Shown: positions 1 through 64,000 of the stretch, in pieces
How the letters are laid out: each line of letters opens with the position of its first letter
How positions within the stretch are numbered: the stretch's first letter is position 1
Assembly: GCA_014584695.1 (NCBI GenBank)
Contig: JACTMI010000024.1
Location: 1 to 64,000, forward strand
Direction: 5' to 3'
Length of the DNA: 64,000 bases
From: Acidobacteriota bacterium
Lineage (GTDB): Bacteria; Acidobacteriota; Thermoanaerobaculia; Multivoradales; JAGPDF01
Program-made: the position numbers and the translations under genes
Notes under the pieces: generated by a model
Database searches by the model: none
Told to the model about the DNA's origin: nothing
What the model saw: only the letters and a program-made list of their open reading frames with translations

Positions 1-56
1 CCAGAGAAGGAAAGGACCAGAGAAGGAAAGGACCAGAGAAGGAAAGGACCAGAGAA
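1..56. repeat. 16-bp tandem repeat, about 3.5 copies, cut by window start
   Basis: The unit CCAGAGAAGGAAAGGA is repeated head-to-tail without spacers from base 1, so the array may extend to the left of the window. The same unit occurs in a longer array at 21841-21940 and as a lone fragment near 15565. It is purine-rich on this strand and lies just upstream of a 91-bp repeat array, the same order as in the second copy. No coding signal is seen. Confidence 0.9.
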
Positions 57-89
57 ACTCCTCCTCCTGGCCGGACAGCGCCGCCCGCC

Positions 90-355
90 GAATCTGTGCC
101 GCCGCCCAGCGAGCGCCCCGCCTGCCCCCACACTCCCTTCAATGGGCTTTTCGCTTTTCGCTCTTCGCGCTTCCGCCAGCGAATCAGCCACGCCGCCCAG
201 CGAGCGCCCCGCCTGCCCCCCCACCCCCTTCAATGGGCCTTTCGCTTTTCGTTTCTCGCGCTTCCGCCCGCGACTCGATCGAGCCGCCCAGCGAGCGCCC
301 CACCCGCCCCCACAGCCCCTTCTATGGGCTTTTCGCCTGCTGCTTTCCGCTTTTC
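90..355. repeat. 91-bp tandem repeat array, about 3 units
   Basis: The landmark TTCAATGGG (third copy TTCTATGGG) recurs at 138, 229 and 320, an exact 91-bp period. Each unit carries runs of TTTTCGC and a GCCGCCCAGCGAGCGCCCC segment. The period is not a multiple of three, so each unit would shift reading frame; this argues against a coding role even though open frames cross it. The last unit decays before the stop codon of the S41 protease at 372. A homologous array lies at 21941-22188. The gap 57-89 between the 16-bp and 91-bp parts shows nothing recognisable. Confidence 0.88.
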
Positions 356-371
356 AGGATCCGCCGCCGGC

Positions 372-1997
372 TCAGTCGCGGCCGGTCGGGACCTGGGCGC
401 GGACGTCGGGCTCGCGGAGCAGGCGGCCCCGCTCGGCGAGCAGCTCGCCGGCCCGCGGGAAGAGGCCGAGCGCGGCCTGGATCTGCGCGTCGCCCTCGGC
501 GAGGACCTGGTGCGCGGCCTCGACGCCGAACTTGCTGGTGAAGACCTCGGCCCGAATCTGGCGCAGCGCGTAGTCGCGGTGGGCCGATTCGGAGAAGCCG
601 GCGTCGAGATCGGCCCGCTCCTCGATGCCGCGCTCGATCGCATAGCGAACGAACTCCTCCAGCACCGCGGTCCCGGGCCGCCAATCGCGGTCGATCTCGG
701 GGTGACGATGCGCGTACTCCACGGCGAAAGTGAAGAAGGCGGAGCGCGAGAGCAGGAACTGCAGGAACGGGGCGAGCTCGACCGGAGCCACCTCGACGTC
801 CGGCGTGATCCCGCCACCGCCGTAGACCTTGCGGCCGAGGTCGGTCTGGAACTCCTCGCTCGGCGGCTCGGTCGGCCGCCCGGGCGCCGCGGCGTCACCG
901 GCCGCATCCGCGCGGGTGTAGTAGTCGAAGAACGAGCTGTAGTCGCGCTGGATGAGCCGCCCGGCCGGCGTGTAGTACTTGGCCGTGGTCAGCGCGAGGC
1001 CAGCGCCGTACGAGAGGTTGTAGACGGTCTGGACGAGGCCCTTGCCCCAGGTCGGCTGGCCCACCACCAAGCCGACGTCGTGATCCTGAATGGCCCCCGA
1101 GACGATCTCCGCCGCCGACGCGGTGCCGCCGTTGACCAGCACCACGACCGGCAACCCGAGCTCGGGGTGATTGCCCGAAGCGGCGAAGGCCTGCTGGCTG
1201 TCGCGCACCCGGCCCTTGGTCTCGACGATGGTCGAACCGCGCGGGAGAAACTGGTCGGCGACGTCCACCGCCTGGTCGAGCAGCCCGCCGCCGTTGTTGC
1301 GCAGGTCGACCAGCAAGCGCTTCATCCCCAGGCCCCTGAGCTTCTCGATCGACCGCGCGACCTCGCCGCCGGTCGACCGGGCGAAGTCGGAGATCGCGAT
1401 GTAGCCGGTCCCCGGCTCGATCATGTAGGAGTAGCGGACGGTGTTCTGGGGGATCTCGGCGCGCGTGACGGTCAGCTCGAGCGGCTCCTCGAGGCCGGCG
1501 CGGACGATGGTGATCCGCACCTGGGTATCCTTGGGCCCCTTGAGCCGCGAAACCGCCTCGTCGATCGAGAGCTTGTCGGTCGGTTCGCCTTCGATCTTCT
1601 GGATCACGTCGCCGGCCCGGATGCCCAGCCGCGAGGCCGGCGTCCCTTCGATCGGCGTAATGACGGTCAATCGGCCGCCGCGCATGCCGACCAGGATGCC
1701 GAGCCCGTAGAAGCTCGCCGACTGCTTCTCGCGCATCTGGCGGAAGGCCTGTGGGGAGAGGAAGTTGGTGTGCGGATCGAGGGTCCGCAGCATGCCCTGG
1801 ATGGAGGCGTAGACCAGCTCGCGGTAGGCCACGTCGCCGCCGTAGCGTTCGCGCGCCGCGGTCAGCAACTCGGTGTAGAGCTGCAGGTTCTCCCGGGTGC
1901 CGCTCGACATGGCGAGCAGGCGGGTTCCCGCCACGGCGCCCACGACCGGGCCGAGCAGGAGGGCGGAGAGGGCGATCCAGCGCCAGCGAGTTCTCAC
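372..1997 (-). CDS. S41 family C-terminal processing peptidase with PDZ domain
   Basis: Predicted periplasmic serine protease of 541 residues. Residues about 6-28 form a signal or membrane anchor, followed by a PDZ domain (about 96-180) and the S41 core. The catalytic Ser is in NGGTASAAEI (Ser294) and the Lys in WGKGL (Lys319), the Ser/Lys dyad of the tail-specific protease family. The C-terminal roughly 120 residues after the core are not recognised. The GTG at 1997 was chosen because it precedes the hydrophobic segment and lies 8 nt after a -10-like TATCTT (2011-2006, minus strand); the open frame continues upstream over tatA but that part has no protein character. It is divergent from tatA, and its 3' end abuts the 91-bp repeat array. 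Substrate is unknown. Confidence 0.92.
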   Translation of the reverse strand: MRTRWRWIALSALLLGPVVGAVAGTRLLAMSSGTRENLQLYTELLTAARERYGGDVAYRELVYASIQGMLRTLDPHTNFLSPQAFRQMREKQSASFYGLGILVGMRGGRLTVITPIEGTPASRLGIRAGDVIQKIEGEPTDKLSIDEAVSRLKGPKDTQVRITIVRAGLEEPLELTVTRAEIPQNTVRYSYMIEPGTGYIAISDFARSTGGEVARSIEKLRGLGMKRLLVDLRNNGGGLLDQAVDVADQFLPRGSTIVETKGRVRDSQQAFAASGNHPELGLPVVVLVNGGTASAAEIVSGAIQDHDVGLVVGQPTWGKGLVQTVYNLSYGAGLALTTAKYYTPAGRLIQRDYSSFFDYYTRADAAGDAAAPGRPTEPPSEEFQTDLGRKVYGGGGITPDVEVAPVELAPFLQFLLSRSAFFTFAVEYAHRHPEIDRDWRPGTAVLEEFVRYAIERGIEERADLDAGFSESAHRDYALRQIRAEVFTSKFGVEAAHQVLAEGDAQIQAALGLFPRAGELLAERGRLLREPDVRAQVPTGRD

Positions 1998-2081
1998 GCC
2001 GGCGGAAGATAGCACGCACCGTGCCGGCCCGGCGCTTGACTCGGGATGGATCGCGGAAGGAGGATGGGACGGGTCGCCGCG

Positions 2082-2393
2082 ATGTTCGGACCGCTCGGAT
2101 TCCAGGAAGTCCTCTTCATCGTCGTCCTCGCCCTTTTGATCTTCGGGCCCAAGAAGTTGCCCGAGGTCGGGCGGACGATCGGTAAAGGCATGGCGCAGTT
2201 CCGGAAGGCCTCCAACGACCTGAAGCGGACGCTCGATACCGAGCTGCTGCTGGAGGAGCGGCGGGAGAATCCGCCGCGACCGGTGCGGCCCCTGGCGCCC
2301 CCGACGCACGGCGCGCCGCTGGAGAAGTCCGCCGGCGAAGCACCCGGGGGCGAACCGAAGCCGGAAACGGATGCCGACGGGCCCGCGAGCTGA
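2082..2393 (+). CDS. tatA: Sec-independent translocase subunit TatA/TatB
   Basis: Small component of the twin-arginine translocase, 103 residues, which moves folded proteins across the inner membrane with TatC. It has one N-terminal membrane helix (FQEVLFIVVLALLIF), the family FGPKKLPE hinge, an amphipathic helix and a Pro/charged tail. The ATG at 2082 gives the usual MFG N-terminus; ATGs at 2046 and 2064 are in frame, and the strong GGAAGGAGG at 2055-2063 sits too close to 2064 and rather far from 2082, so the true start is uncertain. TatA and TatB cannot be cleanly separated here; no second copy is in the window. It is followed 14 nt later by tatC. Confidence 0.9.
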   Translation: MFGPLGFQEVLFIVVLALLIFGPKKLPEVGRTIGKGMAQFRKASNDLKRTLDTELLLEERRENPPRPVRPLAPPTHGAPLEKSAGEAPGGEPKPETDADGPAS

Positions 2394-2407
2394 CACCGAC
2401 CCGGCCG

Positions 2408-3196
2408 ATGCCCGCACAGCCCGAGCCCCGCCGCGGAGCCGCCGCGCCGCCGCCGCCGGCCGAACTGCCACGGATGTCCCTCCTGGAGCATCTCGAGGAG
2501 CTGCGGCAGCGGCTGATTCGGGTGGTGATCGCCCTGTTCGCTGGCATGGCGCTGTGCCTGAGCTGGGCACCCGAAATCTGTCGCTTCCTCGCCCAGCCGG
2601 TCTATGCGGTGCTGCCGGAGGGGTCCAAGCTGACCTTCCTCGGCGTGACCGATCCCTTCCTGCTCTATTTCAAGACCGCGCTGCTCGCCGGTGCGTTCGT
2701 CACCTTTCCCTACATCCTCTGGCAAGCCTGGCGCTTCATCTCCCCTGGTCTCTATCCGAAGGAGCGCCGTTGGGCGGGGCCTTTCGTAGCGCTCGGCTGG
2801 TTGTTCTTCCTGGGCGGGGGGGCGTTCGCCTACTACATCGCCTTCCCACTGACCGTCGATTTCCTGATCGGCGTGGCGGGCGAGGACTTCCAGGCGATGA
2901 TCACCGCCGAGCGCTACTACGGCTTCCTGCTCACCATCCTGCTCGGCCTGGGCCTGATGTTCGAGTTGCCGGTCGTGCTGGTGCTGCTGGCCAAAGTCGG
3001 GTTGGTGACGCCGCGGTTTCTGCTGCGCAACTTCCGCTGGGCGGTGCTGATCATCTTCGTCGTCGCGGCGATCATCACCCCGACCTCCGACATCGTGAAC
3101 CTGTCGCTCTTCGCGGTGCCCACGATCGCCCTCTACCTGCTCGGCATCGCCGGTGCCTGGGCGGTGCAGCCGCGGCGAACGGAGGAGCCGAGTTAG
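2408..3196 (+). CDS. tatC: Sec-independent translocase subunit TatC
   Basis: Core membrane subunit of the Tat translocase that recognises the twin-arginine signal. The 262-residue protein opens with a Pro/Ala-rich cytoplasmic tail of about 20 residues, then the conserved MSLLEHLEELRQRL start of the family, and about six hydrophobic helices. The FxxK-type segment FLLYFKTALLAGAF and the late helices ending in LYLLGIAGAWAV match family layout and length. It forms an operon with the TatA/B gene 14 nt upstream. Its stop codon overlaps by 4 nt the stop of the convergent acyltransferase gene. Confidence 0.96.
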   Translation: MPAQPEPRRGAAAPPPPAELPRMSLLEHLEELRQRLIRVVIALFAGMALCLSWAPEICRFLAQPVYAVLPEGSKLTFLGVTDPFLLYFKTALLAGAFVTFPYILWQAWRFISPGLYPKERRWAGPFVALGWLFFLGGGAFAYYIAFPLTVDFLIGVAGEDFQAMITAERYYGFLLTILLGLGLMFELPVVLVLLAKVGLVTPRFLLRNFRWAVLIIFVVAAIITPTSDIVNLSLFAVPTIALYLLGIAGAWAVQPRRTEEPS

Positions 3197-4095
3197 CTCG
3201 CCGGGGGCTGCCGCCGCCAGCGCCGGTGGAGCCAAACCCATTGCTCGGGGACTCGCCGGATCTGGGCCTCGATCCGCTCGGTCATCGCTTGCGTCGCGGC
3301 GCGCGGCTCGCCTGGCAGAGCGAGCGCGGGCTGGATGGTCGCCAGGTGACCGCCGTCGTCCAGCCGCTCGATGAAGGTCGGCAGGACGCAGGCGCCGAGC
3401 CGGAGCGCAATCTCCGCGGCGCCGACGGGTGTGTAGGCGGGCCGGCCGAAGAAGTCGACCCAGACCCCGTCGACTCGCGTGTCCTGGTCGATCAGCATGC
3501 CGAGCGCCCCGCCGGCGCGCAGGGTGCGCAGCAGGTCCCGCGCGGCTCTCGGCGTCCCGCGCACGATGGTGCGCGAGCCGAACCGGGAGCGGAGGCCGAG
3601 CAGCCGTGCCTGGAGACCCTGGTCGTCGAGCTCGCGACCGACGACCGCCATGCCCAGGCCGGCGACGTTGAGCGCCGCAGCGAGCAGCTCCCAGTTGCCG
3701 CAGTGGCCGGTGACGATCAGGATCGGGCGGCCGCCGGTTCGCGCGCGCTCGACCTCGTCCCACCCTTCCAGTCGGACCCGGCGGCGTATCTCGCGGTCGT
3801 CGTGCCCGCCGATCCAGAGCGCCTCGGCCAGCATGGCGCCGAAGTGCGCGAAGCTGGCGCGCCCGAGCCGCGAGCGGGCCCGCTCGCCCAGATGCGGAAA
3901 GGCGATCCCGAGGTGTTCGAGCGTCCGCCTGCGATCGCGGCCCGCGAGCCGCCACCCGAGCAGGCCCAAGGCGCGACCGACCGCCTGCGCATCGCGCCAC
4001 TCCAGGCGGCCGATGGAGCTGTCGAGCCAGCCCGCCAGACGATCGATCGCGGCGGCGCGGAGGGGGTGGCGGAGCGTCGTCTCAGGGACCGGCAT
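3193..4095 (-). CDS. Lipid A biosynthesis (LpxL/HtrB-type) acyltransferase
   Basis: Predicted 300-residue inner-membrane acyltransferase that adds a secondary acyl chain to KDO-lipid A. The HX4E catalytic motif of the LpxL/LpxM family is seen as GHCGNWE (His131, Glu136), followed by the conserved MLIDQDTRVDGVWVDFFGRPA substrate-site region. It is the last gene of the kdsB-pyrG-kdsA-kdsD-kdsC operon and overlaps kdsC by 14 nt. That fits its job, because LpxL-type enzymes usually act after KDO transfer. Which acyl chain and position it uses cannot be read from the sequence. Confidence 0.9.
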   Translation of the reverse strand: MPVPETTLRHPLRAAAIDRLAGWLDSSIGRLEWRDAQAVGRALGLLGWRLAGRDRRRTLEHLGIAFPHLGERARSRLGRASFAHFGAMLAEALWIGGHDDREIRRRVRLEGWDEVERARTGGRPILIVTGHCGNWELLAAALNVAGLGMAVVGRELDDQGLQARLLGLRSRFGSRTIVRGTPRAARDLLRTLRAGGALGMLIDQDTRVDGVWVDFFGRPAYTPVGAAEIALRLGACVLPTFIERLDDGGHLATIQPALALPGEPRAATQAMTERIEAQIRRVPEQWVWLHRRWRRQPPAS

Positions 4096-4660
4096 CGCCG
4101 TCGACGGGCGGCTCGAACGCCGCGAGCGTCGAGGCCCACGCCCCCCGGGCCTCGAGCAGCCGCTCGATCAGCTCGCGCACGGCGCCGTGCCCGCCGGCCG
4201 CGCCGGTGACGAAGTCGACCCGCTCCAGCACCTGGCGCGCGGCGTCGCAGGGGGCCACCGAAAGGCCGCACGCGCCGAGCACCGGCAGGTCCTGCAGGTC
4301 GTCGCCCAGATAGGCGACGCGATTGGCCGCCGTGGCCCTCCGCTCGAGCAGCTCGCGGAACGCGGCCGCCTTGTCCTGCCGCCCCTGGACGACCTCCTCG
4401 ATGCCGAGGTCGCGGGCCCGCGCGGTGACGATCTCGCTGGTCCGCGCGGTGAGCAGACCGACTTCGAGACCCGCCGCGCGCGCGAGCTGGATCGCCAGGC
4501 CGTCCCGGACGTGGAAGCTCTTGAAGATCTCGCCGGTCGCCGACAGATGGAGCCGGCCGTCGGTCAGGACGCCGTCGACGTCGAGCAGCAGCCAGTCGAG
4601 CCCGCGCGCCCTGCGGTCGAGGTCGGGAGTCCAGATCCGGTTGGCGGCGAGGCTCTCCAT
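4082..4660 (-). CDS. kdsC: 3-deoxy-D-manno-octulosonate 8-phosphate phosphatase
   Basis: HAD-superfamily phosphatase of 192 residues that hydrolyses KDO-8-phosphate to KDO, the third step of the KDO pathway. The nucleophile motif DVDGVLTDG is at residues 27-35 (Asp27, Asp29), with the later GDDLQDLPVL acid/metal-binding motif and a short cap typical of KdsC. The ATG at 4660 lies 8 nt after the kdsD stop. It overlaps the downstream acyltransferase by 14 nt, so the two are probably translationally coupled. Confidence 0.95.
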   Translation of the reverse strand: MESLAANRIWTPDLDRRARGLDWLLLDVDGVLTDGRLHLSATGEIFKSFHVRDGLAIQLARAAGLEVGLLTARTSEIVTARARDLGIEEVVQGRQDKAAAFRELLERRATAANRVAYLGDDLQDLPVLGACGLSVAPCDAARQVLERVDFVTGAAGGHGAVRELIERLLEARGAWASTLAAFEPPVDGDAGP

Positions 4661-4668
4661 CGGCGCGC

Positions 4669-5634
4669 TCAGAACAGCTCGAGCCCCCAGAGGTCGTGGA
4701 GGTGGACGATGCCGCGCAGCTGGCGATCGGGAGCGGTCACGAACAGCGAGGTGATGCGGTGATCCTCCATGACTTTGAGCGCGGCCGAGGCGAGCTCGCC
4801 GCCGTCGATCGTCCGCGGGTCGCGCTTCATGCACTCGACGGCGGTGCGGCGCAGCAGCGACTCGTCCCGCTCCAGCGCGCGGCGCAGGTCGCCGTCCGAG
4901 ATGCAGCCGAGCAGCCGCCCGGCGCCGTCGACCACGGCGGTGATGCCGAAGCCCTTGCGCGACATCTCGTAGATGGCGTCGCGCATCGGGGTGTCGGCGG
5001 CGACGGCGGGCAGGTCCGCGCCCGAGTGCATGAGCTGCTCGACCCGCAGCAGCCGCTTGCCGAGCTGGCCGCCGGGGTGGAGGCGGGCGAAGTCCTCCGG
5101 CGTGAAACCGCGCGACTCGAGCAGGGCCATGGCGAGCGCGTCGCCCAGAGCGAGCGTCGCGGTGGTCGAGGCGGTGGGGGCGAGGTTGAGAGGACAGGCC
5201 TCCTTGTCGATGGCGACCGACAGATGGAGATCCGCCGCGCGCGCGAGCGGGCCCTGGGGATTGCCCGACATCGCGATCAGCGTGATGCCCAACCGCTTCA
5301 GGGCCTCGACCAGCCGCAGCAACTCCTCGGTGGTGCCTGAGTAGGAGGCCGCCAACACCACGTCGCCCTCGACGATCATCCCCACGTCGCCGTGAATCGC
5401 CTCGGCGGGATGCAGGAAGAACGCCGGCGTGCCGGTCGAGGCGAGGGTGGCGGCGACCTTCTTCATCACCAGGCCGCTCTTGCCCATGCCGGTGCAGACC
5501 ACGCGGCCGGCGGCGGCGCGAATCGTCGCCACCGCGCGGTCGAAGCTCTCGTCGAGCTGCGTCACCACCCCGGCGACCGCCGCGGCCTCGATCTCCAGCA
5601 CCAGCCGGGCGACGTCGCGGGGGGCTCGGGGCAT
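4669..5634 (-). CDS. kdsD: D-arabinose 5-phosphate isomerase (SIS + two CBS domains)
   Basis: Converts ribulose 5-phosphate to arabinose 5-phosphate, the first committed step to KDO. The 321-residue protein has an N-terminal SIS sugar-isomerase domain (TGMGKSGLVMKKVAATLAS, SYSGTTEELLRL, the active-site His in AEAIHGDVG) followed by two CBS domains from about residue 200. Length and domain order match KdsD/KpsF. The ATG at 5634 was chosen because the upstream frame overlaps kdsA. It lies 47 nt downstream of kdsA and 8 nt before kdsC in the same operon. Confidence 0.96.
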   Translation of the reverse strand: MPRAPRDVARLVLEIEAAAVAGVVTQLDESFDRAVATIRAAAGRVVCTGMGKSGLVMKKVAATLASTGTPAFFLHPAEAIHGDVGMIVEGDVVLAASYSGTTEELLRLVEALKRLGITLIAMSGNPQGPLARAADLHLSVAIDKEACPLNLAPTASTTATLALGDALAMALLESRGFTPEDFARLHPGGQLGKRLLRVEQLMHSGADLPAVAADTPMRDAIYEMSRKGFGITAVVDGAGRLLGCISDGDLRRALERDESLLRRTAVECMKRDPRTIDGGELASAALKVMEDHRITSLFVTAPDRQLRGIVHLHDLWGLELF

Positions 5635-5681
5635 GCGCTGAGGAGTATACGGCGCGGTCGCGGGCCGCGCGGCTCGGCCGC

Positions 5682-6515
5682 TCACCCGCCGGCGACGGCC
5701 CGGCGGATCGCCAGCAGCGAGGCGAGCAGCCGCTCGGCGCGCTCGGGCGGCAGCTGGGTCTCGCGATCCGAGAGGGCGGAGTCGGGGTCGGGGTGGATCT
5801 CCAGGAAGACCCCATCGGCGCCGGCGGCCACCGCGGCGCGGGCCAACGGCTCGGCGAACTCGCGCTGACCGGCGGTGCCGTCGGCGGCGGCGCCCGGCAG
5901 CTGCAGTGAATGGGTGACGTCGTAGATCACCGGGATGCCGTCGCGCTGCATCCAGGCGAAGGCGCGCATGTCGACCACCAGATTGTGGTAGCCGAACGAG
6001 ACCCCGCGCTCGGTCACGGTCACCCGGCGGTTGCCGGTCGAACGGGCCTTCTCGACCACCCGGCGGACGTCGTCGGGGGCCAGGAACTGTCCCTTCTTGA
6101 CGTTGACCGCCCGGCCGGTGCGGGCGGCGGAGAGGACGAGGTCGGTCTGGCGGCAGAGGAAGGCCGGGATCTGGAGCACGTCGCAGACCTCCGCCGCCGG
6201 GCCGCACTGCGCCGGTTCGTGGACGTCGGTCAGGAGCGGCAGGCCGGTCTGCTCGCGCACCCGACCGAGGATCCGCAAGCCCTCGGCGAGGCCGGGGCCG
6301 CGAAAGGTCGAGATCGAGCTGCGGTTGGCCTTGTCGAACGAGGCCTTGAAGACGATCGGCAGCGCCAGACGGTCGCGAATCGCCGCCACCGCCCGGGCCG
6401 TGGCCAGCGTCTGCGCTTCGGACTCGACGACGCACGGGCCGGCGATCACGGCGAGCGGTGCGCCGCCGCCGATCTCGATGCCCGGCGCCAGCCGGACGCG
6501 GCGGGGGCTGGTCAA
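5682..6515 (-). CDS. kdsA: 3-deoxy-8-phosphooctulonate synthase
   Basis: Condenses arabinose 5-phosphate with phosphoenolpyruvate to give KDO-8-phosphate. It has 277 residues, near family length. Visible motifs are [55 protein letters not shown] and [10 protein letters not shown]. The residue after VK is Lys rather than Cys in other forms, and the metal-type class is not assigned here. The start is a TTG at 6515 whose last two bases overlap the pyrG stop (TTGA), implying translational coupling; no ATG is available near the conserved N-terminus. Confidence 0.95.
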
Positions 6516-8164
6516 GCCGGCGCCCCCTGCGCGACGGTCGTCGAGGCCTGCTCCGAGCTCCGGCGGCGCTGGCGCTCGGCGAGCGCCGCGGCGATGTAGG
6601 AGACGAACAGGGGATGGGGATCGGTGGGCTTCGACTTGTACTCCGGGTGGAACTGGCAGCCGAGGAACCAGGGATGGCCAGGCAGCTCGACCATCTCGAC
6701 GAACTTGCCGTCGGGCGACAGCCCCGAGACGACCAGGCCGTGCTCGCGCAGCGAGTCGAGGTACTTCTGGTTGACCTCGTAGCGGTGGCGGTGGCGCTCG
6801 GAGATCTCGTCGACGCCGTAGATCGAGCGGGCGAGCGTTCCCGGCCGGAGGCGGCACGGGTAGGCGCCCAGGCGCATGGTGCCGCCCATCTCCTCGACGC
6901 CCAGCAGGTCGCGCAGCTTGTAGATCAGCGGCTGCGCGGTGTCGGCGTCGAACTCGGTCGAAGTCGCGCCGGAGATGCCGCAGACGTTGCGCGCGAACTC
7001 GATGGTCAGACACTGCATGCCGAGGCAGATGCCGAAGAACGGCACGCCGTGCTCACGCGCGTAGCGGATGGCGCGGATCTTCCCCTCGGTGCCGCGCGCG
7101 CCGAAGCCGATCGGCACCAGCAGCCCGTCGACCTCGAAGACCTCGCGCGGCCAGGTCCCGGCCTCGATCTCCTCGGCCGCGATGTAGACCAGCTCGACCT
7201 CGGCGTCGTTGGCGATGCCGCCGTGGAGGAGCGCCTCGTTCAGGCTCTTGTAGGCGTCGGGCAGCTCGACGTACTTGCCGACGATGCCGATGCGGACCAG
7301 GTGCCTGGGGTTCTTGATCTTCGAGACCAACGCCTCCCAGGGCGACAGGTCGCGCTCGTAGTGGGGGAGACTCAGCTGGTCGAGCAGGATCTCGTCGAGC
7401 CCCTCGCGCGCGAACAGCAGCGGCACTTCGTAGATGGTGGCCACGTCGCGCGCGGCGATCACCTGCTCGGGGGCGACGTTGCAGAACAGCGCGATCTTGC
7501 GTCGCAGCTCCTCGGGCATGGGCCGGTCGACCCGGCAGAGCAGGAGGTCGGCCTGGATGCCGATCGCGCGCAGCTCGCGCACCGAGTGCTGGGTCGGCTT
7601 CGACTTGAGCTCCTCCGCGGCGGCGATGTAGGGCACCAGCGTGAGGTGGACGTTGACGGCGTTGTTGCGTCCGACCTCGAGCCGGAACTGTCGCAGCGCC
7701 TCGAGGAAGGGCAGCGATTCGATGTCGCCGACGGTGCCGCCGACCTCCACGATCAGCACGTCGACGTCGTCCGCGGCCCGGCGCATGGCGGTCTTGATCT
7801 CGTCGGTGACGTGCGGGATCACCTGAACGGTCTTGCCGAGGTAGTCGCCACGCCGCTCCTTGGTGATCACGGATTCGTAGATGCGGCCGGTGGTGTAGTT
7901 GTGGAGCCGGCTGGTGTTGGCGTGGGTGAAGCGCTCGTAGTGGCCGAGGTCGAGGTCGGTCTCGGCGCCGTCGTCGGTGACGAACACCTCGCCGTGCTGA
8001 TAGGGCGACATGGTGCCCGGATCGACGTTGACGTAGGGGTCGAACTTCATCAGCGAGACCTTGAAGCCCCGGGCCTCGAGCAGGGCGCCGATCGAGGCCG
8101 CGGCGACTCCCTTGCCGAGCGAGGAGACGACCCCGCCGGTCACGAAGATGTACTTGGTCGTCAT
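6512..8164 (-). CDS. pyrG: CTP synthase
   Basis: Makes CTP from UTP, ATP and glutamine. The 550-residue protein starts with the invariant [20 protein letters not shown]-loop and has the amidoligase domain to about residue 265, then a class I glutamine amidotransferase domain with nucleophile motif GICLGMQ and the distal QFHPEYKS His/Glu. It sits between kdsB (ATGA overlap upstream) and kdsA (TTGA overlap downstream). This context makes sense because KdsB consumes CTP to activate KDO. Confidence 0.98.
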
Positions 8165-8946
8165 CGCTCCCCTCCCGTCGAGCGGTTCGAGTCTCGCAGC
8201 CTGGCCTCCATCGCCGCCAGGTCCTCCTCCGTGTCGACGCCCCAGGACGGCCGCGCGCCGGTCAGCACGCGGATCCGGATGCCGTGTTCGAGCGCGCGCA
8301 ACTGCTCGAGCGATTCGGAGCGCTCGAGCGGTGTCGGGGCGAGCGCGGCGAGCTGGAGCAGCGTCTCCCGCCGATAGCCGTAGATGCCCAGGTGACGCAG
8401 CGGCAACGCCCCGCCTTCCTGGCGCGGAAAGGGAATCCCGGCGCGGCTGAAATAGAGCGCGTAGCCCGCGCGGTCGAGCACCGTCTTGACGGCGCTGGGC
8501 GTCGCGAGGTCGCCTGGATCGGCGGCCGTGGCCAGGGTGACGATCGGATCCTCCGGGTGCTCCGCCAAGTGGCGAGCGACCCGGGAGATGTCGTCGGGGT
8601 CGATCACCGGCTCGTCGCCCTGGACGTTGACGACCGCCCCGCAGTCCCATCGCCGCGCCGCGAAAGCGATCCGGTCGGTGCCGCTGGCGCAATCGGCCGG
8701 CGTCATCTCGACCTCGCCGCCGAAATCCTCCACGACCCGCGCGATCCGCTCGTCGTCGGTCAGCACGACGGTCCGGTCGAGGCCGCGGGCGGCGACGGTC
8801 CGCCGCCAGACGTGCTCGACCATGGGCCGGCCGGCCAAGGGGAGCAGCGCCTTGGCGGGGAGGCGGGTCGAGCCGTAGCGGGCGGGGATCGCCGCCACCA
8901 CGCGGAAACGCGTCGCGGCCGATGCGGGAGACCCCTGGGGGTGCAC
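8161..8946 (-). CDS. kdsB: 3-deoxy-manno-octulosonate cytidylyltransferase
   Basis: Activates KDO with CTP to CMP-KDO for transfer to lipid A. The 261-residue enzyme shows [17 protein letters not shown], the [11 protein letters not shown] motif and [13 protein letters not shown], all diagnostic of KdsB. The GTG at 8946 is the first start in frame; the conserved core begins about 15 residues later, so a downstream GTG start is possible. A promoter-like element ends only about 5 nt before this GTG, which would make the message leaderless or the start slightly downstream. First gene of the six-gene KDO/lipid A operon; overlaps pyrG by ATGA. Confidence 0.95.
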
Positions 8947-8951
8947 GGCTC

Positions 8952-8981
8952 AATCTACTCTGCGGGCTCGGGCCGAGTCAA
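8952..8981 (-). promoter_or_regulatory. Candidate promoter for the kds operon
   Basis: On the minus strand, TTGACT (8981-8976) is separated by 18 nt from TAGATT (8957-8952), 5/6 and 4/6 matches to the housekeeping consensus. It lies in the 63-bp divergent gap before kdsB, with the predicted start of transcription close to the GTG start codon. Called by eye only. Confidence 0.4.
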
Positions 8982-9009
8982 ACTCGCCGCGTGCTAACTT
9001 CCCGTCGCC

Positions 9010-10116
9010 GTGCGCTCCTGGATCCGCTCCTCGAAACGAATCGCGTTGCCGCTCGCGGTGCTGCTGGGCGTGGCGCTCGGAGCCATCGGCCTCGAGCGCT
9101 GGGGCTGGGCCGGCCGTGCTCTCTCCGCGGAAGCGCCGGAGCGATACTGGATCTGGTCCGGCGGCGATCCGCGCGACGCCCGTCCCACCGCCTTCTACGC
9201 CCGCCACGACTTCGAGCTGGTCGCCCCACCGGCCAGCGCGTCGATCACGGTCCTCGGCGACGAGGAGTACATCCTGGCGCTCAACGGCGTCCGCGTGGGT
9301 TCCAACCGCTACGCCTCGCGGGCGCCGCTCGATCGCTACGAGGTCGGACCGCTGCTGCGGCCCGGCGCCAACCGACTGGTGGTCGAGCTGCGCAGCTCGA
9401 CCTGGACGGGCGGCTTCACCTTACGCCTGGCGGACGCCGCGGGTGCCGTGCTGGTGACCACGGATGGCCGGTGGACCATCCATCGCGAGTACTTCGGCGA
9501 GCTGTTCAGTGGCGGCCCGCCGGTCGGCGGCGAGCCGGCGACCGTGCTCGGCAGGGCCCCGTTCGGCCGCTGGGGTCGGCTCGTCGCCGGCTCCGAGCGT
9601 GCCCTGTTCGAAGACCGCCTCTCGGTCGACCGGCCGCTCTTGGCGACTCACTTCCGGACCCCCGGCGACGCCGCGAGCTGGCACCCGCTGAGCCAGCGGC
9701 CCGGCGGTTCGGTCAGCCTGGGACCGGTGGTCGAGTTCGACTTCGGTGAAGTGATGACCGGCTACCTGCAGCTCAGCGCGAGGGGTGGGCCGGCCACCGG
9801 CCTGGCCTTCTTCGGCACCGAGCCGGCGGGGAGCCTTCCCCGCGTGGCCGACGCCCTGGTGACCACGATCCGGCACCGCGGCCTCTGGCAGGACGCCGTG
9901 CCGCGGCGATTCCGGTACGTGACGGTTCTCGGTCTCGAGGGGGTGACCTCCGCGGCCGTGCTGCCGCTGGTCGAAACAACGGTCGAGGAGCTGGCGCCGC
10001 CGGCCGAGCGGGGCTTGCTCGGCGCCCGGCCGCCGCTCCTACGCTCGCCGGTGGAGGACGTACTCCGGCGCGAGCTCGAGGGCGTCGCGAGCTTCGGAGT
10101 CGGGGAACTCCCCTAG
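9010..10116 (+). CDS. Exported protein resembling alpha-L-rhamnosidase N-terminal domains, no catalytic domain
   Basis: 368 residues with an N-terminal hydrophobic segment (about 11-27) that could be a signal peptide or anchor. The body resembles the beta-sandwich modules in front of the catalytic barrel of GH78-type rhamnosidases: YWIWSGGDP start, ALNGVRVG carbohydrate-module strand, and a later FDFGEVMTGYLQL strand. The (alpha/alpha)6 catalytic domain is absent, so hydrolase activity is unlikely; sugar binding is the most one can suggest. Start is GTG at 9010. Its last 78 nt overlap the convergent polyprenyl synthase gene. It stands alone, divergent from kdsB. Assignment by resemblance only. 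Confidence 0.7.
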   Translation: MRSWIRSSKRIALPLAVLLGVALGAIGLERWGWAGRALSAEAPERYWIWSGGDPRDARPTAFYARHDFELVAPPASASITVLGDEEYILALNGVRVGSNRYASRAPLDRYEVGPLLRPGANRLVVELRSSTWTGGFTLRLADAAGAVLVTTDGRWTIHREYFGELFSGGPPVGGEPATVLGRAPFGRWGRLVAGSERALFEDRLSVDRPLLATHFRTPGDAASWHPLSQRPGGSVSLGPVVEFDFGEVMTGYLQLSARGGPATGLAFFGTEPAGSLPRVADALVTTIRHRGLWQDAVPRRFRYVTVLGLEGVTSAAVLPLVETTVEELAPPAERGLLGARPPLLRSPVEDVLRRELEGVASFGVGELP

Positions 10117-11055
10117 GGCCTCGCGCGCCTCGGCGCCGAAGCTCTCGGCCAGCTCCGCGGTCTCGGCGAGCGTCCCTTCGCGGCGGACGATGGCCAGAAT
10201 CTGCTCCGGCTCGACCCGCGTGAAGGACCGGTCCTCGAGCACCATTTCGATCCGCCGCCGTTCCTCGGCGTCGATGCGGGGCAGCGCCAGCAGCAGCGGG
10301 AGGGTCAGCTTTCCCTCCTTGAGGTCGGAGAGGACGGGCTTGCCGACCTCGTCCTCGCGCGCGGTGAAGTCGAGCAGATCGTCGACGAGCTGGAAGCACA
10401 GGCCCAGCGAGCGTCCGTAGCGCGAGAGCGGCTCGATCGCTTCCGGCCGAGCGGGCTTCATCAGCGCCGGCACCGCGCAGGCGGCGGCGAACAGCCGCGC
10501 GGTCTTGCGATCGATGATCTCGAAGTACTCCTCGCGACCCAGGTCGACGGCGCCGAGCCGGTCGAGCGTCAGCAGCTCCCCCTCGGTCATCCGCAGCGTG
10601 GCGTCGCACAACAGGTCGATGATCTTCAAGTTGTCGTGCTCGATCGCCATCTTCATCGCGGTGGTGTAGAGCCAGTCACCCAGGAGCACGGTCAGGTTCG
10701 CCCCCCAGACGGAGTGCAGGGTGCGGCGCCCGCGGCGCAGCGCCGCGTGGTCGATGATGTCGTCGTGGACCAAGGTCGCGGTGTGGATCAGCTCGACTAC
10801 CGCGGCGTAGGTGACCTCCTCGCGAGAGTCGCGCCCGAGCAGGCGAGCGCACAGCAGCAGCAGCGCCGGCCGCATCCGTTTGCCGCCGCCGCGGAAGAGG
10901 TATTCACCGGACTTGGCGATGAAAGGGACGTCGGAAGCGAGGCGGGCCGAGAACAGCTCCTCGGTCGCCGCCAGCTTGTCGCTGATCAGCTCGAGGATTC
11001 GCGCCGCCGCGGCGCCCTCCGCTGGCCGGGCGGCGTCGACCATGCGGTGGTTCAT
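10039..11055 (-). CDS. Trans-polyprenyl diphosphate synthase
   Basis: Chain-elongating prenyltransferase of 338 residues, likely making the long polyprenyl diphosphate for quinones or lipid carriers. Both aspartate-rich motifs are present: DDIID (98-102) and DDLLD (225-229), with GGGKRMRP (57-63) for isopentenyl diphosphate binding. The residues before the first motif (TATLVH) fit octaprenyl/solanesyl-type rather than farnesyl enzymes, but product length is not decidable. ATG at 11055 overlaps the stop of the upstream secreted-protein gene (ATGA). Last gene of the PLC-like/purH/lolA/yajQ operon; tail overlaps the convergent gene by 78 nt. Confidence 0.93.
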   Translation of the reverse strand: MNHRMVDAARPAEGAAAARILELISDKLAATEELFSARLASDVPFIAKSGEYLFRGGGKRMRPALLLLCARLLGRDSREEVTYAAVVELIHTATLVHDDIIDHAALRRGRRTLHSVWGANLTVLLGDWLYTTAMKMAIEHDNLKIIDLLCDATLRMTEGELLTLDRLGAVDLGREEYFEIIDRKTARLFAAACAVPALMKPARPEAIEPLSRYGRSLGLCFQLVDDLLDFTAREDEVGKPVLSDLKEGKLTLPLLLALPRIDAEERRRIEMVLEDRSFTRVEPEQILAIVRREGTLAETAELAESFGAEAREALGEFPDSEARDALELAPEYVLHRRA

Positions 11056-11741
11056 CCGCCGCTCCCGCCGGTTTCGGGGGAGCGCACGGGCTCGAAGCGC
11101 TGCACTTCGGCGAGTCGGCCGTCGAGGAAGCGGTAGACGCGGCCGAGCGAGAAGTACCACCAGGCGCTCTCCGTGCCGCCGGGTCCGGCGCGTCGGTCGA
11201 CCGAGTCGGGGCGGCCGGCCTCGGCGTAGACCCGGCGCTCGTCGTCGGTGGAGATCGCGGCGACGAACTCCCGCAGCGCGGTCACGAATTTTGCGCTCTG
11301 AACCGTCAGGACCGCGAGGACGGGCGAGCCCTGGCGGACGCGGCTCGAGACATCGACCCGGGCCAGCTCCTGCCGGGTCTCGCCCCCGGGGCCCCGCACC
11401 GGGACGAAGGCGACCACCTCGAACTGGCGATAGCCACTGACCCACTCCCAGTCGAGCGCGTACTCCCCGCGGGCGTTGGTGCGCGCGGCGACGGTTCGGC
11501 GCTCGCCGGTGACCCGGGAGAGCGTGCGCCAGTCGAGACGGCCGCGCGTCGACACCTCCAGCTCGACGTCGAGGTCGGCGATGGCGGTGCCGTCCGGGCC
11601 GGCCACGGTGCCGGTGAAGCGGACGAGCTCGCCGTCGCGATAGGGCGAAGACCAAGGCAGCGCCGCCGGCGCGGGGGCCGCCACCGCCAGCGCCGCGACG
11701 AGCGCCAGCTCAGCGGTAGTTCGTGAACGAAATCGGGACAT
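11052..11741 (-). CDS. Secreted protein with carboxypeptidase-regulatory-like fold, function unknown
   Basis: 229 residues with a signal peptide (about 1-27, ending in an Ala-rich stretch). Residues about 35-125 look like a bacterial immunoglobulin-like or CarboxypepD_reg domain: RFTGTVAGPDGTAIADLDVELEV followed by ARTNARGEYALDWEW. The C-terminal part is not recognised but contains a YFSLGRVYRFLDGRLAEVQRF strand typical of small outer-membrane assembly-like proteins. It overlaps yajQ by 32 nt and the polyprenyl synthase by ATGA, so it belongs to this operon. No specific function can be given. Confidence 0.78.
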   Translation of the reverse strand: MSRFRSRTTAELALVAALAVAAPAPAALPWSSPYRDGELVRFTGTVAGPDGTAIADLDVELEVSTRGRLDWRTLSRVTGERRTVAARTNARGEYALDWEWVSGYRQFEVVAFVPVRGPGGETRQELARVDVSSRVRQGSPVLAVLTVQSAKFVTALREFVAAISTDDERRVYAEAGRPDSVDRRAGPGGTESAWWYFSLGRVYRFLDGRLAEVQRFEPVRSPETGGSGG

Positions 11742-12198
11742 CGAGATCCAGGGAGCGCAGGAGGGTGATCACGGCCTGCAGGTCGTCCTTGCTCTTGCCG
11801 CTGATGCGGACCGAATCGCCCTGGATCGCGGCCTGCACTCGGAGCTTCGCCTTTTTGACCTCGGCGACCAGGCGCCTACAGGTTTCGGTCGGGATTCCCT
11901 GCTGGAAGGTGATCCGTTGCCGGACACGCCCGCCGCTGGCCGGCTCGACCTTGCCGGGGCGCATCGACTTCAGGTGGACGTTGCGCTTGACGAGCTTCGA
12001 CTCCACGACCTCGCGGGCCTGTCCGAGGGTGAACTCGTCGCTCGATTCGAGCACCAGCGCTTCGCCCTCGAGCTCCAGCTTCGCGCCGACCCGCTTCAGG
12101 TCGTAGCGGGTCCCGATCTCGCGCTCGGCCTGGCCGAAGGCGTTGCGGACCTCCTGGAAATCGATCTGTGAAACGACGTCGAAGGAGCTGTCAGCCAT
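11710..12198 (-). CDS. yajQ: YajQ family nucleotide-binding protein
   Basis: 162-residue protein of the YajQ family, some members of which bind cyclic di-GMP. The family signature is clear throughout: SSFDVVSQIDFQEVRNAF at the N-terminus, RYDLKR, the KLVKRNV segment, and ISGKSKDDLQAVI near the C-terminus. Cytoplasmic. Lies 16 nt downstream of lolA and overlaps the next gene by 32 nt. A diguanylate cyclase is encoded elsewhere in the window (58179-60092), but no direct link is shown. Confidence 0.95.
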   Translation of the reverse strand: MADSSFDVVSQIDFQEVRNAFGQAEREIGTRYDLKRVGAKLELEGEALVLESSDEFTLGQAREVVESKLVKRNVHLKSMRPGKVEPASGGRVRQRITFQQGIPTETCRRLVAEVKKAKLRVQAAIQGDSVRISGKSKDDLQAVITLLRSLDLDVPISFTNYR

Positions 12199-12214
12199 CG
12201 GACCGCGAATCCTA

Positions 12215-12874
12215 TCAACCGTCTCGTGGCTCCTGCCAGTCGAGACCGGGTGGGGGCGTGAAGGCTTCCGGGTCGTCGAGCGGGCGGTAGCCGGTGAATC
12301 GGAAGCTGGTGACGTTGCCCTCGCGGTCGCGATACTCGAGGGAGATCAGCCGCTCTTCGCCGGCGTCGAAGGCGAGTTGGACGGCGACCAGCGGAGAGGC
12401 CGGATCGAGCGGCTCGAGCGCGATCTCGAGGCCGCCGAGGGAGCTCTTCTGCGCCGTCGCGCGGTAGCGGCCGCGCAGTTCCGCGAGCGGTAGCAGGAGC
12501 AGGTCGAGGCCCATCTCGTGGCGTGCCGCGATCGTCGTCCGCTGCCCCCGTGGCTCGCCCTCCACCCAACTGTGGGCGCGCGCGCCGCAGATCAGGAAGG
12601 ACTTGGGGTAGGGCTCGAGATAGTCCCAGCGCAGGCAGTCCGGTAGCGCGAGGGCGACTCGCCCCGACTCGGCGTCGCCAGCCGTGAATCCGGCCGGGAG
12701 ATAGGTCTGGACGAAGTCGGCCCGCAGGGCACCGGCGGCGCTCATCCGGCTCCGCACGCGATCGAGCGAGGTCCAGGGGTCGGGCGTCTCCTGGGCCGCG
12801 GCGAAGCCGGCGGTGAGGCCGAGGGCGAAGGTGACCCGGAGGGCTCGGGCAAGCAGCACTCGGGGCCTCGTCAC
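12215..12874 (-). CDS. lolA: Outer-membrane lipoprotein carrier protein LolA
   Basis: Periplasmic chaperone that carries lipoproteins from the LolCDE complex to the outer membrane. 219 residues with a signal peptide (about 1-28, AAAQ cleavage region). The LolA fold signature is visible: DFVQTYLPAGF, GRVALALPDCLRWDYLEPYPKSFLICGARAHSW, and LVAVQLAFDAGEERLISLEYRDREGNVTSFRFTGY near the end in short conserved strands. GTG at 12874 is the start that retains the signal peptide. It follows purH by 47 nt. Confidence 0.88.
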   Translation of the reverse strand: MTRPRVLLARALRVTFALGLTAGFAAAQETPDPWTSLDRVRSRMSAAGALRADFVQTYLPAGFTAGDAESGRVALALPDCLRWDYLEPYPKSFLICGARAHSWVEGEPRGQRTTIAARHEMGLDLLLLPLAELRGRYRATAQKSSLGGLEIALEPLDPASPLVAVQLAFDAGEERLISLEYRDREGNVTSFRFTGYRPLDDPEAFTPPPGLDWQEPRDG

Positions 12875-12921
12875 GGGTTCGGGGATCCTGCGCGAGCCGC
12901 TGCGAGCCGGTTCACGAGCGG

Positions 12922-14469
12922 TCAGTGGCGGAAGTGCCGGCGGCCGGTGTGGAGCAGCGCGAGGCCGTGCTCGTCGGCGGCGGCCACGACCTCGTCGTCG
13001 CGCTTGCTGCCACCGGGCTGGACGACGGCGGTGACGCCGGATTCGGCGAGCAGATCCAGTCCGTCGCGGAAAGGGAAGAAGGCGTCGGAGGCCGCGACCG
13101 CGCCGGCGACCGGCAGCCTGGCCTTCGACAGCGCCAGGCGGCAGGAGTCGACTCGGCTCATCTGGCCGGCGCCGATGCCGACGGTCTGGTCGCCGCGGGT
13201 GATCACGATGGCGTTCGATTTCACGTACCGTGCCACGGCCCACGCGAACTCGAGCCCCCGGCGCTCTTCAGCGGTGGGAGAGCGCCGGGTCGGGCAGGTC
13301 CAGGCCGCCGAATCGTCCGGCAGGCCGTCGGGCTCCTGAGCCAGGAAGCCTCCGTCGATGGCGCGCAACTCGATGTCGCCAGGTTCGACCACGTACGGCG
13401 GACAGACGAGCGCGCGCAGGTTCTTGCGCGCCGTGAGCGCGCTGATCGCCGCCTCCTCGAAGCCGGGGCCGACCAGGACCTCGATGAACAGGTCGGCGAC
13501 CTCCGCCACGAAGGCGGCGTCGACCGGCCGATTGACGGCGACGATCGAGCCGAAGGCCGAGACCGGATCGCACTCGAGAGCGCGCCCGTAGGCCTCGACC
13601 AGGTTCGCGCCTCGGCCCACGCCGCAGGGGTTGTTGTGCTTGACGATGGCCACCGTCGGTTCGGCGAACCGCGCCACCAGCTTGCGCGCCGCGTCGGCGT
13701 CGAGCAGGTTGTTCCAGGACAGCTCCTTGCCCTGGAGCTGGGTCACACCGCCGAGCACTCCGGGGCCGCCGGCGTCCGCGTAGACCGCCGCGGCTTGGTG
13801 GGGATTCTCGCCGTAGCGCGGCACCAGGTCGCGCTCGAGCCGCAGCGCCAGACTGACCGGGAAGGTGTCCTGCTCGGGTGTGGTGCCGGCCAGCCACTGG
13901 CCGATCGCCGCGTCGTAAGCGGCGGTCACCCCGAAGGCCTTGCGGGCGAGCGCGCGCCGCAGCTCGAAGGGTGCCTCGCCGCCGTGCGCGCCGAGCGCCG
14001 AGAGCACCTCCGGATAGTCGTCGGGATCGACGACCACGGTGACGCCGGCGTGGTTCTTGGCCGCGGCCCGCAGCATCGCCGGGCCGCCGACGTCGATCTG
14101 CTCGAGGATCTCCGCGGGCGTCGCGCCGGGCGTCCCGGCCGTCCGCTCGAAGGGGTAGAGATTCACCACCAGCAGGTCGATCGGCGCGATCTGCTGCGCG
14201 GCCAGGGTCTCGAGGTGCTCGGGCCGGGCCCGATCGGCGAGGAGTCCGGCGTGAATCCGCGGGTGGAGCGTCTTGACGCGGCCGTCGAGGATCTCCGGGA
14301 AGCCGGTGACCTCGGAGACCGCGCGCACGGGCAGGCCGGCTGCCTTCAGGTGGCGCAGAGTGCCGCCGGTCGAAACGAGCTCGAAGCCGAGCGCGACGAG
14401 ACCGGTGGCGAGCTCGGTGAGCCCGTCCTTGTCGGAGACCGAGAGCAGGGCGCGGCGAGCGCTGGCCAT
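12922..14469 (-). CDS. purH: Bifunctional AICAR transformylase / IMP cyclohydrolase
   Basis: Catalyses the last two steps of purine synthesis. 515 residues: an MGS-like IMP cyclohydrolase domain (about 1-145, RRALLSVSDKDGL, STGGTLRHLK, LHPRIHAGLL) followed by the AICAR transformylase domain with RYGENPHQ and the catalytic KHNNPCGVG. The ATG at 14469 has an excellent AGGAGG about 5-6 nt upstream, which decides the start over the longer open frame. Second gene of the operon, 31 nt after the PLC-like gene. Confidence 0.98.
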   Translation of the reverse strand: MASARRALLSVSDKDGLTELATGLVALGFELVSTGGTLRHLKAAGLPVRAVSEVTGFPEILDGRVKTLHPRIHAGLLADRARPEHLETLAAQQIAPIDLLVVNLYPFERTAGTPGATPAEILEQIDVGGPAMLRAAAKNHAGVTVVVDPDDYPEVLSALGAHGGEAPFELRRALARKAFGVTAAYDAAIGQWLAGTTPEQDTFPVSLALRLERDLVPRYGENPHQAAAVYADAGGPGVLGGVTQLQGKELSWNNLLDADAARKLVARFAEPTVAIVKHNNPCGVGRGANLVEAYGRALECDPVSAFGSIVAVNRPVDAAFVAEVADLFIEVLVGPGFEEAAISALTARKNLRALVCPPYVVEPGDIELRAIDGGFLAQEPDGLPDDSAAWTCPTRRSPTAEERRGLEFAWAVARYVKSNAIVITRGDQTVGIGAGQMSRVDSCRLALSKARLPVAGAVAASDAFFPFRDGLDLLAESGVTAVVQPGGSKRDDEVVAAADEHGLALLHTGRRHFRH

Positions 14470-14500
14470 GATGTCCTCCTGGTTCTGGCCGCGGGGTGGG

Positions 14501-15397
14501 TCAGTCGGAAGCGCCGGCGGCCGACCCCGAGCCGGCGGGGGAGGGGCGCTCGCCCACCAGCGACGCCACCCGGGTCGGCGGCGCGCCGCCGGCGCGCCAA
14601 ACGTGCCGGTAGAGGCGGGCGACGTCGGAGACGGCGTGACTGTAGGCGAGGGCCGCGACGGCGAAAGCGGTCGAGCGATCGTCGAAGCGGTCCGCGCCGC
14701 GGGCCCAGTCGATCCGCCGGTACTCGCGCCCGATCGCCGGGTAGAGCTGGCGTCCGCGCTCGAGCGCCCGGTCGAGCAGGTTGCGGGTGGCGCCGCGACC
14801 CGAGAGCGCCTGATCGGCGCCGTACGAGACGAGCGCGAAGCGCGGCCGGGCGGAGTCGGCATAGAGCGCGAAGTCGACGAAGTAGCGGCTCTCCTCGCGA
14901 TCGGCCGCCGACGAATTGAGCGGGTTGTTGGCGTCGGCGGCGAAGTGCGCGACCCGGCCGAGCCGCCGCGCCACGCTCGCCCACGGCTCGCCCTTGCGGA
15001 GCGCGGTGATCGCGGCCTCGACCTCCTCGACCGCCACCGCGTCGAGTCGCCCGCTGCCGTCCTCGTTCTTCATGTGCCGCCAGCCGTCGCTCTCGGAGAT
15101 CGGCTCCCGCGCCCCCGCCGCCAGCTCCCGCTGGTGGCGGCGGAGCATCCGCGCCAGGTCACCGGGCGCGAACCGGACGGCTTCCACCGCGATCGCCTCC
15201 TGCATGCTCGGGCTCCAGGCGCGAGCCGCCGGCGGTGAGGCGCCCGAGAGCAGGCCGACGACAACGGCTGGCGCCCAGAGCGCCCTGAGCGCTCGCGTCT
15301 CCCGCGGTGCCCCGGTTGCCCGCGGCGCTGGAGCCTGCGCGTCCCGGACCGCGGCGGAGGAGGAAGCGGAAGTCCCAGTGAAATCGGAGGTTCGCAC
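14501..15397 (-). CDS. Secreted protein resembling zinc-dependent phospholipase C / P1 nuclease
   Basis: 298 residues from the GTG at 15397. A hydrophobic stretch (WAPAVVVGLLSGASPPAARA) ends just before AWSP, so the mature protein would start at or near Trp, as in phospholipase C/P1 nuclease family members that use the new N-terminal Trp for zinc. The segment GRVAHFAADANNPL and the late SHAVSDVARLYRHVW resemble the His/Asp metal sites of that fold. Family assignment is by motif style and is moderate. The start is supported by a TAGAAT hexamer 10 nt upstream and no Shine-Dalgarno. Heads the purH-lolA operon. Confidence 0.68.
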   Translation of the reverse strand: MRTSDFTGTSASSSAAVRDAQAPAPRATGAPRETRALRALWAPAVVVGLLSGASPPAARAWSPSMQEAIAVEAVRFAPGDLARMLRRHQRELAAGAREPISESDGWRHMKNEDGSGRLDAVAVEEVEAAITALRKGEPWASVARRLGRVAHFAADANNPLNSSAADREESRYFVDFALYADSARPRFALVSYGADQALSGRGATRNLLDRALERGRQLYPAIGREYRRIDWARGADRFDDRSTAFAVAALAYSHAVSDVARLYRHVWRAGGAPPTRVASLVGERPSPAGSGSAAGASD

Positions 15398-15407
15398 GGA
15401 CTGTGGA

Positions 15408-15413
15408 ATTCTA
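15408..15413 (-). promoter_or_regulatory. Candidate -10 element of the purH-lolA operon
   Basis: TAGAAT (5/6 match to TATAAT) on the minus strand ends 10 nt before the GTG at 15397. No convincing -35 is seen. The spacing suggests a leaderless or very short-leader transcript. Confidence 0.4.
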
Positions 15414-15652
15414 ACAGGCCGCGCCGCCGATCCGAGCCACCTCCCGGCGATCCGAAGGACCCGTGCCTCGCGCGGAGCGCTCCACGAGGGCGAGGAGGAA
15501 CCGCTGCGAAGGCAGAGGACCATGGCATTGAGGGTCCCCACCAGTTGGTGTGAAACCCTGGGGGGAGGAAAGGACCAGAGGAGGGAGTGGGCGCGCCCGG
15601 AACCTGGGCTGATGCGGTCGCCACCATGGGCTCCACGGCACTGTCCAGCGGG
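15414..15652. other. Intergenic stretch without a supported gene
   Basis: Between the PLC-like gene and the tRNA promoter. Open frames cross it on both strands but none has a start signal or recognisable protein. The only notable item is a fragment of the 16-bp repeat near 15565-15588. Confidence 0.6.
15565..15588. repeat. Lone fragment of the 16-bp repeat
   Basis: GGAAAGGACCAGAG, a 14-base exact piece of the tandem unit at 1-56 and 21841-21940, flanked by similar purine-rich sequence (GAGG before, GAGGGAG after). It lies in the intergenic region upstream of tRNA-Phe and in the same orientation as the arrays. Confidence 0.6.
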
Positions 15653-15682
15653 TTGACGCCCTCGCCGCACGTGGGGTCTAAT
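15653..15682 (+). promoter_or_regulatory. Promoter of tRNA-Phe
   Basis: TTGACG (15653-15658) and TCTAAT (15677-15682) separated by 18 nt, each 5/6 to the housekeeping consensus. It lies 26 nt before the tRNA 5' end. The same TCTAAT -10 is used in the his leader promoter at 60222. Confidence 0.7.
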
Positions 15683-15708
15683 TCTCGCCCGCTGCTGTTG
15701 CCTACCTC

Positions 15709-15784
15709 GGCCAGGTAGCTCAGTTGGTAGAGCATGCGACTGAAAATCGCAGTGTCGGCGGTTCAATTCCGTCCCTGGCCACCA
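15709..15784 (+). tRNA. tRNA-Phe (GAA)
   Basis: 76-nt cloverleaf with the CCA end encoded. The 7-bp acceptor GGCCAGG pairs with CCTGGCC, the D arm GCTC/GAGC is present, the anticodon stem TGCGA/TCGCA closes the loop CTGAAAA with anticodon GAA, and the T arm contains GTTCAATTCC. Discriminator base A. Confidence 0.97.
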
Positions 15785-15828
15785 AGTCCTCTTCCCCTTT
15801 CCGGCAGATCTGACTCGGGCTCCACGCG

Positions 15829-17415
15829 GTGAGCGCTCCCCCGAAAGAGCGGCGCCCGGCGCCGAGATCTCGCCAGCGAGCGTCGGCGTCTCCCTCGCGC
15901 GCGCCGCAGCCGCCGACCGTGCCCGCGGCCGCCCCGGTCGAGGGGACGGGGCCGCTCTGGTGGCTGCGCGAGACGGCGCGGACGATCGCCGGGATCGTCG
16001 GGGGGCGGCTGCTCTTCGTCGGCGGCATGGCGTTGGTCGGGCTGGGCGGGACGCTGCTCTCGGCGGCCTGGCGGCTGGGGCCGGAGGCGGCGCTCGAGCA
16101 GCGCGGCCGGTCCGCGCTCACCGAGCGAGTCGAGGTCCGGGCGACGCGGCCCTTCTGGCGCTTCGAAGTCGAGCGCGAGCCGTTCACCGGCGAGATCTCC
16201 TGGCCGACCCGCGCCGTGGCGGAGCTCTGCGCCGAGGTCGAGCCCGCCGAGCTCGGCGAGTGGGGGAGCGACCGACGGTGGCTCCTCTGCGGCGGGCGCC
16301 GGCGGGGTGGCTATGGCTGGAACCTGACCGACGGCTGGCAGCTGGCCGAGGGCGTGCCGATCCGTTGGCCGGTCGACGAGCTCGGCTGGCCGCAGATCGA
16401 GCTGCGATTCGCTCCAGAAGTGGCGGCGGAGCTGCGCTCACGGCGGGCGTGGACCTGGCCGCTTTTGGGCCAGAGCGACGAAGCTCGGGACCGGATGACC
16501 CAGCCGGGCAGCGAATGGGAGGCGCTCCAGATCGAGCTCGACCGGCCGGTCGAGTGGCTGGTGCGATCGTCGGCGGCGCCCGCCGAAGCCCGCTTCGCGC
16601 TGGCGGTCGACCCGCGCCGGCCCGACAGGGTACTGCCGGCGAGTCTGCTCGATTCGACTCCCGATCTCGCCGTCCCGGCCCTCGCCATCCTCGTGCTCGC
16701 CGCCGCGGGCGGCCTGGCCTGGACGAAGGGGATCGCGATCGCGTTCCACGGCCCACCGCTCTGGGTTCGGATTGCGATCGGCGTCGTGCCGCTGCTGCTG
16801 CTCCCCTGGTGGGGCGAGCGTTTCGCCGAGACCGTACGACGCCTCGCCCCCGGCTTCGGAGAGGTCGGCCTGGCGCTCGCCGCCGATCTCGACGAAGCGG
16901 GCCGGCCACCGGTCGAGGTCCGTGGAGCGATCCCAGGAGAGGTCTTCGAACCGGCGATCTGGTCGGTCGAGCGCTCCTACTATCGCGGTCTCCTGCTGCC
17001 CCTCGGCAGCCTGCCCACCGGTGCCGGTGCCGGGGCGGACGAGGCGCTGCGGGCGACCTGCGCTGCCTACGCCCGGATGCTCGCCGGTCTGGACTCGGCG
17101 GAGCAGGCGCAGTGGCTGGCGCGGCTGGCCTGGGAGGAGCAGCTCGATCGGGGGGCGGCGAGCCTGTTCTTCGCGCCGGGAGCGCTCGCGCTGCTGGAGG
17201 ATCCCGAGCGGCCGGAGAGCGTGCGGCGCTGGGCGGCAAGCTTCCTCTTCTGGCACGGAGTGACGCCGCTCGGGATCCACCCGGAGCAGCCGGCCTTCGC
17301 GGCGCGCCGCGCGATCTGGGAGGCGCTCCACCGCTCCGCCGATCCGGCGGTCCGCAACACCGCGGGATTCCTGCTGGAGCGGCTCACCGGCGGAGCCGTG
17401 GGCGCGAGCGACTGA
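15829..17415 (+). CDS. Membrane protein of unknown function
   Basis: 528 residues, not recognised. A Pro/Ala/Arg-rich cytoplasmic N-terminus (1-45) precedes one membrane helix (about 52-75), a roughly 200-residue region that would lie outside, two closely spaced hydrophobic helices (about 285-330, PALAILVLAAAGGLAW and IAIGVVPLLLLPWW), then a helical C-terminal domain rich in Ala, Leu and Arg. The start is GTG at 15829, 44 nt after the tRNA. It has no operon partner; the next gene is convergent. Codon use and GC skew look like the neighbours. Confidence 0.75.
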   Translation: MSAPPKERRPAPRSRQRASASPSRAPQPPTVPAAAPVEGTGPLWWLRETARTIAGIVGGRLLFVGGMALVGLGGTLLSAAWRLGPEAALEQRGRSALTERVEVRATRPFWRFEVEREPFTGEISWPTRAVAELCAEVEPAELGEWGSDRRWLLCGGRRRGGYGWNLTDGWQLAEGVPIRWPVDELGWPQIELRFAPEVAAELRSRRAWTWPLLGQSDEARDRMTQPGSEWEALQIELDRPVEWLVRSSAAPAEARFALAVDPRRPDRVLPASLLDSTPDLAVPALAILVLAAAGGLAWTKGIAIAFHGPPLWVRIAIGVVPLLLLPWWGERFAETVRRLAPGFGEVGLALAADLDEAGRPPVEVRGAIPGEVFEPAIWSVERSYYRGLLLPLGSLPTGAGAGADEALRATCAAYARMLAGLDSAEQAQWLARLAWEEQLDRGAASLFFAPGALALLEDPERPESVRRWAASFLFWHGVTPLGIHPEQPAFAARRAIWEALHRSADPAVRNTAGFLLERLTGGAVGASD

Positions 17416-17529
17416 ACCCCCGTCGCGCCAGCTCGGAGCTCGGGGAACGCCTTCTGGCTCTGGCCGCCTGGCCGCGCCGGGTGCCGCCTCGCAGCGCTGA
17501 GAAGGGGCGGCCACCGGCACCGCCGTTCT

Positions 17530-19641
17530 TCACGGCGCTGCCATTGTGTCGAGCGGCTCGGAGCCGAGCCAGAGACCGTAGAGCAGCAGGCCGCCCGGAG
17601 AGTCGGCGGGTACGCGGACCTCGAAGAACAGCGGTGTCGAGGCCGTCAGCGGGAGCGCGAGCTCCTCGACGCCCCGGACCCGGCTCGGCGCCAGTCGCCA
17701 TCGCGCGAGGGGCGGATCCGATTCACTCTCCGCGCGGCGGGCTTCGATCTCGCAGGCCGCGCCGAGCCCGGGTTGCGCGGTGGCCACCTCGACCGTGACC
17801 TGCAGTCGGCCCGGCTCGAACCGATAGGTCGGTGTCCTGGCGCTCGCTCCCGGCGCGAGCCCGACGCTCTTCGGATTTCGTCCGCTCTCGCCCGCCAGCG
17901 AGAGCTGGTCGAGTGTGATCTCTCCCCCCGCGCAGAGCGCGGGGGGAACATAGCCAGCGGGAATCCTCCGCACCCACAGGCCCGGCCGGACGACGGGTGC
18001 GTCCAGGCTGAACCCCCGGTCCGCCTCGATGGCCAGGAGCACGGGGCCGGTGGCGGCGATGAGCTGCTCGAACATCGTCTGCTCGCTGCTCGCGGCGCGG
18101 AAGTTGGACCACGGGCGGGACGGCACGACGACGGCGGTCTCACCGCGCGGCGCGCAGAGCAGCTCGCGCAGCGGGCGCACCTGGTGCCGGACGCCGAGTC
18201 GCGAGAGATCGAGGTCGTGCAGGTTGAGCTCGGCCGCGATGCCCAGGTGCTCACCCGTCGCGACGTCCCCGAGCTCCGCCAACCGGTCGACGAGCTGGCT
18301 CCGGGTGTCCGGAGTCAGGCCGTGGTGGGCGGCGGCCAGGAGGCCCCGCGTGCCCGCAGCCAGGGCACCGAAGACGAGAACCAGCGCGACAGCCCGGCTG
18401 GCGACCGGTCGCCAGGTGGTGCGCAAGGCCGCCGCGAGCGCCACGCCGAAAGCCACCGCCGCCAGCGGGTAGCAGACGACGACGTTGCGGTGGAAGGGCG
18501 CTCCGGTCTGGCTGGTGGCGATCAAGACCAGCAGACCGATCGGCAGCACGATCCAGCCGCTCGCGCGGCGGAGCGCGAGGGCCGTTCCCACGACGGCGCC
18601 GGCGGTGACGATCGCTCCGAGGTTGCTGCGCAGCAGCGCGAGGTCGAGACGCAGGTGGGGCCAGCCCGGATCGACCCACAGGGTCGAGCCCTCGACGCCC
18701 AGGTAGGCGTGGAGCATCCGGCCGGTGTCACGTAGAAAGGTCGGCAGGTCGAGCAGCGCGAAGGGAGAGGTGGTGAGAAACGCCGCGCCGGCCGCGGCGG
18801 GAGCGGCGATCCAGAGCCAGGGCCGGTAGCCGGCCGGGCGGTGGACGGTGGCCACGGCCAGCGTGGCGATCGGGACCAGGCCGACGAGGGCCGAGTTGTA
18901 CTTCGTCGACACCGCGAGCCCGAGCGCCGCGGCGGCGAGCAGGAGCATGCCGGGACCGCCACCGTCGCGGAAGCGCAACGTGGCCCAGAGGACGGCGAGC
19001 GCGAACGCCGCCGCCGGCACGTCGGTCGTCGCCCACGAGGAGTGCTCGATGTGGAACTCGTTCGTGGCGAGCACGAAAGCGGCGGCAAGACCGGCGACGC
19101 GGCCCCCCAGCATGCTGCCGAGCGAAAAGGCGAGCAGCACCGACAGCGCTCCGAACAGAACGTTGACCCGGCGCGCCGCGCGATAGAACGATGGGTGGGA
19201 GATCCAGTAGGGCTGCGCTCCGGGTGTGGTCGCGAGGCTGTCTTCGCGCGCGCCGCGGTACCGGATCTCCGCAGGCTCTCGGAGCGCCTCGGGGGCGCCG
19301 TCGGGGAGCTGGGCGAGGGCGAGATAGGTCGTCACGGACGCCGCGGCTCCGGCGTAGATCAGGAGCGACCCGTAGTTGAAGAACCGCGGGTTGAAGTCCC
19401 CGGTGCGCAAGATCTCGAGCGAGCGATGGACGAGGAATGGCTCGTCCCAGTGGTGCAGGTACGGGAGCCCTTGACGGCTCCTCACGTCCCGCGCCACGAA
19501 GGCGATCGCGACGATCGCGGCGAGCGCCAGCGCGGCGGCGGCACGCGGTCGGCGGAGCCGCCGCAGCGCCGCTCGGGCGCGAGCGAGCCGAGCTTCGAAG
19601 AGAGCCCGGCGGGCTGTACGGGAGGCAGTCGTCTCGGCCAC
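17530..19641 (-). CDS. GT39/ArnT-type membrane glycosyltransferase
   Basis: 703 residues. After a basic N-terminus comes a membrane helix, then the lumenal-loop signature YLHHWDEPF: an acidic DE pair in the first loop is typical of polyprenyl-phosphate-dependent GT-C enzymes of the dolichyl-mannosyltransferase/ArnT kind. A second signature, SSWATTDVPAAAFALAVLW, and about ten further hydrophobic helices follow. The C-terminal about 220 residues are soluble and likely periplasmic. Sugar donor and acceptor are unknown. Start is GTG at 19641. It lies alone, convergent with the upstream membrane-protein gene. Confidence 0.82.
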   Translation of the reverse strand: MAETTASRTARRALFEARLARARAALRRLRRPRAAAALALAAIVAIAFVARDVRSRQGLPYLHHWDEPFLVHRSLEILRTGDFNPRFFNYGSLLIYAGAAASVTTYLALAQLPDGAPEALREPAEIRYRGAREDSLATTPGAQPYWISHPSFYRAARRVNVLFGALSVLLAFSLGSMLGGRVAGLAAAFVLATNEFHIEHSSWATTDVPAAAFALAVLWATLRFRDGGGPGMLLLAAAALGLAVSTKYNSALVGLVPIATLAVATVHRPAGYRPWLWIAAPAAAGAAFLTTSPFALLDLPTFLRDTGRMLHAYLGVEGSTLWVDPGWPHLRLDLALLRSNLGAIVTAGAVVGTALALRRASGWIVLPIGLLVLIATSQTGAPFHRNVVVCYPLAAVAFGVALAAALRTTWRPVASRAVALVLVFGALAAGTRGLLAAAHHGLTPDTRSQLVDRLAELGDVATGEHLGIAAELNLHDLDLSRLGVRHQVRPLRELLCAPRGETAVVVPSRPWSNFRAASSEQTMFEQLIAATGPVLLAIEADRGFSLDAPVVRPGLWVRRIPAGYVPPALCAGGEITLDQLSLAGESGRNPKSVGLAPGASARTPTYRFEPGRLQVTVEVATAQPGLGAACEIEARRAESESDPPLARWRLAPSRVRGVEELALPLTASTPLFFEVRVPADSPGGLLLYGLWLGSEPLDTMAAP

Positions 19642-19763
19642 GATGCGGTCGCTCCGGAGGTCTCAGTCTACGGGACGCGAGCGGCAGGCATCGCGGCCCG
19701 AGCCGCGTCGGCGCCACCCGGCGCCGCGCGCTGCTCGCCAGCGTGCGCCGCCTGCCCGACCGC

Positions 19764-21644
19764 TCAGGTCGGCAGCACGACGCGGTCGAGGAGCTTCTGC
19801 GCCGCCGAGGAGGCGGGCGCGTGGGTGAGAATCTGCTGGATCCGCTCGATCGCGCGGACGTGGTCGCCGACGCTCTGGTAGAGCACGATCTCACCGTAGA
19901 GGTTCTCGGCGAGGACATTCAGGCGCTCGCCGACCGCGCGCACGTGGTCCCCATCCGGAAATCGCTCCAGGTAGGCGTGCCCGGCGGCGAGGTCGGTGTA
20001 GGTCGAGGCGAGTTGAACCAGGCGGGCTGACGAGAGCGCTCGCAACTCGGGGTCGCGGTCCTGCGCGGCGAGCTCCGCCAGCGCGGTCAGCTGGGTCAAG
20101 CTGGGCGCCAGATTCCGTAGCCCGCGCTGGGCCCGCCGTGCGGCGGCGCTCTCCGGAGCCGTTTCCCAGGCGCGCAGGAACTGGGCCACCGCGTCGGCCT
20201 GCCGGGACGAGCGGCTATAGGCCTCGCCGAGCGCGAGCGCGACGTCGGGTGCCTCCTCGGCCTCGGGGTAGTTCGACAGGAAGGTCTCGAGGAAGGGCGT
20301 CTCCCAGATGCCGCCGCGCCAGATCTCCCCGGCGCGCGGATAGAGGTTGCGCCGTTCGGTGTCGAGCACGTCGCGTTGGGCTTCGAGCGTCGGCAGCAGC
20401 GGTGAGCTCGGGTCGAGCGCTCGCACCTCGTCGGCCTCGGCGACGTAGGCCGCGATCAAGCGGCCGTAGTCACGGGCGATCGGCTGCTGAGCGAGCAGCG
20501 CGTCGCGGCGTTCGTGGAGCCGGGCGAGGCGCAGCCGTTCGGCCTCGACGCCGGTCGGCCAGGCGGTGAGCGCCGCCTGCTCGATCAGCTTGCGCCGGGA
20601 CGGCAGCGGCTTGGCGTCGGTACGGCTCTCCGGGCGCCCGCTCGCGCGCGGTTCCGGCTTGCTCTCCGCCTTCAGATCTGGTTTGGCCGCCGCGGCATAG
20701 GCGAGCAACTTCTGCTGCGTCGAGCTGCGGGTGTCGGCCGGGTTCTTCTCGTCGCCGCGCGCCAGGCCCTGGGCGCGGATCCGCGCCGCGGCCGTCCGCT
20801 GATCGAAGAAGGGGTGGGTGCGCCAGTAGCCATACTCCTTCGACGAGTCGGGCAGCCGGCTGCCGAGCGCGGACATCAGCTGCAGGGTGCCGTCCGGAGC
20901 AAAGCCGGCCGCAGCGGCCCAGCGCTGACCCTCCTCGTCGGCTTCGTCCTCGAAGTCCCGGCTGTAACTGCGCAGCAGCAGCTCCGAGAGGATCAGGCTG
21001 GCGGCATAGCTGCCGTAGATGAGGTCGCCTTGCCCGGTGTCGGCCCGCTCGATGCCGTAGGGATCGGGCACTTCGCCCGGGCGCGGGCCGCTGTTGCGTC
21101 CCGCATTGACCATCAGCCCGACCACCAGGGCCTGGGTGAGGACGTTCAGCAGCGTCGCCCGGCGCTCCATCTTGAGTCCGTGTCGCAGCACGACGTGGGC
21201 GATCTCGTGCCCCAGGAGAGCCGCCAGCTGGTCGTCCGTCAGCCCGATGGAGAGCATGCCCCGCGTGATGAAAATCTGGCCGGCTGGCAGCGCGAAGGCG
21301 TTCGGCTCCGGCATGTCGATCAGGTAGAAGGAGATCGGAAACTCGGTGAAACCCGACTCGTGGACGATTCGGTAACCGAGGCTCGAAACGCGGCGCAGCG
21401 CCTCGGGGTTGTCCCAGGCGCCGTAGACCCGCAGGGCCTGCGCGGCGGCGTCGAGGCTCTTCTCGAACAGGTCGGCCTGCGGCGGCGGCTCGGTCGCCGG
21501 TTTGGCGGCCGGCGACTGAGCGGCCACCGGACCGGTCAGCAACCCGCCGACGAGCAGAGCGATGATCCCGGAGCGGAGGAACCTCGCTTCCGGTCGCTCT
21601 CCCCGAGGCCGGAACGGGGCAGATTCCAAGGCAGCGCGCCTCAC
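19764..21644 (-). CDS. M48 family metalloprotease with C-terminal helical/TPR-like region
   Basis: 626 residues with a signal peptide (about 24-42). The zinc motif HEIAH is at 146-150 within GHEIAHVVLRHG, and the third ligand lies in the EDEADEEGQRWAAAAGF segment; this is the BepA/YfgC-like layout of periplasmic M48 proteases that oversee outer-membrane protein assembly. The C-terminal half is alpha-helical with repeat-like character. The GTG at 21644 is preferred: a TAGAGT hexamer lies 7 nt before it, and the longer open frame upstream only translates the tandem repeats. Probably monocistronic. Confidence 0.88.
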   Translation of the reverse strand: MRRAALESAPFRPRGERPEARFLRSGIIALLVGGLLTGPVAAQSPAAKPATEPPPQADLFEKSLDAAAQALRVYGAWDNPEALRRVSSLGYRIVHESGFTEFPISFYLIDMPEPNAFALPAGQIFITRGMLSIGLTDDQLAALLGHEIAHVVLRHGLKMERRATLLNVLTQALVVGLMVNAGRNSGPRPGEVPDPYGIERADTGQGDLIYGSYAASLILSELLLRSYSRDFEDEADEEGQRWAAAAGFAPDGTLQLMSALGSRLPDSSKEYGYWRTHPFFDQRTAAARIRAQGLARGDEKNPADTRSSTQQKLLAYAAAAKPDLKAESKPEPRASGRPESRTDAKPLPSRRKLIEQAALTAWPTGVEAERLRLARLHERRDALLAQQPIARDYGRLIAAYVAEADEVRALDPSSPLLPTLEAQRDVLDTERRNLYPRAGEIWRGGIWETPFLETFLSNYPEAEEAPDVALALGEAYSRSSRQADAVAQFLRAWETAPESAAARRAQRGLRNLAPSLTQLTALAELAAQDRDPELRALSSARLVQLASTYTDLAAGHAYLERFPDGDHVRAVGERLNVLAENLYGEIVLYQSVGDHVRAIERIQQILTHAPASSAAQKLLDRVVLPT

Positions 21645-21651
21645 GCGAAGA

Positions 21652-21657
21652 ACTCTA
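21652..21657 (-). promoter_or_regulatory. Candidate -10 element of the M48 gene
   Basis: TAGAGT on the minus strand, 7 nt upstream of the GTG start, with no Shine-Dalgarno in between. The identical hexamer lies 9 nt before the GT2 gene at 45111. No clear -35 element. Confidence 0.35.
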
Positions 21658-21840
21658 GCAGGGCGCGTGCCGGACCCCGGCTCGCCGACGGCGCCACTCC
21701 CCGAGCTCGCCACCCCACCCCCCTCCCACCCGCCACCTCCCGCCACCCCAGGCCAACGGTCGGGCTGGCTGGGAGAGAAGGACAGTGGCGAGGGGGAGGG
21801 CGAGGAAGGACCCGTCGGAGGGGAAGGTCCTAAGAAGACC

Positions 21841-21940
21841 GGAGAAGGAAAGGACCAGAGAAGGAAAGGACCAGAGAAGGAAAGGACCAGAGAAGGAAAG
21901 GACCAGAGAAGGAAAGGACCAGAGAAGGAAAGGACCAGAG
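21841..21940. repeat. 16-bp tandem repeat, about 6 copies
   Basis: Five intact copies of CCAGAGAAGGAAAGGA (from 21855, 21871, 21887, 21903 and 21919) with partial units at both ends. Sequence identity between copies is complete, which suggests recent expansion or ongoing slippage. It directly abuts the 91-bp array. The stretch 21658-21840 before it is G/C-rich and shows no gene. Confidence 0.95.
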
Positions 21941-22188
21941 CTCCCTTCAATGGGCTTTTCGCTTTTCGCTCTTCGCGCTTCCGCCAGTGAATCAGCCACG
22001 CCGCCCAGCGAGCGCTCCGCCCGTCCCCATACTCCCTTCAATGGGCTCTTCGCTTTTCGCCTTTCGCGCTTCCGCCAGCGAATCAGCCACGCCGCCCAGC
22101 GAGCGCCCCGCCCGCCCCCACACTCCCTTCAATGGGCTTTTCGCTTTTCGCGCTTCCGCCAGCGAATCAGCCACGCCGCCCAGCGATC
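21941..22188. repeat. 91-bp tandem repeat array, about 2.7 units
   Basis: The landmark TTCAATGGG recurs at 21946, 22037 and 22128 (91-bp period). Units match those at 90-355 in the same orientation, and the third unit carries a short internal deletion. The array ends about 35 nt before the start of the small PHA-granule-like gene. As at the left edge of the window, the frame changes from unit to unit, so it is unlikely to be coding. Confidence 0.92.
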
Positions 22189-22222
22189 GCCCGGCGAGCG
22201 CGGCGCTCGATAGACTGCCTGG

Positions 22223-22501
22223 ATGGGCGAGCTGCTGATCGAGGTCGCGACGGCCAAGGCATCCATGGCGGAGGTGCGGGCGGCGCTCGACGCCGCTCTG
22301 TACAAGCAGTTTCCCGGCGGCATGCTGCAGCGGCGCTGGGAAGGGGACGTGCTGCGGCTGAGCGGGCCGGGGGCCGCGGGCTCGATCCAATACGACGCCG
22401 GCCGGCTGATCGGCCGGGCCGAGCTCGGCCCCCCGGCCAGCCTCATGCGCGGGCTGATCGAGACCAAGATCGGGACGGCGATGCGCGAGGCCGCGGGCTG
22501 A
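22223..22501 (+). CDS. Small protein resembling PHA-granule system (PHA_gran_rgn) family
   Basis: 92 residues. The central segment RRWEGDVLRLSGPGAAGSI and the following beta-strand/helix layout resemble the polyhydroxyalkanoic-acid system family, small proteins of about 90-100 residues. Similarity is by pattern, so this is moderate. The ATG at 22223 follows a TAGACT hexamer by 6 nt and has no Shine-Dalgarno, suggesting leaderless initiation. It heads a plus-strand set that includes fadI and fadJ, a context compatible with acyl-CoA or storage-lipid metabolism. Confidence 0.65.
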   Translation: MGELLIEVATAKASMAEVRAALDAALYKQFPGGMLQRRWEGDVLRLSGPGAAGSIQYDAGRLIGRAELGPPASLMRGLIETKIGTAMREAAG

Positions 22502-22514
22502 CGGTCGCTCCTTC

Positions 22515-23162
22515 GTGCCGATGAGCAGCGGGCCGACGAGCGCCGGGGGGCCGTTGCAGGTCGCCCTCGAGCGCTGGGCACGGGAGAGTCCGGAGGCGCC
22601 GTTCCTCTTCTTCCGCGGTGAGCGCGGGCACTTTCGCTGGTGGTCCTTTGCCGCCGCGCTCGCCGAGCTCGACCGCACGAGCGCCACCAGAACCAGCGCA
22701 GACACCGAGCCGAGAGCGTTCCTCCTGGGGCTCGAGGCGCTCCGGAGCGCGCCGTCCGAGCAGCTGGGACGCCAACTCGGTGCGCCGAGGCGAGGGCGGG
22801 ACATCTGGATCTCGACCCGTGCCGTGGACGTGACCTGCGAGGCCCAGCTCGCCCTCTGGGCGGCGCACACCGGCGCGGCGATCGTGCGCGAGCCGGGCGA
22901 GCGGCTGCATCCCGAGCTGCTCGCCTGGGCGCGGCCGACCCTCGTCTCGGCGCCGGGCGCAGAGATCGACGGCCTCTTCGGGGGTCTCGAGAACATCTCG
23001 CCGCGACTCTGGGCGAAGCGTTGGCGCCGGCGCCGGCTCGCTCGGCTGCGCGCGCTGCTGGTGGAGGGAGCCGGGGAGACCCTCGTACTGGCGCGGCGGG
23101 CGGCCGCGCTGGGAGCGCCAGAGGACCTCCTGCTGCTTCCGTTTCCGGGGGCCCGATGGTAG
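22515..23162 (+). CDS. AMP-binding-like N-terminal fragment, function unknown
   Basis: 215 residues. The first part (LQVALERWARESPEAPFLFF, then WWSFAAALAEL) reads like the opening of long-chain acyl-CoA synthetases, and the middle (AQLALWAAHTGAAIVREPGERLHPELLAWARPT) like the helix-strand pattern of that fold, but the ATP-binding P-loop, the A8 motif and the C-terminal subdomain are all absent. It may be a decayed or repurposed acyl-CoA synthetase. Start is GTG at 22515 (ATG at 22521 also possible). Lies between the small PHA-like gene and fadI; its stop overlaps an unused ATG. Confidence 0.6.
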   Translation: MPMSSGPTSAGGPLQVALERWARESPEAPFLFFRGERGHFRWWSFAAALAELDRTSATRTSADTEPRAFLLGLEALRSAPSEQLGRQLGAPRRGRDIWISTRAVDVTCEAQLALWAAHTGAAIVREPGERLHPELLAWARPTLVSAPGAEIDGLFGGLENISPRLWAKRWRRRRLARLRALLVEGAGETLVLARRAAALGAPEDLLLLPFPGARW

Positions 23163-23188
23163 AAAGACCGCGACAAGGAGGGACTCCG

Positions 23189-24643
23189 ATGGCGGAATCC
23201 GCCGACCCCGAGCTCGGCCCGCCGCCCAGCCCGCTGCCGCCGCGCAACGACGCCTCCGCCGCCCAGGAAATCGGCGAACGCGCCGACACCGTCCGGACCG
23301 GCCTCGGAGTCTCCGGTTTCCCGAGCCCCCTGAAGGTCAGCCGTCAGAAGCTGCGCGGACACAACGGCCGCGCGGCGATCGTCGACGGCTGCCGGACGCC
23401 GTTCGCCAAGGCCGGGACCGACCTCGCCGAGCTCGACGTGATCGACTTGGCGGGGATCGCCGGCGGCGAGGCCGTGGCGCGAACCGGCATCGATCCCGCA
23501 GAAGTCGACTTCGCGGTGTTCGGTGTCGTGGTGGCGGCCCTCCATGGGCCGAATCTCGGGCGCGAAGTGGTCTTCCGCTCGGCCCTGCCCGCCTCGATCC
23601 CGGGCACCACGGTGAACCTCGCCTGCGCTTCGTCCAACCGCGCCATCGTCACCGCGGTCGAGGCGATCCTCCTCGGCGAAGCGGAGGTCGTGCTGGCCGG
23701 TGGCGCCGAGTCGCTCTCGAACGTTCCGCTCCAGTTCACGAAGGGCGCCGCGGATCGCTTCATCGCCCTCTCCAAGGCGCGCGGCACTGGCGCGCGCGCG
23801 CGGCTCGCCGCTGGCTTCCGGCCGCGCGACTTCGTGCCGGTGCCGCCGGCGATCGCCGAGCTCGCGACCGGCATGTCGATGGGCGAGGCCTGCGAGAAGA
23901 TGGCCAAGGAGAACGACGTCGGCCGCCGTGCCCAGGACGAGATCGCCTTCCTGTCCCACTCCCGCGCCGCCGCCGCGCAGGCCGAGGGGAGGTTCGCGGA
24001 CCAGATCGTCGCGGTCTTTCCACCGCCGCGCTACGACCGCGCGGTGGTCGCCGACAACGGCGTCCGCGCCGATTCCTCGCCCGAGGCACTGGCGCGGCTG
24101 GCGCCGGTCTTCGATCGCCGCTACGGCACCATCACCGCGGGCAATGCCTCGCCGATCACCGACGGTGGCGCGGCGGTGGTGGTGATGAGCGAGCGGCGGG
24201 CGCGCCAACTCGGCCGGCCCCCGCTCGGGTTCGTTCGCTCCTACGCCTGGGCGGCGATCCCGCCGGGCGGCCAGCTGCTGCAGGGACCGGCCTACGCGGC
24301 CCCTCTGGCGCTCGAGCGGGCGGGCCTCAAGCTCGCCGACATCGACCTGGTGGAGACCCACGAGGCCTTCGCGGCGCAGGTGCTGTCGAACCTCAAGGCC
24401 TGGGCGTCGCCGAGGTTCGCGCGCGAGGAGCTCAACCGGAGCGAGCCGATGGGCGAGGTGGACCTCGCGCGTTGGAACGTCAACGGCGGCTCGATCGCCC
24501 TCGGCCACCCGTTCGGCGCCACCGGCGCCCGGATCACGCTGCAACTGTTGCGCGAGCTCGAGCGCCGAAACCTCAAGTACGGGTTGCTCACCGTTTGCGC
24601 CGCCGGCGGACACGGCTTCGCGATGGTGGTGGAGCGCGAGTGA
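23189..24643 (+). CDS. fadI: Acetyl-CoA C-acyltransferase (fatty-acid oxidation thiolase)
   Basis: 484 residues. Cleaves 3-ketoacyl-CoA in beta-oxidation, with the nucleophile Cys146 in NLACASSNRA, the His motif GHPFGATGARI and the second Cys in CAAGGHG. The layout matches FadI rather than FadA. It carries an unusual N-terminal extension of about 55 residues, Pro/Ala-rich, before the conserved GRAAIVDGCRTPF. ATG at 23189 has a good AAGGAGG about 8 nt upstream. It overlaps the fadJ start by GTGA, so the two subunits are likely made together. Confidence 0.96.
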   Translation: MAESADPELGPPPSPLPPRNDASAAQEIGERADTVRTGLGVSGFPSPLKVSRQKLRGHNGRAAIVDGCRTPFAKAGTDLAELDVIDLAGIAGGEAVARTGIDPAEVDFAVFGVVVAALHGPNLGREVVFRSALPASIPGTTVNLACASSNRAIVTAVEAILLGEAEVVLAGGAESLSNVPLQFTKGAADRFIALSKARGTGARARLAAGFRPRDFVPVPPAIAELATGMSMGEACEKMAKENDVGRRAQDEIAFLSHSRAAAAQAEGRFADQIVAVFPPPRYDRAVVADNGVRADSSPEALARLAPVFDRRYGTITAGNASPITDGGAAVVVMSERRARQLGRPPLGFVRSYAWAAIPPGGQLLQGPAYAAPLALERAGLKLADIDLVETHEAFAAQVLSNLKAWASPRFAREELNRSEPMGEVDLARWNVNGGSIALGHPFGATGARITLQLLRELERRNLKYGLLTVCAAGGHGFAMVVERE

Positions 24644-26742
24644 GCCCCGAGGTCCGCCTGGAGATTCGCGACTCCCGGGCGGTGGTGACGTTCGACACTC
24701 CAGGCCGGCCGGTCAACACGCTCGGCACCACGGCGATCCACGACCTCGAGCTGGCCCTCGACACGCTCGAGTCCCATCGCACGCTCGCGGGCGCGCTCGT
24801 GGTTTCGGCCAAGGCGGGGAACTTCCTCTCCGGGGCCGATCTCGACGAGCTCGACCTGCTGCGGGCCCCCGAGGAGGCGACGGTCTGGGTGGAGCGAGGG
24901 CAGGCGGCGCTGCGGCGGCTGGAGCGGCTCGCCTTTCCGACCGTGGCGCTGGTGCGCGGCGCCGCGCTCGGCGGCGGCCTGGAGCTCGCGCTGGCTTGCA
25001 CCTACCGGGTCGCCGCCGAGGATCCGGTGACTCAGTTGGGCCTCCCCGAAGTCCAGTTGGGCCTCTGCCCGGCGCTCGGCGGGACCTGGCGATTGCCGCG
25101 GCGGGCGGGATTCGCCGCGGGCCTCGAGCTGTTGCTCTCCGGCCGCCGGCTGGGTGCCCGCGAGGCGTGGGCCGCTGGCCTGGTCGACGAAGTCGTGCCG
25201 GCGGAGGTGCTCGAGGCGGCGGCGCTGCGACTGCTCGCGGAGCGGCCGCGGCCACTCCGCGGCGGGGGGGCTTGGCGCCGCCTGGCCGCCGGAAACCCGC
25301 TCGGGCGCGCGCTGATCCTCGGCGCGGCGCGGCGGGCGGTGCGGTCGAAGGGCGCCGACCGTCTGCCCGCTCCGGGCGCGATCCTGGCGGCGGCCCGCGC
25401 GGGAGCCGCCCGCGGCGGTGCCGCCGCGGAGCGGGTCGAGGCCCGAGAGTTCGGTGCGCTGGCCCTGTCGGAGGCCTCCCGTTCCCTGGTCGCGCTGTTC
25501 CGGGCCGCGCAGGCGGCGCGACCCGCGCGCGCGGAGGGGTTCGAGGTCGAGGGGTGGCGGGTCGGCGTTCTCGGCGCAGGCCTGATGGGGAGCGGAATCG
25601 CGCAGGTGGCCGCGCGGGCCGGCCACCCCGTGCGGCTGTTCGACCTCTCCGCGGCCGCCCTCGGCGTGGCCCTCGCCGGGGCGGCGAAGAGCTTCGCGTC
25701 GGCGCGCCGCCGGCGCCGGTGGACCGCGGCCGAGGAGCGGGCGGCGCGCGCTCGGCTGGCGCCGACGCTCTCGCCGCGCGGCTTCGGCGGTTGCCGGTTG
25801 GTCATCGAGGCGATCGCCGAGGACCTGACGGCGAAGCGGGAGCTGCTGGCCCGCATCGCCGGCGACCTGGCGCCGGATGCGATTCTCGCTTCGAACACGT
25901 CGACGTTGCCGATCGCCGATCTGGCCGCCGGGCTGCCCGGGCCCGAGCGGGTGGTGGGCCTCCACTTCTTTTCGCCGGTGCCGAAGATGCCCCTGGTCGA
26001 GATCGTCCGCCACCCCGGGACCTCGGAGCGGACGATCGAGCTGGCGCGGCGCTTCGTCGCCGGCCTGGGCAAGACCGCCATCGTGGTCCGCGACGGCCCG
26101 GGCTTCTACACCTCGCGGATCCTGGCGCCCTATCTGGCGGAGGCGGCCTGGCTGCTGGCCGCCGGGCATACCGCGCCGGAGATCGACGAGAGCGCTCGCG
26201 CGCTCGGCTTCCCGGTCGGTCCCCTGACGCTCGTCGACGAGATCGGCCTTGATGTCGCGGCGCGCGCGGCGGCGGTGCTCGCCGAGGCCTTTCCGGACCG
26301 GCTGCCCTCGGCCGAGCCGTTCGCCCGGCTGGTCGCGGCCGGCCATCTCGGCCGCAAGAGCGGCCACGGCTTCTACGACTACCGTGGCCCGGTGCGGCGG
26401 CCCGACCTCGACGCCACCCGCGGGCTCGGGCTCGAAGCCCCGCGGCGGGCGGCCAGCGCCGAAGAGCTGTCCGATCGGCTGCTCTTCGCGATGGTGGCCG
26501 AAGCGGTGCGCTGCCTGGAGGACGGAATCCTCGCCGGCCCGCGCGATGGCGACCTAGGTGCCGTGCTCGGGCTCGGCTTCCCCCCCGACCTGGGTGGCCC
26601 GTTCCGCTGGCTCGACCGGATCGGCGCCGCCGCGGCGCTCGGCCGACTCGAGGCGCTGGCGGCGGTGACCGGCGCGCCGCTCTTTCAGGCACCGGAGTCG
26701 CTGGTCGCGCTGGCCGCCGACGGCTCTCGCTTTCACGCCTGA
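24640..26742 (+). CDS. fadJ: Bifunctional enoyl-CoA hydratase / 3-hydroxyacyl-CoA dehydrogenase
   Basis: 700 residues, the alpha subunit partner of the FadI thiolase. The crotonase domain (1 to about 190) carries the oxyanion-hole segment KAGNFLSGADL and catalytic glutamates Glu115 (GGGLELALAC) and Glu137 (LPEVQLGL). A linker leads to the dehydrogenase domain from about residue 306 with the NAD fold GVLGAGLMGSGIAQ, SNTSTLPI and the catalytic His in HFFSPVPKMPLVEIV. GTG at 24640 overlaps the fadI stop (GTGA). Confidence 0.96.
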   Translation: MSPEVRLEIRDSRAVVTFDTPGRPVNTLGTTAIHDLELALDTLESHRTLAGALVVSAKAGNFLSGADLDELDLLRAPEEATVWVERGQAALRRLERLAFPTVALVRGAALGGGLELALACTYRVAAEDPVTQLGLPEVQLGLCPALGGTWRLPRRAGFAAGLELLLSGRRLGAREAWAAGLVDEVVPAEVLEAAALRLLAERPRPLRGGGAWRRLAAGNPLGRALILGAARRAVRSKGADRLPAPGAILAAARAGAARGGAAAERVEAREFGALALSEASRSLVALFRAAQAARPARAEGFEVEGWRVGVLGAGLMGSGIAQVAARAGHPVRLFDLSAAALGVALAGAAKSFASARRRRRWTAAEERAARARLAPTLSPRGFGGCRLVIEAIAEDLTAKRELLARIAGDLAPDAILASNTSTLPIADLAAGLPGPERVVGLHFFSPVPKMPLVEIVRHPGTSERTIELARRFVAGLGKTAIVVRDGPGFYTSRILAPYLAEAAWLLAAGHTAPEIDESARALGFPVGPLTLVDEIGLDVAARAAAVLAEAFPDRLPSAEPFARLVAAGHLGRKSGHGFYDYRGPVRRPDLDATRGLGLEAPRRAASAEELSDRLLFAMVAEAVRCLEDGILAGPRDGDLGAVLGLGFPPDLGGPFRWLDRIGAAAALGRLEALAAVTGAPLFQAPESLVALAADGSRFHA

Positions 26743-26790
26743 TCGCCGCGGCCTCGCGACCGCCGCCGGCCGCCGCTATGCTTCGAGGTC

Positions 26791-28599
26791 ATGACCTCGA
26801 AAGCACATTTCGTTCTCGGCTGGCTCCTGGTCGTCGCGACGGCCGGCGGCGCGCGCGCGGACGCGGCGCTCGACGCCGTGCCCGCGGAGTGGTTGACGCC
26901 GGCCGAGGTCGCGGAGTTCCGCGCCACGCCATCGGCCGCCGAGACCTTGTCCTTCCTCGAGCGGATCGCCGCGGCGCGCCCCGAGGTGGCGCTCACGAGC
27001 TTCGGCGAGACCGCTGCCGGCCGCTCCCTGCCGCTGGTGATCCTGTCGCGCGAGCGGGCCTTTACTCCGGAGGCGGCGCGGGCGACCGGGCGGCCGATCG
27101 TGCTGGTGCAGAGCGGCATCCATGCCGGCGAGATCGACGGCAAGGATGCGACGCTGATGCTGCTGCGCGATTTCGTCCTCGGGCGGCGGCCGGAGCTGGC
27201 GGAGGCCGGCATCCTCCTGTTCGTGCCGATCTTCAATCTCGACGGCCACGAGCGCGTCTCGCCGCACAACCGGCCCAATCAGGACGGGCCAGTCGAAGGC
27301 ATGGGCTTCCGGACCACCGTCACCGGCCACGATCTGAACCGTGATTTCCTCAAGCTCGACACCGTGGAGGCGCGCGCGCTGGTCCGCCTCTTCAACGCCT
27401 GGCGGCCTCATCTCCACGTCGACAACCACGTCACCAATGGCGTCGACCACGACTGGGTGCTGACCTGGCTGGTGCCCGAGGCGCCGCAGATCGCCGAGCC
27501 GGTCGCGCGCTGGCTGGCGAGGCGCTTTCCGCGCGTGCTGGCGGCTACCGAGCTCGCGGGGCACCGGACCGGTCCCTACGTCGATCTGGTCGATTCCCGC
27601 GATCCTCTGCGGGGCTTCGAAACGCGGCTCGCGGAACCCCGGTATTCGAGCGCCTACTTCGCCCTGCGTCACCGGCCCTCCATCCTGGTCGAGACCCACG
27701 CCCACAAGCCCTTCCGGCAGCGCGTGGTCGCCAATCGTGACTTCCTCGCCGCGCTCTTCGCGGAGCTCGCCGCCAGCGGCGCCGAGCTGGTCGGCGCGGT
27801 CGCTTCGGCACAGCTCGCCACCGTCGCGGCGGGAGAGCGGGGCGCCGCGCCCAGTCGGCTCACGCTCACCTGGGAGCAGGCCGAACCGGACCGCTACGAG
27901 CTGCCGATCCACGACTACCGCCTCGAGACCTCGCCGGTGACCGGACGCGAGGAGCTTCGCTACGGGCCGGGCAGGGTGGCGCCGGTCGAGGTGCTCTGGT
28001 GGCACGGTCACCGGCCCGGCCGGCAGGTCGAACGCCCGCGCGGCTACTTCGTGTTGCCGGGGTGGACGGAGGTCGAGCGCCGCCTCGCCGACCACGGGCT
28101 CCGCTTCGCGCGGATCGAACGCCCGCTCGAGGTCGAGGTCGAGACGCTGCGCGTCCAGAATCCCGAGCTGGCGCCGGCGACCTTCCAAGGGCGGGTGCGG
28201 GTCGCGGCCCAGGTGACGCGCGCGCGCGAGCGGCGGACCGTGCCCGCGGGAGCGCTCTGGATTCCCGCCGCGCAGCCCGATTTCGAGGTCGCGGCGCAAT
28301 TGCTCGAGCCCGAGGCCCCGGATTCGCTCCTCTCCTGGGGGCTGCTGTCCACGGTTTTCGAGCTCAAGGAGTGGATCGGCGAGGCCGCGCTGGCGGCGCA
28401 CGCCGCGCGTGCGCTCGAGGATCCGGCGCTGGCCGCCGAGTGGCACCAGGCGCTCGCCGATCCGGCCTTCGCCGCCGACCCCCGGGCGCGTTGGCTTTGG
28501 TGGTTCCGCCGCACCCCGTCGTGGGACGAGACGGTCGGGCTCCTGCCGGTCTATCGCGTGCTCGAGGCCCCGGCGGAGCTCCCTTCGGCCAGCCGGTAA
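26791..28599 (+). CDS. Secreted M14 family zinc carboxypeptidase
   Basis: 602 residues with a signal peptide (about 1-23). Zinc ligands His111 and Glu114 in SGIHAGEIDGKD, and Asn-Arg (182-183) in GHDLNRDF, match the M14 substrate-carboxylate and metal sites; the third ligand probably lies in PHLHVDNHVTNG. The C-terminal 230 residues are not recognised. The ATG at 26791 lies 8 nt after TATGCT and has only a weak GAGG. It follows fadJ by 48 nt but may be transcribed on its own. Its 3' end overlaps the convergent HDAC-family gene by 49 nt. Confidence 0.88.
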   Translation: MTSKAHFVLGWLLVVATAGGARADAALDAVPAEWLTPAEVAEFRATPSAAETLSFLERIAAARPEVALTSFGETAAGRSLPLVILSRERAFTPEAARATGRPIVLVQSGIHAGEIDGKDATLMLLRDFVLGRRPELAEAGILLFVPIFNLDGHERVSPHNRPNQDGPVEGMGFRTTVTGHDLNRDFLKLDTVEARALVRLFNAWRPHLHVDNHVTNGVDHDWVLTWLVPEAPQIAEPVARWLARRFPRVLAATELAGHRTGPYVDLVDSRDPLRGFETRLAEPRYSSAYFALRHRPSILVETHAHKPFRQRVVANRDFLAALFAELAASGAELVGAVASAQLATVAAGERGAAPSRLTLTWEQAEPDRYELPIHDYRLETSPVTGREELRYGPGRVAPVEVLWWHGHRPGRQVERPRGYFVLPGWTEVERRLADHGLRFARIERPLEVEVETLRVQNPELAPATFQGRVRVAAQVTRARERRTVPAGALWIPAAQPDFEVAAQLLEPEAPDSLLSWGLLSTVFELKEWIGEAALAAHAARALEDPALAAEWHQALADPAFAADPRARWLWWFRRTPSWDETVGLLPVYRVLEAPAELPSASR

Positions 28600-30377
28600 C
28601 GCGCCGCGCGGTAGGAGCGTTCGGCCGCCTCCGCGTAGTCGCCGGTGGCGAGCCGTTCGCGCAGGCGCTTCGAGACCGGCAGAACCATGGCGATCGGGCG
28701 CCAGGGCAGCGGCTCGCCCGTCGCTTCGTCGACGACGCCGCCGCCCTCGACGCGCCGGCTGGCTTCGGCGACCGACAGGTCGGCCAGCGCCTCGCGCAGC
28801 GCCCGCAGCCGGCCCGCGACGTTCGGATCGAGCGCCCGCATGTCACGCATGGCGACGGTGGCGGTGTGATAGCGGGAGGTGACGACGACGATGCCGTCGA
28901 GCTTGAGGCGATCGCACACCAGCACCAGCGCCGCGATCGTTTCGCGCAGCATGCCGAGGCCGGGATGCTGCTGGCCGGGCAGCGCCGGCCGCACGCGATT
29001 GAAGCGCGCCCGCGGGTTTTGTAGCAGCAGCCACTCGACGCGCAGCAGCTCGAAGCCGGCGATGGTCGAGCGGTCGCGCCGTACGCGCAGCTCGACCAGC
29101 AGCTCCTTGCGGTCGCCCGCGCCGTAGATCCGGAGCGTGTGCCAGGCCGGATTGCCGAGGTCGAGGTCGAGGGTGGGGCGGTCGAAGCCGAGCGCGCGCA
29201 GCCGCTCGAGGTAGCCGAGCCGCTCGAGCGCCAGCTCGACGCCGGCCGGCGTGTAGAAGCCGAGGAAGCGGCTCTCGGCCGCGGAGAGGCCGAGGGCACC
29301 GGCGAGGTCGTCGGCGGTGAGCAGCGGCTCTTCGCCGCTGGGAGCGCCGAGCGCCTCGGGGGAGAGCTGCTCGGCGATGCCGCGAAAGTGGCTCATGACC
29401 ATGGCCGAGGTCGAGGGCGGATCGAGGCGCCGGCCGAGCAGCGCGGTCGCGGCGAAGCGCGCCGAATAGCGCCAGGCGCTGTCGCCGTAGCCGCCGGCGA
29501 GCAGCACCACGCCCGGGATCCGGCGGCGCGCCAGCTGGCGCGCCACGAACAGGTCGCGGCGCAGGATGCCGTCCGCGGTCATCCGCCAGTCCCCGAGCTC
29601 GTCATCGAACGCGACGTCGGAGCCGGCGAGGTAGAAGACCAGCCGCGGGCGGAAGAGATCGAGCAGTGGCGGCAGCTCGAGCTTCAAGGTCTCGAGCAGC
29701 TCCTCGTCACCGACGCCGGTGCCGAGCGCGATCGACGTCGATTCGATGCCGTGCCGGTCGTCCCAGGCGCGGTTGTGGATCGAGAAGGTGTGGACGCTCG
29801 GGTCCTCGGCGAAGATCGCGCGCGTGCCGTCGCCGTCGTGGAGGTCCAGGTCGAGGACGAGGATCGGCGCGACGTTGCGTTCGTGGCGCAGGGTGGCGAT
29901 CGCCACCGCGACGTCGTTGTAGAGGCAGAAGCCGGCGGCGCGATCGCGCTGGGCGTGATGGAGGCCGCCGCCCAGGTTGAACGCGAGCCCCCCCGAGCCG
30001 AGAGCGAGGCGGGCGGCGAGCAGCGTGCCGCCGACCATCGTTCGCTGCGCCTCCAGCAGCCGCTGCTCGGCGCGGTCGGGGAGGCGCGCCCCCACCGCCC
30101 GCAGCAGCGCGCCGGGGCGCTCCAGGGCCTCCAGGAAGTCGTCGGTGTGGACCAGACGCAGCCGCCAGAGCGAAGTCGCTGGAGGGGTGTGCAGGTGGCG
30201 CAGCTCCAGCAAGCCCTCCTCCCGCAGCGTCGCGAGGATCCGGCCGGCGCGGAAAGGGTCGTGCAGCCGTCCCGGCAGGTGCACCACGTAGTCGGGAGAA
30301 GCGACGATGTCGACCCGGGGCCGGCGCAGGGCGAGCCAGAGCCGGCGCAGGGTGCGACCGAGTGTCCTCAAGGGCAT
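28551..30377 (-). CDS. Histone-deacetylase family protein with long C-terminal extension
   Basis: 608 residues. Residues about 20-330 form an arginase/deacetylase fold with a conserved zinc site: His140-His141 in GGGLHHA, Asp178 and His180 in DLDLHDGDGT, Asp254 in AGSDV, and the catalytic Tyr297 in GGYG. This looks active, perhaps on acetylated polyamines, acetoin or acetyl-lysine. The remaining about 270 residues are not recognised; they contain a VEWLLLQNP segment and a PALPGQQHPGLG motif. Third gene after the outer-membrane and Smr genes (33 nt gap). Tail overlaps the M14 gene by 49 nt. Confidence 0.86.
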   Translation of the reverse strand: MPLRTLGRTLRRLWLALRRPRVDIVASPDYVVHLPGRLHDPFRAGRILATLREEGLLELRHLHTPPATSLWRLRLVHTDDFLEALERPGALLRAVGARLPDRAEQRLLEAQRTMVGGTLLAARLALGSGGLAFNLGGGLHHAQRDRAAGFCLYNDVAVAIATLRHERNVAPILVLDLDLHDGDGTRAIFAEDPSVHTFSIHNRAWDDRHGIESTSIALGTGVGDEELLETLKLELPPLLDLFRPRLVFYLAGSDVAFDDELGDWRMTADGILRRDLFVARQLARRRIPGVVLLAGGYGDSAWRYSARFAATALLGRRLDPPSTSAMVMSHFRGIAEQLSPEALGAPSGEEPLLTADDLAGALGLSAAESRFLGFYTPAGVELALERLGYLERLRALGFDRPTLDLDLGNPAWHTLRIYGAGDRKELLVELRVRRDRSTIAGFELLRVEWLLLQNPRARFNRVRPALPGQQHPGLGMLRETIAALVLVCDRLKLDGIVVVTSRYHTATVAMRDMRALDPNVAGRLRALREALADLSVAEASRRVEGGGVVDEATGEPLPWRPIAMVLPVSKRLRERLATGDYAEAAERSYRAARYRLAEGSSAGASSTR

Positions 30378-30410
30378 CGCTCCCCATCCTTCGGCGGGTG
30401 CGCCGGAGAG

Positions 30411-30785
30411 TCAAGGGCGCCGCAGATCGGAGTCGCCGGGATCGGAGTCGCCGCGCAACTCGGCCCAGGTGGCGCCCCAGCCGCCGTGCTGGGCGGGCAG
30501 GTCGCCGAACCCGGTGACGCGCGGGTCGCGCGCGAGGATCCGCCGGACCGCTTCCCGTTGCACGCCGATCCCCTTGCCGTGGATCAGGCGGACCCGGCGC
30601 AGGCCCGCCGCGTGGGCTTCGTCGAGGTAGGTGCGGACCACATCGGCGATCTCGGCCGGCCGGAAGCCGTGCAGGTCGAGCACGTCGGTCAGCTCGACGA
30701 CGATCAGGTCGGGGTCGAGCTCGCCGCCCGTTTCCGCGTCGGGCTCCCGCGCGGTCGGGTCGTCTTCATCGTCCGGCCGTCGCAT
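30411..30785 (-). CDS. Smr-domain protein
   Basis: 124 residues: an acidic N-terminal 30 residues, then an Smr domain with DLHG (37-40) and the HGKG loop (69-72, LIHGKGIG), the nuclease/nucleic-acid-binding module found at the C-terminus of MutS2. Here it stands alone. Begins 7 nt after the stop of the outer-membrane protein gene and is followed 33 nt later by the HDAC-family gene, so it is the middle gene of a three-gene unit. Its cellular role is not known. Confidence 0.9.
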   Translation of the reverse strand: MRRPDDEDDPTAREPDAETGGELDPDLIVVELTDVLDLHGFRPAEIADVVRTYLDEAHAAGLRRVRLIHGKGIGVQREAVRRILARDPRVTGFGDLPAQHGGWGATWAELRGDSDPGDSDLRRP

Positions 30786-30792
30786 TCCCGCC

Positions 30793-33720
30793 TCAGTCGA
30801 AGAGCTTCAGGAAGACGAGGTAGATCGAGACGCCGTCGTCGGGTCCGGCCACCGGGGTGCCGATGTCGATCGCGACCAGCGTCTGCCAGGGCCCGATGAA
30901 GGTCCCCTGGAGGCCGACGCCGGCCAGCAGCTCGCGCTTCAGACCCGAGGTCTCGTCGGTCGCCCAGGCGGCATCGCCGACCGCGTCGAGGCGGAGCAGG
31001 TTGCCGATCTCGAAGCCGTAAGTCACGTGCGCGGCCCAGGCCTCCTCGGCCCGCACCTTGCCGATCTGGTAGCCGTGCACGCGGTTGCCGCCGAAGAAGC
31101 CGAACTGATACTTCGAGAAGCGGTCGAGATCCTCGCCGCCGGAGTAGTTGAGCTCGAGCCCGAACTTGCGGAAGCGGGTCAGGTACCAGTTCTTGGCCGC
31201 AGAGACCTCCCAGGTCAGGTAGTCCTTGGCGCCGCGGTCGAATTCGGCGTTGCCGGGCAGGCCCCAGAACTCCCACTTCGAGCGGTCGTTCCAGGCGCCG
31301 GTCAGGTTCAGCCGGTAGCCCGCGCGGGCGAACTGCAGGCCGAGCCCGAGCCGCTGGGTCAGGTGGTCGCGCGGCAGCACGAAGTCCGGATCGGTGTCGT
31401 CGGAGCGATCGTAGGCGGTCCAGGACAGCTGATAGCTGGAGGAGAGTTTGACGAAGCTGCCCAGCGGGTAGCCCAGGTTGAAGGTGACCCGCGCGGGCTG
31501 CTCGCGCACCTCCTCGCGCGGCTGCTCGACTTCTTCGCGGTAGAGCTGGTCGGTGGTCTTGATCGCGAGGCCGAAGACATCCACGCCGAGATCCAGCCGG
31601 GTGCCGAGGAAGCGGGGATCGGAGTAGTTGACGATGCCGAGCACGCCGCCGAAGAAGGCGTTCAGCTGCCGCTCGGCCCCGCCGAACTCGAGGTCGAAGT
31701 AGTTGATTCCGGCCAACGGCAGCGGGTAGTCGAGCGAGTCGTCGTAGAAGACCCCGGCGAGCGCGAACAGCTTCGAGGAGTCGTAGCCCTCCTTGACCAC
31801 CCGCTCCTCGCCGGGCTCGCCCGGCACGAGATAGCGCAGGCCGGCGTCGGTGTCGCGCACCATGGTGGCCTCGGAGGCCATCACCGCCGCGCGGCGCGCG
31901 TCGAAGTCCGGCCCGTTGACGATGACCTGGGTGAGGACGACCTCTTTCTCGACCACCGTGGCGCTGTTGAAGACCGAGAGCAGCTGCTGGCCGGTGGTGC
32001 GCAGCGGCAGGAAATAGCTCTCGGCCGCCCAGGCCGCCGGCTCACCGGCACCGTCGATCGGGGAGTAGTCGAGCACCTCTTCGTTCGAGATCACCTCGCC
32101 CTGGAGGCCGAGCTGCACCGCCCGGGTGCGGACGCGGGCGAACAGCTCGCGATCGACCCAGACGCGGCCGCGGTAGAGCGTCCGGCCGTTGGTCGGCACG
32201 GTGGGGGCGAAGTCGACCACCCAGCAATCGCGGCCGTTGACCCGTTCGGTCCCGGCGAGCTGGTAGCGGTACTCCTTGGTGAAGAGGATCTCGAGCGGCA
32301 TCGCCGCCGCCTTCTCGGGCTGGACCAGCGGGATCTCGGGGATCGACTTGCCGCGCCAGCGCACGCCGTTGATCAGGAAGCGCTGCCAGGCCCAGTCGAA
32401 CGGCTCGCCCTGCCGGGCGAAGATCTCGCCCTCGAAGGTCGCCTCGATCGCCTGGACGCCGGAGGCGGCCTGGAAGCGCAGCGTGGTCGAGTTGACGGCC
32501 TGGTAGTGGCGCAGCCGCCGGCGCTGGCCGTCCTCGAAGGCCTGCAGCCGGCGCAGAATCTCCTCGACCGGCAAGGTCCGATCGGTGGCGACGGTGACCT
32601 CCTCGGCGAGGCCTTCGAGCTCCTCGATGGTCGCCCGCTCGATGCGCAGGATTTCGACCGGAGCGGGATCCGCGAGCCGCACCAGCAGGGCGTCGGCGGT
32701 CCGCCGCGCGGCGCCGAGAGGCACCGAGCCGCCGTCGGGCATCACCCGCGCGGCCGCTTTGAGCTGCGGATCGGGAAACCGCAACGCGAGCTCGTCCGCG
32801 CCCGTGGGGGCGGTGACGATGACCCGCAGACCGAGGTCGCTGCCCCGGACGAAGCTCCAGGCCTCCGCGGCGCCGGAAGGCACCGTGGCACGGTCCAAGG
32901 AGAGGTCGCCACGGAACTCGTTGGCGAGCCGCTTGAGCGGCGCCAACGACTCGGCGTCTGCACCCGGGGCGTGGAAGAGGACCAACGAGAAACCGGACTC
33001 GGCCGCGCGCGCCGCCTCAGCGACGGCGCGCGCCGGCGGCTCGGGCCAGCTCGCGCCATCGAGCGCCACCGGACGCCCCGGGTCGAGCCCGGCGAGATGA
33101 GCGAGCGCGGCGTCGAGCGCCGCGCTCTCCGCTGGCGCGAGCGCCACGCCGTCGAGGTACGCGGCGACCTCCTCGCCGTAGAACTCGGTCAACCAGGCGA
33201 GGTCGGGCGGCAGGGGGCCGGCGATCACCCGCGCGTCCGGGTCGGCGCCCGTCAGGGCGACCGCCGCGCGCTTGACCAGAAAAGCGTACTCCCGCGCGGA
33301 CGGGGGTGTCGTGCTCTCGCCGCCGGGCCGCCAGATCACCTGGAAATGCGCGCGTGGCATGCGGGTCGCGGCCAGCGCGGCCGCCACTTCGAGCTCGGCC
33401 TGGAGTCCGTTCAAGCGCTCGAGCAGCGGCGCCTCGGCGCGGAAGTGGAGGCGCAGCCAGGGTGTCGCGCCGGCGGCCGCCAGGGCGTGAGCGGCGGCGG
33501 GGGTGGCCGTCGAATCGAGGGCGAGGTCCCAGCCGACGAAGAGCCGGGCATCGTCCTCCAGAGAGGGCGCCGCGCCGAGCGGTCCGAGCAGCGAGAAGGG
33601 CTCCGGCACCACGATCCCGGCGCAGGGCCTGCAGGGTGGCGAGGCGGCGGCGGCAGGGAGGGCGAAGGCGGGACAGAGAGTGAGCGAGGCAAGTGCCAGC
33701 GCGATCGATCGGGGTCGCAT
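30793..33720 (-). CDS. Large outer-membrane protein: barrel-like N-domain, LolA-like middle, beta-barrel C-domain
   Basis: 975 residues with a clear signal peptide (1-26). Residues about 30-350 look like an alpha/beta-barrel (repeating strand-helix units, VGWDLALD, PDARVIAGPLPPDLAW, GFSLVLFHAPGA) akin to glycosidase-like folds without an identifiable active site. About 420-620 resembles lipoprotein-sorting/LolA-like proteins (YQLAGTERVNGRDCWVVDF). From about 690 on, alternating aromatic strands ending in SIYLVFLKLFD predict an outer-membrane beta-barrel with a terminal aromatic residue near the C-terminus. ATG at 33720 has a GAGGAG Shine-Dalgarno. Start of the unit with the Smr and HDAC genes. 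Function not known. Confidence 0.8.
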   Translation of the reverse strand: MRPRSIALALASLTLCPAFALPAAAASPPCRPCAGIVVPEPFSLLGPLGAAPSLEDDARLFVGWDLALDSTATPAAAHALAAAGATPWLRLHFRAEAPLLERLNGLQAELEVAAALAATRMPRAHFQVIWRPGGESTTPPSAREYAFLVKRAAVALTGADPDARVIAGPLPPDLAWLTEFYGEEVAAYLDGVALAPAESAALDAALAHLAGLDPGRPVALDGASWPEPPARAVAEAARAAESGFSLVLFHAPGADAESLAPLKRLANEFRGDLSLDRATVPSGAAEAWSFVRGSDLGLRVIVTAPTGADELALRFPDPQLKAAARVMPDGGSVPLGAARRTADALLVRLADPAPVEILRIERATIEELEGLAEEVTVATDRTLPVEEILRRLQAFEDGQRRRLRHYQAVNSTTLRFQAASGVQAIEATFEGEIFARQGEPFDWAWQRFLINGVRWRGKSIPEIPLVQPEKAAAMPLEILFTKEYRYQLAGTERVNGRDCWVVDFAPTVPTNGRTLYRGRVWVDRELFARVRTRAVQLGLQGEVISNEEVLDYSPIDGAGEPAAWAAESYFLPLRTTGQQLLSVFNSATVVEKEVVLTQVIVNGPDFDARRAAVMASEATMVRDTDAGLRYLVPGEPGEERVVKEGYDSSKLFALAGVFYDDSLDYPLPLAGINYFDLEFGGAERQLNAFFGGVLGIVNYSDPRFLGTRLDLGVDVFGLAIKTTDQLYREEVEQPREEVREQPARVTFNLGYPLGSFVKLSSSYQLSWTAYDRSDDTDPDFVLPRDHLTQRLGLGLQFARAGYRLNLTGAWNDRSKWEFWGLPGNAEFDRGAKDYLTWEVSAAKNWYLTRFRKFGLELNYSGGEDLDRFSKYQFGFFGGNRVHGYQIGKVRAEEAWAAHVTYGFEIGNLLRLDAVGDAAWATDETSGLKRELLAGVGLQGTFIGPWQTLVAIDIGTPVAGPDDGVSIYLVFLKLFD

Positions 33721-33743
33721 GCGGTCAGGGATCTCCTCGGAAA

Positions 33744-33763
33744 ACCGTCGCGCGGACGACGGT
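33744..33763. promoter_or_regulatory. Inverted repeat in a divergent promoter region
   Basis: ACCGTCG and CGACGGT, a perfect 7-bp inverted repeat with a 6-nt spacer, lying in the 70-bp gap between the divergent outer-membrane gene (33720) and the DUF4388-type gene (33791). It sits where a shared operator could act on both; a TAACAT hexamer follows at 33771. Binding partner unknown. Confidence 0.45.
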
Positions 33764-33790
33764 CTGCAGGTAACATACCAGCCGCCCACC

Positions 33791-34906
33791 ATGGAATTCT
33801 CCGGCCGCCTGGCCTCCTTCCCGATCGGCGACATCCTCCAGTGGGCGGACAACGATCGGCGTACCGGGGCGCTGGTCGTGCGCCGCAACACCTGCGAGAA
33901 GCGGATCTTCCTGCGCGACGGCGAGATCGTCGCCTGTTTCTCGGACGACGCGGCGGAGTTCTTCGGCCAGCACCTGCTGGTCCGTGGCTTGATCGACGAA
34001 GCCGCGCTGATCCGCGCCCTGACCGACTGTCAGGAGCGTCACGTCATGCTCGGCCGGTCGCTCGACGACCTGGGGATCCTCTCGCACGGCAAGGTGCTCG
34101 AGGAGCTGCGCCGGCACGTCGAGGACCAGGTCTGCGACATCTTCCTCTGGAAGAGCGGGGTCTTCTTCTTCACCACCGACATGCTGCCGGCGGAGCAGCT
34201 GCTGCCGAGCCCGATCGGCGCGGTCCAGCTGGCCATGGAAGGGAGCCGCTGGTCGGACGAGCTGGCGCGCATCCGCCGCGTCTTCGTGCACGACAACATC
34301 GTACTGCGCAGGGGGGCGAAGCCGCCGGCGGCGCCGTCGGCGCTCGAGCGCCGGATTCTCGCCGCCGCCGACGGCGAGATGCCGCTCTCCGAGCTCTACA
34401 ACGAGGTGCGCGGGTCGTTCTTCCGCTTCCTGGAGGCGAGCTTCCGGCTGACCGTCGGTGAATCGCTCGACGTCGTCGCGGTGGGCGATCACTCGGACAG
34501 CCACTCGACCGAGATCAGGCTGGCCGACCTGCTGATCGAGCAGGTGACGGAGGAGCAATCGGTCTTTCTCCGCCGGCACCTGGCGATTCCGCTCGACGCG
34601 CTCGAGCGCTGCGTGCCGGCCTGGGTCCACAGCCCGCACCTCGACGATCTGGCGCAGCTTCACCCCTCGGTGCGGGAGATGGCCCAACGCGTCGACGGTG
34701 AGACCCACCTCGGTCGGCTGCTCGCCGGATCGTCGCTCGAGGAGCGGACGCGCCGGACGGACTGGCTGATCCTGCAGCTGCGGCGCGGCACGCTGGCCCT
34801 GCTACCCGATCCGGTCTCCAAGCTCGAGAGCGCGGCGGAAGCTCGCCGGGCCGGCGCGGGAACCGCCTGGCTCGTGCGATCGCTCGGTCCTCGGGCGGCG
34901 AGCTGA
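33791..34906 (+). CDS. DUF4388-domain regulatory-type protein
   Basis: 371 residues. The N-terminal 100 residues (FSGRLASFPIGDILQWADNDRRTGALVV, then RIFLRDGEIVACFSD) match the DUF4388/PATAN pattern seen in gliding- and signalling-related proteins of deltaproteobacteria-like and acidobacterial genomes. Further helical segments follow (ILSHGKVLEELRRHVEDQV, LSELYNEVRGSFFRFLEASF) typical of proteins that extend this domain. The ATG at 33791 begins the conserved domain directly. Divergent from the outer-membrane protein gene, with no operon partner. Likely a cytoplasmic adaptor; molecular role unknown. Confidence 0.82.
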   Translation: MEFSGRLASFPIGDILQWADNDRRTGALVVRRNTCEKRIFLRDGEIVACFSDDAAEFFGQHLLVRGLIDEAALIRALTDCQERHVMLGRSLDDLGILSHGKVLEELRRHVEDQVCDIFLWKSGVFFFTTDMLPAEQLLPSPIGAVQLAMEGSRWSDELARIRRVFVHDNIVLRRGAKPPAAPSALERRILAAADGEMPLSELYNEVRGSFFRFLEASFRLTVGESLDVVAVGDHSDSHSTEIRLADLLIEQVTEEQSVFLRRHLAIPLDALERCVPAWVHSPHLDDLAQLHPSVREMAQRVDGETHLGRLLAGSSLEERTRRTDWLILQLRRGTLALLPDPVSKLESAAEARRAGAGTAWLVRSLGPRAAS

Positions 34907-34969
34907 CGCTCGCAGACCCTGCCTTTCGACCTCTGATCTATGGCCGGCCCTGGATGGCCGTCGGCAAGC

Positions 34970-35404
34970 TCAGCCCAACCGGCGGCGTCGCAGCAGCGCG
35001 GCGGCGAAAAGGCCCGCCAAGAGGAGGGCCGCGCTCCCGGGCGCCGCCCAGCGGGCCCAGGCCGGCCAGACGCGCAGCTCGAGCCTGGCGCGCAGCGTGC
35101 CGCTCTTGACCTGAATCTCTCGCCGGCCCGGCCGCAATAGCTCACCGCGGACCCGCAGGATGGTCCGGTCCCCCTCGGTGAGATAGCGACCGACGCTGGC
35201 GCCGTCGATCACCACCTGCAGCGCCAGCGGTTGACCCGCCGCGACGCCCGCCTGGCGGACTCCGAGCACCAGTTCCTCGCCGGCGAAGACGGGCCCGTCG
35301 ACGTGCAGGGAGAGCGGCGGCTCGGCCGCGGCGGCGGGCGCGGCGAGCAGCGCGGCCGCGGCCAGCGCCCAGCCCAGCGCGCGGCGGCGCGCCGCGCCGG
35401 TCAC
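34970..35404 (-). CDS. Small exported membrane-anchored protein after recA
   Basis: 144 residues, not recognised. Signal peptide (about 8-27), a beta-rich middle ([21 protein letters not shown], then [15 protein letters not shown]) that resembles an immunoglobulin-like module, and a C-terminal membrane helix followed by RRRRLG, giving a protein anchored with its body outside the cytoplasm. Start GTG at 35404 overlaps the recA stop (GTGA), so it is translated with recA, an odd partner for a DNA-repair gene. The 63-nt gap 34907-34969 to the convergent gene shows no clear terminator. Confidence 0.7.
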
Positions 35405-36432
35405 TTCGCCACGACCTCCTCGGCCGGCCGCGCCACCGGCAGGTGGAGCACCTGGCGCAGCTTGCCCTCGAGCTCGTCGGCCAGCTCCGGGTTGTCGCGC
35501 AGGAACTGCTTGGCGTTCTCGCGCCCCTGGCCGAGTCGGATGTCCCCGGCGGCGAACCAGGCGCCGCTCTTGACCACCAGCTTGTGCTCGACGCCCAGGT
35601 CGATCAGCTCGCCGACGCGCGAGATCCCCTCGCCGTAGTCGATGTCGAACTCGGCCTGCCGGAACGGCGCCGCGACCTTGTTCTTCACCACCTTGACCTT
35701 GGCCCGGCTGCCGGTGACTACCTCGCCCTCCTTGATCGCCGAGATCCGCCGGATGTCGATCCGCACGGAAGAGTAGAACTTGAGCGCCCGGCCGCCGGTG
35801 GTGGTTTCGGGGTTGCCGAACATGACGCCGATCTTCTCGCGGATCTGGTTGATGAAGACCAGGCAGGTCTTCGACTTCGCGACGATGGCGGTGAGCTTGC
35901 GCAGGGCCTGGGACATCAGCCGGGCCTGGAGGCCGACGTGCGAGTCGCCCATCTCGCCTTCGAGCTCGGCGCGCGGCACCAGCGCGGCGACCGAGTCGAC
36001 GACGACCACGTCGACGCCGTTCGAACGCACCAGCATCTCGGCGATCTCCAGAGCCTGCTCGCCGTGGTCGGGCTGGGAGACCAGCAGGTTGTCAATGTCG
36101 ACGCCGAGCTTCTTGGCGTACTCGGAATCGAGCGCGTGCTCGGCGTCGATGAAGGCGGCGATGCCCCCCTTCTTCTGCGCCTGACCCACCACCGAGAGGG
36201 CGAGCGTGGTCTTGCCCGAAGACTCGGGGCCGAAGACCTCGACCACGCGGCCGCGCGGGAAGCCGCCGATCCCGATCGCCGAGTCGATCGCCAGAGAGCC
36301 CGTGGGGATGAACTCCATCGCCTGCGCCTCGCGCGTCCCCAGGCGCATGATCGAGCCCTTGCCGAACTGTCTTTCGATCTGGGTCAGGGCCCCTTCGATC
36401 GCCTTCAGCCGTTCCGTCTTCGCGTCCGCCAT
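35401..36432 (-). CDS. recA: Recombinase RecA
   Basis: Strand-exchange protein of homologous recombination, 343 residues. Walker A GPESSGKT at 68-75, Walker B region [10 protein letters not shown], loop 2 with [22 protein letters not shown], and the usual acidic-poor C-terminus. ATG at 36432 has a GGGGAG about 7 nt upstream. Divergent from murB across a 133-bp gap in which an AT-rich TATACTATCG lies around 36479; no convincing LexA-type box could be picked out by eye. Overlaps the small exported-protein gene downstream. Confidence 0.99.
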
Positions 36433-36565
36433 GTAGCGCTCCCCGTCGTGGTCTGATTTTCCGTCCGTCTTACGCCGCTATACTATCGCCTGCCCGCCGG
36501 TCCGGAAAGCCGGGTCCGGCCGCTCCGGAGCGTGGCGGGCTCGCCAACAGAGACGAGAATCCCGC

Positions 36566-37528
36566 TTGCCGGCTCGCATCCCACCCGAACTCACCGGCAG
36601 GCTGGCCGGCATCCCCGGCCTGCTCTGCCGCCCGGGGGAGCCGCTCTCCCGTTTCTCGACGCTGAAGATCGGCGGCCCGGCCGAGCTGCTGGTCGAGGTG
36701 GCGTCGGAGCGAGCGCTGGCGCGCCTCGTCCGCGAGGCGGCCGCTGCGGGCCTGGCGCTTCATATCGCGGGGCTGGGCTCGAACGTCCTCTACCCGGACG
36801 AGGGGTTGTGCGGGGTGGTGGCGCGCCTGTCGGGAGGGTTCCGGCGGGTGCGGATCCGCGGCCAGCGGCTCTCCGCGGGGGCCGCCGCGGTGCTCGGGCA
36901 GGTCGCCCGCCGCGCGGCCAGGGCCGGGCTCGCCGGTCTCGAGGCGCTCTCGGGTTTCCCCTCCACGGTCGGCGGCGCGGTGTTCATGAACGCCGGCAGC
37001 TACGGCACCGAGATGCGCGACGTGGTCCGCTCGGTCCGCCTGGTGGAGCGCGACGGCCGCCGCCGCCGGGTGACGATGGCCGAGCTGGCGCCAGCCTACC
37101 GCCGGACCGCGCTCGCCGACAGCGGGGCGATCGTCACCCGCGCCCTTTTCGAGCTTGCGCCGGGCGATCCGGCGACGCTCTCGGCGAGGATCGAAGAGCT
37201 CAACGCGCGGCGCTGGGCGGCGCTCCCCTCCGGGCAACCCAACGTCGGCTCGATCTTCAAGAACCCGCCGGGAGACCACGCCGGCCGGCTGATCGAGGCC
37301 TGCGGTCTCAAAGGCGCGGCCCACGGCGCCGCCCAAATCAGCGCCAAGCACGCTAACGTCATCGTCAACCGGGGCGGCGCCCGAGCCGCCGACGTCCTGG
37401 CGCTGATGCGGCGCGCCCACGACGAGGTCGCGGCCCGTTTCGGCGTCCGCCTCGAGCCGGAGGTCCTGCTGCTCGGCGGGCTCGGCGCGCTCTGGCGCCA
37501 GGGGCCAGATGCCGGCTCAGCCGGCTAG
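36566..37528 (+). CDS. murB: UDP-N-acetylenolpyruvoylglucosamine reductase
   Basis: FAD enzyme that reduces UDP-GlcNAc-enolpyruvate to UDP-MurNAc in peptidoglycan synthesis. 320 residues: STLKIGGPAELLVE FAD-binding start, GLGSNVLYPDEGLCGVV, GLEALSGFPSTVGGAVFMNAGSYGTEM, the Ser of PNVGSIFKNP and the terminal Glu in RLEPEVLLLG. The start is a TTG at 36566; no ATG or GTG gives a better fit. Stands alone, apart from the usual mur cluster. Its stop region overlaps the convergent rhodanese-MBL gene by 12 nt. Confidence 0.94.
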   Translation: MPARIPPELTGRLAGIPGLLCRPGEPLSRFSTLKIGGPAELLVEVASERALARLVREAAAAGLALHIAGLGSNVLYPDEGLCGVVARLSGGFRRVRIRGQRLSAGAAAVLGQVARRAARAGLAGLEALSGFPSTVGGAVFMNAGSYGTEMRDVVRSVRLVERDGRRRRVTMAELAPAYRRTALADSGAIVTRALFELAPGDPATLSARIEELNARRWAALPSGQPNVGSIFKNPPGDHAGRLIEACGLKGAAHGAAQISAKHANVIVNRGGARAADVLALMRRAHDEVAARFGVRLEPEVLLLGGLGALWRQGPDAGSAG

Positions 37529-38665
37529 CGCGCACTGGTTCTTGCCGGCTTCGAGCTCGTCGGCGAGCTCGGCGTCGACCTGGACCAGGCCGAGGTTGGC
37601 GAGCTTGATCGTCCGGTAGGCGGCGGGGGGTTCGGGGCAGCAGCTCTCGACCCAGGCGGAGAACGCCGCCGCCGACTCGTGCGCGAAGGCCGGGTTCGAG
37701 GTCCGGACCTCGCCGAACGGGGCGACGATCGAGCGGTCCTCTCGGCGCTCGCCGTCGGAGGCGAAGTGGGCCGGCAGCACCCGCAGCGACGACGGCCAGC
37801 TCGCGGTGGCGCGCTGGAGGCTGGTCCAGAGCTCGGCGGTCCAGCTCGCGGCGCGGCCGCCCAGGTCGGGGCGGCCGATCGAGCCGACGAAGAGGAAGTC
37901 CCCGGTCAGCGCGAAGGCGTCGGCGACCCGCAGCGTCACGCTCCCCTCGGTGTGACCCGGAGTCGCCTCGATCGCGATCTCGAGATCGCCGACGGTGATC
38001 CGGTCGCCGTCTTCGAGGGGCTCGAACGGGATCCGCGCCGGCCGGCCGTCGAACGGCGAGACGCCGTCGCGCGCAGGAAGGTAGTAGGGGACACCCCAGC
38101 GCCGGGCCGCCGCCGGCCCGCCCGAGAGGTAGTCGGCGTGGGCATGCGTGTCGGCGACCGCGACCAGCCGGGCGCCGCTCGCTTCGAGCGCGGCGGCGCA
38201 CGGCTCGAGGTCGCGCCCGGGATCGACCAGGAGCGCCTCGTCCGCGCGGATCAGGAGATAGGCGAGCGCCCCCTTGGCCGGCCGCTCGAATTGAAGCAGC
38301 CGGTCGAGCGGCGCCGGCGCATCGATCTCCCGCACCACCGTCGCGCGCGCCCAGGCCAGCATGCCGCCGGCGACCGAGGCCGCGCGGTACCCGCGCAGCG
38401 ACAGGAAGCCGACGGTGGCGCGGCTCGAGAAGCCGCGGTCGCAGACCACCGCCACCGGCCGCTCGGGGTCGAGGCCGGCGGCGGCGAGGTCGGCGGTCAA
38501 GAAGAGCCGCGAGTTGGGCAGCGCGACGAACGCCGGCGCCTCGATCCGCGCCGCCGCCACCCGCTCCGGCGCGCGGACGTCGAGCACCTGCACCGGCTCC
38601 CCCCGATCCAAGAGGCGGGCGAGCTCGGCGGCGGTGATCTCGGGAACGGCGGCCATGGGCGACAT
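37517..38665 (-). CDS. Rhodanese / metallo-beta-lactamase fusion (persulfide dioxygenase-like)
   Basis: 382 residues. N-terminal rhodanese domain (about 8-110) keeps the active-site Cys in VVCDRGFSSRA. The metallo-beta-lactamase domain (about 115-340) has THAHADYLSGG (with Tyr where many members have His) and the later GHTEGSVTL and GDFLFVGSIGRPDLGG motifs, as in ETHE1/CstB-type persulfide dioxygenases. Domain order rhodanese-then-MBL is the reverse of several CstB proteins. Likely sulfur-handling enzyme; substrate inferred from family only. No operon partner is evident. Confidence 0.86.
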   Translation of the reverse strand: MSPMAAVPEITAAELARLLDRGEPVQVLDVRAPERVAAARIEAPAFVALPNSRLFLTADLAAAGLDPERPVAVVCDRGFSSRATVGFLSLRGYRAASVAGGMLAWARATVVREIDAPAPLDRLLQFERPAKGALAYLLIRADEALLVDPGRDLEPCAAALEASGARLVAVADTHAHADYLSGGPAAARRWGVPYYLPARDGVSPFDGRPARIPFEPLEDGDRITVGDLEIAIEATPGHTEGSVTLRVADAFALTGDFLFVGSIGRPDLGGRAASWTAELWTSLQRATASWPSSLRVLPAHFASDGERREDRSIVAPFGEVRTSNPAFAHESAAAFSAWVESCCPEPPAAYRTIKLANLGLVQVDAELADELEAGKNQCALAG

Positions 38666-38731
38666 CGATCCGACCGCGGAGCTTACGATCTCGGTGCGGC
38701 AACCGGGAAAGGGCGTCGCGGAGCCCCCGGG

Positions 38732-39295
38732 TCAGCCGACGGTCACCGACCAGTTGGCGGTGCTGCCGCGCTCGAAACCGTCGACGAAAATCCCGAGGCA
38801 TCCTTGCCCCGGCGGGTTCTCCACGATGTTGAAGCCGTACCCGCCCGAGCCGCCGCTGCTGCCGTCCACGATGACCCAATAGTCGACGAGCGGGGAAACC
38901 GTGAAGTTCAAGACTTCGCCGCCACCGGCGGCGCTGGCGTCGGAGACCCTCGAGCAAGTCGACGCCAGAGCGGCGCAATTGGTCACCGCATAGAGCGCCA
39001 GGTCGATTCCAGCGAACGGGAAGAGATTGATCGACAGCGTGCAGCTCTTCGCGGTCACGAAGTGGAGCACGACGTCCGGGCCGTTGCCGGTGCCCGGCAC
39101 CTGCGTTCCACCCCCGGCACAGGTCCCGGCGCTGGCGAGGTTGTAGTTATCCACCGCGCCGACGGTGGTCTCGGCGTTCAGGATGAAGGGGAAGCTCTGA
39201 ATCAGCGGCGCGGGCGGGCAGGTGTCCACCGGCAACTGTCCCGATGCGGGAACGCTGATCGCCACCAACAGCCAGCAGCTCCAGGTTCTCTTCAT
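38732..39295 (-). CDS. Secreted cysteine-containing protein with DGFE-type C-terminus
   Basis: 187 residues with a signal peptide (about 1-19, ending PASGQ). The body has three possible disulfide pairs (Cys residues in VDTCPP, GTCAGG, KSCTL, TNCAAL, STCS and QGCLG) and resembles pre-peptidase C-terminal (PPC) beta-sandwich modules. It ends with CLGIFVDGFERGSTANWS, close to a C-terminal tag (D-G-F-E-x-G-x-x-x-x-W-S) found on many secreted proteins of this bacterial group. Start supported by GGGAGGAG about 6 nt before the ATG. Monocistronic. Confidence 0.75.
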   Translation of the reverse strand: MKRTWSCWLLVAISVPASGQLPVDTCPPAPLIQSFPFILNAETTVGAVDNYNLASAGTCAGGGTQVPGTGNGPDVVLHFVTAKSCTLSINLFPFAGIDLALYAVTNCAALASTCSRVSDASAAGGGEVLNFTVSPLVDYWVIVDGSSGGSGGYGFNIVENPPGQGCLGIFVDGFERGSTANWSVTVG

Positions 39296-39510
39296 GGCCG
39301 CTCCTCCCTCGGTCGAGTACCGCTCTCGAGCGCCAGCGCCGCCACGGGAACTCCGATTCCGGGGACACGGCCACCGCAGGATCCCAACGACGCCGGCCGC
39401 CGACAGAGGCTGATGTCTCGTCGCGGCGCAGCATACGCCGATCCTGGGCGATGGTCAGCCACCTCCTCGCGAGCCTCTGGCGCGCCTGCTGGCCGGAAAG
39501 CAGCGAGGCC

Positions 39511-41430
39511 TCACCGCGTCGACCCCTCCGCTGGCGGCAGGCCCAGCTTCAGAATCTGGATCTCGCCCTGATCGAAGACGACCTCGGCGCGGCCGGTGCG
39601 GAGCGCTTCCGCGGTCCAGAGCTCGATCCGGCGGCGGACGATCGCCCCCTCACCGTCGCGGTGGACCACGACATGGCTGACGCCGAGCTCGCGCAAGCGG
39701 ACGAGGGCTGGGTCACCGGGCATCGGATCGAACAGCTCGCCGATCTCCCAATAGGATGGCGGGATGACCGCGCTGTAGCCGTTGACCAGCGGTTTCCAGT
39801 GCCGGGTCTGCAGGTGCATCCGCTCCGTCTCCGACCAACCTGGGTCGAACGGCAGCTCGACGTAGCCGGTCAGCCCGGGAGCAGCGGCGAGCGACGCCGT
39901 GTAGGCGGGGAAGTCGGCCGCCGAAGCCGGCACGGGCTGCCAGGGCGGCAGCCGCGGCGCGAGCTCCCAGGCGACCGCGCCGAACAGGGCGCAGCCGACG
40001 AGCGCGCGCAGCGCTCCCGGGCGCAAGCGAGCCAACGTCCTCTCGTAGCCGCGACCCGCCAGCCAGCCGACGAGGGGCAGGGCGAGCACGAAGGAGCGAT
40101 GGGAGACGCGGAAGGAGGCGAGCGGCGGCAGGAGATCTTGCGCGACGGCGAGAGCGAGCGGCAGCGCCAGCAGGGCCCCGGCTCCGGCGACCCACGCGAA
40201 CCGGCGGAGGCGTTCGTCGGGCAGAGCGAAGGGGGCGCCAAGCCCACGCGCTGCCCGCCAGAACGCGAGCCCCGCGAGCAGCAGTCCGAAAGCGGCGACA
40301 TAGTAGTCGAGGTGCGAACCATTCCAGGTGACCTGGAGAGCGCCGTAGGTGTGGCGATCCGCCACCACGAGCGCACCGCCGGCGAGCAGGAGCCCAGGCA
40401 CGGCCCAGCGCCACCGGAAGGCCGCCAGCCAGCGACCGAGCTCCCTGCGGCGGAGCCCTGCCAGGCCGGCGCCGGCAAGCGAGGTGGCGGTGACGCCGAG
40501 GAAGAGCGCGCCCCGGTCGGCGGGCGGGAAAATGCCGAGCCGCGCGAGCGGGGAGTGCCGCGAGGGGGCCAGGAAGGTCGAGAGCGTCGCACCGTGCTGC
40601 CGGAGCTGGGAGCGCGGCGCGGCGTTCCCCAGCTCGCCCGAACGGCTGGCGTACGGCAACGTCAACGGCAGCGTCACGAGAGCCATGAGCGCAACCGTCG
40701 GGAGAATCGTGCGCAGAGCGCGCGGCCGGACGAGAGCGGCCCAGACTGCGCGTCCCCGAGCTAGCAGGAGGACTCCCAGTCCGAGGTGGAGGAGCACCGT
40801 GAGGTAGACGCCCGAGCTCACCTGCAGGGCGTAGCAGAGGAGGAAGAGCGCGCCACGCTCCGCCGTCGGCCGGTCCAAGAAGCGATCGAACGTGAGCAGC
40901 GCCGCGGCCAGCCAAAGGGAGACCAGGATCTGGAGGTGCGACGCTTCCCACCAGCGCGCGTGGGAAAAGGCCCAGAGCCAGCCGCCGAGCAGGGCGCCGA
41001 GGAAGCCGAGACCGCAGCAACGGAGCAGCCACCAAGCCGTCAATCCGCCCAGAACGAACGAGCCGAGGAACAGCAGGTTGTAGGCGGTCGGGGCGGAGAC
41101 GCCCAGCGCGCCGAGCGCCCAAGTGACCGCCGCCGGCCCCAGCAGGTGGTCCGAAATCGCCAGGGTGCCGGCGGTGGGGTGGAAGAAGGGTGCGTTCCAG
41201 AGGTCGGGCAGCCCGAGGGAGAGCTGATGGGCTCCCCATTGCAGCAGGTAGAGATTCAGCCGGGGATCGCCGAGGTCGGGGCCCAGTGACCCTCGCGGGT
41301 CGCCGACGAAGGGGATCAGGTAGAGCAGGGTCGCGGCGAGATAGGCTGCCAGCGCGGCGAGCGCTTCGCGTCCACCGGGTGGCGGTGGGGTTGGTATCCT
41401 GTCCGGCGCTTCCGAGCCGCGCGACTTCAT
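39511..41430 (-). CDS. Polytopic membrane protein, GT-C-like, function unknown
   Basis: 639 residues with about 12 hydrophobic helices starting at residue 25 and a soluble C-terminal about 150 residues ending in strands (SHVVVHRDGEGAIV, AEVVFDQGEIQILKLG). The overall layout, with the first loop carrying DLGDPRLNLYLLQW, resembles GT-C glycosyltransferase-like or YfhO-like proteins. No catalytic motif could be pinned. The ATG at 41430 lies on the complementary strand of the ATG of the next gene, so the two start codons overlap head to head; a GTG at 41436 and TTG at 41439 are alternatives. Confidence 0.78.
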   Translation of the reverse strand: MKSRGSEAPDRIPTPPPPGGREALAALAAYLAATLLYLIPFVGDPRGSLGPDLGDPRLNLYLLQWGAHQLSLGLPDLWNAPFFHPTAGTLAISDHLLGPAAVTWALGALGVSAPTAYNLLFLGSFVLGGLTAWWLLRCCGLGFLGALLGGWLWAFSHARWWEASHLQILVSLWLAAALLTFDRFLDRPTAERGALFLLCYALQVSSGVYLTVLLHLGLGVLLLARGRAVWAALVRPRALRTILPTVALMALVTLPLTLPYASRSGELGNAAPRSQLRQHGATLSTFLAPSRHSPLARLGIFPPADRGALFLGVTATSLAGAGLAGLRRRELGRWLAAFRWRWAVPGLLLAGGALVVADRHTYGALQVTWNGSHLDYYVAAFGLLLAGLAFWRAARGLGAPFALPDERLRRFAWVAGAGALLALPLALAVAQDLLPPLASFRVSHRSFVLALPLVGWLAGRGYERTLARLRPGALRALVGCALFGAVAWELAPRLPPWQPVPASAADFPAYTASLAAAPGLTGYVELPFDPGWSETERMHLQTRHWKPLVNGYSAVIPPSYWEIGELFDPMPGDPALVRLRELGVSHVVVHRDGEGAIVRRRIELWTAEALRTGRAEVVFDQGEIQILKLGLPPAEGSTR

Positions 41431-43024
41431 GGCCACCAAGCCGACCCTCCTCGCCGCCGGGGCGCTCGCGCTGGGGGTCGCGGCGTTCGGGGCCGGGATC
41501 TCGCGCGGGGTGTTCGTCTACGGCGACGACGTGCTCATGTTCCAGGTCGCCCGCTCGCTTTCCGAGCGGGGGAGCCTCGAGGTTACCTCGCCCGACGACC
41601 GCGGCGCCGTGGCGCGCTCCATTCCGGGGCGCGACGGGCGGCGGTACGCCAAGTACGGGCCGGGGCTCTCGCTGGTCGCCGTCCCCTTCGTCCGGCTGGG
41701 CGAGAGCGGTGCGATCCGGGCCCTCGAGTTGCCCGAGACGGTCGACGAAGCAGGCAATGCGCGTGCCGGGGGGAGCGTCTTCGCGGCCGGGCTGGTCAAC
41801 GCCGCGGTCGCCGGCGCCCTCGCCGCGGCGCTCTTCCTGCTCGCGCTCGAGCTCGGCTACGGCGCGCGGCCCGCCCTCGCGACCGCGCTCCTCGCCAGTC
41901 TCGCTTCGCCGATCCCGCACTACGCCGCCGGCTTCCTCTCCGAGCCGCTCTCGGCGCTCTGTCTGGCCCTTGGAGTACTGGCCTTGGCGAGAAGCGAAAA
42001 GCTCCATAGAGAGGAGGGTGAGGGCGGTCGTGCCGTTGGGTGGGGGAGTGGGCCGTTGGTCGGTGGCTTCGCGACCGGCCTCGCGCTGCTGACACGGCCC
42101 CTGCACCTCTTGTTCATCCTGCCGCTAGGCGCGGGGATGCTCTCGAGCGCCTTGCGCGCGCCGAGATCACGCCGAGCCTCCACCCTTCTTCTATGGGCTT
42201 TTCCCGTTGCCGTTGCCACGCTCGGCTTCGGGTTCGCGAACCTCTCGCGCTTCGGTTCCGTGCTCGAGACCGGCTACGGCGCCGAGGCGTCGAGCTTCGG
42301 CACGCCGCTTGTCGAGGGCCTGACCGGGCAACTGCTATCGCCGGGCAAGGGGCTGCTCTGGTTCTGTCCCGCGGCGCTGCTGGGCTTGGCAGGTTTTCGC
42401 GGACTCTGGCGGCGCTCGCCGCGGGTTTCTGCGACCCTTCTCTCGGGCTCCCTGCTCCTGTTGCTCACAACCTCCAAGTACTACCAGTGGCATGGCGGCG
42501 GCTGCTGGGGGCCGCGTTTCCTGGTGCCGCTGCTGCCACTCTGGCTGCTGCCGGCTGCCGAGTTGCTTTCGCGCTGGGGGAGCCTGGGCGGCGCTCGGCG
42601 GGCGCTGGTCGTCGCTCTCGTCGCGCTCTCGTTGGCGGTCGCGGCGGTGCCGATCCTGGTGCCGTTCGATCGCCACGCGGTCGACGTCAACGTCGAGCCC
42701 GAACGGTTCGCCGCCTCGGTCTGGAGCTGGCGCGCCTCGCCCCTCTTCCTCGCCGCGGCCGAGGCGCCCGCCGCGGTCGGACAGACGCTCCGGAAGCTCG
42801 CCGGCGCCGCTCCGCTCGAGGCCACCCACCTGGAGCCGACGCGGCTCCACGCTCCCGACGCCGCGTTCGTCCGCTATGGCTCGCACGCTCTGCTCCAGGT
42901 GACGCGCGGCGCCATGGTCCTCGCCGCCCTGGCGCTCGGGCTCGCGATCCTGGTCGTCTGGGGGGCCGAGAGGAGGCCGCCTCAAGCCGGCGGGAAGGCG
43001 TTCTCGTCGATGCCGCCGCAGTAG
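41429..43024 (+). CDS. Polytopic membrane protein, function unknown
   Basis: 531 residues with about 11 membrane helices. It begins with a hydrophobic segment followed by VYGDDVLMFQVARSL and RDGRRYAKYGPGLSLVAVPF, a pattern of GT-C-like membrane proteins with an acidic pair in the first loop. A charged loop near residues 189-206 (LARSEKLHREEGEGGRAVG) is encoded by a diverged copy of the 91-bp repeat, and a second repeat-like patch encodes part of a helix near residue 252. Its start codon overlaps the divergent gene; its end overlaps the convergent metzincin gene by 43 nt. Function not known. Confidence 0.77.
   Translation: MATKPTLLAAGALALGVAAFGAGISRGVFVYGDDVLMFQVARSLSERGSLEVTSPDDRGAVARSIPGRDGRRYAKYGPGLSLVAVPFVRLGESGAIRALELPETVDEAGNARAGGSVFAAGLVNAAVAGALAAALFLLALELGYGARPALATALLASLASPIPHYAAGFLSEPLSALCLALGVLALARSEKLHREEGEGGRAVGWGSGPLVGGFATGLALLTRPLHLLFILPLGAGMLSSALRAPRSRRASTLLLWAFPVAVATLGFGFANLSRFGSVLETGYGAEASSFGTPLVEGLTGQLLSPGKGLLWFCPAALLGLAGFRGLWRRSPRVSATLLSGSLLLLLTTSKYYQWHGGGCWGPRFLVPLLPLWLLPAAELLSRWGSLGGARRALVVALVALSLAVAAVPILVPFDRHAVDVNVEPERFAASVWSWRASPLFLAAAEAPAAVGQTLRKLAGAAPLEATHLEPTRLHAPDAAFVRYGSHALLQVTRGAMVLAALALGLAILVVWGAERRPPQAGGKAFSSMPPQ
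41989..42040 (-). repeat. Diverged copy of the 91-bp repeat inside a coding region
   Basis: Read on the minus strand, this stretch contains CCGCCCTCACCCTCCTCTCT then ATGGAGCTTTTCGC, which lines up with CCGCCCCCACACTCCCTTCA then ATGGGCTTTTCGC of the arrays at 90-355 and 21941-22188. It lies within the membrane-protein gene and encodes a charged loop between helices. By-eye alignment of about 40 bases; distant but hard to attribute to composition alone. Confidence 0.55.
42180..42213 (+). repeat. Second diverged patch of the 91-bp repeat, opposite orientation
   Basis: CTTCTATGGGCTTTTC at 42188-42203 is nearly the same as CCTTCTATGGGCTTTTCGC near 318-336 of the left array. It lies about 150 nt downstream of the first patch in inverted orientation, inside the same gene, and encodes LLLWAFPVA in a predicted helix. 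A short match, so lower confidence. Confidence 0.45.
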
Positions 43025-44985
43025 CGGCCGGCCGGGTTCTGGTAGGTCTTGATCTGGCCAGTGATGGTGTCGACCACCCGCAGCGCGTACTCGAGATTCG
43101 ACAGCGAGCCGTAGATCACCAGGATCTTGTCGCCGAAGTCGAGCGTCTTGATCAGGATCTCCAGATTGGCCGGATCGGTGAACGAGAAGGCGCCGGTCAG
43201 CCCCGAGAGCTGGCGCTGCCGGCCCACCCCGGTCGAACCGTCGAACTGATTGCGCCATGTGACCTCGATGGCGAACCGGTTGGCGAGCAGGCAGAGCGTG
43301 TCGACGTCGGCGACACAGCTGCCGACGGCCGCCGCCATCGGGATGCCGGTGACGAGCGCTCCGAGACCGTCTCCGAGCGGGCCCGTCGTGGCGGAGGGGA
43401 AGGCGTTGTGCTCGATCGCGCCGCACTCGCCTTCGGTGTTCGAGTAGTTCTTGGTCGTCCCGCTGCGGGTGTCGAGCACCGTCATCGTGAAGCGCAGGTT
43501 GGTCAACTGGCTGTAGAAGACCTTGATCTCGCTGCCGAAGTCCAGGATCTTGACGATCAGCTCGATGTTGCCCGGATCGGTGAAGTAGAAGAATCCCGAC
43601 AGGTCGGTGTTGGCGATCGCGCCGCCGGCGCCCGAGGTGTTGTTGAACTGGTTCTGCCAGTTGACGGTGACGCGGAAGCGGCCATTGAGTAGACAGAGGT
43701 TTCCCGCCGGACAGCTCGGCGTGCCGCCGCCCCCGCCCCCGCCGCCGCCGGACGAGGGCGCGTAGAGGTAGCGGATGCCGCCGAGATCGTCGCTCCGCAG
43801 CGCGGCGCCGCGGCCGTCGTCGTGGGCGCGGAAGTACATCAAGGCATCGCGCAGCGTGGCGTTCGTCTCGCCCTCGTCCTCGCTCGAGTGGCCGAGTCCG
43901 AGGCCGTGGCCGAGCTCGTGGCCGAGCACCTCTTCGAAGAACTTGCTGGGACTGGCGGAGCGCGCGATCCGGCACTCGATGCCGTCGTTCATCACGATGT
44001 CGGCGCCCGAGATGCGGACGAAGGTCTCGCCGTTGAAGGTCCCGAGATTGCTGGCGCTCGACCAGGGGCCGCCGATCGCCAGCGTGCCGCCGCTGGCGCA
44101 GCTGAAGGTCCCGGCGATGTCCTGGTTCGGGTCATTGAACAGCAGCACGTTCTGGTTGTCGAAGCTCTGGAAGCCGGCGGTCGCGGTCGTGGTGCCGCCG
44201 TAGACGAGCCGGATCGGCGTCGCCGGCTCGTCGTTCCAGGCGGCGAGGGCGCGCTGGAACTCCGCGAAGCCGCCCCCGCCGAGGCCCGGCTGACCGTCCT
44301 GATGAGCGGACCAGGTCACCGAGCCGCCGGTGTCGAAAGTGAACCAGCGCAACTTGCGCCCCCCCGAGTCGAAGAACGAGAACTTTTCGAGGAAGGCGTG
44401 GTAGGCGAGCGGCCGCGGCTGGAAGAGGTAGTCCGGAATCCGGCGACGCCCGGCGGCGCGGTCCTCGATCCAGTCGGCGAAGCGGTCGAAGTCGCGCAGC
44501 CAGAGCGGCCGGCTGCTCTCCTCGGCGCCGTCCAGCACGTGGACCTGCGACTCGTCGCGGTGGGCGATGACGCGGCCGCCGGCGCGCACGCGGTGGAACG
44601 CGCCCTGGAGGAAGTGGAGGATCCGGTAGGTGCCGTCCTCGGCCGGATCGAGGAAGAGCAGCGCCCGGCCACCGGGCGCGAAGGCGGGAGCGCCGTAGAT
44701 CCGGAGCTCCCGCCCCTCGGCGTCGACCCCGCCCAGGACCCGGACGACCAGCGAGCTCGCGCCGATCGTCCCCTTGAGCACCCGTTCGACCTGCATCAGG
44801 TAGTCGGTCGCGGGGCGCTCGGCGGCGGCCGGCAGCGCGCCCTCGGCCGTGGCGACGACGATCAGGCGGGCCTGGTCGATCAGCACCGAGTCCTTGACCG
44901 GCACGATCGTGGTCGCGGCGAGCGTCCCGGCCAGGCCGCAGCCCAGCGCCAGGAGCGCGATCGTCCGGTGGGTCGAGGTCGACAT
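42982..44985 (-). CDS. Secreted metzincin metalloprotease with duplicated C-terminal domains
   Basis: 667 residues: signal peptide (about 1-24), a prodomain-like region (about 25-200), a matrixin-type catalytic domain with HELGHGLGLGH (the HExxHxxGxxH zinc motif) followed by LMYFRA as a Met-turn, then a nine-Gly linker and two related C-terminal domains of about 110 residues. Each repeat starts with a Cys-Leu-Leu (LCLLNGRFRVTVNWQNQF and LCLLANRFAIEVTWRNQF) and ends with a Cys and NAFP. ATG at 44985 has AAGGAG upstream. The two repeats are probably secretion or surface modules. Divergent from GT2. Confidence 0.88.
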   Translation of the reverse strand: MSTSTHRTIALLALGCGLAGTLAATTIVPVKDSVLIDQARLIVVATAEGALPAAAERPATDYLMQVERVLKGTIGASSLVVRVLGGVDAEGRELRIYGAPAFAPGGRALLFLDPAEDGTYRILHFLQGAFHRVRAGGRVIAHRDESQVHVLDGAEESSRPLWLRDFDRFADWIEDRAAGRRRIPDYLFQPRPLAYHAFLEKFSFFDSGGRKLRWFTFDTGGSVTWSAHQDGQPGLGGGGFAEFQRALAAWNDEPATPIRLVYGGTTTATAGFQSFDNQNVLLFNDPNQDIAGTFSCASGGTLAIGGPWSSASNLGTFNGETFVRISGADIVMNDGIECRIARSASPSKFFEEVLGHELGHGLGLGHSSEDEGETNATLRDALMYFRAHDDGRGAALRSDDLGGIRYLYAPSSGGGGGGGGGTPSCPAGNLCLLNGRFRVTVNWQNQFNNTSGAGGAIANTDLSGFFYFTDPGNIELIVKILDFGSEIKVFYSQLTNLRFTMTVLDTRSGTTKNYSNTEGECGAIEHNAFPSATTGPLGDGLGALVTGIPMAAAVGSCVADVDTLCLLANRFAIEVTWRNQFDGSTGVGRQRQLSGLTGAFSFTDPANLEILIKTLDFGDKILVIYGSLSNLEYALRVVDTITGQIKTYQNPAGRYCGGIDENAFPPA

Positions 44986-45036
44986 GAAGATCTCCTTGGC
45001 GGGGCGCCGTCCCTCGGCGGCACCGCCCCCGCGGGC

Positions 45037-45065
45037 AAGGTAAACCGCGGCCGCCCGTCTGTCAA
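45037..45065 (-). promoter_or_regulatory. Candidate promoter of the metzincin gene
   Basis: Perfect TTGACA (45065-45060, minus strand) with a 17-nt spacer to TACCTT (45042-45037). The -10 is weak (3/6), but the -35 and spacing are good, and the gene has a normal leader with Shine-Dalgarno. Back-to-back with the plus-strand promoter below. Confidence 0.45.
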
Positions 45066-45072
45066 TTCTCAT

Positions 45073-45109
45073 TCGACAGCCCCCGGCGCGGCGGGTAGAG
45101 TCGGGGGCT
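45073..45109 (+). promoter_or_regulatory. Candidate promoter and operator of the GT2 gene
   Basis: TCGACA (45073-45078), 17 nt, TAGAGT (45096-45101): 5/6 and 4/6 to consensus. A perfect 8-bp inverted repeat, AGCCCCCG (45078-45085) and CGGGGGCT (45102-45109), overlaps the -35 end and brackets the -10, which suggests a repressor site or a hairpin at the transcript start. The ATG follows at 45111, so the message would have almost no leader. Confidence 0.45.
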
Positions 45110-45110
45110 C

Positions 45111-45818
45111 ATGGCGAGACGCTTGTCGATCGTGATCCCGTGCTTCAACGAGAAGGCGACGGTCGAGGAGCTGCTGCGCCGCGTCGCGCGGGCACCGCTC
45201 CCGGCCCCGCTCGAGCGCGAGATCGTGGTGGTCGACGACTGCTCGACCGACGGCACGCGCGACCTGCTCCGGGAGCTCGCCCGGCGGGCAGACCCACCCT
45301 TCCAGCTGGTCGAGCAGCCGGTCAACCAGGGCAAGGGGGCGGCGCTGCGACGGGGCTTCGCCGAGGCCAGCGGCGACCTGATCGTGGTCCAGGACGCCGA
45401 CCTCGAGTACGACCCCCGCGATTACCCGGTCCTGCTGGCGCCGATCCTCGAGGACGAGGCCGACGTGGTCTACGGCTCGCGTTTCCTGGGCGGGCCCCAC
45501 CGGGTCCTGCTGTTCTGGCACTCGGTCGGCAACAAGTTCCTGACCACCGTCTCGAACATGTGCTCCAACTTGAACCTCTCGGACATGGAGACCTGCTACA
45601 AGGCCTTCCGCAAGAGCGTCCTGGACGGTGTGCCGCTGCGCTCGAGCCGCTTCGGCATCGAGCCCGAGCTGACCGCGAAGTTCGCGCGGCGGCGGGCGCG
45701 CATCTACGAGGTGCCGATCTCCTACCACGGCCGGACCTACGCCGAGGGCAAGAAGATCGGCTGGAAGGACGGGGTCGCCGCGCTGTGGGCGATCGTCCGC
45801 TACAATCTCGCCGACTGA
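45111..45818 (+). CDS. GT2 family glycosyltransferase (polyprenyl-phosphate sugar transferase-like)
   Basis: 235 residues with the GT-A fold start [19 protein letters not shown], the nucleotide-binding [14 protein letters not shown], the metal-binding [14 protein letters not shown] and GSRFLGG. The short length without membrane helices is typical of DPM1-like enzymes that charge a polyprenyl phosphate with a sugar. GT-C-like membrane proteins that could use such donors are encoded at 17530 and 39511-43024, an inferred link only. Followed 12 nt later by a lipoprotein gene. Confidence 0.9.
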
Positions 45819-45830
45819 GGACGCCATCCG

Positions 45831-46277
45831 ATGAAGAGGTCCGGTTCTCCCTGGCTCCGCGCCCTGACGGCGGTCTGCCTGCTCCTGGCCGGGATCGCCT
45901 GCGGCGGCGATCCCGGCGACCGGGTCGACCGGCTGCGCGCGCGCTACTCCGCGACGCTCGGCAGCTTCGTCGTCCGCGACGATCCCGCGAGCGGCCGCCA
46001 GGAGATCCTGCTCGACGTGCTGGTCCAGTGGGACGGCCGCGAGCCGCTGCCGGGGCTCACCCTCGACCTGACCATGGCCGACGCCGCCGGACGCGAGAAG
46101 GGCGCCCGCAAGCTCTGGGTCGACACCGCCGGCCTGGACAGGGGCCCGGGACGCCAGCTGACGCTCACCGTGGACGATCTGCCCTATCAGGCGGGCGACG
46201 GTTTCTTCGTCGAGGTGAGGGTGCCGATCCCCCCGGCCGAGCGGGGGGACTACCGGGAGTTCTCCGGCGGCCGCTAG
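45831..46277 (+). CDS. Small lipoprotein of unknown function
   Basis: 148 residues. A signal peptide ends in the lipobox LLLAGIAC (Cys at about 24), so it is predicted to be lipidated. The mature part is beta-rich (GSFVVRDDPASGRQEILLDVLVQWDG, then TLDLTMADAAGREKG) and not recognised. Sits between GT2 (12 nt) and the MoxR gene (46 nt), possibly co-transcribed with both. Confidence 0.78.
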   Translation: MKRSGSPWLRALTAVCLLLAGIACGGDPGDRVDRLRARYSATLGSFVVRDDPASGRQEILLDVLVQWDGREPLPGLTLDLTMADAAGREKGARKLWVDTAGLDRGPGRQLTLTVDDLPYQAGDGFFVEVRVPIPPAERGDYREFSGGR

Positions 46278-46323
46278 TGGGGGGGCCCAACCGAAGTCCC
46301 GCCCCTTCCGTACCAGGGAGACG

Positions 46324-47292
46324 ATGACCTCCGAAGCCGCTCTGCCCCGCAGCCCGGTCGCCGCCCGCACGCCGCTGCCGGTCCGGCGCCTGGAAGAGAA
46401 CGTCGCCCGCGCCTTCCGCGGCAAGCCGGAGACGATCCGGCTGGCGGTCGTGGCGCTGCTGGCGCGCGGCCACGTGCTGATCGAAGACGTCCCGGGCGTC
46501 GGCAAGACGACCCTGGCGCAGGCGCTCGCCCGCTCCCTGGGCCTCGATTTCCAGCGCATCCAGTTCACCAGCGACCTGCTCCCCTCGGACATCCTGGGGG
46601 TGTCGATCTGGAACCAGCGCCGCGAGGAGTTCGAGTTCGTACCTGGCCCGATCTTCGCCTCGATCGTGCTCGCCGACGAGATCAACCGCGCGACGCCGAA
46701 GACCCAGTCCGCGCTGCTCGAGGCGATGAGCGAGGGGAAGGTGACGGTGGAGCGGCGGCGCTTCGACCTGCCCGATCCCTTTCTCGTCCTGGCGACGCAG
46801 AACCCCCACGAGTACCTGGGTACCTTTCCGCTGCCCGAGTCGCAGCTCGACCGCTTCGAGATGCACTTGCGGCTCGGCTACCCCGGGCGCTCCGAAGAGC
46901 GGTCCCTGCTGATCTCCGGTGGCATCCAGGGCGAGCTCGAACGGCTGCCGGTGGTGGTGCCGGCGGAGGAGCTGCGGGCGCTGCAGCGGCAGGTGCCCGA
47001 GGTCCGTCTGGCCGACAAGATCGCCGACTACGTCCTCGGCCTGGCGGAGCGGACGCGGCAGGGCGAGGAGTTCCAGCTCGGCATCTCGACCCGCGGCGCG
47101 CTCGGCCTCTGCCGTGCCGCCCAGGCGATGGCTCTGGCCGAAGGGCGTGACTTCGTGGTCCCCGACGACGTCCAGCGGTTGGCGGTGCCCGTTCTCGCGC
47201 ATCGGGTGGTGTTGCGGCGGGGCGCCGCAGGTCTGGACGCGGCGCGGCGGGCGGTCGAGCAGCTCATCGCCGCCACGCCGGTCCCGATCTGA
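46324..47292 (+). CDS. MoxR family AAA ATPase
   Basis: 322 residues. Walker A EDVPGVGKTTLAQ, Walker B SIVLADEINRATPKTQSALLEAM, and the sensor region DRFEMHLRLGYPGRSEE are all typical of MoxR. Such ATPases work as chaperone-like partners of DUF58/VWA proteins. ATG at 46324 has GGGAG 5 nt upstream. First of the MoxR-DUF58-transglutaminase set, 33 nt before the DUF58 gene. Confidence 0.96.
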   Translation: MTSEAALPRSPVAARTPLPVRRLEENVARAFRGKPETIRLAVVALLARGHVLIEDVPGVGKTTLAQALARSLGLDFQRIQFTSDLLPSDILGVSIWNQRREEFEFVPGPIFASIVLADEINRATPKTQSALLEAMSEGKVTVERRRFDLPDPFLVLATQNPHEYLGTFPLPESQLDRFEMHLRLGYPGRSEERSLLISGGIQGELERLPVVVPAEELRALQRQVPEVRLADKIADYVLGLAERTRQGEEFQLGISTRGALGLCRAAQAMALAEGRDFVVPDDVQRLAVPVLAHRVVLRRGAAGLDAARRAVEQLIAATPVPI

Positions 47293-47325
47293 CGCGCGGA
47301 GGCGGCCGCGCTGGTCCGTCGCGCG

Positions 47326-48408
47326 ATGGCAGCCATCTCGACTCTCTCTCCCGGTCGCTCCGCGCCCGCGCTGCTGCGCAATGCCGCCGCGGCGCTGCGC
47401 TCCCGGCTGGCGAAGCGCGGCACCCCGGAGGGGATCCGGATCACCAAGGTCGGACTCTGGTTCGTCCTGTTGACCGTTGTCGTCGCGGTGGCGGCGACCA
47501 ACACCGGCAACAACGCGCTCTATCTCGTGCTCGCCGCGATGCTGGGCCTGCTCGCCGTCTCCGGCGTGACCTCGCGCTGGAATCTGCGCCGGCTGGAGGT
47601 CGGCGTGACACCGCCGGTCGACCTCTACGCCCGGCGGCCGGCGGCCCTCGCCTTCACCGTCCGCAACGGCAGCCCGCGCCTGTCGCGCTGGCTCTTGCTG
47701 GTGTCGCTCGCGGTCAAGGGGCAGGTGCGGCTGATTCCGCACCTGCCGCCGGGAGCCTCGGCGCGCGGCACGCTCGACCTGATCTTCGCCCGCCGGGGCC
47801 GGCAGCGAATCGAGGTGGCGCACCTCTCCTCGCTCTTTCCGCTCGGCTTCTTCCGCAAGGGGATGCGCTATCCAGTGGGGATCGAGCTGCTGGTCTATCC
47901 GGAGATCTACCCGGCGGGGTCGGTCGATCTCGAGCCCTCGGGCCTCTCCGGCGACCGCTCCGCCGCACGGCCGGGCTGGGGGCACGAGCTGCACTCGCTG
48001 CGGCCCTTCCGGCAGGGTGACGACCCGCGCTCGATCCATTGGAAGAAGAGCGCCCAGGCCCGCGCGCTGGTCTACCAGGAGCGCGAGACGGAGGAGAGTC
48101 TGCGGCTGTCCATCTTGTTCGACAACGGCGTCGGCGCGCTCGCCGACGACGCCGCCCGCGACCGCTTCGAGCGCCTGGTTTCGGAGGCGGCGACGGCGGC
48201 GGTCGACCATCTCGAGCGGGGATTCGAGGTCGAGCTGGTGACCCGCGAGCGGCGGTTGCCGTTCGCGGCCGGCGGCCGCCAGCGGCGCGCGCTGCTCGAG
48301 ACGCTGGCGCTGGTCGAACCGGCGCCGCGCCAGCGGCTGCCGCTGGCCGCCAGCGCGCCGGGCGCGCGCCAGCTGCGGCTCTCGATCCCACCGGAGGGGC
48401 CGGCGTGA
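47326..48408 (+). CDS. DUF58 domain membrane-associated protein
   Basis: 360 residues with two N-terminal membrane helices (about 43-85) and a DUF58 core carrying the diagnostic RPFRQGDDPRSIHWK segment. Usually found next to MoxR and a transglutaminase-like membrane protein, as here. The following gene starts within its stop codon (GTGA). Exact biochemical function of the family is not established. Confidence 0.95.
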   Translation: MAAISTLSPGRSAPALLRNAAAALRSRLAKRGTPEGIRITKVGLWFVLLTVVVAVAATNTGNNALYLVLAAMLGLLAVSGVTSRWNLRRLEVGVTPPVDLYARRPAALAFTVRNGSPRLSRWLLLVSLAVKGQVRLIPHLPPGASARGTLDLIFARRGRQRIEVAHLSSLFPLGFFRKGMRYPVGIELLVYPEIYPAGSVDLEPSGLSGDRSAARPGWGHELHSLRPFRQGDDPRSIHWKKSAQARALVYQERETEESLRLSILFDNGVGALADDAARDRFERLVSEAATAAVDHLERGFEVELVTRERRLPFAAGGRQRRALLETLALVEPAPRQRLPLAASAPGARQLRLSIPPEGPA

Positions 48409-50534
48409 CCTTCGCGCGCGAGAAACGGCTCTGGCTCGGCGCCGCCGCCTTCGTGGTGGCCTGGCCGTTGCCGCTCAACGACGCGCTGGAGTGGCCGGTG
48501 CTGGCGCTCTTCGTCGTTGGCGTCGCGGCGATCCTCCGGCGGGCCCGGCGCGGGGCCGAGCGCTGGCTCTCGGATCGGGCGCTGAACCTGCTCGGGCTCG
48601 CCTACCTGCCGGTGCTGGTCGTCGACGTGGCGTGGATCGGCCGCGCGCAGATGGTCCGTCCGGTGCTCCACCTGATCCTCTTCGGTCTGCTGGCCAAGCT
48701 GGCCTCGCTCGGCCGCGAGCGCGACAAGTGGCAGGCCTGGATCGGCATCTTCTTCCTCTTCCTCGCGGCGATGGCGACCAGCGTCCACCCCTCGGTCCTG
48801 CTCTACCTGGTGCTCTTCCTCGGCCTCACCGTCGCGATCCTGGCCCGCTTCGTCTACCTGCACATCCTGTCGAGCTTCGGCCACGGGGACTCGGCGGCGC
48901 GCGGGCTGCCGCTCGGACGATTCGTGCTCGCGGCATCGCTCGCCACGCTGGTCTTCGCGGCGCCGCTGTTCGCGCTGTTGCCCCGGGTGCGCAGCCCTTA
49001 CATCCTGGCCGTCGGCCCGGGTGGCGGGGCGGGCAATCCAGCGGCCGGCTTCTCGGACGAAATGAGCCTCGACCTGATCGGCCGGATCCGCGACAACCCC
49101 CAGGTCGCTCTGCGGGTCGAGCTGGCAGGCCGGCACCCGAAGCCCGATCTGCTCCGGCTCAAGGCGGCGACCTACGAGCGCTGGGAGGGGCGGACTTGGC
49201 GCCGTTCGCCGGGGGCGAGGACGCTGCGCCGGGACCCCCTCCAGGGCAGCTACGCGCTGGCGCCGGGACCGGCGGCCGGCACCGCGCGCATCACCCTCGA
49301 GCCGCTGCGGATCACCAGCCTGCCGGTGCCGGTCGAAGCGAACGCGGTCGAGGTCGACGCGCCGATGCTCGAGCTCGACCGGGGCGGAGCGCTGCTGCTC
49401 AAGGGGATGCCGGCCGAGGCGCTCGAGTACGTGGCGCGGCTCGGCCGCGAGCCGGCATCGCTGGGCCTGGCTCCGGCGGAAACAGGCGATGGCGCGCTGG
49501 ACCGCGCCGGCGTCACGCCGCGCATGGCCGAGCTCGCCGCCCGCTGGGCGGGCGAAGGCGATGCGGCGGCGCGAGCGGCGGCGATCGAGCTGCGCCTGTT
49601 GGAAGACTACGAATACTCGCTCGAGTCGCTGGGTCGGGGGGGCGTCTCGCCGCTCGAGACCTTCCTGTTCGAGACCCGTCGCGGCCACTGCGAGTACTTC
49701 GCCTCGTCGATGGTGCTGCTCCTGCGCGCCGAAGGCATCCCGGCGCGGCTGATCACCGGCTTCTACGGCGCCGAGCAGAGCTGGTGGGATCGCGCCTGGA
49801 TCGTCCGCCAGTCGAACGCCCACGCCTGGGTCGAAGCGTACTTGCCGGAGCGGGGATGGACGACGTTCGACCCCACTCCGCCCGCCGGCAGGCCGGTGGC
49901 GTCGTCGCGGAACGCTTGGCTCTACGCGCGCCAGGCCTACGAAGCCCTGGTCTTTCGCTGGGATCGCTACGTCCTCTCCTACGACTTCTACGATCAGGTC
50001 AGCTTCGCCGGCGGGCTGCGCGAGATGTGGGCGCGCTGGATGCGCTCCTGGCGGGGCCGGGACGATGGCCCGCGCGCCGAAGCGCCACGGGTACCGGAGG
50101 CGCCAGGCCAGGCCGCGCCGCCGCCCGCGGGCGGCGCCCCGCCCGATTGGCTGCTGTCGTCGGCGGTGGTGTTCGCGCTCGGCGCGGCGCTGCTCGGTCT
50201 CTGGCTCTGGCGGCGGCGGGTCGAGTGGTCTTCGGCCGCCGGCTATCGGGAGCTGCGCGCCGTGCTCGCCGGGGCCGGCCTGCCGGTCGCCCCGGCGATG
50301 GCACCCTTGGCGCTCGCCGAGCTGGTCCGGCGGCGGCTGCCGGCGGCCGCGGCGCCGGCGGCGCGGATGGTCGCGACCTACCTCGACGAGAGCTTCGGCG
50401 GCCGCGCGCTCGATCCCTCCGCGCGTCTCGGCTTCCGCGCCGACCTGTCGGCCGTCGAGGCGGCGGTGCGCGCGCGGCGGCGCCGGCGCCCATCCGGTTC
50501 CGTGCCATACTTTCCGCCGCTTTCGAGGACCTAG
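48405..50534 (+). CDS. TgpA-like membrane transglutaminase/protease-fold protein
   Basis: 709 residues: about six N-terminal membrane helices (to about residue 190), a periplasmic transglutaminase-like domain with the Cys in [24 protein letters not shown], the His in NAHAWVEAY and the Asp in FDPTPP, then one more helix (about 575-595) and a cytoplasmic tail. Catalytic triad intact. The GTG at 48405 overlaps the DUF58 stop (GTGA). Forms the classic MoxR-DUF58-TgpA module; in Pseudomonas a related protein is essential, but substrate is unknown. Confidence 0.92.
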
Positions 50535-50556
50535 CCGCAGAGGACACGCCCCAGCC

Positions 50557-51621
50557 ATGAGCCCGATCGAGCGCATTCAATCGTTGCTCGGCGCCGACGC
50601 CGAGAGCCTCCTGAGTCACGTCTGCGGCGGCATCCCGAAGGCGGGGATTCGCACGCCGGCGCCCGACCACGTCGACGCCGTCTTCGCGGGGTCGGATCGC
50701 CACCCGCAGACCCTCGTCAACCTCCAGCGACTCCACTCGACCGGCCGTCTGGCGGGCACCGGCTACCTGTCGATCTTGCCGGTCGATCAGGGCATCGAGC
50801 ACTCGGCGGCCGCTTCGTTCGCGCCCAACCCGGACTATTTCGACCCCCAGCAGATCGTCGAGCTGGCGATCGACGGGGGCTGCAGCGCCGTCGCCTGCAC
50901 GCTCGGCGGGCTCGGCCTGGTGGCGCGCCGCTACGCGCACCGGATCCCGTTCGTGGTCAAGGTCAACCACAACCAGCTGCTGACCTATCCCAACGGCCAT
51001 CGGCAGACGATGTTCGCGCGGGTCGAGCAGTGCTGGGACCTGGGCGCCGCGGCGATCGGCGCCACGATCTACTTCGGCTCCGACGACGCCGACCGGGAGA
51101 TCGAGGAGGTCGGGGAGGCCTTCGCCGCCGCCCACGAAATGGGGCTCGCGACCATCCTCTGGTGCTACCTGCGCAATCCGGCGTTCACCCAGAGTGGCGT
51201 CGATCATCACACCGCCGCCGACCTGACCGCCCAGGCCAACCACCTCGGTGTCACCCTCGGCGCCGACCTGATCAAGCAGAAGCTGCCGACCCACAACGGC
51301 GGCTACCGCGCCTTCGAGAAGTACGGCAAGACCCATCGCCGGGTCTACGGCGAGCTGGTGGCCGAGCACCCGATCGACTACGTCCGCTGGCAGGTCGCCA
51401 ACTGCTACCTGGGCAAAATCGGCCTGATCAACTCCGGCGGCGCGTCGGCGGGGGAGAGCGATCTCGCCGAGGCGGTGCGCACCGCCGTGATCAACAAGCG
51501 CGGCGGCGGCATGGGCCTGATCTCGGGCCGCAAGGCCTTCCAGCGCCCGCGCGCCGAAGGGGTGGCGCTGCTGCACGCCATCCAGGACGTCTACCTCTGC
51601 CCGGAAGTCACCGTCGCCTGA
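50557..51621 (+). CDS. fbaB: Class I fructose-bisphosphate aldolase (DhnA/archaeal type)
   Basis: 354 residues. Schiff-base glycolytic aldolase of the FbaB/DhnA kind: [11 protein letters not shown] near the N-terminus, [27 protein letters not shown] and [13 protein letters not shown]. Schiff-base Lys most likely in one of the VVK or IKQK strands. ATG at 50557 follows the transglutaminase gene by 22 nt and is the first start that fits the family. It cleaves fructose 1,6-bisphosphate to triose phosphates. Confidence 0.95.
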
Positions 51622-51682
51622 GACCCCGGGCGATGCGCGGGTGCGCGCTTCGAGCCGGCGCCGCCACTGCCTGGAGGACCCC

Positions 51683-52183
51683 ATGCCAAAGCGCTTCTCG
51701 TTCGCAGGCCTCTTCCTGATCTTCGCCGGCGCCTTGGCCGGCGTTGCCGCGGTTGCCGCGGCGGGACCGGAAGGACCGGACCGCCCGGCGCTCGTGGCGG
51801 AGGTCCGGCGCGCCGAGCTGGCCTTCGCCGCATCGGTCGAGCAGAACCGGCCCGAGCAGTTCGCCGGCTTCCTCGACGAGGAGGCGGTGTTCGTCGGCAG
51901 CCAGGGCGTGACGCGCGGCAAGGCGGCGATCGTGGCCGCCTGGGCGGTCTTCTTCGGCGAGGGGAGGCCGCACTTCGAGTGGCGACCGGAGATCGTCGAG
52001 CTCTCGGGTGACGGTACGCTCGGCATGACGCGCGGCCCTTGGACGCTCCGCTCCTGGCAGCCGGACGGCACCGAGCGCGTCCAGACGGGGACTTTCAACT
52101 CGGTCTGGCGGCGCCAGCCGGACGGCGCCTGGAAGGTGATCTTCGACGCCGGCTGCCCGCCCTGCCCGGCGTGCGGCGGCTGA
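51683..52183 (+). CDS. Exported NTF2-like (DUF4440/SnoaL-type) protein
   Basis: 166 residues with a signal peptide (about 1-27) and an NTF2-like domain (LVAEVRRAELAFAASVEQNRPEQFAGFLDEEAVFVG, then WEVIFDAGCPPCP-type ending WKVIFDAGCP). Such domains are small cone-shaped beta-barrels with a ligand pocket. The ATG at 51683 has GGAGG 7 nt before it and starts the signal peptide. A CPPCPAC cysteine cluster at the C-terminus is unusual. Function unknown. Confidence 0.82.
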   Translation: MPKRFSFAGLFLIFAGALAGVAAVAAAGPEGPDRPALVAEVRRAELAFAASVEQNRPEQFAGFLDEEAVFVGSQGVTRGKAAIVAAWAVFFGEGRPHFEWRPEIVELSGDGTLGMTRGPWTLRSWQPDGTERVQTGTFNSVWRRQPDGAWKVIFDAGCPPCPACGG

Positions 52184-52256
52184 CAGCGCTCCCCGGCTCG
52201 GGTCCGCTGGGAGGGAGGTCGAGCCGACCGCGCTGGTCGAGTAGACTCGCTCGCCG

Positions 52257-53126
52257 ATGAAACTGGGCTCGTTTCGACTGCGTGTGCTCTCCGACGGCCT
52301 CTTCCGGCTCGACGGCGGCGCGATGTTCGGGGTGGTCCCCAAGCCGCTGTGGGAGAAGGTGCGGCCCCCGGACGAGCGCAACCGGATCCGGATGGGGACC
52401 AATTGTCTGCTGATCGAAGCCGGCGCCGATCTGGTGCTGATCGACACCGGGCTGGGCGACAAGGTCGCGCCCAAGGAGAGCGACATCTACGCTCTCCAGG
52501 CGGGCGTGCCGCGGCTGCCCGACCGCCTGCGCGCCGCCGGCTTCGCGCCCGAGCAGGTGACCCACGTCGTGCTGACCCACCTGCACTTCGACCACTGCGG
52601 CTGGAACACGCGCCAGGGTCCCGGCGGCGGCCTGGTGCCGACCTTTCCGAACGCCCGCTACTGGCTCGAGCGGGCCGAGGTCGAGCACGCGCGCGCGCCC
52701 AACGAGCGCGACCGCGCCTCCTACTGGCCGGAGAACTGGGAGCCGCTGTTCGAGGCCGGTGCGGTCGAGCTGTTCGACGAACGGGCCGAGGTCGTGCCGG
52801 GCATCGAGGCGATCAAGGCGCCCGGGCACAACGCCGACATGTGCCTGGTGACGCTCGACGGCGGCGGCGGCGAGCGCGGCATCTTCTTCGCCGACCTGGT
52901 TCCCCACTCGGCGCACGTCCCCTATCCCTGGATCATGGGCTACGACCTCTATCCCCTGACCACGCTCGAGCAGAAGAAGATCTGGATTCCGCGCGCGGCG
53001 GAGGGCGGATGGCTGTGCGTCTTCGAGCACAACCCCGACGAGCCCTGGGGCCGCGTCGTCGAGGAGCGGCCGGGGCGATACCGGGCGGAGCTGATCGATC
53101 CCGCAGGGCCGGAGGGCCCGGAATGA
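52257..53126 (+). CDS. Metallo-beta-lactamase-fold hydrolase
   Basis: 289 residues with the zinc motif THLHFDHCG, a later His in GHNADM and Asp in FFADLVPH, as in the lactonase-like group of MBL hydrolases. No signal peptide, so cytoplasmic. The ATG at 52257 has no Shine-Dalgarno and follows TAGACT by 9 nt. Its stop overlaps the E1-alpha start (ATGA), which links it to oxo-acid metabolism; substrate unknown. Confidence 0.9.
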   Translation: MKLGSFRLRVLSDGLFRLDGGAMFGVVPKPLWEKVRPPDERNRIRMGTNCLLIEAGADLVLIDTGLGDKVAPKESDIYALQAGVPRLPDRLRAAGFAPEQVTHVVLTHLHFDHCGWNTRQGPGGGLVPTFPNARYWLERAEVEHARAPNERDRASYWPENWEPLFEAGAVELFDERAEVVPGIEAIKAPGHNADMCLVTLDGGGGERGIFFADLVPHSAHVPYPWIMGYDLYPLTTLEQKKIWIPRAAEGGWLCVFEHNPDEPWGRVVEERPGRYRAELIDPAGPEGPE

Positions 53127-54166
53127 GGGCACCTCTCGGCCCCCTCGATCCGGGCGCCGCGGCCGCCGCGGAGCGGCTGGCGGCGACCGACCTGCCGAAG
53201 GAGCGCCAGCTCGAGCTCTTTCGCCTGCTGCAGCTCAATCGCCGCCTGGAAGAGCGGCTGACCAACCTCTACCGCCAGGGCAAGGTGGTGGGCGGGCTCT
53301 ACGGCTCGCGCGGCCAGGAGGCGATCTCGATCGGCTCGGCCTTCGCCCTCGAGCCGGGCGACGTCGTCGCGCCGCTGATCCGCAACCTGGGCTCGATGCT
53401 GGTGCGCGGCGTGACGCCGTTCGAGGTGCTGACCCAGTACATGGCGCGCGGCACCAGCCCGACCGGCGGCAAGGACTGCAACCTCCACTTCGGCGACCTG
53501 TCGCGCGGCCTGGTGTCGCCGATCTCGATGCTCGGCGCGCTGATTCCGGTGATGGCGGGGGTGGCGCTCGCCTCGAAGCTCGAGCGGCGCGGTTTCGTGG
53601 CCCTGACCTACATCGGCGACGGCGGCACCTCGACCGGCGACTTCCACGAGGGGATGAACCTCGCCGCCGTGCTCGAGGTGCCGCTGGTGGTGATCGCCGA
53701 GCACAACGGCTATGCCTACTCGACGCCCACCGGGCGGCAGATGAAGATCCGGGATCTCGCCCAGCGGGCCGCCGCCTACGGCATCCCGGCGCGGATCGTC
53801 GACGGCAACGACGTGCTGGCCGTCCACGAGGCGACCCGGCGCGCGGCCGCGGCGGCGCGCGCCGGCGCCGGGCCCCAGATGCTCGAAGTCAAGACCTTCC
53901 GCATGAAGGGGCACGCCGAGCACGACGACGCTTCCTACGTGCCGCCGGAGCTGTTCGACGAATGGCGGGCAAGAGACCCGATCCTGCGCTTCGAGCGCCA
54001 CCTGCTCGCCGCCGGCACCGCGACGCGCGCGGAGCTCGACGATCTCGCGGCGCGCGTCGACGCCGACCTCGACGCCGACCTCGAAGCGGCGCTGGCGGCG
54101 CCGATGCCGCCGCCGGAGCGCGCGCTCGAAGGGGTCTACGAGCCGTGGCCGGGGAGCGGCGCTTGA
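53123..54166 (+). CDS. 2-oxo acid dehydrogenase E1 component, alpha subunit
   Basis: 347 residues. Thiamine-diphosphate half of E1: the TPP motif GDGGTSTGDFHEGMNLAAVLEVPLVVIAEHN is intact, preceded by GSRGQEAISIGSA. Could be pyruvate or branched-chain specific; no E2/E3 genes are near to decide. ATG at 53123 overlaps the MBL stop (ATGA) and its own stop overlaps the beta-subunit start (TTGA). Confidence 0.93.
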   Translation: MRAPLGPLDPGAAAAAERLAATDLPKERQLELFRLLQLNRRLEERLTNLYRQGKVVGGLYGSRGQEAISIGSAFALEPGDVVAPLIRNLGSMLVRGVTPFEVLTQYMARGTSPTGGKDCNLHFGDLSRGLVSPISMLGALIPVMAGVALASKLERRGFVALTYIGDGGTSTGDFHEGMNLAAVLEVPLVVIAEHNGYAYSTPTGRQMKIRDLAQRAAAYGIPARIVDGNDVLAVHEATRRAAAAARAGAGPQMLEVKTFRMKGHAEHDDASYVPPELFDEWRARDPILRFERHLLAAGTATRAELDDLAARVDADLDADLEAALAAPMPPPERALEGVYEPWPGSGA

Positions 54167-55143
54167 CCGGCGAGACGGTGACCTATCTCGAGGCGATCCG
54201 GCGCGCCCTCGGCGACGCGATGGCGGAGGACTCCCGCGTCTTCCTGATCGGCGAGGACATCGGCCGCTACGGCGGCGCCTTCAAGGTCACCGAAGGGCTG
54301 CTCGACCGTTTCGGCCCCGAGCGCGTCATCGACACGCCGATCGCCGAGTCGGGTTTCGTCGGCGCCGCGATCGGCGCCGCGATGATGGGACTGCGGCCGG
54401 TGGTCGAGTTCCAGTTCATCGACTTCATCGCCAACGCCTTCGACATGATCGTCAACTTCGCCGGCACCAACCGCTACCGGTGGGGGCAGAAGGTGCCGGT
54501 GCTGATGCGCGGACCTTCGGGGGGGGGCGTCCACGGCTCGGCCTTCCACAGCGGCAATCCCGAGGGGTACTTCCACCGCGCGCCCGGGCTCAAGATCGTC
54601 TATCCGGCCACCGTCGACGATGCCTACGGCTTGCTGCGCGAGGGCCTGCTCGATCCGAATCCGGTGCTCTTCTTCGAGCACAAGTACCTCTACCGCCGCG
54701 TCAAGGGCGAGCTGCCGGGCAGCGGCCATCGGGTGCCGATCGGCAAGGCGCGGCTCGCGCGCCCGGGGCGGGACCTGTCGGTCATCACCTACGCGGCGAT
54801 GCTCCATGTCGCGCTCGAAGTGGCCGAGAAGCTGGCCGCCGAAGGCATCGAGATCGAGGTGCTGGATCTGCGGACGCTCAAGCCGCTCGACGACGAGGCG
54901 ATCGTCGCGACGGCCGAGAAGACCGGCCGGGTGATCGTGATGAACGAGGAACCGCTGACCGGCTCGCTCGCCGGCGAGGTCGCCGCGCGCGTCGCCGAGC
55001 GGGCCTTCTGGAGCCTCGACGCGCCGGTTACCCGCCTGTGCTGCCTCGACACGCCGGTGCCCTACAGCCCGCCGCTCGAGGCCCGCTACCTGCCCGACGC
55101 CGCCAAGCTGGAAGCCAAGGTCCGCGAGCTGCTCGCGGTCTGA
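54163..55143 (+). CDS. 2-oxo acid dehydrogenase E1 component, beta subunit
   Basis: 326 residues: TYLEAIRRALGDAM start, FLIGEDIGRYGGAFKVTEGL, DTPIAESGFVGAAIGAAMMGLRPVVEFQFIDF, and the C-terminal KTGRVIVMNEEPLTGSLAGEV typical of E1-beta. The start is TTG at 54163, inside the alpha-subunit stop (TTGA) with GGGGAG 6 nt upstream; GTG at 54178 is an alternative. A run of nine G (54519-54527) falls inside a Gly-rich loop. Forms an alpha2beta2 E1 with the upstream gene. 6 nt before the convergent kinase gene. Confidence 0.94.
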   Translation: MTGETVTYLEAIRRALGDAMAEDSRVFLIGEDIGRYGGAFKVTEGLLDRFGPERVIDTPIAESGFVGAAIGAAMMGLRPVVEFQFIDFIANAFDMIVNFAGTNRYRWGQKVPVLMRGPSGGGVHGSAFHSGNPEGYFHRAPGLKIVYPATVDDAYGLLREGLLDPNPVLFFEHKYLYRRVKGELPGSGHRVPIGKARLARPGRDLSVITYAAMLHVALEVAEKLAAEGIEIEVLDLRTLKPLDDEAIVATAEKTGRVIVMNEEPLTGSLAGEVAARVAERAFWSLDAPVTRLCCLDTPVPYSPPLEARYLPDAAKLEAKVRELLAV

Positions 55144-55149
55144 ATCCCG

Positions 55150-58100
55150 TCAGCGCCGGGGGAGGCGCACGGGTGGGCGGGGCGGCAGGCGGCCGCCGCC
55201 GGCGGCGGCCGCGGCCTCGAGCGCGGCGAGTCGGGCCGCGAAGGCCTCCGCTTCCGCCGTCTGGCCGAGCGCGCGGGCGAGGGCCTCGGCGGCCACCAGC
55301 GTCGTCTGCATCAGCGGGGAGTCGTCGGGGAAAGCACGCTTCTGGATCGCCAGCGCGCGCTCGAGGTGCCGGCCCGCGAGATCGAAGCGCGCGGCGTGCA
55401 GCTCGAGCAGCGCCAGATTCGCGAGCGTGACCGCGACAAGGGGGTGATCGGGGCCGAGCGCCGCCTCCCGCACCCGCAGGGCGCGGGCCCAGAGCTCGCC
55501 CGCCTGGTCCACCTTGCCCGCGAACCAGAGGCAGGTGCCGAGGTTGTTGAGCGACAGGCCGGTCAGCGGGTGGCTTTCGCCGAGCGCCGCCAAGCGGACG
55601 GCGAGCGCGGCGTGGAACATCGCTTCCGCTTCGGCCAGGCGCCCCTGGTCCTGGTGCACGCTGGCGAGGTTGTTGTAGAGCGTGCCGAGCTCGGGGTGCT
55701 GGTCCCCCAGGTGCCGGCGCTTGATCTCGATCGCGCGCTCGTAGAGCCGCGCCGCCTCGTCCGACTCGCCGAGCTCGCGCAGCTGCGCCGCCAGGTTGTT
55801 GAGGTCGGAGGCGACCTCGTTCGAATCGGGCCCGAAAGCGCGCTCGCGGATCGCCACCACGCGGCGCAGCAGGTCGGCCGCGGGCCGGAACTCGCCCTTC
55901 TGGAAGTGGACGAAACCGAGCGTGGTCAAGCTCTGGGCGACCTGCGGCGAGTCGGGGCCGGACAGGCGTTCGCGAATCGCCAGGCCCTCGCCGATCGCCT
56001 CGCGCGCGTCGTCCCAGCGCGCCTGCTCGACGAACACGTAGCCCAGGTCGTCGAGGAGCTTCGCGACCTGCGAGTCGTCCTCTCGGAGCTGGGCCCGCCG
56101 CAGCGCCAGCGCTTCGCGGTAGCGCGCTTCGGCCTCGCGCCAGTCACCGGTCTTCTCGGCCAGCCAGCCCAGGTCGTGGACGCTGTTGGCGGTTTCGAGG
56201 TGGCCGGGGCCGAGGTGCTCGCGCCGCAGCTCGAAGGCGCCGTGGAGCAGCTTGCCGGCCGGCTCGGCGAGGCCGAGCTGGAGATAGACGGTGCCGATCG
56301 CGTCCATCATCTTGGCGCGCACGACCGGTTGGTCGGCGAGCTCCTGCTCGATCTTCTCGGCGCCGCGGTCCAGGATCTCGCGCGCGGTGACCGCGTTGCC
56401 CTTCGCTTCCGAGGGATCGGAGACCTCGAACAGCCCGATCAGGAACTCGGTCACTTGCTGCGCGGCGCTCGCCTCGCGGTTGGCGCGCTCGGCCTCGGCG
56501 GCGATGCGGCGCGCCTGGAACGCCATGGCGACGCCGAACAGCGTCACCGCGAGGCCGGCGCCGATCGCCACCTTGCGGCGTCGGCGCGCCCGCTCGAGCG
56601 CCCGCCGGTCGGCTTCCGCGCGCTCGGCGGCGGCCAGCTCGAGGGCGCGCTCGGCGCGCCGTTGCTCGAGCGAGCGCAGCCGGCGCGCGACGTCGAGAGC
56701 GCTCGCCACCCGGCGCTCGGGGCGGCCGTCGACGAACGCCGAGAGATCCTCGCGCAGCAACTCGTCGGCGACGTCGCGCTCCCAGCCGGGCGCCAGCGCC
56801 TTGCCGAAATTGCCGACCACGAGCTGGTAGATCAGCACTCCGAGCGAGAAGATGTCGGCCTGGGTTGTCGACGGGCGCCCCTCGAGCACCTCTGGCGCCA
56901 TGTAGATGCGGGTGCCGGACAGCTGGCTGCCGAGCGTCTGCGGCCGCTCGAGCTCGGTCATGCCGAGCACGGTGATGCCGAGGTCGGCGAGGCGCGAGCC
57001 ATCCGTGATCATGCCGATGCCGAAGTCGGTGACCCGCGCGCGGGGCTCGCCCGCCGGTCCGGCGGTGACCAGGATGTTGGCGGGCTTGATGTCCTTGTGC
57101 AGCACCCCGACCGAGTGCGCGGCCGCCACCGCATCGGCGACCTGGGCGGCGACCTCCAGCCGCACCGCCAGCGGCACCGCGTCGAAGCCGCCGGAGGCCT
57201 CGATCCACTCGAGCAGGTTGCCGCCCTCGGTGTACTCGAACTCCAGGAAGTAGGGGGGCTCGTCGAAGTTCCAGTCCAGGATGCGCGCGATGTCGGGGCG
57301 ATTGCCGAGCGTCTCGCGCAGCAGGCGGCAGACCGTGACCTCGCGCTGCAGCGCGCGCACCCGTTCGAGCTCGAAGCAGAACTTGAACACCCGCCGGTCG
57401 TGGGTCTTCTGGTGCCGTGCCAGCCAGACTTCGCCGAAGCCCCCCTCTCCCAACTTGCGCTCGAACGCCCAGTTCGGCCGCTGCGGGACCGCCTGTCCGG
57501 GCGCCGGACGCCAGCCCAGGACCGTCTCGTCGCCGCCCAGCCGGCGGGCCTTGTCCGAGGGGGTGGGCGGCACCAGCGGCGCCCAACCCTCGACGCCCAC
57601 CTCGAAGACCTCCACCGGCTCGTCGAGGCCCTTGAACAGGTAGCTGCCGTGAGCCAGCCACTTCAGGTTCTCGCCGAAGCCCGTCCAACCGGCGGTGGCC
57701 CGGCGCGCGAGGTCGAAAGCGCCGCGGGAGAGCAGGGTCTGGCCGCCGCGCGCGAGCGACATCAGGCGCGCCGCGACCGGCTTGGCCAGCCCCTCGACCT
57801 CGACCGGTTTCGCCCCCTGGGCGATCTCCGCGGGCGGGTTCTCGCGCAGGAAGACTTCGCCGACGTGGATGCCGGCGCGCGCCTCGAGCTTCACGCCGGT
57901 CTCCTGGTCGAGCTTGCCGAGCGCTTCGTGGTAGGCGAGCGCGTAGGCGACCGCGTGGATCGGGCGCTCGAACAGCAACAGGAAGCCGTCGGTCTTGTCG
58001 ATCTCGCGGCCCTCGAAGCGATCGAGCAGCGCGCGCGCCAGCCGGTCGTGGCGGGCAAAGAGCTCGGCCGCCCGCTGATCTCCCAGCTTCTCGACCCAGC

Positions 58101-58182
58101 GGGTGGAGTCGACGAGATCGGTGAGCAGCAGCGTCTTGAGCGACGCCGTGCCGGACGTCGAGCTCGTGGGGCCGGTGCTCAT
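55150..58182 (-). CDS. Fusion: class III nucleotide-cyclase domain + Ser/Thr protein kinase + TPR repeats
   Basis: 1010 residues. Residues 12-195 are a class III nucleotidyl-cyclase homology domain (TDLVDST with Asp22, DKTDGFLLLF with Asp65, GIHVGEV), followed by a protein kinase domain (about 240-500) with Gly loop LGEGGFGEVWLARH, Lys267, catalytic HKDIKPANI (Asp364) and DFG (386-388), MAPE at 428-431. A membrane helix (537-556) leads to at least eight TPR-like repeats of about 42 residues (to about 985). Kinase residues are complete, so it should be active. The cyclase may be catalytic or a sensor. ATG at 58182 overlaps the upstream stop (ATGA). Confidence 0.9.
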   Translation of the reverse strand: MSTGPTSSTSGTASLKTLLLTDLVDSTRWVEKLGDQRAAELFARHDRLARALLDRFEGREIDKTDGFLLLFERPIHAVAYALAYHEALGKLDQETGVKLEARAGIHVGEVFLRENPPAEIAQGAKPVEVEGLAKPVAARLMSLARGGQTLLSRGAFDLARRATAGWTGFGENLKWLAHGSYLFKGLDEPVEVFEVGVEGWAPLVPPTPSDKARRLGGDETVLGWRPAPGQAVPQRPNWAFERKLGEGGFGEVWLARHQKTHDRRVFKFCFELERVRALQREVTVCRLLRETLGNRPDIARILDWNFDEPPYFLEFEYTEGGNLLEWIEASGGFDAVPLAVRLEVAAQVADAVAAAHSVGVLHKDIKPANILVTAGPAGEPRARVTDFGIGMITDGSRLADLGITVLGMTELERPQTLGSQLSGTRIYMAPEVLEGRPSTTQADIFSLGVLIYQLVVGNFGKALAPGWERDVADELLREDLSAFVDGRPERRVASALDVARRLRSLEQRRAERALELAAAERAEADRRALERARRRRKVAIGAGLAVTLFGVAMAFQARRIAAEAERANREASAAQQVTEFLIGLFEVSDPSEAKGNAVTAREILDRGAEKIEQELADQPVVRAKMMDAIGTVYLQLGLAEPAGKLLHGAFELRREHLGPGHLETANSVHDLGWLAEKTGDWREAEARYREALALRRAQLREDDSQVAKLLDDLGYVFVEQARWDDAREAIGEGLAIRERLSGPDSPQVAQSLTTLGFVHFQKGEFRPAADLLRRVVAIRERAFGPDSNEVASDLNNLAAQLRELGESDEAARLYERAIEIKRRHLGDQHPELGTLYNNLASVHQDQGRLAEAEAMFHAALAVRLAALGESHPLTGLSLNNLGTCLWFAGKVDQAGELWARALRVREAALGPDHPLVAVTLANLALLELHAARFDLAGRHLERALAIQKRAFPDDSPLMQTTLVAAEALARALGQTAEAEAFAARLAALEAAAAAGGGRLPPRPPVRLPRR

Positions 58183-60092
58183 CCGGCCGCGATTCCGAGA
58201 TCGACCAGCGTCTCGTCCCAGGCGAGGCGGGCCCGTCCAGCCTTCTTGGCCAGGTAGAGGCCCCGGTCGGCGCGCTCGAACAGCCCTCGCCAGTCTTCGC
58301 CGGCGCGCAGCAGGCCGCCACCGAGGCTGGTGGTGACGCGCAGGTTCTGCGGCGCGCCGGCCAGCTCGAAGCTGGCGAGCGCCGGCGCCAGAGTCTCGGC
58401 GCGGCGGGCGGCCGAGGAGCCGTCGATGTCGGTCCAGAGCACGGCGAACTCGTCGCCGCCGATCCGGCAGGGCAGGTCGGTCCAGCGCACCGAGCCGCGC
58501 AGCAACTGCGCCACCCGGCGCAGCACCAGGTCGCCGACCATGTGCCCGAGCGTGTCGTTGACCAGCTTGAAGCGGTCGACGTCGACCAGCAGCAGCGCCA
58601 GCGACAGGCCGCCATCGCGCGCGCGCTCGACCGAGCGCAGGATCTGCTCCTCGAAGCAGCGGCGGTTGAAGATCCCGGTGAGCTCGTCGGTCAGCGAGCG
58701 CGCCTCGATCGTGGTCAGCTCCTCGCGGGTCCGCTGCAGGAAATCGAGCGCGCGCTCGAGGTCGCGCGCCCGGCGCCGCAGGTCGCCGACCAGTCGCTGC
58801 TCGGAGGCGACCAGATAGGCGCAGGTCCGCTCCAGCATGCCGGCCAGGACGTCGGGGCGCTGGGCACGCAGCCGCGAGTAGGCCTCCTGGTCGACCACGA
58901 TCAACCGGAGGTCGGAGGCGGCCAGGGCGGTGGCGGTGCGGCGGTGGCTGGCGGTGAGCAAGGCGAGCTCGCCGAACGGGTCGCCGGGGCCGAGGCGCTT
59001 GGCGGGGCGACCGTGCTCGAAGCGGAGCTCGACCTCGCCCGCCTCGACCACGAACAGCCGGTCGCCCGGCTCGGCACGACGGAAGATGGTCTCGCCGGCG
59101 GGGTAGGTCCGCACCTGGCAGTAAGGGACGATCGCGGCGACCTCGGCGGGGGCGAGGCGGGCGGGGGTGGCGTCGAGGTCGAGCTCGGCGAGCACGACGC
59201 CCGTCTCTTCCCCTGCCGCGAGCTCGAGCGGCTCGAATGGCACGGCCGCGCCGGCTCGTGCGCTGCGCTCCTCGACGCTCTCCGAACGCTCCAGACAGAA
59301 GCGCTGGATCGTCGCCCGGACGGCGGGCTGCCGGCCGGCGATCGCGACCACGGCCGAGCGGTCGAGCTCGAGCAGCTCGCACTCGGTGGCGGCGATTACG
59401 GTCGCGCTGCGCGGGCCGCCGGTCAGCAGGGAGATCTCACCGAAGAAGTCCCCCGAGGCCAGGCCCCGGACTTCGCGCAGCCGGCGGTCGAGCCCCTGGA
59501 CGTAGACCCGGGCCTCGCCGCTCGCGAGCACGAAGAGGCTGCCTCCCGGCTCGCCCTCGGCGACGATGACCTGTCCGGCGGCGTAGGTCGCGTGGTGGAG
59601 GCCACGGATGACCTCCACCAGCTCGGCGCGCGAGAGCTCGGAGAAGAGCGGCGAGCGGGAGACCTCCTCCGGCACCGGCTGGGTGGGGAGGACCAAGCCC
59701 CCCGGCACCGCGGGCACGGCGCGCTGCGCCTGTTCGTCCCGCTCGCGGATGAGGTCGGCGAGCGCCTGCTCGACCTCGCGGGCGTCGGGACGGATCCGCT
59801 GCAGTCGCTTGAGGACGGCGATCGCCTTGGCGGTGAAACCGGCGGCGGCGAGCTCGCGGCCGACCGCTTCGAGCAGCGTCGCCGCCTCGGCGCTCTTGCC
59901 GCCGAGCGACAGGACGTCGGCCAGGCGCAGGCGCAGGCTGGGCTCTTCGGGCCGCTCGGCGACCGCGGCCCGCAGCAGTTCGGCCGCCCGGTCATAGCGA
60001 CGCCGGGCGACCAGGGCGTCGACCTCCCGCAGCGAATCGGTGGCACCGAGCAACCTGAGGACCTCTCGCACCTTCCCGTCGACCGCGGCCAC
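58179..60092 (-). CDS. Diguanylate cyclase with TPR-like N-terminus and two cyclic-nucleotide-binding domains
   Basis: 637 residues. Helical TPR-like region (1 to about 120), two cNMP-binding domains (about 148-265 and 315-430) with phosphate-binding cassettes FGEISLLTGGPRSAT (217-231) and FGELALLTASHRRTAT (373-388), a coiled linker, then a GGDEF domain with an exact GGDEF at 545-549 and an RWTD inhibitory-site motif (RxxD, 536-539) five residues before it. Predicted to make c-di-GMP under feedback control and to respond to cAMP or cGMP. Starts at GTG 60092. Overlaps the downstream cyclase-kinase gene by ATGA. Confidence 0.9.
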   Translation of the reverse strand: MAAVDGKVREVLRLLGATDSLREVDALVARRRYDRAAELLRAAVAERPEEPSLRLRLADVLSLGGKSAEAATLLEAVGRELAAAGFTAKAIAVLKRLQRIRPDAREVEQALADLIRERDEQAQRAVPAVPGGLVLPTQPVPEEVSRSPLFSELSRAELVEVIRGLHHATYAAGQVIVAEGEPGGSLFVLASGEARVYVQGLDRRLREVRGLASGDFFGEISLLTGGPRSATVIAATECELLELDRSAVVAIAGRQPAVRATIQRFCLERSESVEERSARAGAAVPFEPLELAAGEETGVVLAELDLDATPARLAPAEVAAIVPYCQVRTYPAGETIFRRAEPGDRLFVVEAGEVELRFEHGRPAKRLGPGDPFGELALLTASHRRTATALAASDLRLIVVDQEAYSRLRAQRPDVLAGMLERTCAYLVASEQRLVGDLRRRARDLERALDFLQRTREELTTIEARSLTDELTGIFNRRCFEEQILRSVERARDGGLSLALLLVDVDRFKLVNDTLGHMVGDLVLRRVAQLLRGSVRWTDLPCRIGGDEFAVLWTDIDGSSAARRAETLAPALASFELAGAPQNLRVTTSLGGGLLRAGEDWRGLFERADRGLYLAKKAGRARLAWDETLVDLGIAAG

Positions 60093-60121
60093 CCCCGGGC
60101 CGCCGCCGGCGAATCGGCCGC

Positions 60122-60150
60122 ATTATTCACCACCGGCCGGAGAGGTCCAA
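60122..60150 (-). promoter_or_regulatory. Candidate promoter of the signalling operon
   Basis: AATAAT (60127-60122, minus strand; 5/6) with TTGGAC (60150-60145) 17 nt upstream (weak -35). It lies in the 144-bp gap that also contains the his promoter on the other strand. Confidence 0.35.
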
Positions 60151-60198
60151 GCGGAGCGCTCCAGCGCCGCCGGGAGGAGGGCAGGGTGCGAGCTTCGC

Positions 60199-60227
60199 TT
60201 GACAGGCAGGGGCGGCATTGCTCTAAT
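60199..60227 (+). promoter_or_regulatory. Strong promoter of the aro-his operon
   Basis: TTGACA (60199-60204), a perfect -35, 17-nt spacer, TCTAAT (60222-60227), a 5/6 -10. Transcription should begin near 60234-60237, at or next to the ATG of the leader ORF. Best promoter match in the window. Confidence 0.78.
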
Positions 60228-60236
60228 GCGCGGCGC

Positions 60237-60323
60237 ATGAGCCGCCCGAACGACGCCCGCCGCACGCTTCGCGCAAGCGCCCCGCGCTGGCGTCGCTCCG
60301 GCCATCACCACGTGGTGAGCTGA
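60237..60323 (+). CDS. His-rich leader peptide
   Basis: 28-residue ORF, Arg-rich, ending in GHHHVVS: three His codons (60303-60311), two Val, Ser and stop at 60321-60323. Leader ORFs with runs of the pathway amino acid precede attenuation-controlled operons, and hisZ, hisG and hisD follow 1.5 kb downstream. It has no Shine-Dalgarno, but its ATG lies 9 nt after the -10, so it may be translated as a leaderless message. The His/Val codons also form a 12-nt palindrome, CACCAC/GTGGTG (60306-60317). Not a protein with a function of its own, by inference. Confidence 0.65.
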   Translation: MSRPNDARRTLRASAPRWRRSGHHHVVS

Positions 60324-60415
60324 CGGCCGGGGCTTTCCGTCCCGGCCGAACGGCCCGGGGCGAGGACATCCGAAATCGTTCGTTTCGCGAACCTCCTTCC
60401 GGCGCCGGAAGGAGG
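60324..60415 (+). promoter_or_regulatory. Candidate histidine attenuator / Shine-Dalgarno switch
   Basis: Segments: 1 = CGGCCGGG (60324-60331), 2 = CCCGGCCG (60341-60348), 3 = CGGCCCGGGG plus CGAGG (60351-60365), 4 = CCTCCTTCCGGC (60392-60403), 5 = GCCGGAAGGAGG (60404-60415). 1:2 pair perfectly; 2:3 pair with a one-base bulge (a 2-nt loop, so its innermost pairs would open); 3:4 pair over 11 positions with one mismatch and two G-U; 4:5 is a perfect 12-bp palindrome followed by TTTT. Segment 5 contains the Shine-Dalgarno of aroDE, 8 nt before its TTG, so 4:5 could block translation and perhaps act as a weak terminator. Pairings were found by eye. Confidence 0.6.
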
Positions 60416-60423
60416 TTTTGCTC

Positions 60424-61911
60424 TTGGCTGAACGCGCGACCCTGATCGCATCGCTGGTCGAGCCGCCCTCTTCGGACGGACGGGAGATCGCCGCGCTCGC
60501 CGGGCGGGCGGAGATGCTCGAGGTGCGCGCCGACCGGGTCGGCGATCTCGACCCGGACTGGCTGCGCGGCCTCTTCCCCGGCCGCCTCCTCTACACGTTG
60601 CGCAGCCGCGCCGAGGGCGGCGAGTTCAGCGGCGCGCGCGAGCGCCGTCGCCGCCGCCTCGCGGAGGCCTCGGCGGGCTACGACCTCGTCGACCTCGAGG
60701 GCGATCGCGACCGCGCGCCGGAGCTGCTCGATCAGATCGAGCCGGCGCGGCGAATCCTCTCCTGGCACGGCTCGGCGACCGACTTCTCCGGCCTGTCGTC
60801 CCGCGCCGCGCACCTGCTGTCGACGCCGGCGCGGTACTACAAGCTGGTGCCGACCGCCCTCCACTCCGGCGAGGACCTGGTGCCGCTCGCCCTGCTCGCC
60901 GAGCTGGGACGGAGCGACGTCGTCGCCTTCGCCGGGGGAGCGCGCGGCACCTGGACACGGCTGGTAGCGCCCCGGTTGGGCGCACCGGTGGTTTTCGCGG
61001 CGGCCTCGCAAACTCCGGCCGCCCCCGGCCAGCTCCCGCTCGAGCGTCTGCGGGGCGACTACGGGCTGCCCGAGCTGCCGCCCGCGGAGAGGCTCTTCGG
61101 CGTGGTCGGCGACCCCGCGCTCGGCTCGCTGTCGCCGCGGCTGCACAACCGCGCCTATCGTCGGCTCGGCATCGCGGCGCTCTACCTGCCCTTCGAAGTC
61201 GATCACTTCGGCGACTTCTGGCTCGAGCTGCTCGAGACCGGGACGCTGGCGCGGCTCGGCCTGCCGCTCGCCGGGCTCTCGGTGACCACCCCGCACAAGG
61301 AGGTGGCGTTCGCCATCGCCGGCGCCACCAGCCCGCTCGCGACACGGCTCCAGGCGGTGAACACGCTGACGCCGCGCGCGGGGGTGTGGGAGGGCGAATC
61401 GACCGACGCCGAAGGGGTGGTGGCGGCCCTGCGCGCGCGCGGGGTCGACCCGCGCGGCCGGCGCGCCGCCGTGCTGGGCTGCGGCGGGGCCGGGCGCGCC
61501 GCGGCGCTCGGCCTGTCGCTCGCCGGCGCGCGGGTGGCGATGGTCAACCGCGGCGCGGAGCGCGGGCTGGCGGCGGCCAAGAGCCTGGGGCTGCCCTTCG
61601 TTCCGCTCGCCGATCTCGGCGTCGCCGCCTTCGATCTCTTCGTCCACGCGACGCCGCTCGGGCGCGGGCCCGCCGACGAGCTGCCGCTGCCCATCGCCCG
61701 CCTTTCGCCCGGCACGGCGGTGGTCGATCTGGTCTACGGCGAGGCGCCGACCCGCCTGGTGGCGGAGGCGGCGCGACGCGGCCTGGTCGCGGTCGACGGC
61801 CGCGAGGTGCTGCTGCGCCAAGCGGTGCCGCAGTTCCGCGTCATGACCGGCCGCGAGCTGCCGGTCGACCTCGGCCTCGAAGCGCTCGGCCTGACGGAGG
61901 TCTCGCGGTGA
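60424..61911 (+). CDS. aroDE: Fused 3-dehydroquinate dehydratase (type I) / shikimate dehydrogenase
   Basis: 495 residues carrying two consecutive steps of the shikimate pathway. N-terminal type I dehydratase (1 to about 215): SWHGSATD with His115 and the Schiff-base Lys140 in YYKLVPTA. C-terminal shikimate dehydrogenase (about 222-490): LSPRLHNRAY, Lys292 in TTPHKE, Asp328 in ESTDAEG, NADP fold GCGGAGRAA (352-360), and a late RQAVPQF. Both halves keep catalytic residues. TTG at 60424 is 8 nt after GGAAGGAGG; TTG at 60418 is too close. First structural gene of the operon, overlapping hisZ by GTGA. Confidence 0.94.
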   Translation: MAERATLIASLVEPPSSDGREIAALAGRAEMLEVRADRVGDLDPDWLRGLFPGRLLYTLRSRAEGGEFSGARERRRRRLAEASAGYDLVDLEGDRDRAPELLDQIEPARRILSWHGSATDFSGLSSRAAHLLSTPARYYKLVPTALHSGEDLVPLALLAELGRSDVVAFAGGARGTWTRLVAPRLGAPVVFAAASQTPAAPGQLPLERLRGDYGLPELPPAERLFGVVGDPALGSLSPRLHNRAYRRLGIAALYLPFEVDHFGDFWLELLETGTLARLGLPLAGLSVTTPHKEVAFAIAGATSPLATRLQAVNTLTPRAGVWEGESTDAEGVVAALRARGVDPRGRRAAVLGCGGAGRAAALGLSLAGARVAMVNRGAERGLAAAKSLGLPFVPLADLGVAAFDLFVHATPLGRGPADELPLPIARLSPGTAVVDLVYGEAPTRLVAEAARRGLVAVDGREVLLRQAVPQFRVMTGRELPVDLGLEALGLTEVSR

Positions 61912-62879
61912 GACTGACGGCGGGCCTGCCGGCGGGGGTCACGGCGCTGCTGTTCGAGTCGGCGCGGCGGCTGCGCCGACTCGAGAGCGACCTGGTCTCC
62001 CGGCTCGAGCAGGCCGGTTTCACCGAGGCGATCCTGCCGGTGCTCGATTACTTCGCCCCCTACGAGCCGCTGCTGCCGCCCGCGGCGCGAGCGGAGCTCT
62101 ACCGCTTCGCCGACCGCGACGGCGAGCTGCTCGCGCTGCGCTCCGACTTCACGCCGCTCTTGGCCCGTCTCGTGGCGCCCCACCTGTCCGCCCTCGAGCT
62201 GCCGCTGCGGCTCTTCTATCGCGGCGACGTGGTCCGCTGCCCGGAGCGGGGGAGCCGGCGCGCGGCGGAGATCCACCAATTGGGTGGCGAGATCCTGGCG
62301 GCCTCCGGCGCCGCCGAGGCGGGCGAGATCGAGGCGACGGTCGCCTTCGCCCAACTGCTGGCGGCCGCGGTCCCGGGCCAGGCGCGGCTGGTGCTCGGGC
62401 TCGCCGGCGCGCTCGACGACCTGCTGCTGAACGCGGTCGGCGCCGAACGGGCGGCGGCGCTGGCGGGGGCGGTGGCGCGGCGCGAGCTGGCGGCGGCGCG
62501 CGGCACCAGCGCGGCGCTGGCCGAGATCGTCGAGCGCGGCGCGCCCGCCTCCACCGCGGCGCTCGGGGCGCGCGGCGCCGCGGCGCTCGAGCGGCTGCAG
62601 GCGATGAGCGAGCGCGTCGCGGCCGCGGCGCCGGGCGTCGCCGTGAGCATCGACCTCGCCGAGTTCGCCGACTACTCGGCGCTGGCGACGCCGGCGGCGG
62701 CGCGGGACTTGAGGCCCTACTACGACGGCCCGGTGTTCCGCGCCTACCTGCCCGGCCGCGGCCGCTCGATCGGCGGCGGCGGCCGCTACGACCGGCTGTT
62801 CGCCGCGCTCGGCGCGCCGGTCGCCGCGATCGGGTTCTCGCTGCGGCTCGACGTCCTCGCCGGGGAGCCTGGCGCGTGA
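61908..62879 (+). CDS. hisZ: ATP phosphoribosyltransferase regulatory subunit
   Basis: 323 residues, a paralogue of histidyl-tRNA synthetase catalytic domains without tRNA function. Seen: LESDLVSRLEQAGFTEAILPVLDYF, LRSDFTPLLARLVA (motif 2 region), FYRGDVVR, EIHQLGGEIL, and the Gly-rich motif GRGRSIGGGGRYDRLF. Forms a hetero-octamer with the short HisG encoded immediately downstream. GTG at 61908 overlaps the aroDE stop; its own stop overlaps hisG (GTGA). Although aminoacyl-tRNA-synthetase-like, its length and neighbour argue for HisZ. Confidence 0.93.
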   Translation: MRLTAGLPAGVTALLFESARRLRRLESDLVSRLEQAGFTEAILPVLDYFAPYEPLLPPAARAELYRFADRDGELLALRSDFTPLLARLVAPHLSALELPLRLFYRGDVVRCPERGSRRAAEIHQLGGEILAASGAAEAGEIEATVAFAQLLAAAVPGQARLVLGLAGALDDLLLNAVGAERAAALAGAVARRELAAARGTSAALAEIVERGAPASTAALGARGAAALERLQAMSERVAAAAPGVAVSIDLAEFADYSALATPAAARDLRPYYDGPVFRAYLPGRGRSIGGGGRYDRLFAALGAPVAAIGFSLRLDVLAGEPGA

Positions 62880-63505
62880 TCCGGATCGCTCTGCCCAAGG
62901 GGAGGACCGGCACCGTCGCGCGTGCCGCGCTCGCCGGGGCCGGGTACGACCTGAGCGGCCTCGACGGCGACGGCCGCAGCTTGCGCCACCGCCTGCCGGC
63001 GGCCGGGCTCGAGGTGCTGCTGCTCAAGGACCGCGACCTGCCGCTCTACGTCGAGCGCGGCATCGCCGACTGCGGCGTCGTCGGGCGCGACATCCTCGAA
63101 GAGGTCGACGGCGATCTACTGGCGCCGCTCGAGCTACCCGGCAGCCGCTGCCGCCTGTCGCTGATCGGCCCGCGGGGCAGCCGCCCGCCGGCTCCTGGCG
63201 GCCAGGTCCGGCTGGCGACCAAGTACCCGCGCACCGCCGAGCGCTGGCTCGCGCGCCAGGCCTGGAGCGCCGAGATCCTCGAGCTGTCGGGTTCGATCGA
63301 GCTGGCGCCGGTGCTGGGGCTGGCCGATTTCGTCCTGGACATCGTCGAGACCGGCGCGACACTCGCCGCCCACGGTCTCGAGGAGCTCGTCCAGGTGCGC
63401 GAGATCGCCCCCTGTCTGATCGTCCACCGTGCCGCCTGGCAGACGCTGCGCGGCGAGCTGGGGGATCTGATCGGCCGCTTGGAGGGGGCGGAGGTGGGCC
63501 GATGA
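62876..63505 (+). CDS. hisG: ATP phosphoribosyltransferase, short form
   Basis: 209 residues, first enzyme of histidine synthesis. Short-form HisG lacking the regulatory C-terminal domain, hence the HisZ partner. Motifs: RIALPKGRTGT, LLKDRDLPLYVERGIADCGVVGRDIL, ATKYPRTAERW, and the phosphate-loop ADFVLDIVETGATLAAHGL. GTG at 62876 overlaps the hisZ stop and its stop overlaps hisD by ATGA. Confidence 0.96.
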   Translation: MIRIALPKGRTGTVARAALAGAGYDLSGLDGDGRSLRHRLPAAGLEVLLLKDRDLPLYVERGIADCGVVGRDILEEVDGDLLAPLELPGSRCRLSLIGPRGSRPPAPGGQVRLATKYPRTAERWLARQAWSAEILELSGSIELAPVLGLADFVLDIVETGATLAAHGLEELVQVREIAPCLIVHRAAWQTLRGELGDLIGRLEGAEVGR

Positions 63506-64000
63506 GGCCGGCGCTGCTCGTCGCGGCCGCGGACAGCGCGGCCGGCCGGCGCCTGCGGTCACGCTTCGGCGGCCGCCTCGACGCGGTGCTCGATGCCGCG
63601 GTCGAGTGGGCGGCACGGCGGATCTGGCGCGCCATCGAGCGGGGAGGCGATGCCGCGCTGCTCGCGGCGGTCACCGAGCTCGACGGCTGGTCGCCGGAGT
63701 CGACCGCCGCGCTCCGCCTGCGCCCGCTGCCCGAGGACGCCGGCTGGCGGGCGCTCCCCGCGGGCTTCGCGGCCGCCTTCGAGCAGGCGCTCGCGGCGGT
63801 CGAGAGCTGCCACCGGCACCGCCCGCCGACGCCGCACGTGGTCGAGCTCGACGGCGTCGAGATCGAGCACCGGGTGCAGCCGCTCTCGCGGGTCGGCGTC
63901 TACGTGCCGGGCGGGCGGGCCTGCTATCCGTCGACGGCGCTGATGACCGTGGTGCCGGCGCGCGCGGCCGGTGTCGGCGAGATCGTGGTCGCGACCCCGG
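63502..64000 (+). CDS. hisD: Histidinol dehydrogenase, N-terminal part (cut by window end)
   Basis: First 166 codons. The conserved EHRVQPLSRVGVYVPGGRACYPST segment and TALMTVVPARAAGVGEIVVATP identify HisD, the zinc enzyme of the last two steps of histidine synthesis. The N-terminal about 95 residues before that are less typical but helical as in the family. ATG at 63502 overlaps the hisG stop (ATGA). The remaining about 260 residues, including the zinc ligands, lie beyond the window. Confidence 0.93.
   Translation, partial: MRPALLVAAADSAAGRRLRSRFGGRLDAVLDAAVEWAARRIWRAIERGGDAALLAAVTELDGWSPESTAALRLRPLPEDAGWRALPAGFAAAFEQALAAVESCHRHRPPTPHVVELDGVEIEHRVQPLSRVGVYVPGGRACYPSTALMTVVPARAAGVGEIVVATP

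Follow-up and report, generated by a model that had tools for sequence, protein, structure and literature searches.

Two genes on the minus strand of a 64,000-nucleotide stretch of an Acidobacteriota bacterium (contig JACTMI010000024.1, positions 1 to 64,000; here the window) probably form a relay from cGMP to c-di-GMP of the kind represented by XC_0250 and XC_0249 of Xanthomonas campestris, with a built-in Ser/Thr kinase and a second cNMP input. New are the location in Acidobacteriota, the kinase and the second cNMP domain. Judged by homology, a pathway for which experiments exist only in a plant pathogen thus probably extends to another phylum. The genes are referred to as A (receptor and diguanylate cyclase) and B (cyclase, kinase and TPR), with the following features:

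58179..60092, minus strand: gene A, 637 aa, GTG start; TPR, cNMP1, cNMP2, GGDEF
59853..60032, minus strand: A TPR region, residues 21-80 (Pfam TPR_19, E 1e-7)
59283..59675, minus strand: A cNMP1, residues about 140-270, phosphate cassette FGEISLLTGGPRSA (Pfam, alignment)
58773..59162, minus strand: A cNMP2, XC_0249-like, residues about 311-440 (sequence match and residue alignment)
58230..58694, minus strand: A GGDEF diguanylate cyclase domain, residues 467-621 (Pfam, E 3e-38)
58476..58487, minus strand: A RWTD inhibitory (I) site, residues 536-539 (RxxD), five residues ahead of GGDEF
58446..58460, minus strand: A GGDEF signature, residues 545-549, intact
55150..58182, minus strand: gene B, 1010 aa, ATG start at 58182; cyclase homology, Ser/Thr kinase, transmembrane (TM) helix, TPR
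57583..58149, minus strand: B cyclase-homology domain, TIGR04510/XC_0250 type, residues 12-200 (profile, alignment, model)
57982..58005, minus strand: B EIDKTDGF signature with the second metal Asp D65 (alignment)
56803..57474, minus strand: B Ser/Thr kinase domain, residues 237-460, catalytic motifs intact
56515..56571, minus strand: B single predicted TM helix, residues 538-556 (hydropathy only)
55213..56301, minus strand: B C-terminal TPR array, residues 628-990 (Pfam), predicted beyond the membrane
60122..60149, minus strand: sigma-70-like promoter candidate upstream of A (consensus match only, 9/12; shuffle mean 0.0)

Gene A extends from a GTG start at 60092 to a TGA stop at 58179, and the ATGA at 58179-58182 (minus strand) joins the stop of A to the start of B, as the sequence-only reading had described. 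The overlap is kept in the nearest relative, a genome of the same genus (L061), together with the synteny beside aroDE, and comparison with this relative gives a dN/dS of 0.26 (B) and 0.41 (A). Neighbours of the pair are aroDE, a hisZ-like gene and E1 dehydrogenase genes; an Rfam scan of 54900-60800 returned nothing.

For protein A, two cNMP_binding stretches were found with Pfam (E 3e-42), which, with the intact GGDEF domain and RWTD, bears out its earlier description as a protein with two cNMP domains and a diguanylate cyclase carrying an RxxD site. The GGDE motif is invariant in the 31 aligned proteins; the Arg of the I site was found in only 5/31 in the first alignment set, and RxxD is present in six of the seven acidobacterial members (not listed for L090). 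In cNMP2, residues F358, E375, H383 and E431 align with F73, E90, H98 and E146 of XC_0249. F358 is kept in all aligned members and E431 in 31/31, while the position of N145 is occupied by S430, with Ser in 30/31 members. The N-E diad (N145, E146) has been called conserved in all xanthomonad homologues (PMC3770947), and the wider family keeps just its Glu.

Protein B has no match to Pfam Guanylate_cyc. Its residues 13-214 align with the cyclase portion of TIGR04510 (E 1e-79), and phmmer retrieved the class III cyclases Rv1900c and MA1120. An AlphaFold2 model of B, built from 36 sequences, had a mean pLDDT of 83.5, with the cyclase blocks mostly above 89, and its cyclase domain superimposed on the Rv1900c CHD (1ybt) with a Z of 23.1 and 1.7 Å over 170 residues and on GTP-bound MA1120 with a Z of 22.8. 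As modelled, the domain has the class III fold and both metal-binding Asp residues. The kinase matches Pfam Pkinase (1.5e-31) and possesses the G-loop, HKD and DFG motifs; class III cyclase homology, intact kinase and TPR region were all recovered as previously proposed. In a hydropathy scan, the N-terminal flank of the TM helix was the more basic (8 R/K vs 4), and a basic N-terminal flank is also found in 49/52 kinase-less relatives; this simple prediction suggests that the cyclase and kinase lie inside and the TPR array outside.

Active-site residues were compared in an alignment of 89 homologues of the B cyclase with at least 45% identity. The first metal Asp (D22) is kept in 87/89, the second (D65) in 88/89, and R139 and D62 in 88/89 each. 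The turn before D65 (E-I-D-K-T-D-G-F) is one residue shorter than the canonical K-T-x-G-D. This deletion shifts the Lys to K63, and E128 occupies the position of the Asp in adenylyl cyclases, so that the canonical base-selecting residues are absent. The transition-state Asn is replaced by Pro (P135; Pro in 77/89 homologues), with the conserved Arg present as R139. The residue check envisaged beforehand had a divided outcome, with both metal Asps in place and both the base-selecting residues and the transition-state Asn missing. The domain resembles Rv1900c (LipJ) and MA1120 in its fold (Z 22-23) and in having the Arg and the two metal Asps. It departs from them in B, where a residue is missing ahead of the second metal Asp, Pro stands at the Asn position and an insert of 12-14 residues precedes GAKPxEVEG. 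The motifs EIDKTDGF and GAKPxEVEGLAKPxAARLM provide a signature with which to find non-canonical guanylyl cyclases missed by general models.

The closest precedent is the Xanthomonas pair. Residues 1-220 of XC_0250 make cGMP and not cAMP, ATP being unused, and the linked cNMP-GGDEF protein XC_0249 is stimulated by cGMP, which it binds with a KD of 0.29 μM (An et al. 2013, PMC3770947). The structure 5h5o matches both cNMP2 of A and the Lysobacterales receptor, its residue spacing fits F73, E90, L91 and H98 of the XC_0249 paper, and a search with its sequence yielded 93-94% identical domains in two Xanthomonas-type genomes (G323, G209), in both of which a B-type cyclase is the next gene after the receptor. 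Of these neighbouring cyclases, the one compared with TIGR04510 (L211) is a full member (E 1e-268), and the one in L212 has D, D, L, A, L, A at residues 41, 71, 73, 150, 157 and 161, matching all six numbered residues of PMC3770947. The B cyclase is 49% identical to the orthologue of XC_0250 in G323 and has in common with it the deletion before the second metal Asp, the Pro at Asn, the Arg and GAKPxEVEGLAKPxAARLM. Both systems thus combine a homologous cyclase domain with a cNMP-GGDEF protein in adjoining genes, receptor first, and share the non-canonical cyclase residues as well as cGMP-contact residues. They differ in the Ser/Thr kinase, which B carries between its cyclase and the membrane helix and XC_0250 lacks, and in the TPR region of B, which is of another kind. 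A, for its part, possesses an additional TPR-cNMP module, Ser in place of N145 and an RxxD site that XC_0249 orthologues do not have.

Linkage of the two genes recurs. Among loci fetched with the B cyclase domain, 28 gammaproteobacterial ones and L061 have a cNMP-GGDEF gene directly before the cyclase, and in 20/20 Xanthomonadales genomes tested, receptor and cyclase lie within about 1.5 kb of each other, so that the pair is conserved across genomes, a point raised earlier for checking. In the host's class, six of the seven genomes with a cNMP-GGDEF gene also have the cyclase (17/148), a co-occurrence with p 6e-6 by genomes and 0.011 by genera, neither corrected for relatedness. Outside the class, receptor and cyclase are rare, since a phylum-wide draw of 297 genomes contained the receptor in one and the cyclase in two; in the loci examined, the majority of relatives with a kinase lack an adjacent cNMP-GGDEF gene. 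As L090 and G099 encode the modules of A as two genes, with the cNMP-GGDEF gene transcribed away and the TPR-cNMP gene directly upstream of the cyclase-kinase gene, A is a fusion of two neighbouring genes. A separate TPR-cNMP gene occurs in L090/L218, L216 and L219-L222. In G037 and G045, where all three genes are present, and in G147, the genes are on separate contigs. Other cNMP proteins were seen nearby in Planctomycetota (L079, L088) and Acidobacteriota (L112, L115).

In the receptor tree, the corresponding half of A and other acidobacterial receptors fall on one side and the gammaproteobacterial receptors on the other (support 100/99); B joins L061 (99) and is placed with kinase-bearing proteins of Acidobacteriota and Planctomycetota, although the deep branches are weak. 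A transfer of the pair from Lysobacterales was considered and is unsupported by these placements, and the trees give no sign of a recent one.

The departures in the active site allow for an inactive fold, because both the base-selecting residues and the transition-state position are non-canonical. The cyclase domain of B might then be a nucleotide-binding pseudoenzyme serving to regulate the kinase attached to it, with A reading cAMP or cGMP made elsewhere and the linkage reflecting shared regulation. The missing Guanylate_cyc match agrees with this, as do kinase-cyclase-kinase fusions and an FHA-cyclase beside a kinase gene, which make kinase coupling a theme of the family. We nevertheless consider a pseudoenzyme unlikely: the same departures are found in orthologues of XC_0250, which is active in vitro, and the metal Asps, the Arg and the signature are nearly invariant across the 89 homologues, unlike in decay. 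That the non-canonical residues are themselves strongly conserved argues for a specialised site.

Should the domain be active, the messenger could still be cAMP, or cNMP1 could read cAMP and cNMP2 cGMP, so that A would integrate two signals. The phosphate cassette of cNMP1, which derives from a separate TPR-cNMP protein, is of the CRP/PKA-like type (PRSA), and the Ser at N145 points the same way; yet XC_0250 does not use ATP, and alignments place the guanine-contacting Glu in all cNMP2 domains and probably in the majority of cNMP1 domains, which leaves either variant quite improbable. It is scarcely credible that A and B are unrelated signalling proteins sharing a transcription unit in one genus. 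Kinase-TPR proteins are plentiful in Acidobacteria (49 matches in the host genome) and the exact arrangement exists in only two genomes of the same genus, but the linkage is seen again across Xanthomonadales and, with the genes ordered differently, in Holophagae-type genomes.

The relay from cGMP to c-di-GMP is not refuted, because the metal Asps are present, XC_0250 orthologues share the departures and the pair is conserved. The suggestion that one protein makes the ligand read by the other finds good support in the linkage across two phyla and the match to XC_0250/XC_0249, and its original wording of cAMP or cGMP can be narrowed: homology, residues and linkage make cGMP the most likely ligand. 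In the proposed mechanism, a single helix would hold B in the inner membrane, the TPR array lying outside as the likely sensor and cyclase and kinase inside. The cyclase would convert GTP to cGMP, which would bind A, chiefly at cNMP2, and stimulate its GGDEF domain to produce c-di-GMP, the RxxD site providing product feedback. Through the kinase, the same signal probably also leads to phosphorylation of B itself, A or other targets, a role that is a guess because XC_0250 has no kinase. More tentatively, B may be a receptor crossing the membrane once, in which the external TPR array governs a guanylyl cyclase and a kinase that regulate each other, and A a diguanylate cyclase with two inputs through two unlike cGMP sites; phosphorylation, cGMP and c-di-GMP would then be wired together in two co-translated proteins. 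Bacterial cGMP signalling is rare and poorly mapped, and its direct link to c-di-GMP rests on one organism; homology and linkage extend this link to Acidobacteriota, the nucleotide being predicted.

TIGR04510 (mod_pep_cyc, 'putative peptide modification system cyclase') aligns with B in its cyclase part, but, since the remainder of the protein differs, B reaches 268.7 bits, below the cut-off of 400. In Lysobacterales, members of this family have a SagB-like dehydrogenase and an NHLP-related RiPP precursor as neighbours, both missing from the A/B locus. A RiPP link, considered in view of TIGR04509/TIGR04511 genes beside Lysobacterales relatives, was rejected given the other neighbours here; the TIGR04509 profile had no match anywhere in the host genome, and a literature search for TIGR04510, its product name, or RiPP plus cGMP found nothing. 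The TOMM kinase/cyclase fusion TIGR03903 also joins a Ser/Thr kinase to a cyclase, but B matches it in the kinase part only (91.3 bits vs a cut-off of 705.75).

A cyclase in front of a Ser/Thr kinase had been called uncommon, which does not hold, as at least 20 further loci have this order. Cyclase-kinase or kinase-cyclase-kinase proteins were found in Acidobacteriota, Planctomycetota, Gemmatimonadota and Sumerlaeota, and the fusion, spread over four or more phyla, is not new. As this cyclase domain occurs time and again in fusion with Ser/Thr kinases, crosstalk between kinase and cGMP is directly testable. In one acidobacterial locus (L112), an FHA domain is part of the cyclase protein and the kinase gene comes next, a hint that control may depend on phosphorylation.

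For XC_0250, the guanylyl cyclase of Xanthomonas campestris, D41 was assigned as the first metal Asp, L157/A161 were placed at the transition-state Arg, and activity was lost in the published mutants (PMC3770947). By alignment with Rv1900c, in contrast, the first metal Asp should be D28, not D41, and the transition-state Arg R145, not L157/A161; the transition-state Asn position should be occupied by Pro141. Activity in the mutants was perhaps lost for structural reasons. In B, the cyclase-kinase-TPR protein of the window, the positions concerned are:
B residues 22, 35, 135-139 and 151-155, aligned with the Xanthomonas-type XC_0250 orthologues of loci L211 and L212

The gammaproteobacterial genes for B-type cyclases adjoin the gene of a RiPP precursor related to NHLP (TIGR04509) and that of a dehydrogenase resembling SagB (TIGR04511), with family membership tested in L135 and the same gene layout seen in other Lysobacterales loci:
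L135:8692-10278, with corresponding positions in many Lysobacterales loci
The cGMP relay may therefore be tied to peptide modification in Lysobacterales, a gene neighbourhood of which the literature found makes no mention. In some Lysobacterales, the cyclase-TPR gene is present in 2-3 tandem copies (L092, L097, L100, L109, L136), and the cNMP-GGDEF gene is sometimes absent from the examined stretch at these loci.

In a Phycisphaerales genome, a stand-alone cNMP protein of 124 residues (L079:5482-5856) is encoded directly upstream of the cyclase gene. At locus L112 (5494-9855), the gene for an FHA-cyclase protein comes first and the Ser/Thr kinase has its own gene after it, with a divergent cNMP-patatin (NTE-like) gene; the arrangement is B in split form, with a different cNMP reader.

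A further element precedes aroDE:
60238-60418 (+), short ORF MSRPNDARRTLRASAPRWRRSGHHHVVS and hairpin, directly 5' of aroDE and a hisZ-like gene
An Rfam search of 54900-60800, including this element, gave no match. The hairpin is perfect and carries a T run; the element looks like a histidine-type leader/attenuator. Both the HHH end of the short ORF and the hairpin are kept in L061, the nearest relative, from the same genus.

Follow-up and report, generated by a model that had tools for sequence, protein, structure and literature searches.

The region in front of aroDE in the window, the 64,000-nt stretch of Acidobacteriota DNA analysed here, is very probably a ribosome-mediated attenuator, one whose leader peptide would sense both histidine and tryptophan and would control the whole aroDE-his-trp operon. 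The original prediction had proposed a histidine device: its promoter, 28-codon ORF, His codons, five pairing segments, Shine-Dalgarno sequence inside segment 5 and TTTT are exact base for base, and the His codons are conserved together with his genes, but histidine alone does not describe the element, as Trp codons are present, trpEGDCFBA lies in the operon, and Trp is missing from the four classified leaders without trp genes. The analysis supplies a likely function and mechanism for one leader family, and suggests how two pathways may share a single attenuator.

The leader and its operon

The leader parts, as read from the sequence, and the genes around them are as follows.

58179-60092, minus strand: upstream gene, on the opposite strand to the leader
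60199-60227, plus strand: sigma-70-type promoter TTGACA-17-TCTAAT (TTGACA 60199-60204, TCTAAT 60222-60227)
60237-60323, plus strand: leader peptide ORF MSRPNDARRTLRASAPRWRRSGHHHVVS, 28 codons from ATG 60237 to TGA 60321-60323
60288-60290, plus strand: Trp regulatory codon TGG, its position derived from the leader ORF
60303-60311, plus strand: three His regulatory codons
60325-60332, plus strand: segment 1 GGCCGGGG, pairs with 2; separated from the leader stop by a 1-nt gap
60338-60347, plus strand: segment 2 CGTCCCGGCC, pairs with 1 or 3
60355-60365, plus strand: segment 3 CCGGGGCGAGG, pairs with 2 or 4; predicted antiterminator or anti-sequestor
60390-60402, plus strand: segment 4 AACCTCCTTCCGG, 5′ arm of the predicted terminator/sequestor hairpin
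60405-60417, plus strand: segment 5 CCGGAAGGAGGTT, 3′ arm; contains the aroDE Shine-Dalgarno and overlaps TTTT 60416-60419
60424-61911, plus strand: aroDE, bifunctional type I 3-dehydroquinate dehydratase / shikimate dehydrogenase (matched NCBIfam aroE and aroD, each under its curated cut-off)
61908-62879, plus strand: hisZ (TIGR00443, 158.7 bits, under its cut-off of 271.65)
62876-63505, plus strand: hisG, short form (TIGR00070, 153.2 bits, over its cut-off)
63502-64000, plus strand: hisD, partial, leaving the window (TIGR00069, below cut-off)

Since the upstream gene lies on the opposite strand, both promoter and leader can be assigned to the aroDE unit, and a role of hairpin 4:5 as terminator of that gene was ruled out. 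An exact TTGACA falls within the top-scoring promoter-like pair of 34 of the 41 leaders examined. A simple consensus scanner flagged neither the promoter nor the terminator of the window leader; the −10 (TCTAAT) lacks the A that the scanner required at position 2, and the T-run has four residues only. The ATG stands 9 nt downstream of the −10 in the window, and because it sits 6–12 nt 3′ of the −10 in 17 of the 38 leaders whose ATG was located, among them each of the six f1 leaders examined, the arrangement suggests that the window ORF is perhaps leaderless.

The peptide ends in RWRRSGHHHVVS, and its regulatory codons comprise three His and one Trp, with the HHH block closest to the stop. Trp and/or His occur among the last 14 codons in all 40 leaders listed, where Trp plus His average 4.75 per 14 codons when read in the leader frame vs 0.75 and 0.1 in the two alternative frames; the leader frame was picked by eye, and a second candidate frame with an ATG exists in just four of the 40. 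The His codons of the leaders are of mixed usage (CAC 63, CAT 58).

The likely aroDE start is TTG 60424, with GGAGG (60411-60415, within segment 5) 8 nt ahead of it; aroDE is a single-copy gene in G000. Past the window, the contig (L057) continues after hisD with hisC-hisB-hisH-hisA-hisF-hisIE-trpE-trpG-trpD-trpC-trpF-trpB-trpA, named by best NCBIfam matches, so that the full order is aroDE-hisZGDCBHAFIE-trpEGDCFBA, 17 genes. Curated cut-offs were reached by hisG, hisH, hisF, hisIE, trpG (subfamily), trpD, trpB and trpA; aroDE, hisZ, the truncated hisD, hisC, hisB, hisA, trpE, trpC and trpF fell under theirs. The order leader-aroDE-his-trp recurs by tblastn in 15 further genomes, three of them traced only to trpD or trpE. 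A shikimate gene behind a His leader had been taken as part of a different design; as first gene of an aro-his-trp operon, aroDE is no oddity.

Alternative helices and the proposed switch

Comparison with relatives establishes the parts of the leader and that they are conserved, that the helices exclude each other, and that leader codons match operon genes. We infer that the ORF is translated and that ribosomes stall on it, as well as which way the switch works, the roles of termination and Shine-Dalgarno masking, and the response to amino acids, in the following way. Transcription would start at or just ahead of the leader AUG. When charged tRNA-His or tRNA-Trp is short, a ribosome would wait at the His or Trp codons and leave segment 1 free, so that 1:2 forms and segment 3 pairs with segment 4 once the latter is made; with 3:4 formed, hairpin 4:5 would be delayed or prevented, RNA polymerase would read on, and the aroDE Shine-Dalgarno would stay open. 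With ample supplies of both, the ribosome would run on to the stop and cover segment 1, 2:3 would form, and segment 4 would be free for segment 5, whereupon hairpin 4:5 would end transcription at the U-run and bury the Shine-Dalgarno.

The layout resembles that of a ribosome-mediated attenuator in three respects. The short, putatively translated ORF holds codons for amino acids made by the operon, and mutually exclusive helices join its end to the predicted terminator/sequestor. The stop codon lies at or adjoining segment 1 in the leaders printed (in the window the gap is 1 nt), a position that suits a ribosome covering segment 1 if its footprint is assumed to reach ~12 nt beyond the start of the A-site. 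The first gene's Shine-Dalgarno lies, by its sequence, inside the alternative hairpin, as in translational attenuators that sequester this site. We take the final hairpin as terminator and Shine-Dalgarno mask together, one element uniting both outputs, with a balance that probably varies between lineages.

All four helices are conserved with compensated changes. In alignment A1 (27 leaders; eight near-identical g6 rows of the 35 motif-bearing loci were left out), the proportion of paired cells and the pairs with two-sided changes were 90.6% and 4 of 7 for helix 1:2, 89.3% and 3 of 8 for 2:3, 88.9% and 3 of 10 for 3:4, and 91.7% and 7 of 11 for 4:5. For the sets as wholes, pairing in the ON structure (1:2 with 3:4) reached 89.6% of cells and two-sided changes 7 of 17 pairs, values matched by 0 and 2 of 500 shuffles respectively; the OFF structure (2:3 with 4:5) gave 90.7% and 10 of 19, matched by 0 and 0 of 500. 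Sliding the partners by 1–3 columns dropped pairing to 38–65%. Two-sided changes numbered 7 pairs (11 cells) in the ON set vs 2–6 pairs (2–11 cells) with slid partners, and 10 pairs (19 cells) in the OFF set vs 3–9 pairs (4–14 cells); as the slid controls still show such changes, the strength of the case rests on conserved pairing more than on covariation. The pair-type and covariation scores of the ON set were reached by 36 and 17 of 500 shuffles, which ignore relatedness, and covariation beyond conservation is thus modest. Alignment A3, which combined leaders of the order with those of f10, misaligned segments 1–3 and was excluded from counting.

AroDE is present in 56 of 59 relatives, and the motif was seen at 35 of these 56 loci. 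Eleven of the 21 loci without it belong to family f3; the other ten genomes have a match elsewhere (eight strong; two weak, G013 and G023) to R1, a covariance model of the OFF structure built from A1. At E≤0.01, R1 matched 57 of the 72 genomes of the order, the weakest matches probably by chance; at E≤4e-10 it matched 50, at a single place in each, and in family f3 only G035 among 18 genomes had a strong match. The 50 comprise the 27 A1 genomes, 14 further g6 genomes and nine new ones, so that 23 are outside the training set, but the 14 from g6 carry leaders near-identical to training rows and only the nine count as independent. In eight of these nine (G011, G019, G026, G029, G032, G034, G037 and G045) the leader stands ahead of hisZ (seven) or trpE (one) and not of aroDE; the element therefore stays with the his-trp unit. 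Over the class, R1 matched 66 of 148 genomes at E≤1e-4. Matches in G064 (before aroDE), G028 (C24) and G129 had been dropped before the counts for want of a convincing leader or a related gene. The conservation on which the original prediction had staked itself supports it, both in the covariance-model search and in the leaders themselves, as relatives whose operon includes his genes keep the His codons, the stop placement and all four helices.

RNA folding, also proposed as a check, gave a divided answer: the equilibrium fold of the finished leader shows no switch, and a bias in the expected direction emerges only earlier, during transcription, while segment 5 is still to come. Specifically, the window RNA folded to 60426 gave 1:2 with 3:4 when a ribosome sat on the last His codon and 2:3 with 4:5 when it sat at the stop; extended by six nucleotides, its equilibrium ensemble favoured 4:5 about equally in both states. 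Across 43 full leaders, the position of the ribosome made no difference at equilibrium (the value at the stop less that on the last codon was −0.004, less that on the first codon 0.006), and the switch must therefore be kinetic, chosen during transcription. Before segment 5 is made, segment 4 was held by upstream RNA at a mean of 0.54 when the ribosome sat at the first regulatory codon (the first His or Trp, or Tyr/Phe, codon) vs 0.37 with it at the stop, in 42 leaders (L119, with no good stem, omitted; the L106 arm set by hand). At this step 28 of the 42 went up, nine down, the wrong direction, and five stayed within 0.05, and the shuffled control gave a difference of 0.014 (sd 0.032, maximum 0.095 of 30). 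A ribosome placed on the last regulatory codon had a weaker effect (difference 0.100; 22 up, 13 down), the shuffled control covering the first-codon step only. The window leader itself gave 0.81 and 0.82 vs 0.44, with arms found by a cruder rule than in the 42-leader set, and E. coli trpL, by the identical method, gave 0.62 vs 0.00.

Leader codons and operon content

In relatives, the codons of the leader peptide largely match the pathway genes behind them. Of 40 leaders (five from g6), 32 could be classified by operon: 23 his+trp, five trp-only and four his-only. The remaining eight (three ‘?’, three ‘H?’, two ‘HT?’) sit where contigs end or downstream genes fall outside the examined set; among those classified, the HT* (three) and T* (one) assignments depend on genes from separate contigs, and G011, G013, G026 and G027 are counted as his-only, their trp genes being either on separate contigs or set apart by intervening DNA. 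Where the operon has trp genes, 28 of 28 classified leaders contain Trp codons (23/23 his+trp, 5/5 trp-only), vs none of the four where it lacks them (Fisher p=2.8e-5, phylogeny ignored). HisHis occurs in 23 of 27 classified leaders with his genes (19/23 his+trp, four lacking it; 4/4 his-only) vs none of the five without.

The his-only leaders read RDLVHHHKMT (G011), RGVHHHHGMS (G026), SVVVHHHPVI (G027) and GGMHHRHGP (G013); the trp-only leaders read CWRGRAQHRLS (G002), RWRSHVHLLGA (G007), RWRSHVHLHGA (G005), VWWCVRSRS (G035) and WWWLSHIHWTGV (G029). Three of the five trp-only leaders retain separated His codons, two in G007 and G029 and three in G005. G002, from the window's own genus, has aroDE-trp without his genes. 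Since the his-only cases are spread over three genera in three families and the trp-only cases over four genera in three families, several independent changes are likely to have occurred. Such lineages are natural experiments in which sensor codons and controlled genes change together, and the proposition that leader codons follow operon content is testable both ways.

These data bear directly on the possibility that the element senses histidine only and the single Trp codon of the window is incidental. With three His codons against one Trp, and HHH nearest the stop, the window leader by itself could be read so; yet at least one Trp is found in every his+trp leader, two or more in 16 of the 23, while none of the four classified leaders of operons without trp genes has Trp and all five trp-only leaders keep it, with HH gone, and behind the window's leader the trp genes continue within the same run of genes. 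We consider this reading improbable. Far less credible still is an ordinary hairpin beside a chance ORF with no regulation at all, to which we give almost no weight. The region is very G+C rich, where short ORFs and palindromes are common, and the equilibrium fold prefers 4:5 regardless of the ribosome, but the minus-strand gene upstream has no use for this hairpin as its terminator, and the conservation of promoter, ORF, stop position and alternative helices contradicts chance.

A closer rival keeps the leader and helices unchanged and makes the output purely translational, with 4:5 masking the aroDE Shine-Dalgarno and terminating nothing. A start triplet in any reading frame follows the arm by 4–18 nt in 38 of 43 leaders, whose purine arm there resembles a Shine-Dalgarno, and 13 of the 34 leaders not from f10 have a T-run shorter than four; the window, with four T, had no terminator called by the scanner. 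However, a T-run of at least four follows the segment-5 arm in the other 21 of these 34 leaders (order and f17) and in nine of nine from f10, in both cases 4–6 long and directly after the arm, and masking would directly silence just the first gene of a 17-gene operon. A wholly translational output is thus rather unlikely, and we prefer the attenuator that both terminates and masks.

Known attenuators and the sister family

The window leader resembles E. coli hisL (enterobacterial His_leader) in its His-codon peptide, the alternative helices after it and the probable terminator ahead of biosynthetic genes, and it probably works as hisL and trpL do. It differs in giving no Rfam match, in carrying His and Trp codons together, in having a Shine-Dalgarno within the last hairpin, in its first gene (aroDE), in an operon that makes Trp too and in a leader ORF that is perhaps leaderless. 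Likewise, it shares with E. coli trpL (Trp_leader) a short leader with Trp codons towards its end, exclusive hairpins and a like bias at the decision step, but there is no RF00513 match, and leaders of the window's clade carry His codons too. Rfam RF00514 and RF00513 matched nothing in window positions 60100-60500 at E≤5 and nothing in five related loci at gathering score, and the E. coli control loci matched at 131.6 bits (RF00514) and 93.1 bits (RF00513). A T-box or other known riboswitch was rejected, the sole gathering-score Rfam match in the whole window being a tRNA at 15709-15781.

Leaders that respond to several amino acids are familiar from thrL (Thr, Ile) and ilvL (Leu, Val, Ile). 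As there, a single leader peptide would carry codons for more than one end product; the products of thrL and ilvL, however, share a pathway branch, whereas the window joins two separate pathways in one operon and one leader.

Masking of the ribosome-binding site has precedents as well. The accessible text of one study describes translational T-boxes of actinobacterial ileS that mask the Shine-Dalgarno, and a LEU element in which a leucine-codon leader ORF pairs with the leuA Shine-Dalgarno (PMC1262725), and that of another makes a general remark on attenuators that sequester the ribosome-binding site (PMC9413887). The LEU element, as set out there, shares with the window the presence of a leader ORF; but T-boxes bind tRNA and the codon run of LEU itself pairs with the Shine-Dalgarno, whereas the window family would switch by separate segments past the stop codon and has a U-run on the same hairpin in many members. 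Outside Proteobacteria, His leader peptides ahead of hisZ/hisS* in bacilli (PMC2965389) and Firmicutes his attenuators (PMC9413887) offer, in the text accessible, the combination of a His-rich leader ORF with attenuator structures; they belong to a different phylum, and the accessible parts of both papers describe no Trp-His combination. Our literature search, mostly of papers outside subscription, found no earlier report of a joint His and Trp leader or of this attenuator family, nor of attenuator leader peptides for amino acid biosynthesis in Acidobacteria; in their accessible text, PMC4833913 and PMC1183508 do not describe this leader.

Leaders in the sister family f10 share the RNA plan of the window leader with other codons in place. 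Of 29 read, ten are of His, eight of Trp and eleven of Tyr/Phe type. The ten with five or more His, three of which also have one Trp, precede hisZ-like ORFs (Pfam tRNA-synt_His in three tested; the rest by tblastn or similar N-termini). Eight have WW or WWW, one read by eye (L188) and one containing Tyr too (L137); aroDE lies behind five of them (L186, L188 and L190 by Pfam, L137 and L139 by tblastn) and a similar ORF behind L194, the remaining two Trp-type leaders being L142 and L197. The other eleven, two of them read by eye, have four or more Tyr/Phe among their last 14 codons and stand ahead of a chorismate-mutase-type ORF (Pfam CM_2 in four tested, similar N-termini in the others). Three branches thus appear to be guarded separately in f10, while his and trp mostly share one leader in the window's order.

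We lean, with some reservation, towards a class-wide set of homologous Acidobacteriota attenuators, in which one scaffold would have had its codons swapped (His, Trp and Tyr/Phe in f10). Joined his-trp operons in the window's order would then be governed by a His and Trp ‘OR gate’ that opens if either amino acid is short, and where the operons are separate the unneeded codons would have been lost or thinned. Model R2, built without the coding part from seven of nine f10 sequences (A5), three of the seven having their terminator arms one column off register, recovered the window leader at the identical place (E=1e-5). Over the phylum it matched 14 of 396 genomes, and no leader was found at its matches in other classes in G240, G453 and G471. 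Within the class, R2 matched 28 of 145 genomes at E≤0.001, and f10 genomes often had two to four places each.

Neighbours of the leader and the trpE start

On the other side of the leader lies a divergently transcribed gene:

58179-60092, minus strand: divergently transcribed neighbour gene, whose GGDEF (diguanylate cyclase) match exceeds the cut-off

Its product also has weaker matches of the cyclic-nucleotide-regulator type. Where the contig continues past the window (L057), a microsatellite, (TTC)n/(TCT)n with roughly 10 units, is located at the start of trpE, 5.4 kb beyond the window end (L057:5440-5480), and encodes a poly-Ser N-terminus of TrpE provided that translation starts at L057:5436. 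As an altered repeat number could shift the frame, phase variation of trpE through this repeat is possible.

Split or altered his and trp gene sets

The his operon is broken in three relatives, G011, G026 and G013 (loci L130, L131 and L132, respectively), where hisF-hisIE-trp or hisIE-trp is located elsewhere; these separate genes lack a strong match there to the covariance model built from 27 aligned leaders of the window's order. At the G013 locus, the trp operon is compact except for a gap of about 3.4 kb between trpD and trpG (L132, 4821-8185). In four other genomes (G005, G001, G060 and G061; loci L134, L135, L145 and L146), the sole hisG found is a divergent or long-form gene on other contigs, and a replacement of the his pathway is possible where the joint operon does not contain it.

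Leaders in other families

Two leaders, one ending AHGWWNEL (L172; genome G090, family f11) and the other SWHWHHT (L179; G140, f17), each precede an AroDE-like ORF, such that the attenuator family may extend to more families of the class. Candidate Cys attenuators occur in phylum family f33: a short ORF ending CCCPICP (L207; G286) and a Cys-rich stretch (L205; G410), each immediately 5′ of a terminator-like hairpin, behind which the ORF resembles, by eye, sulfate adenylyltransferase.
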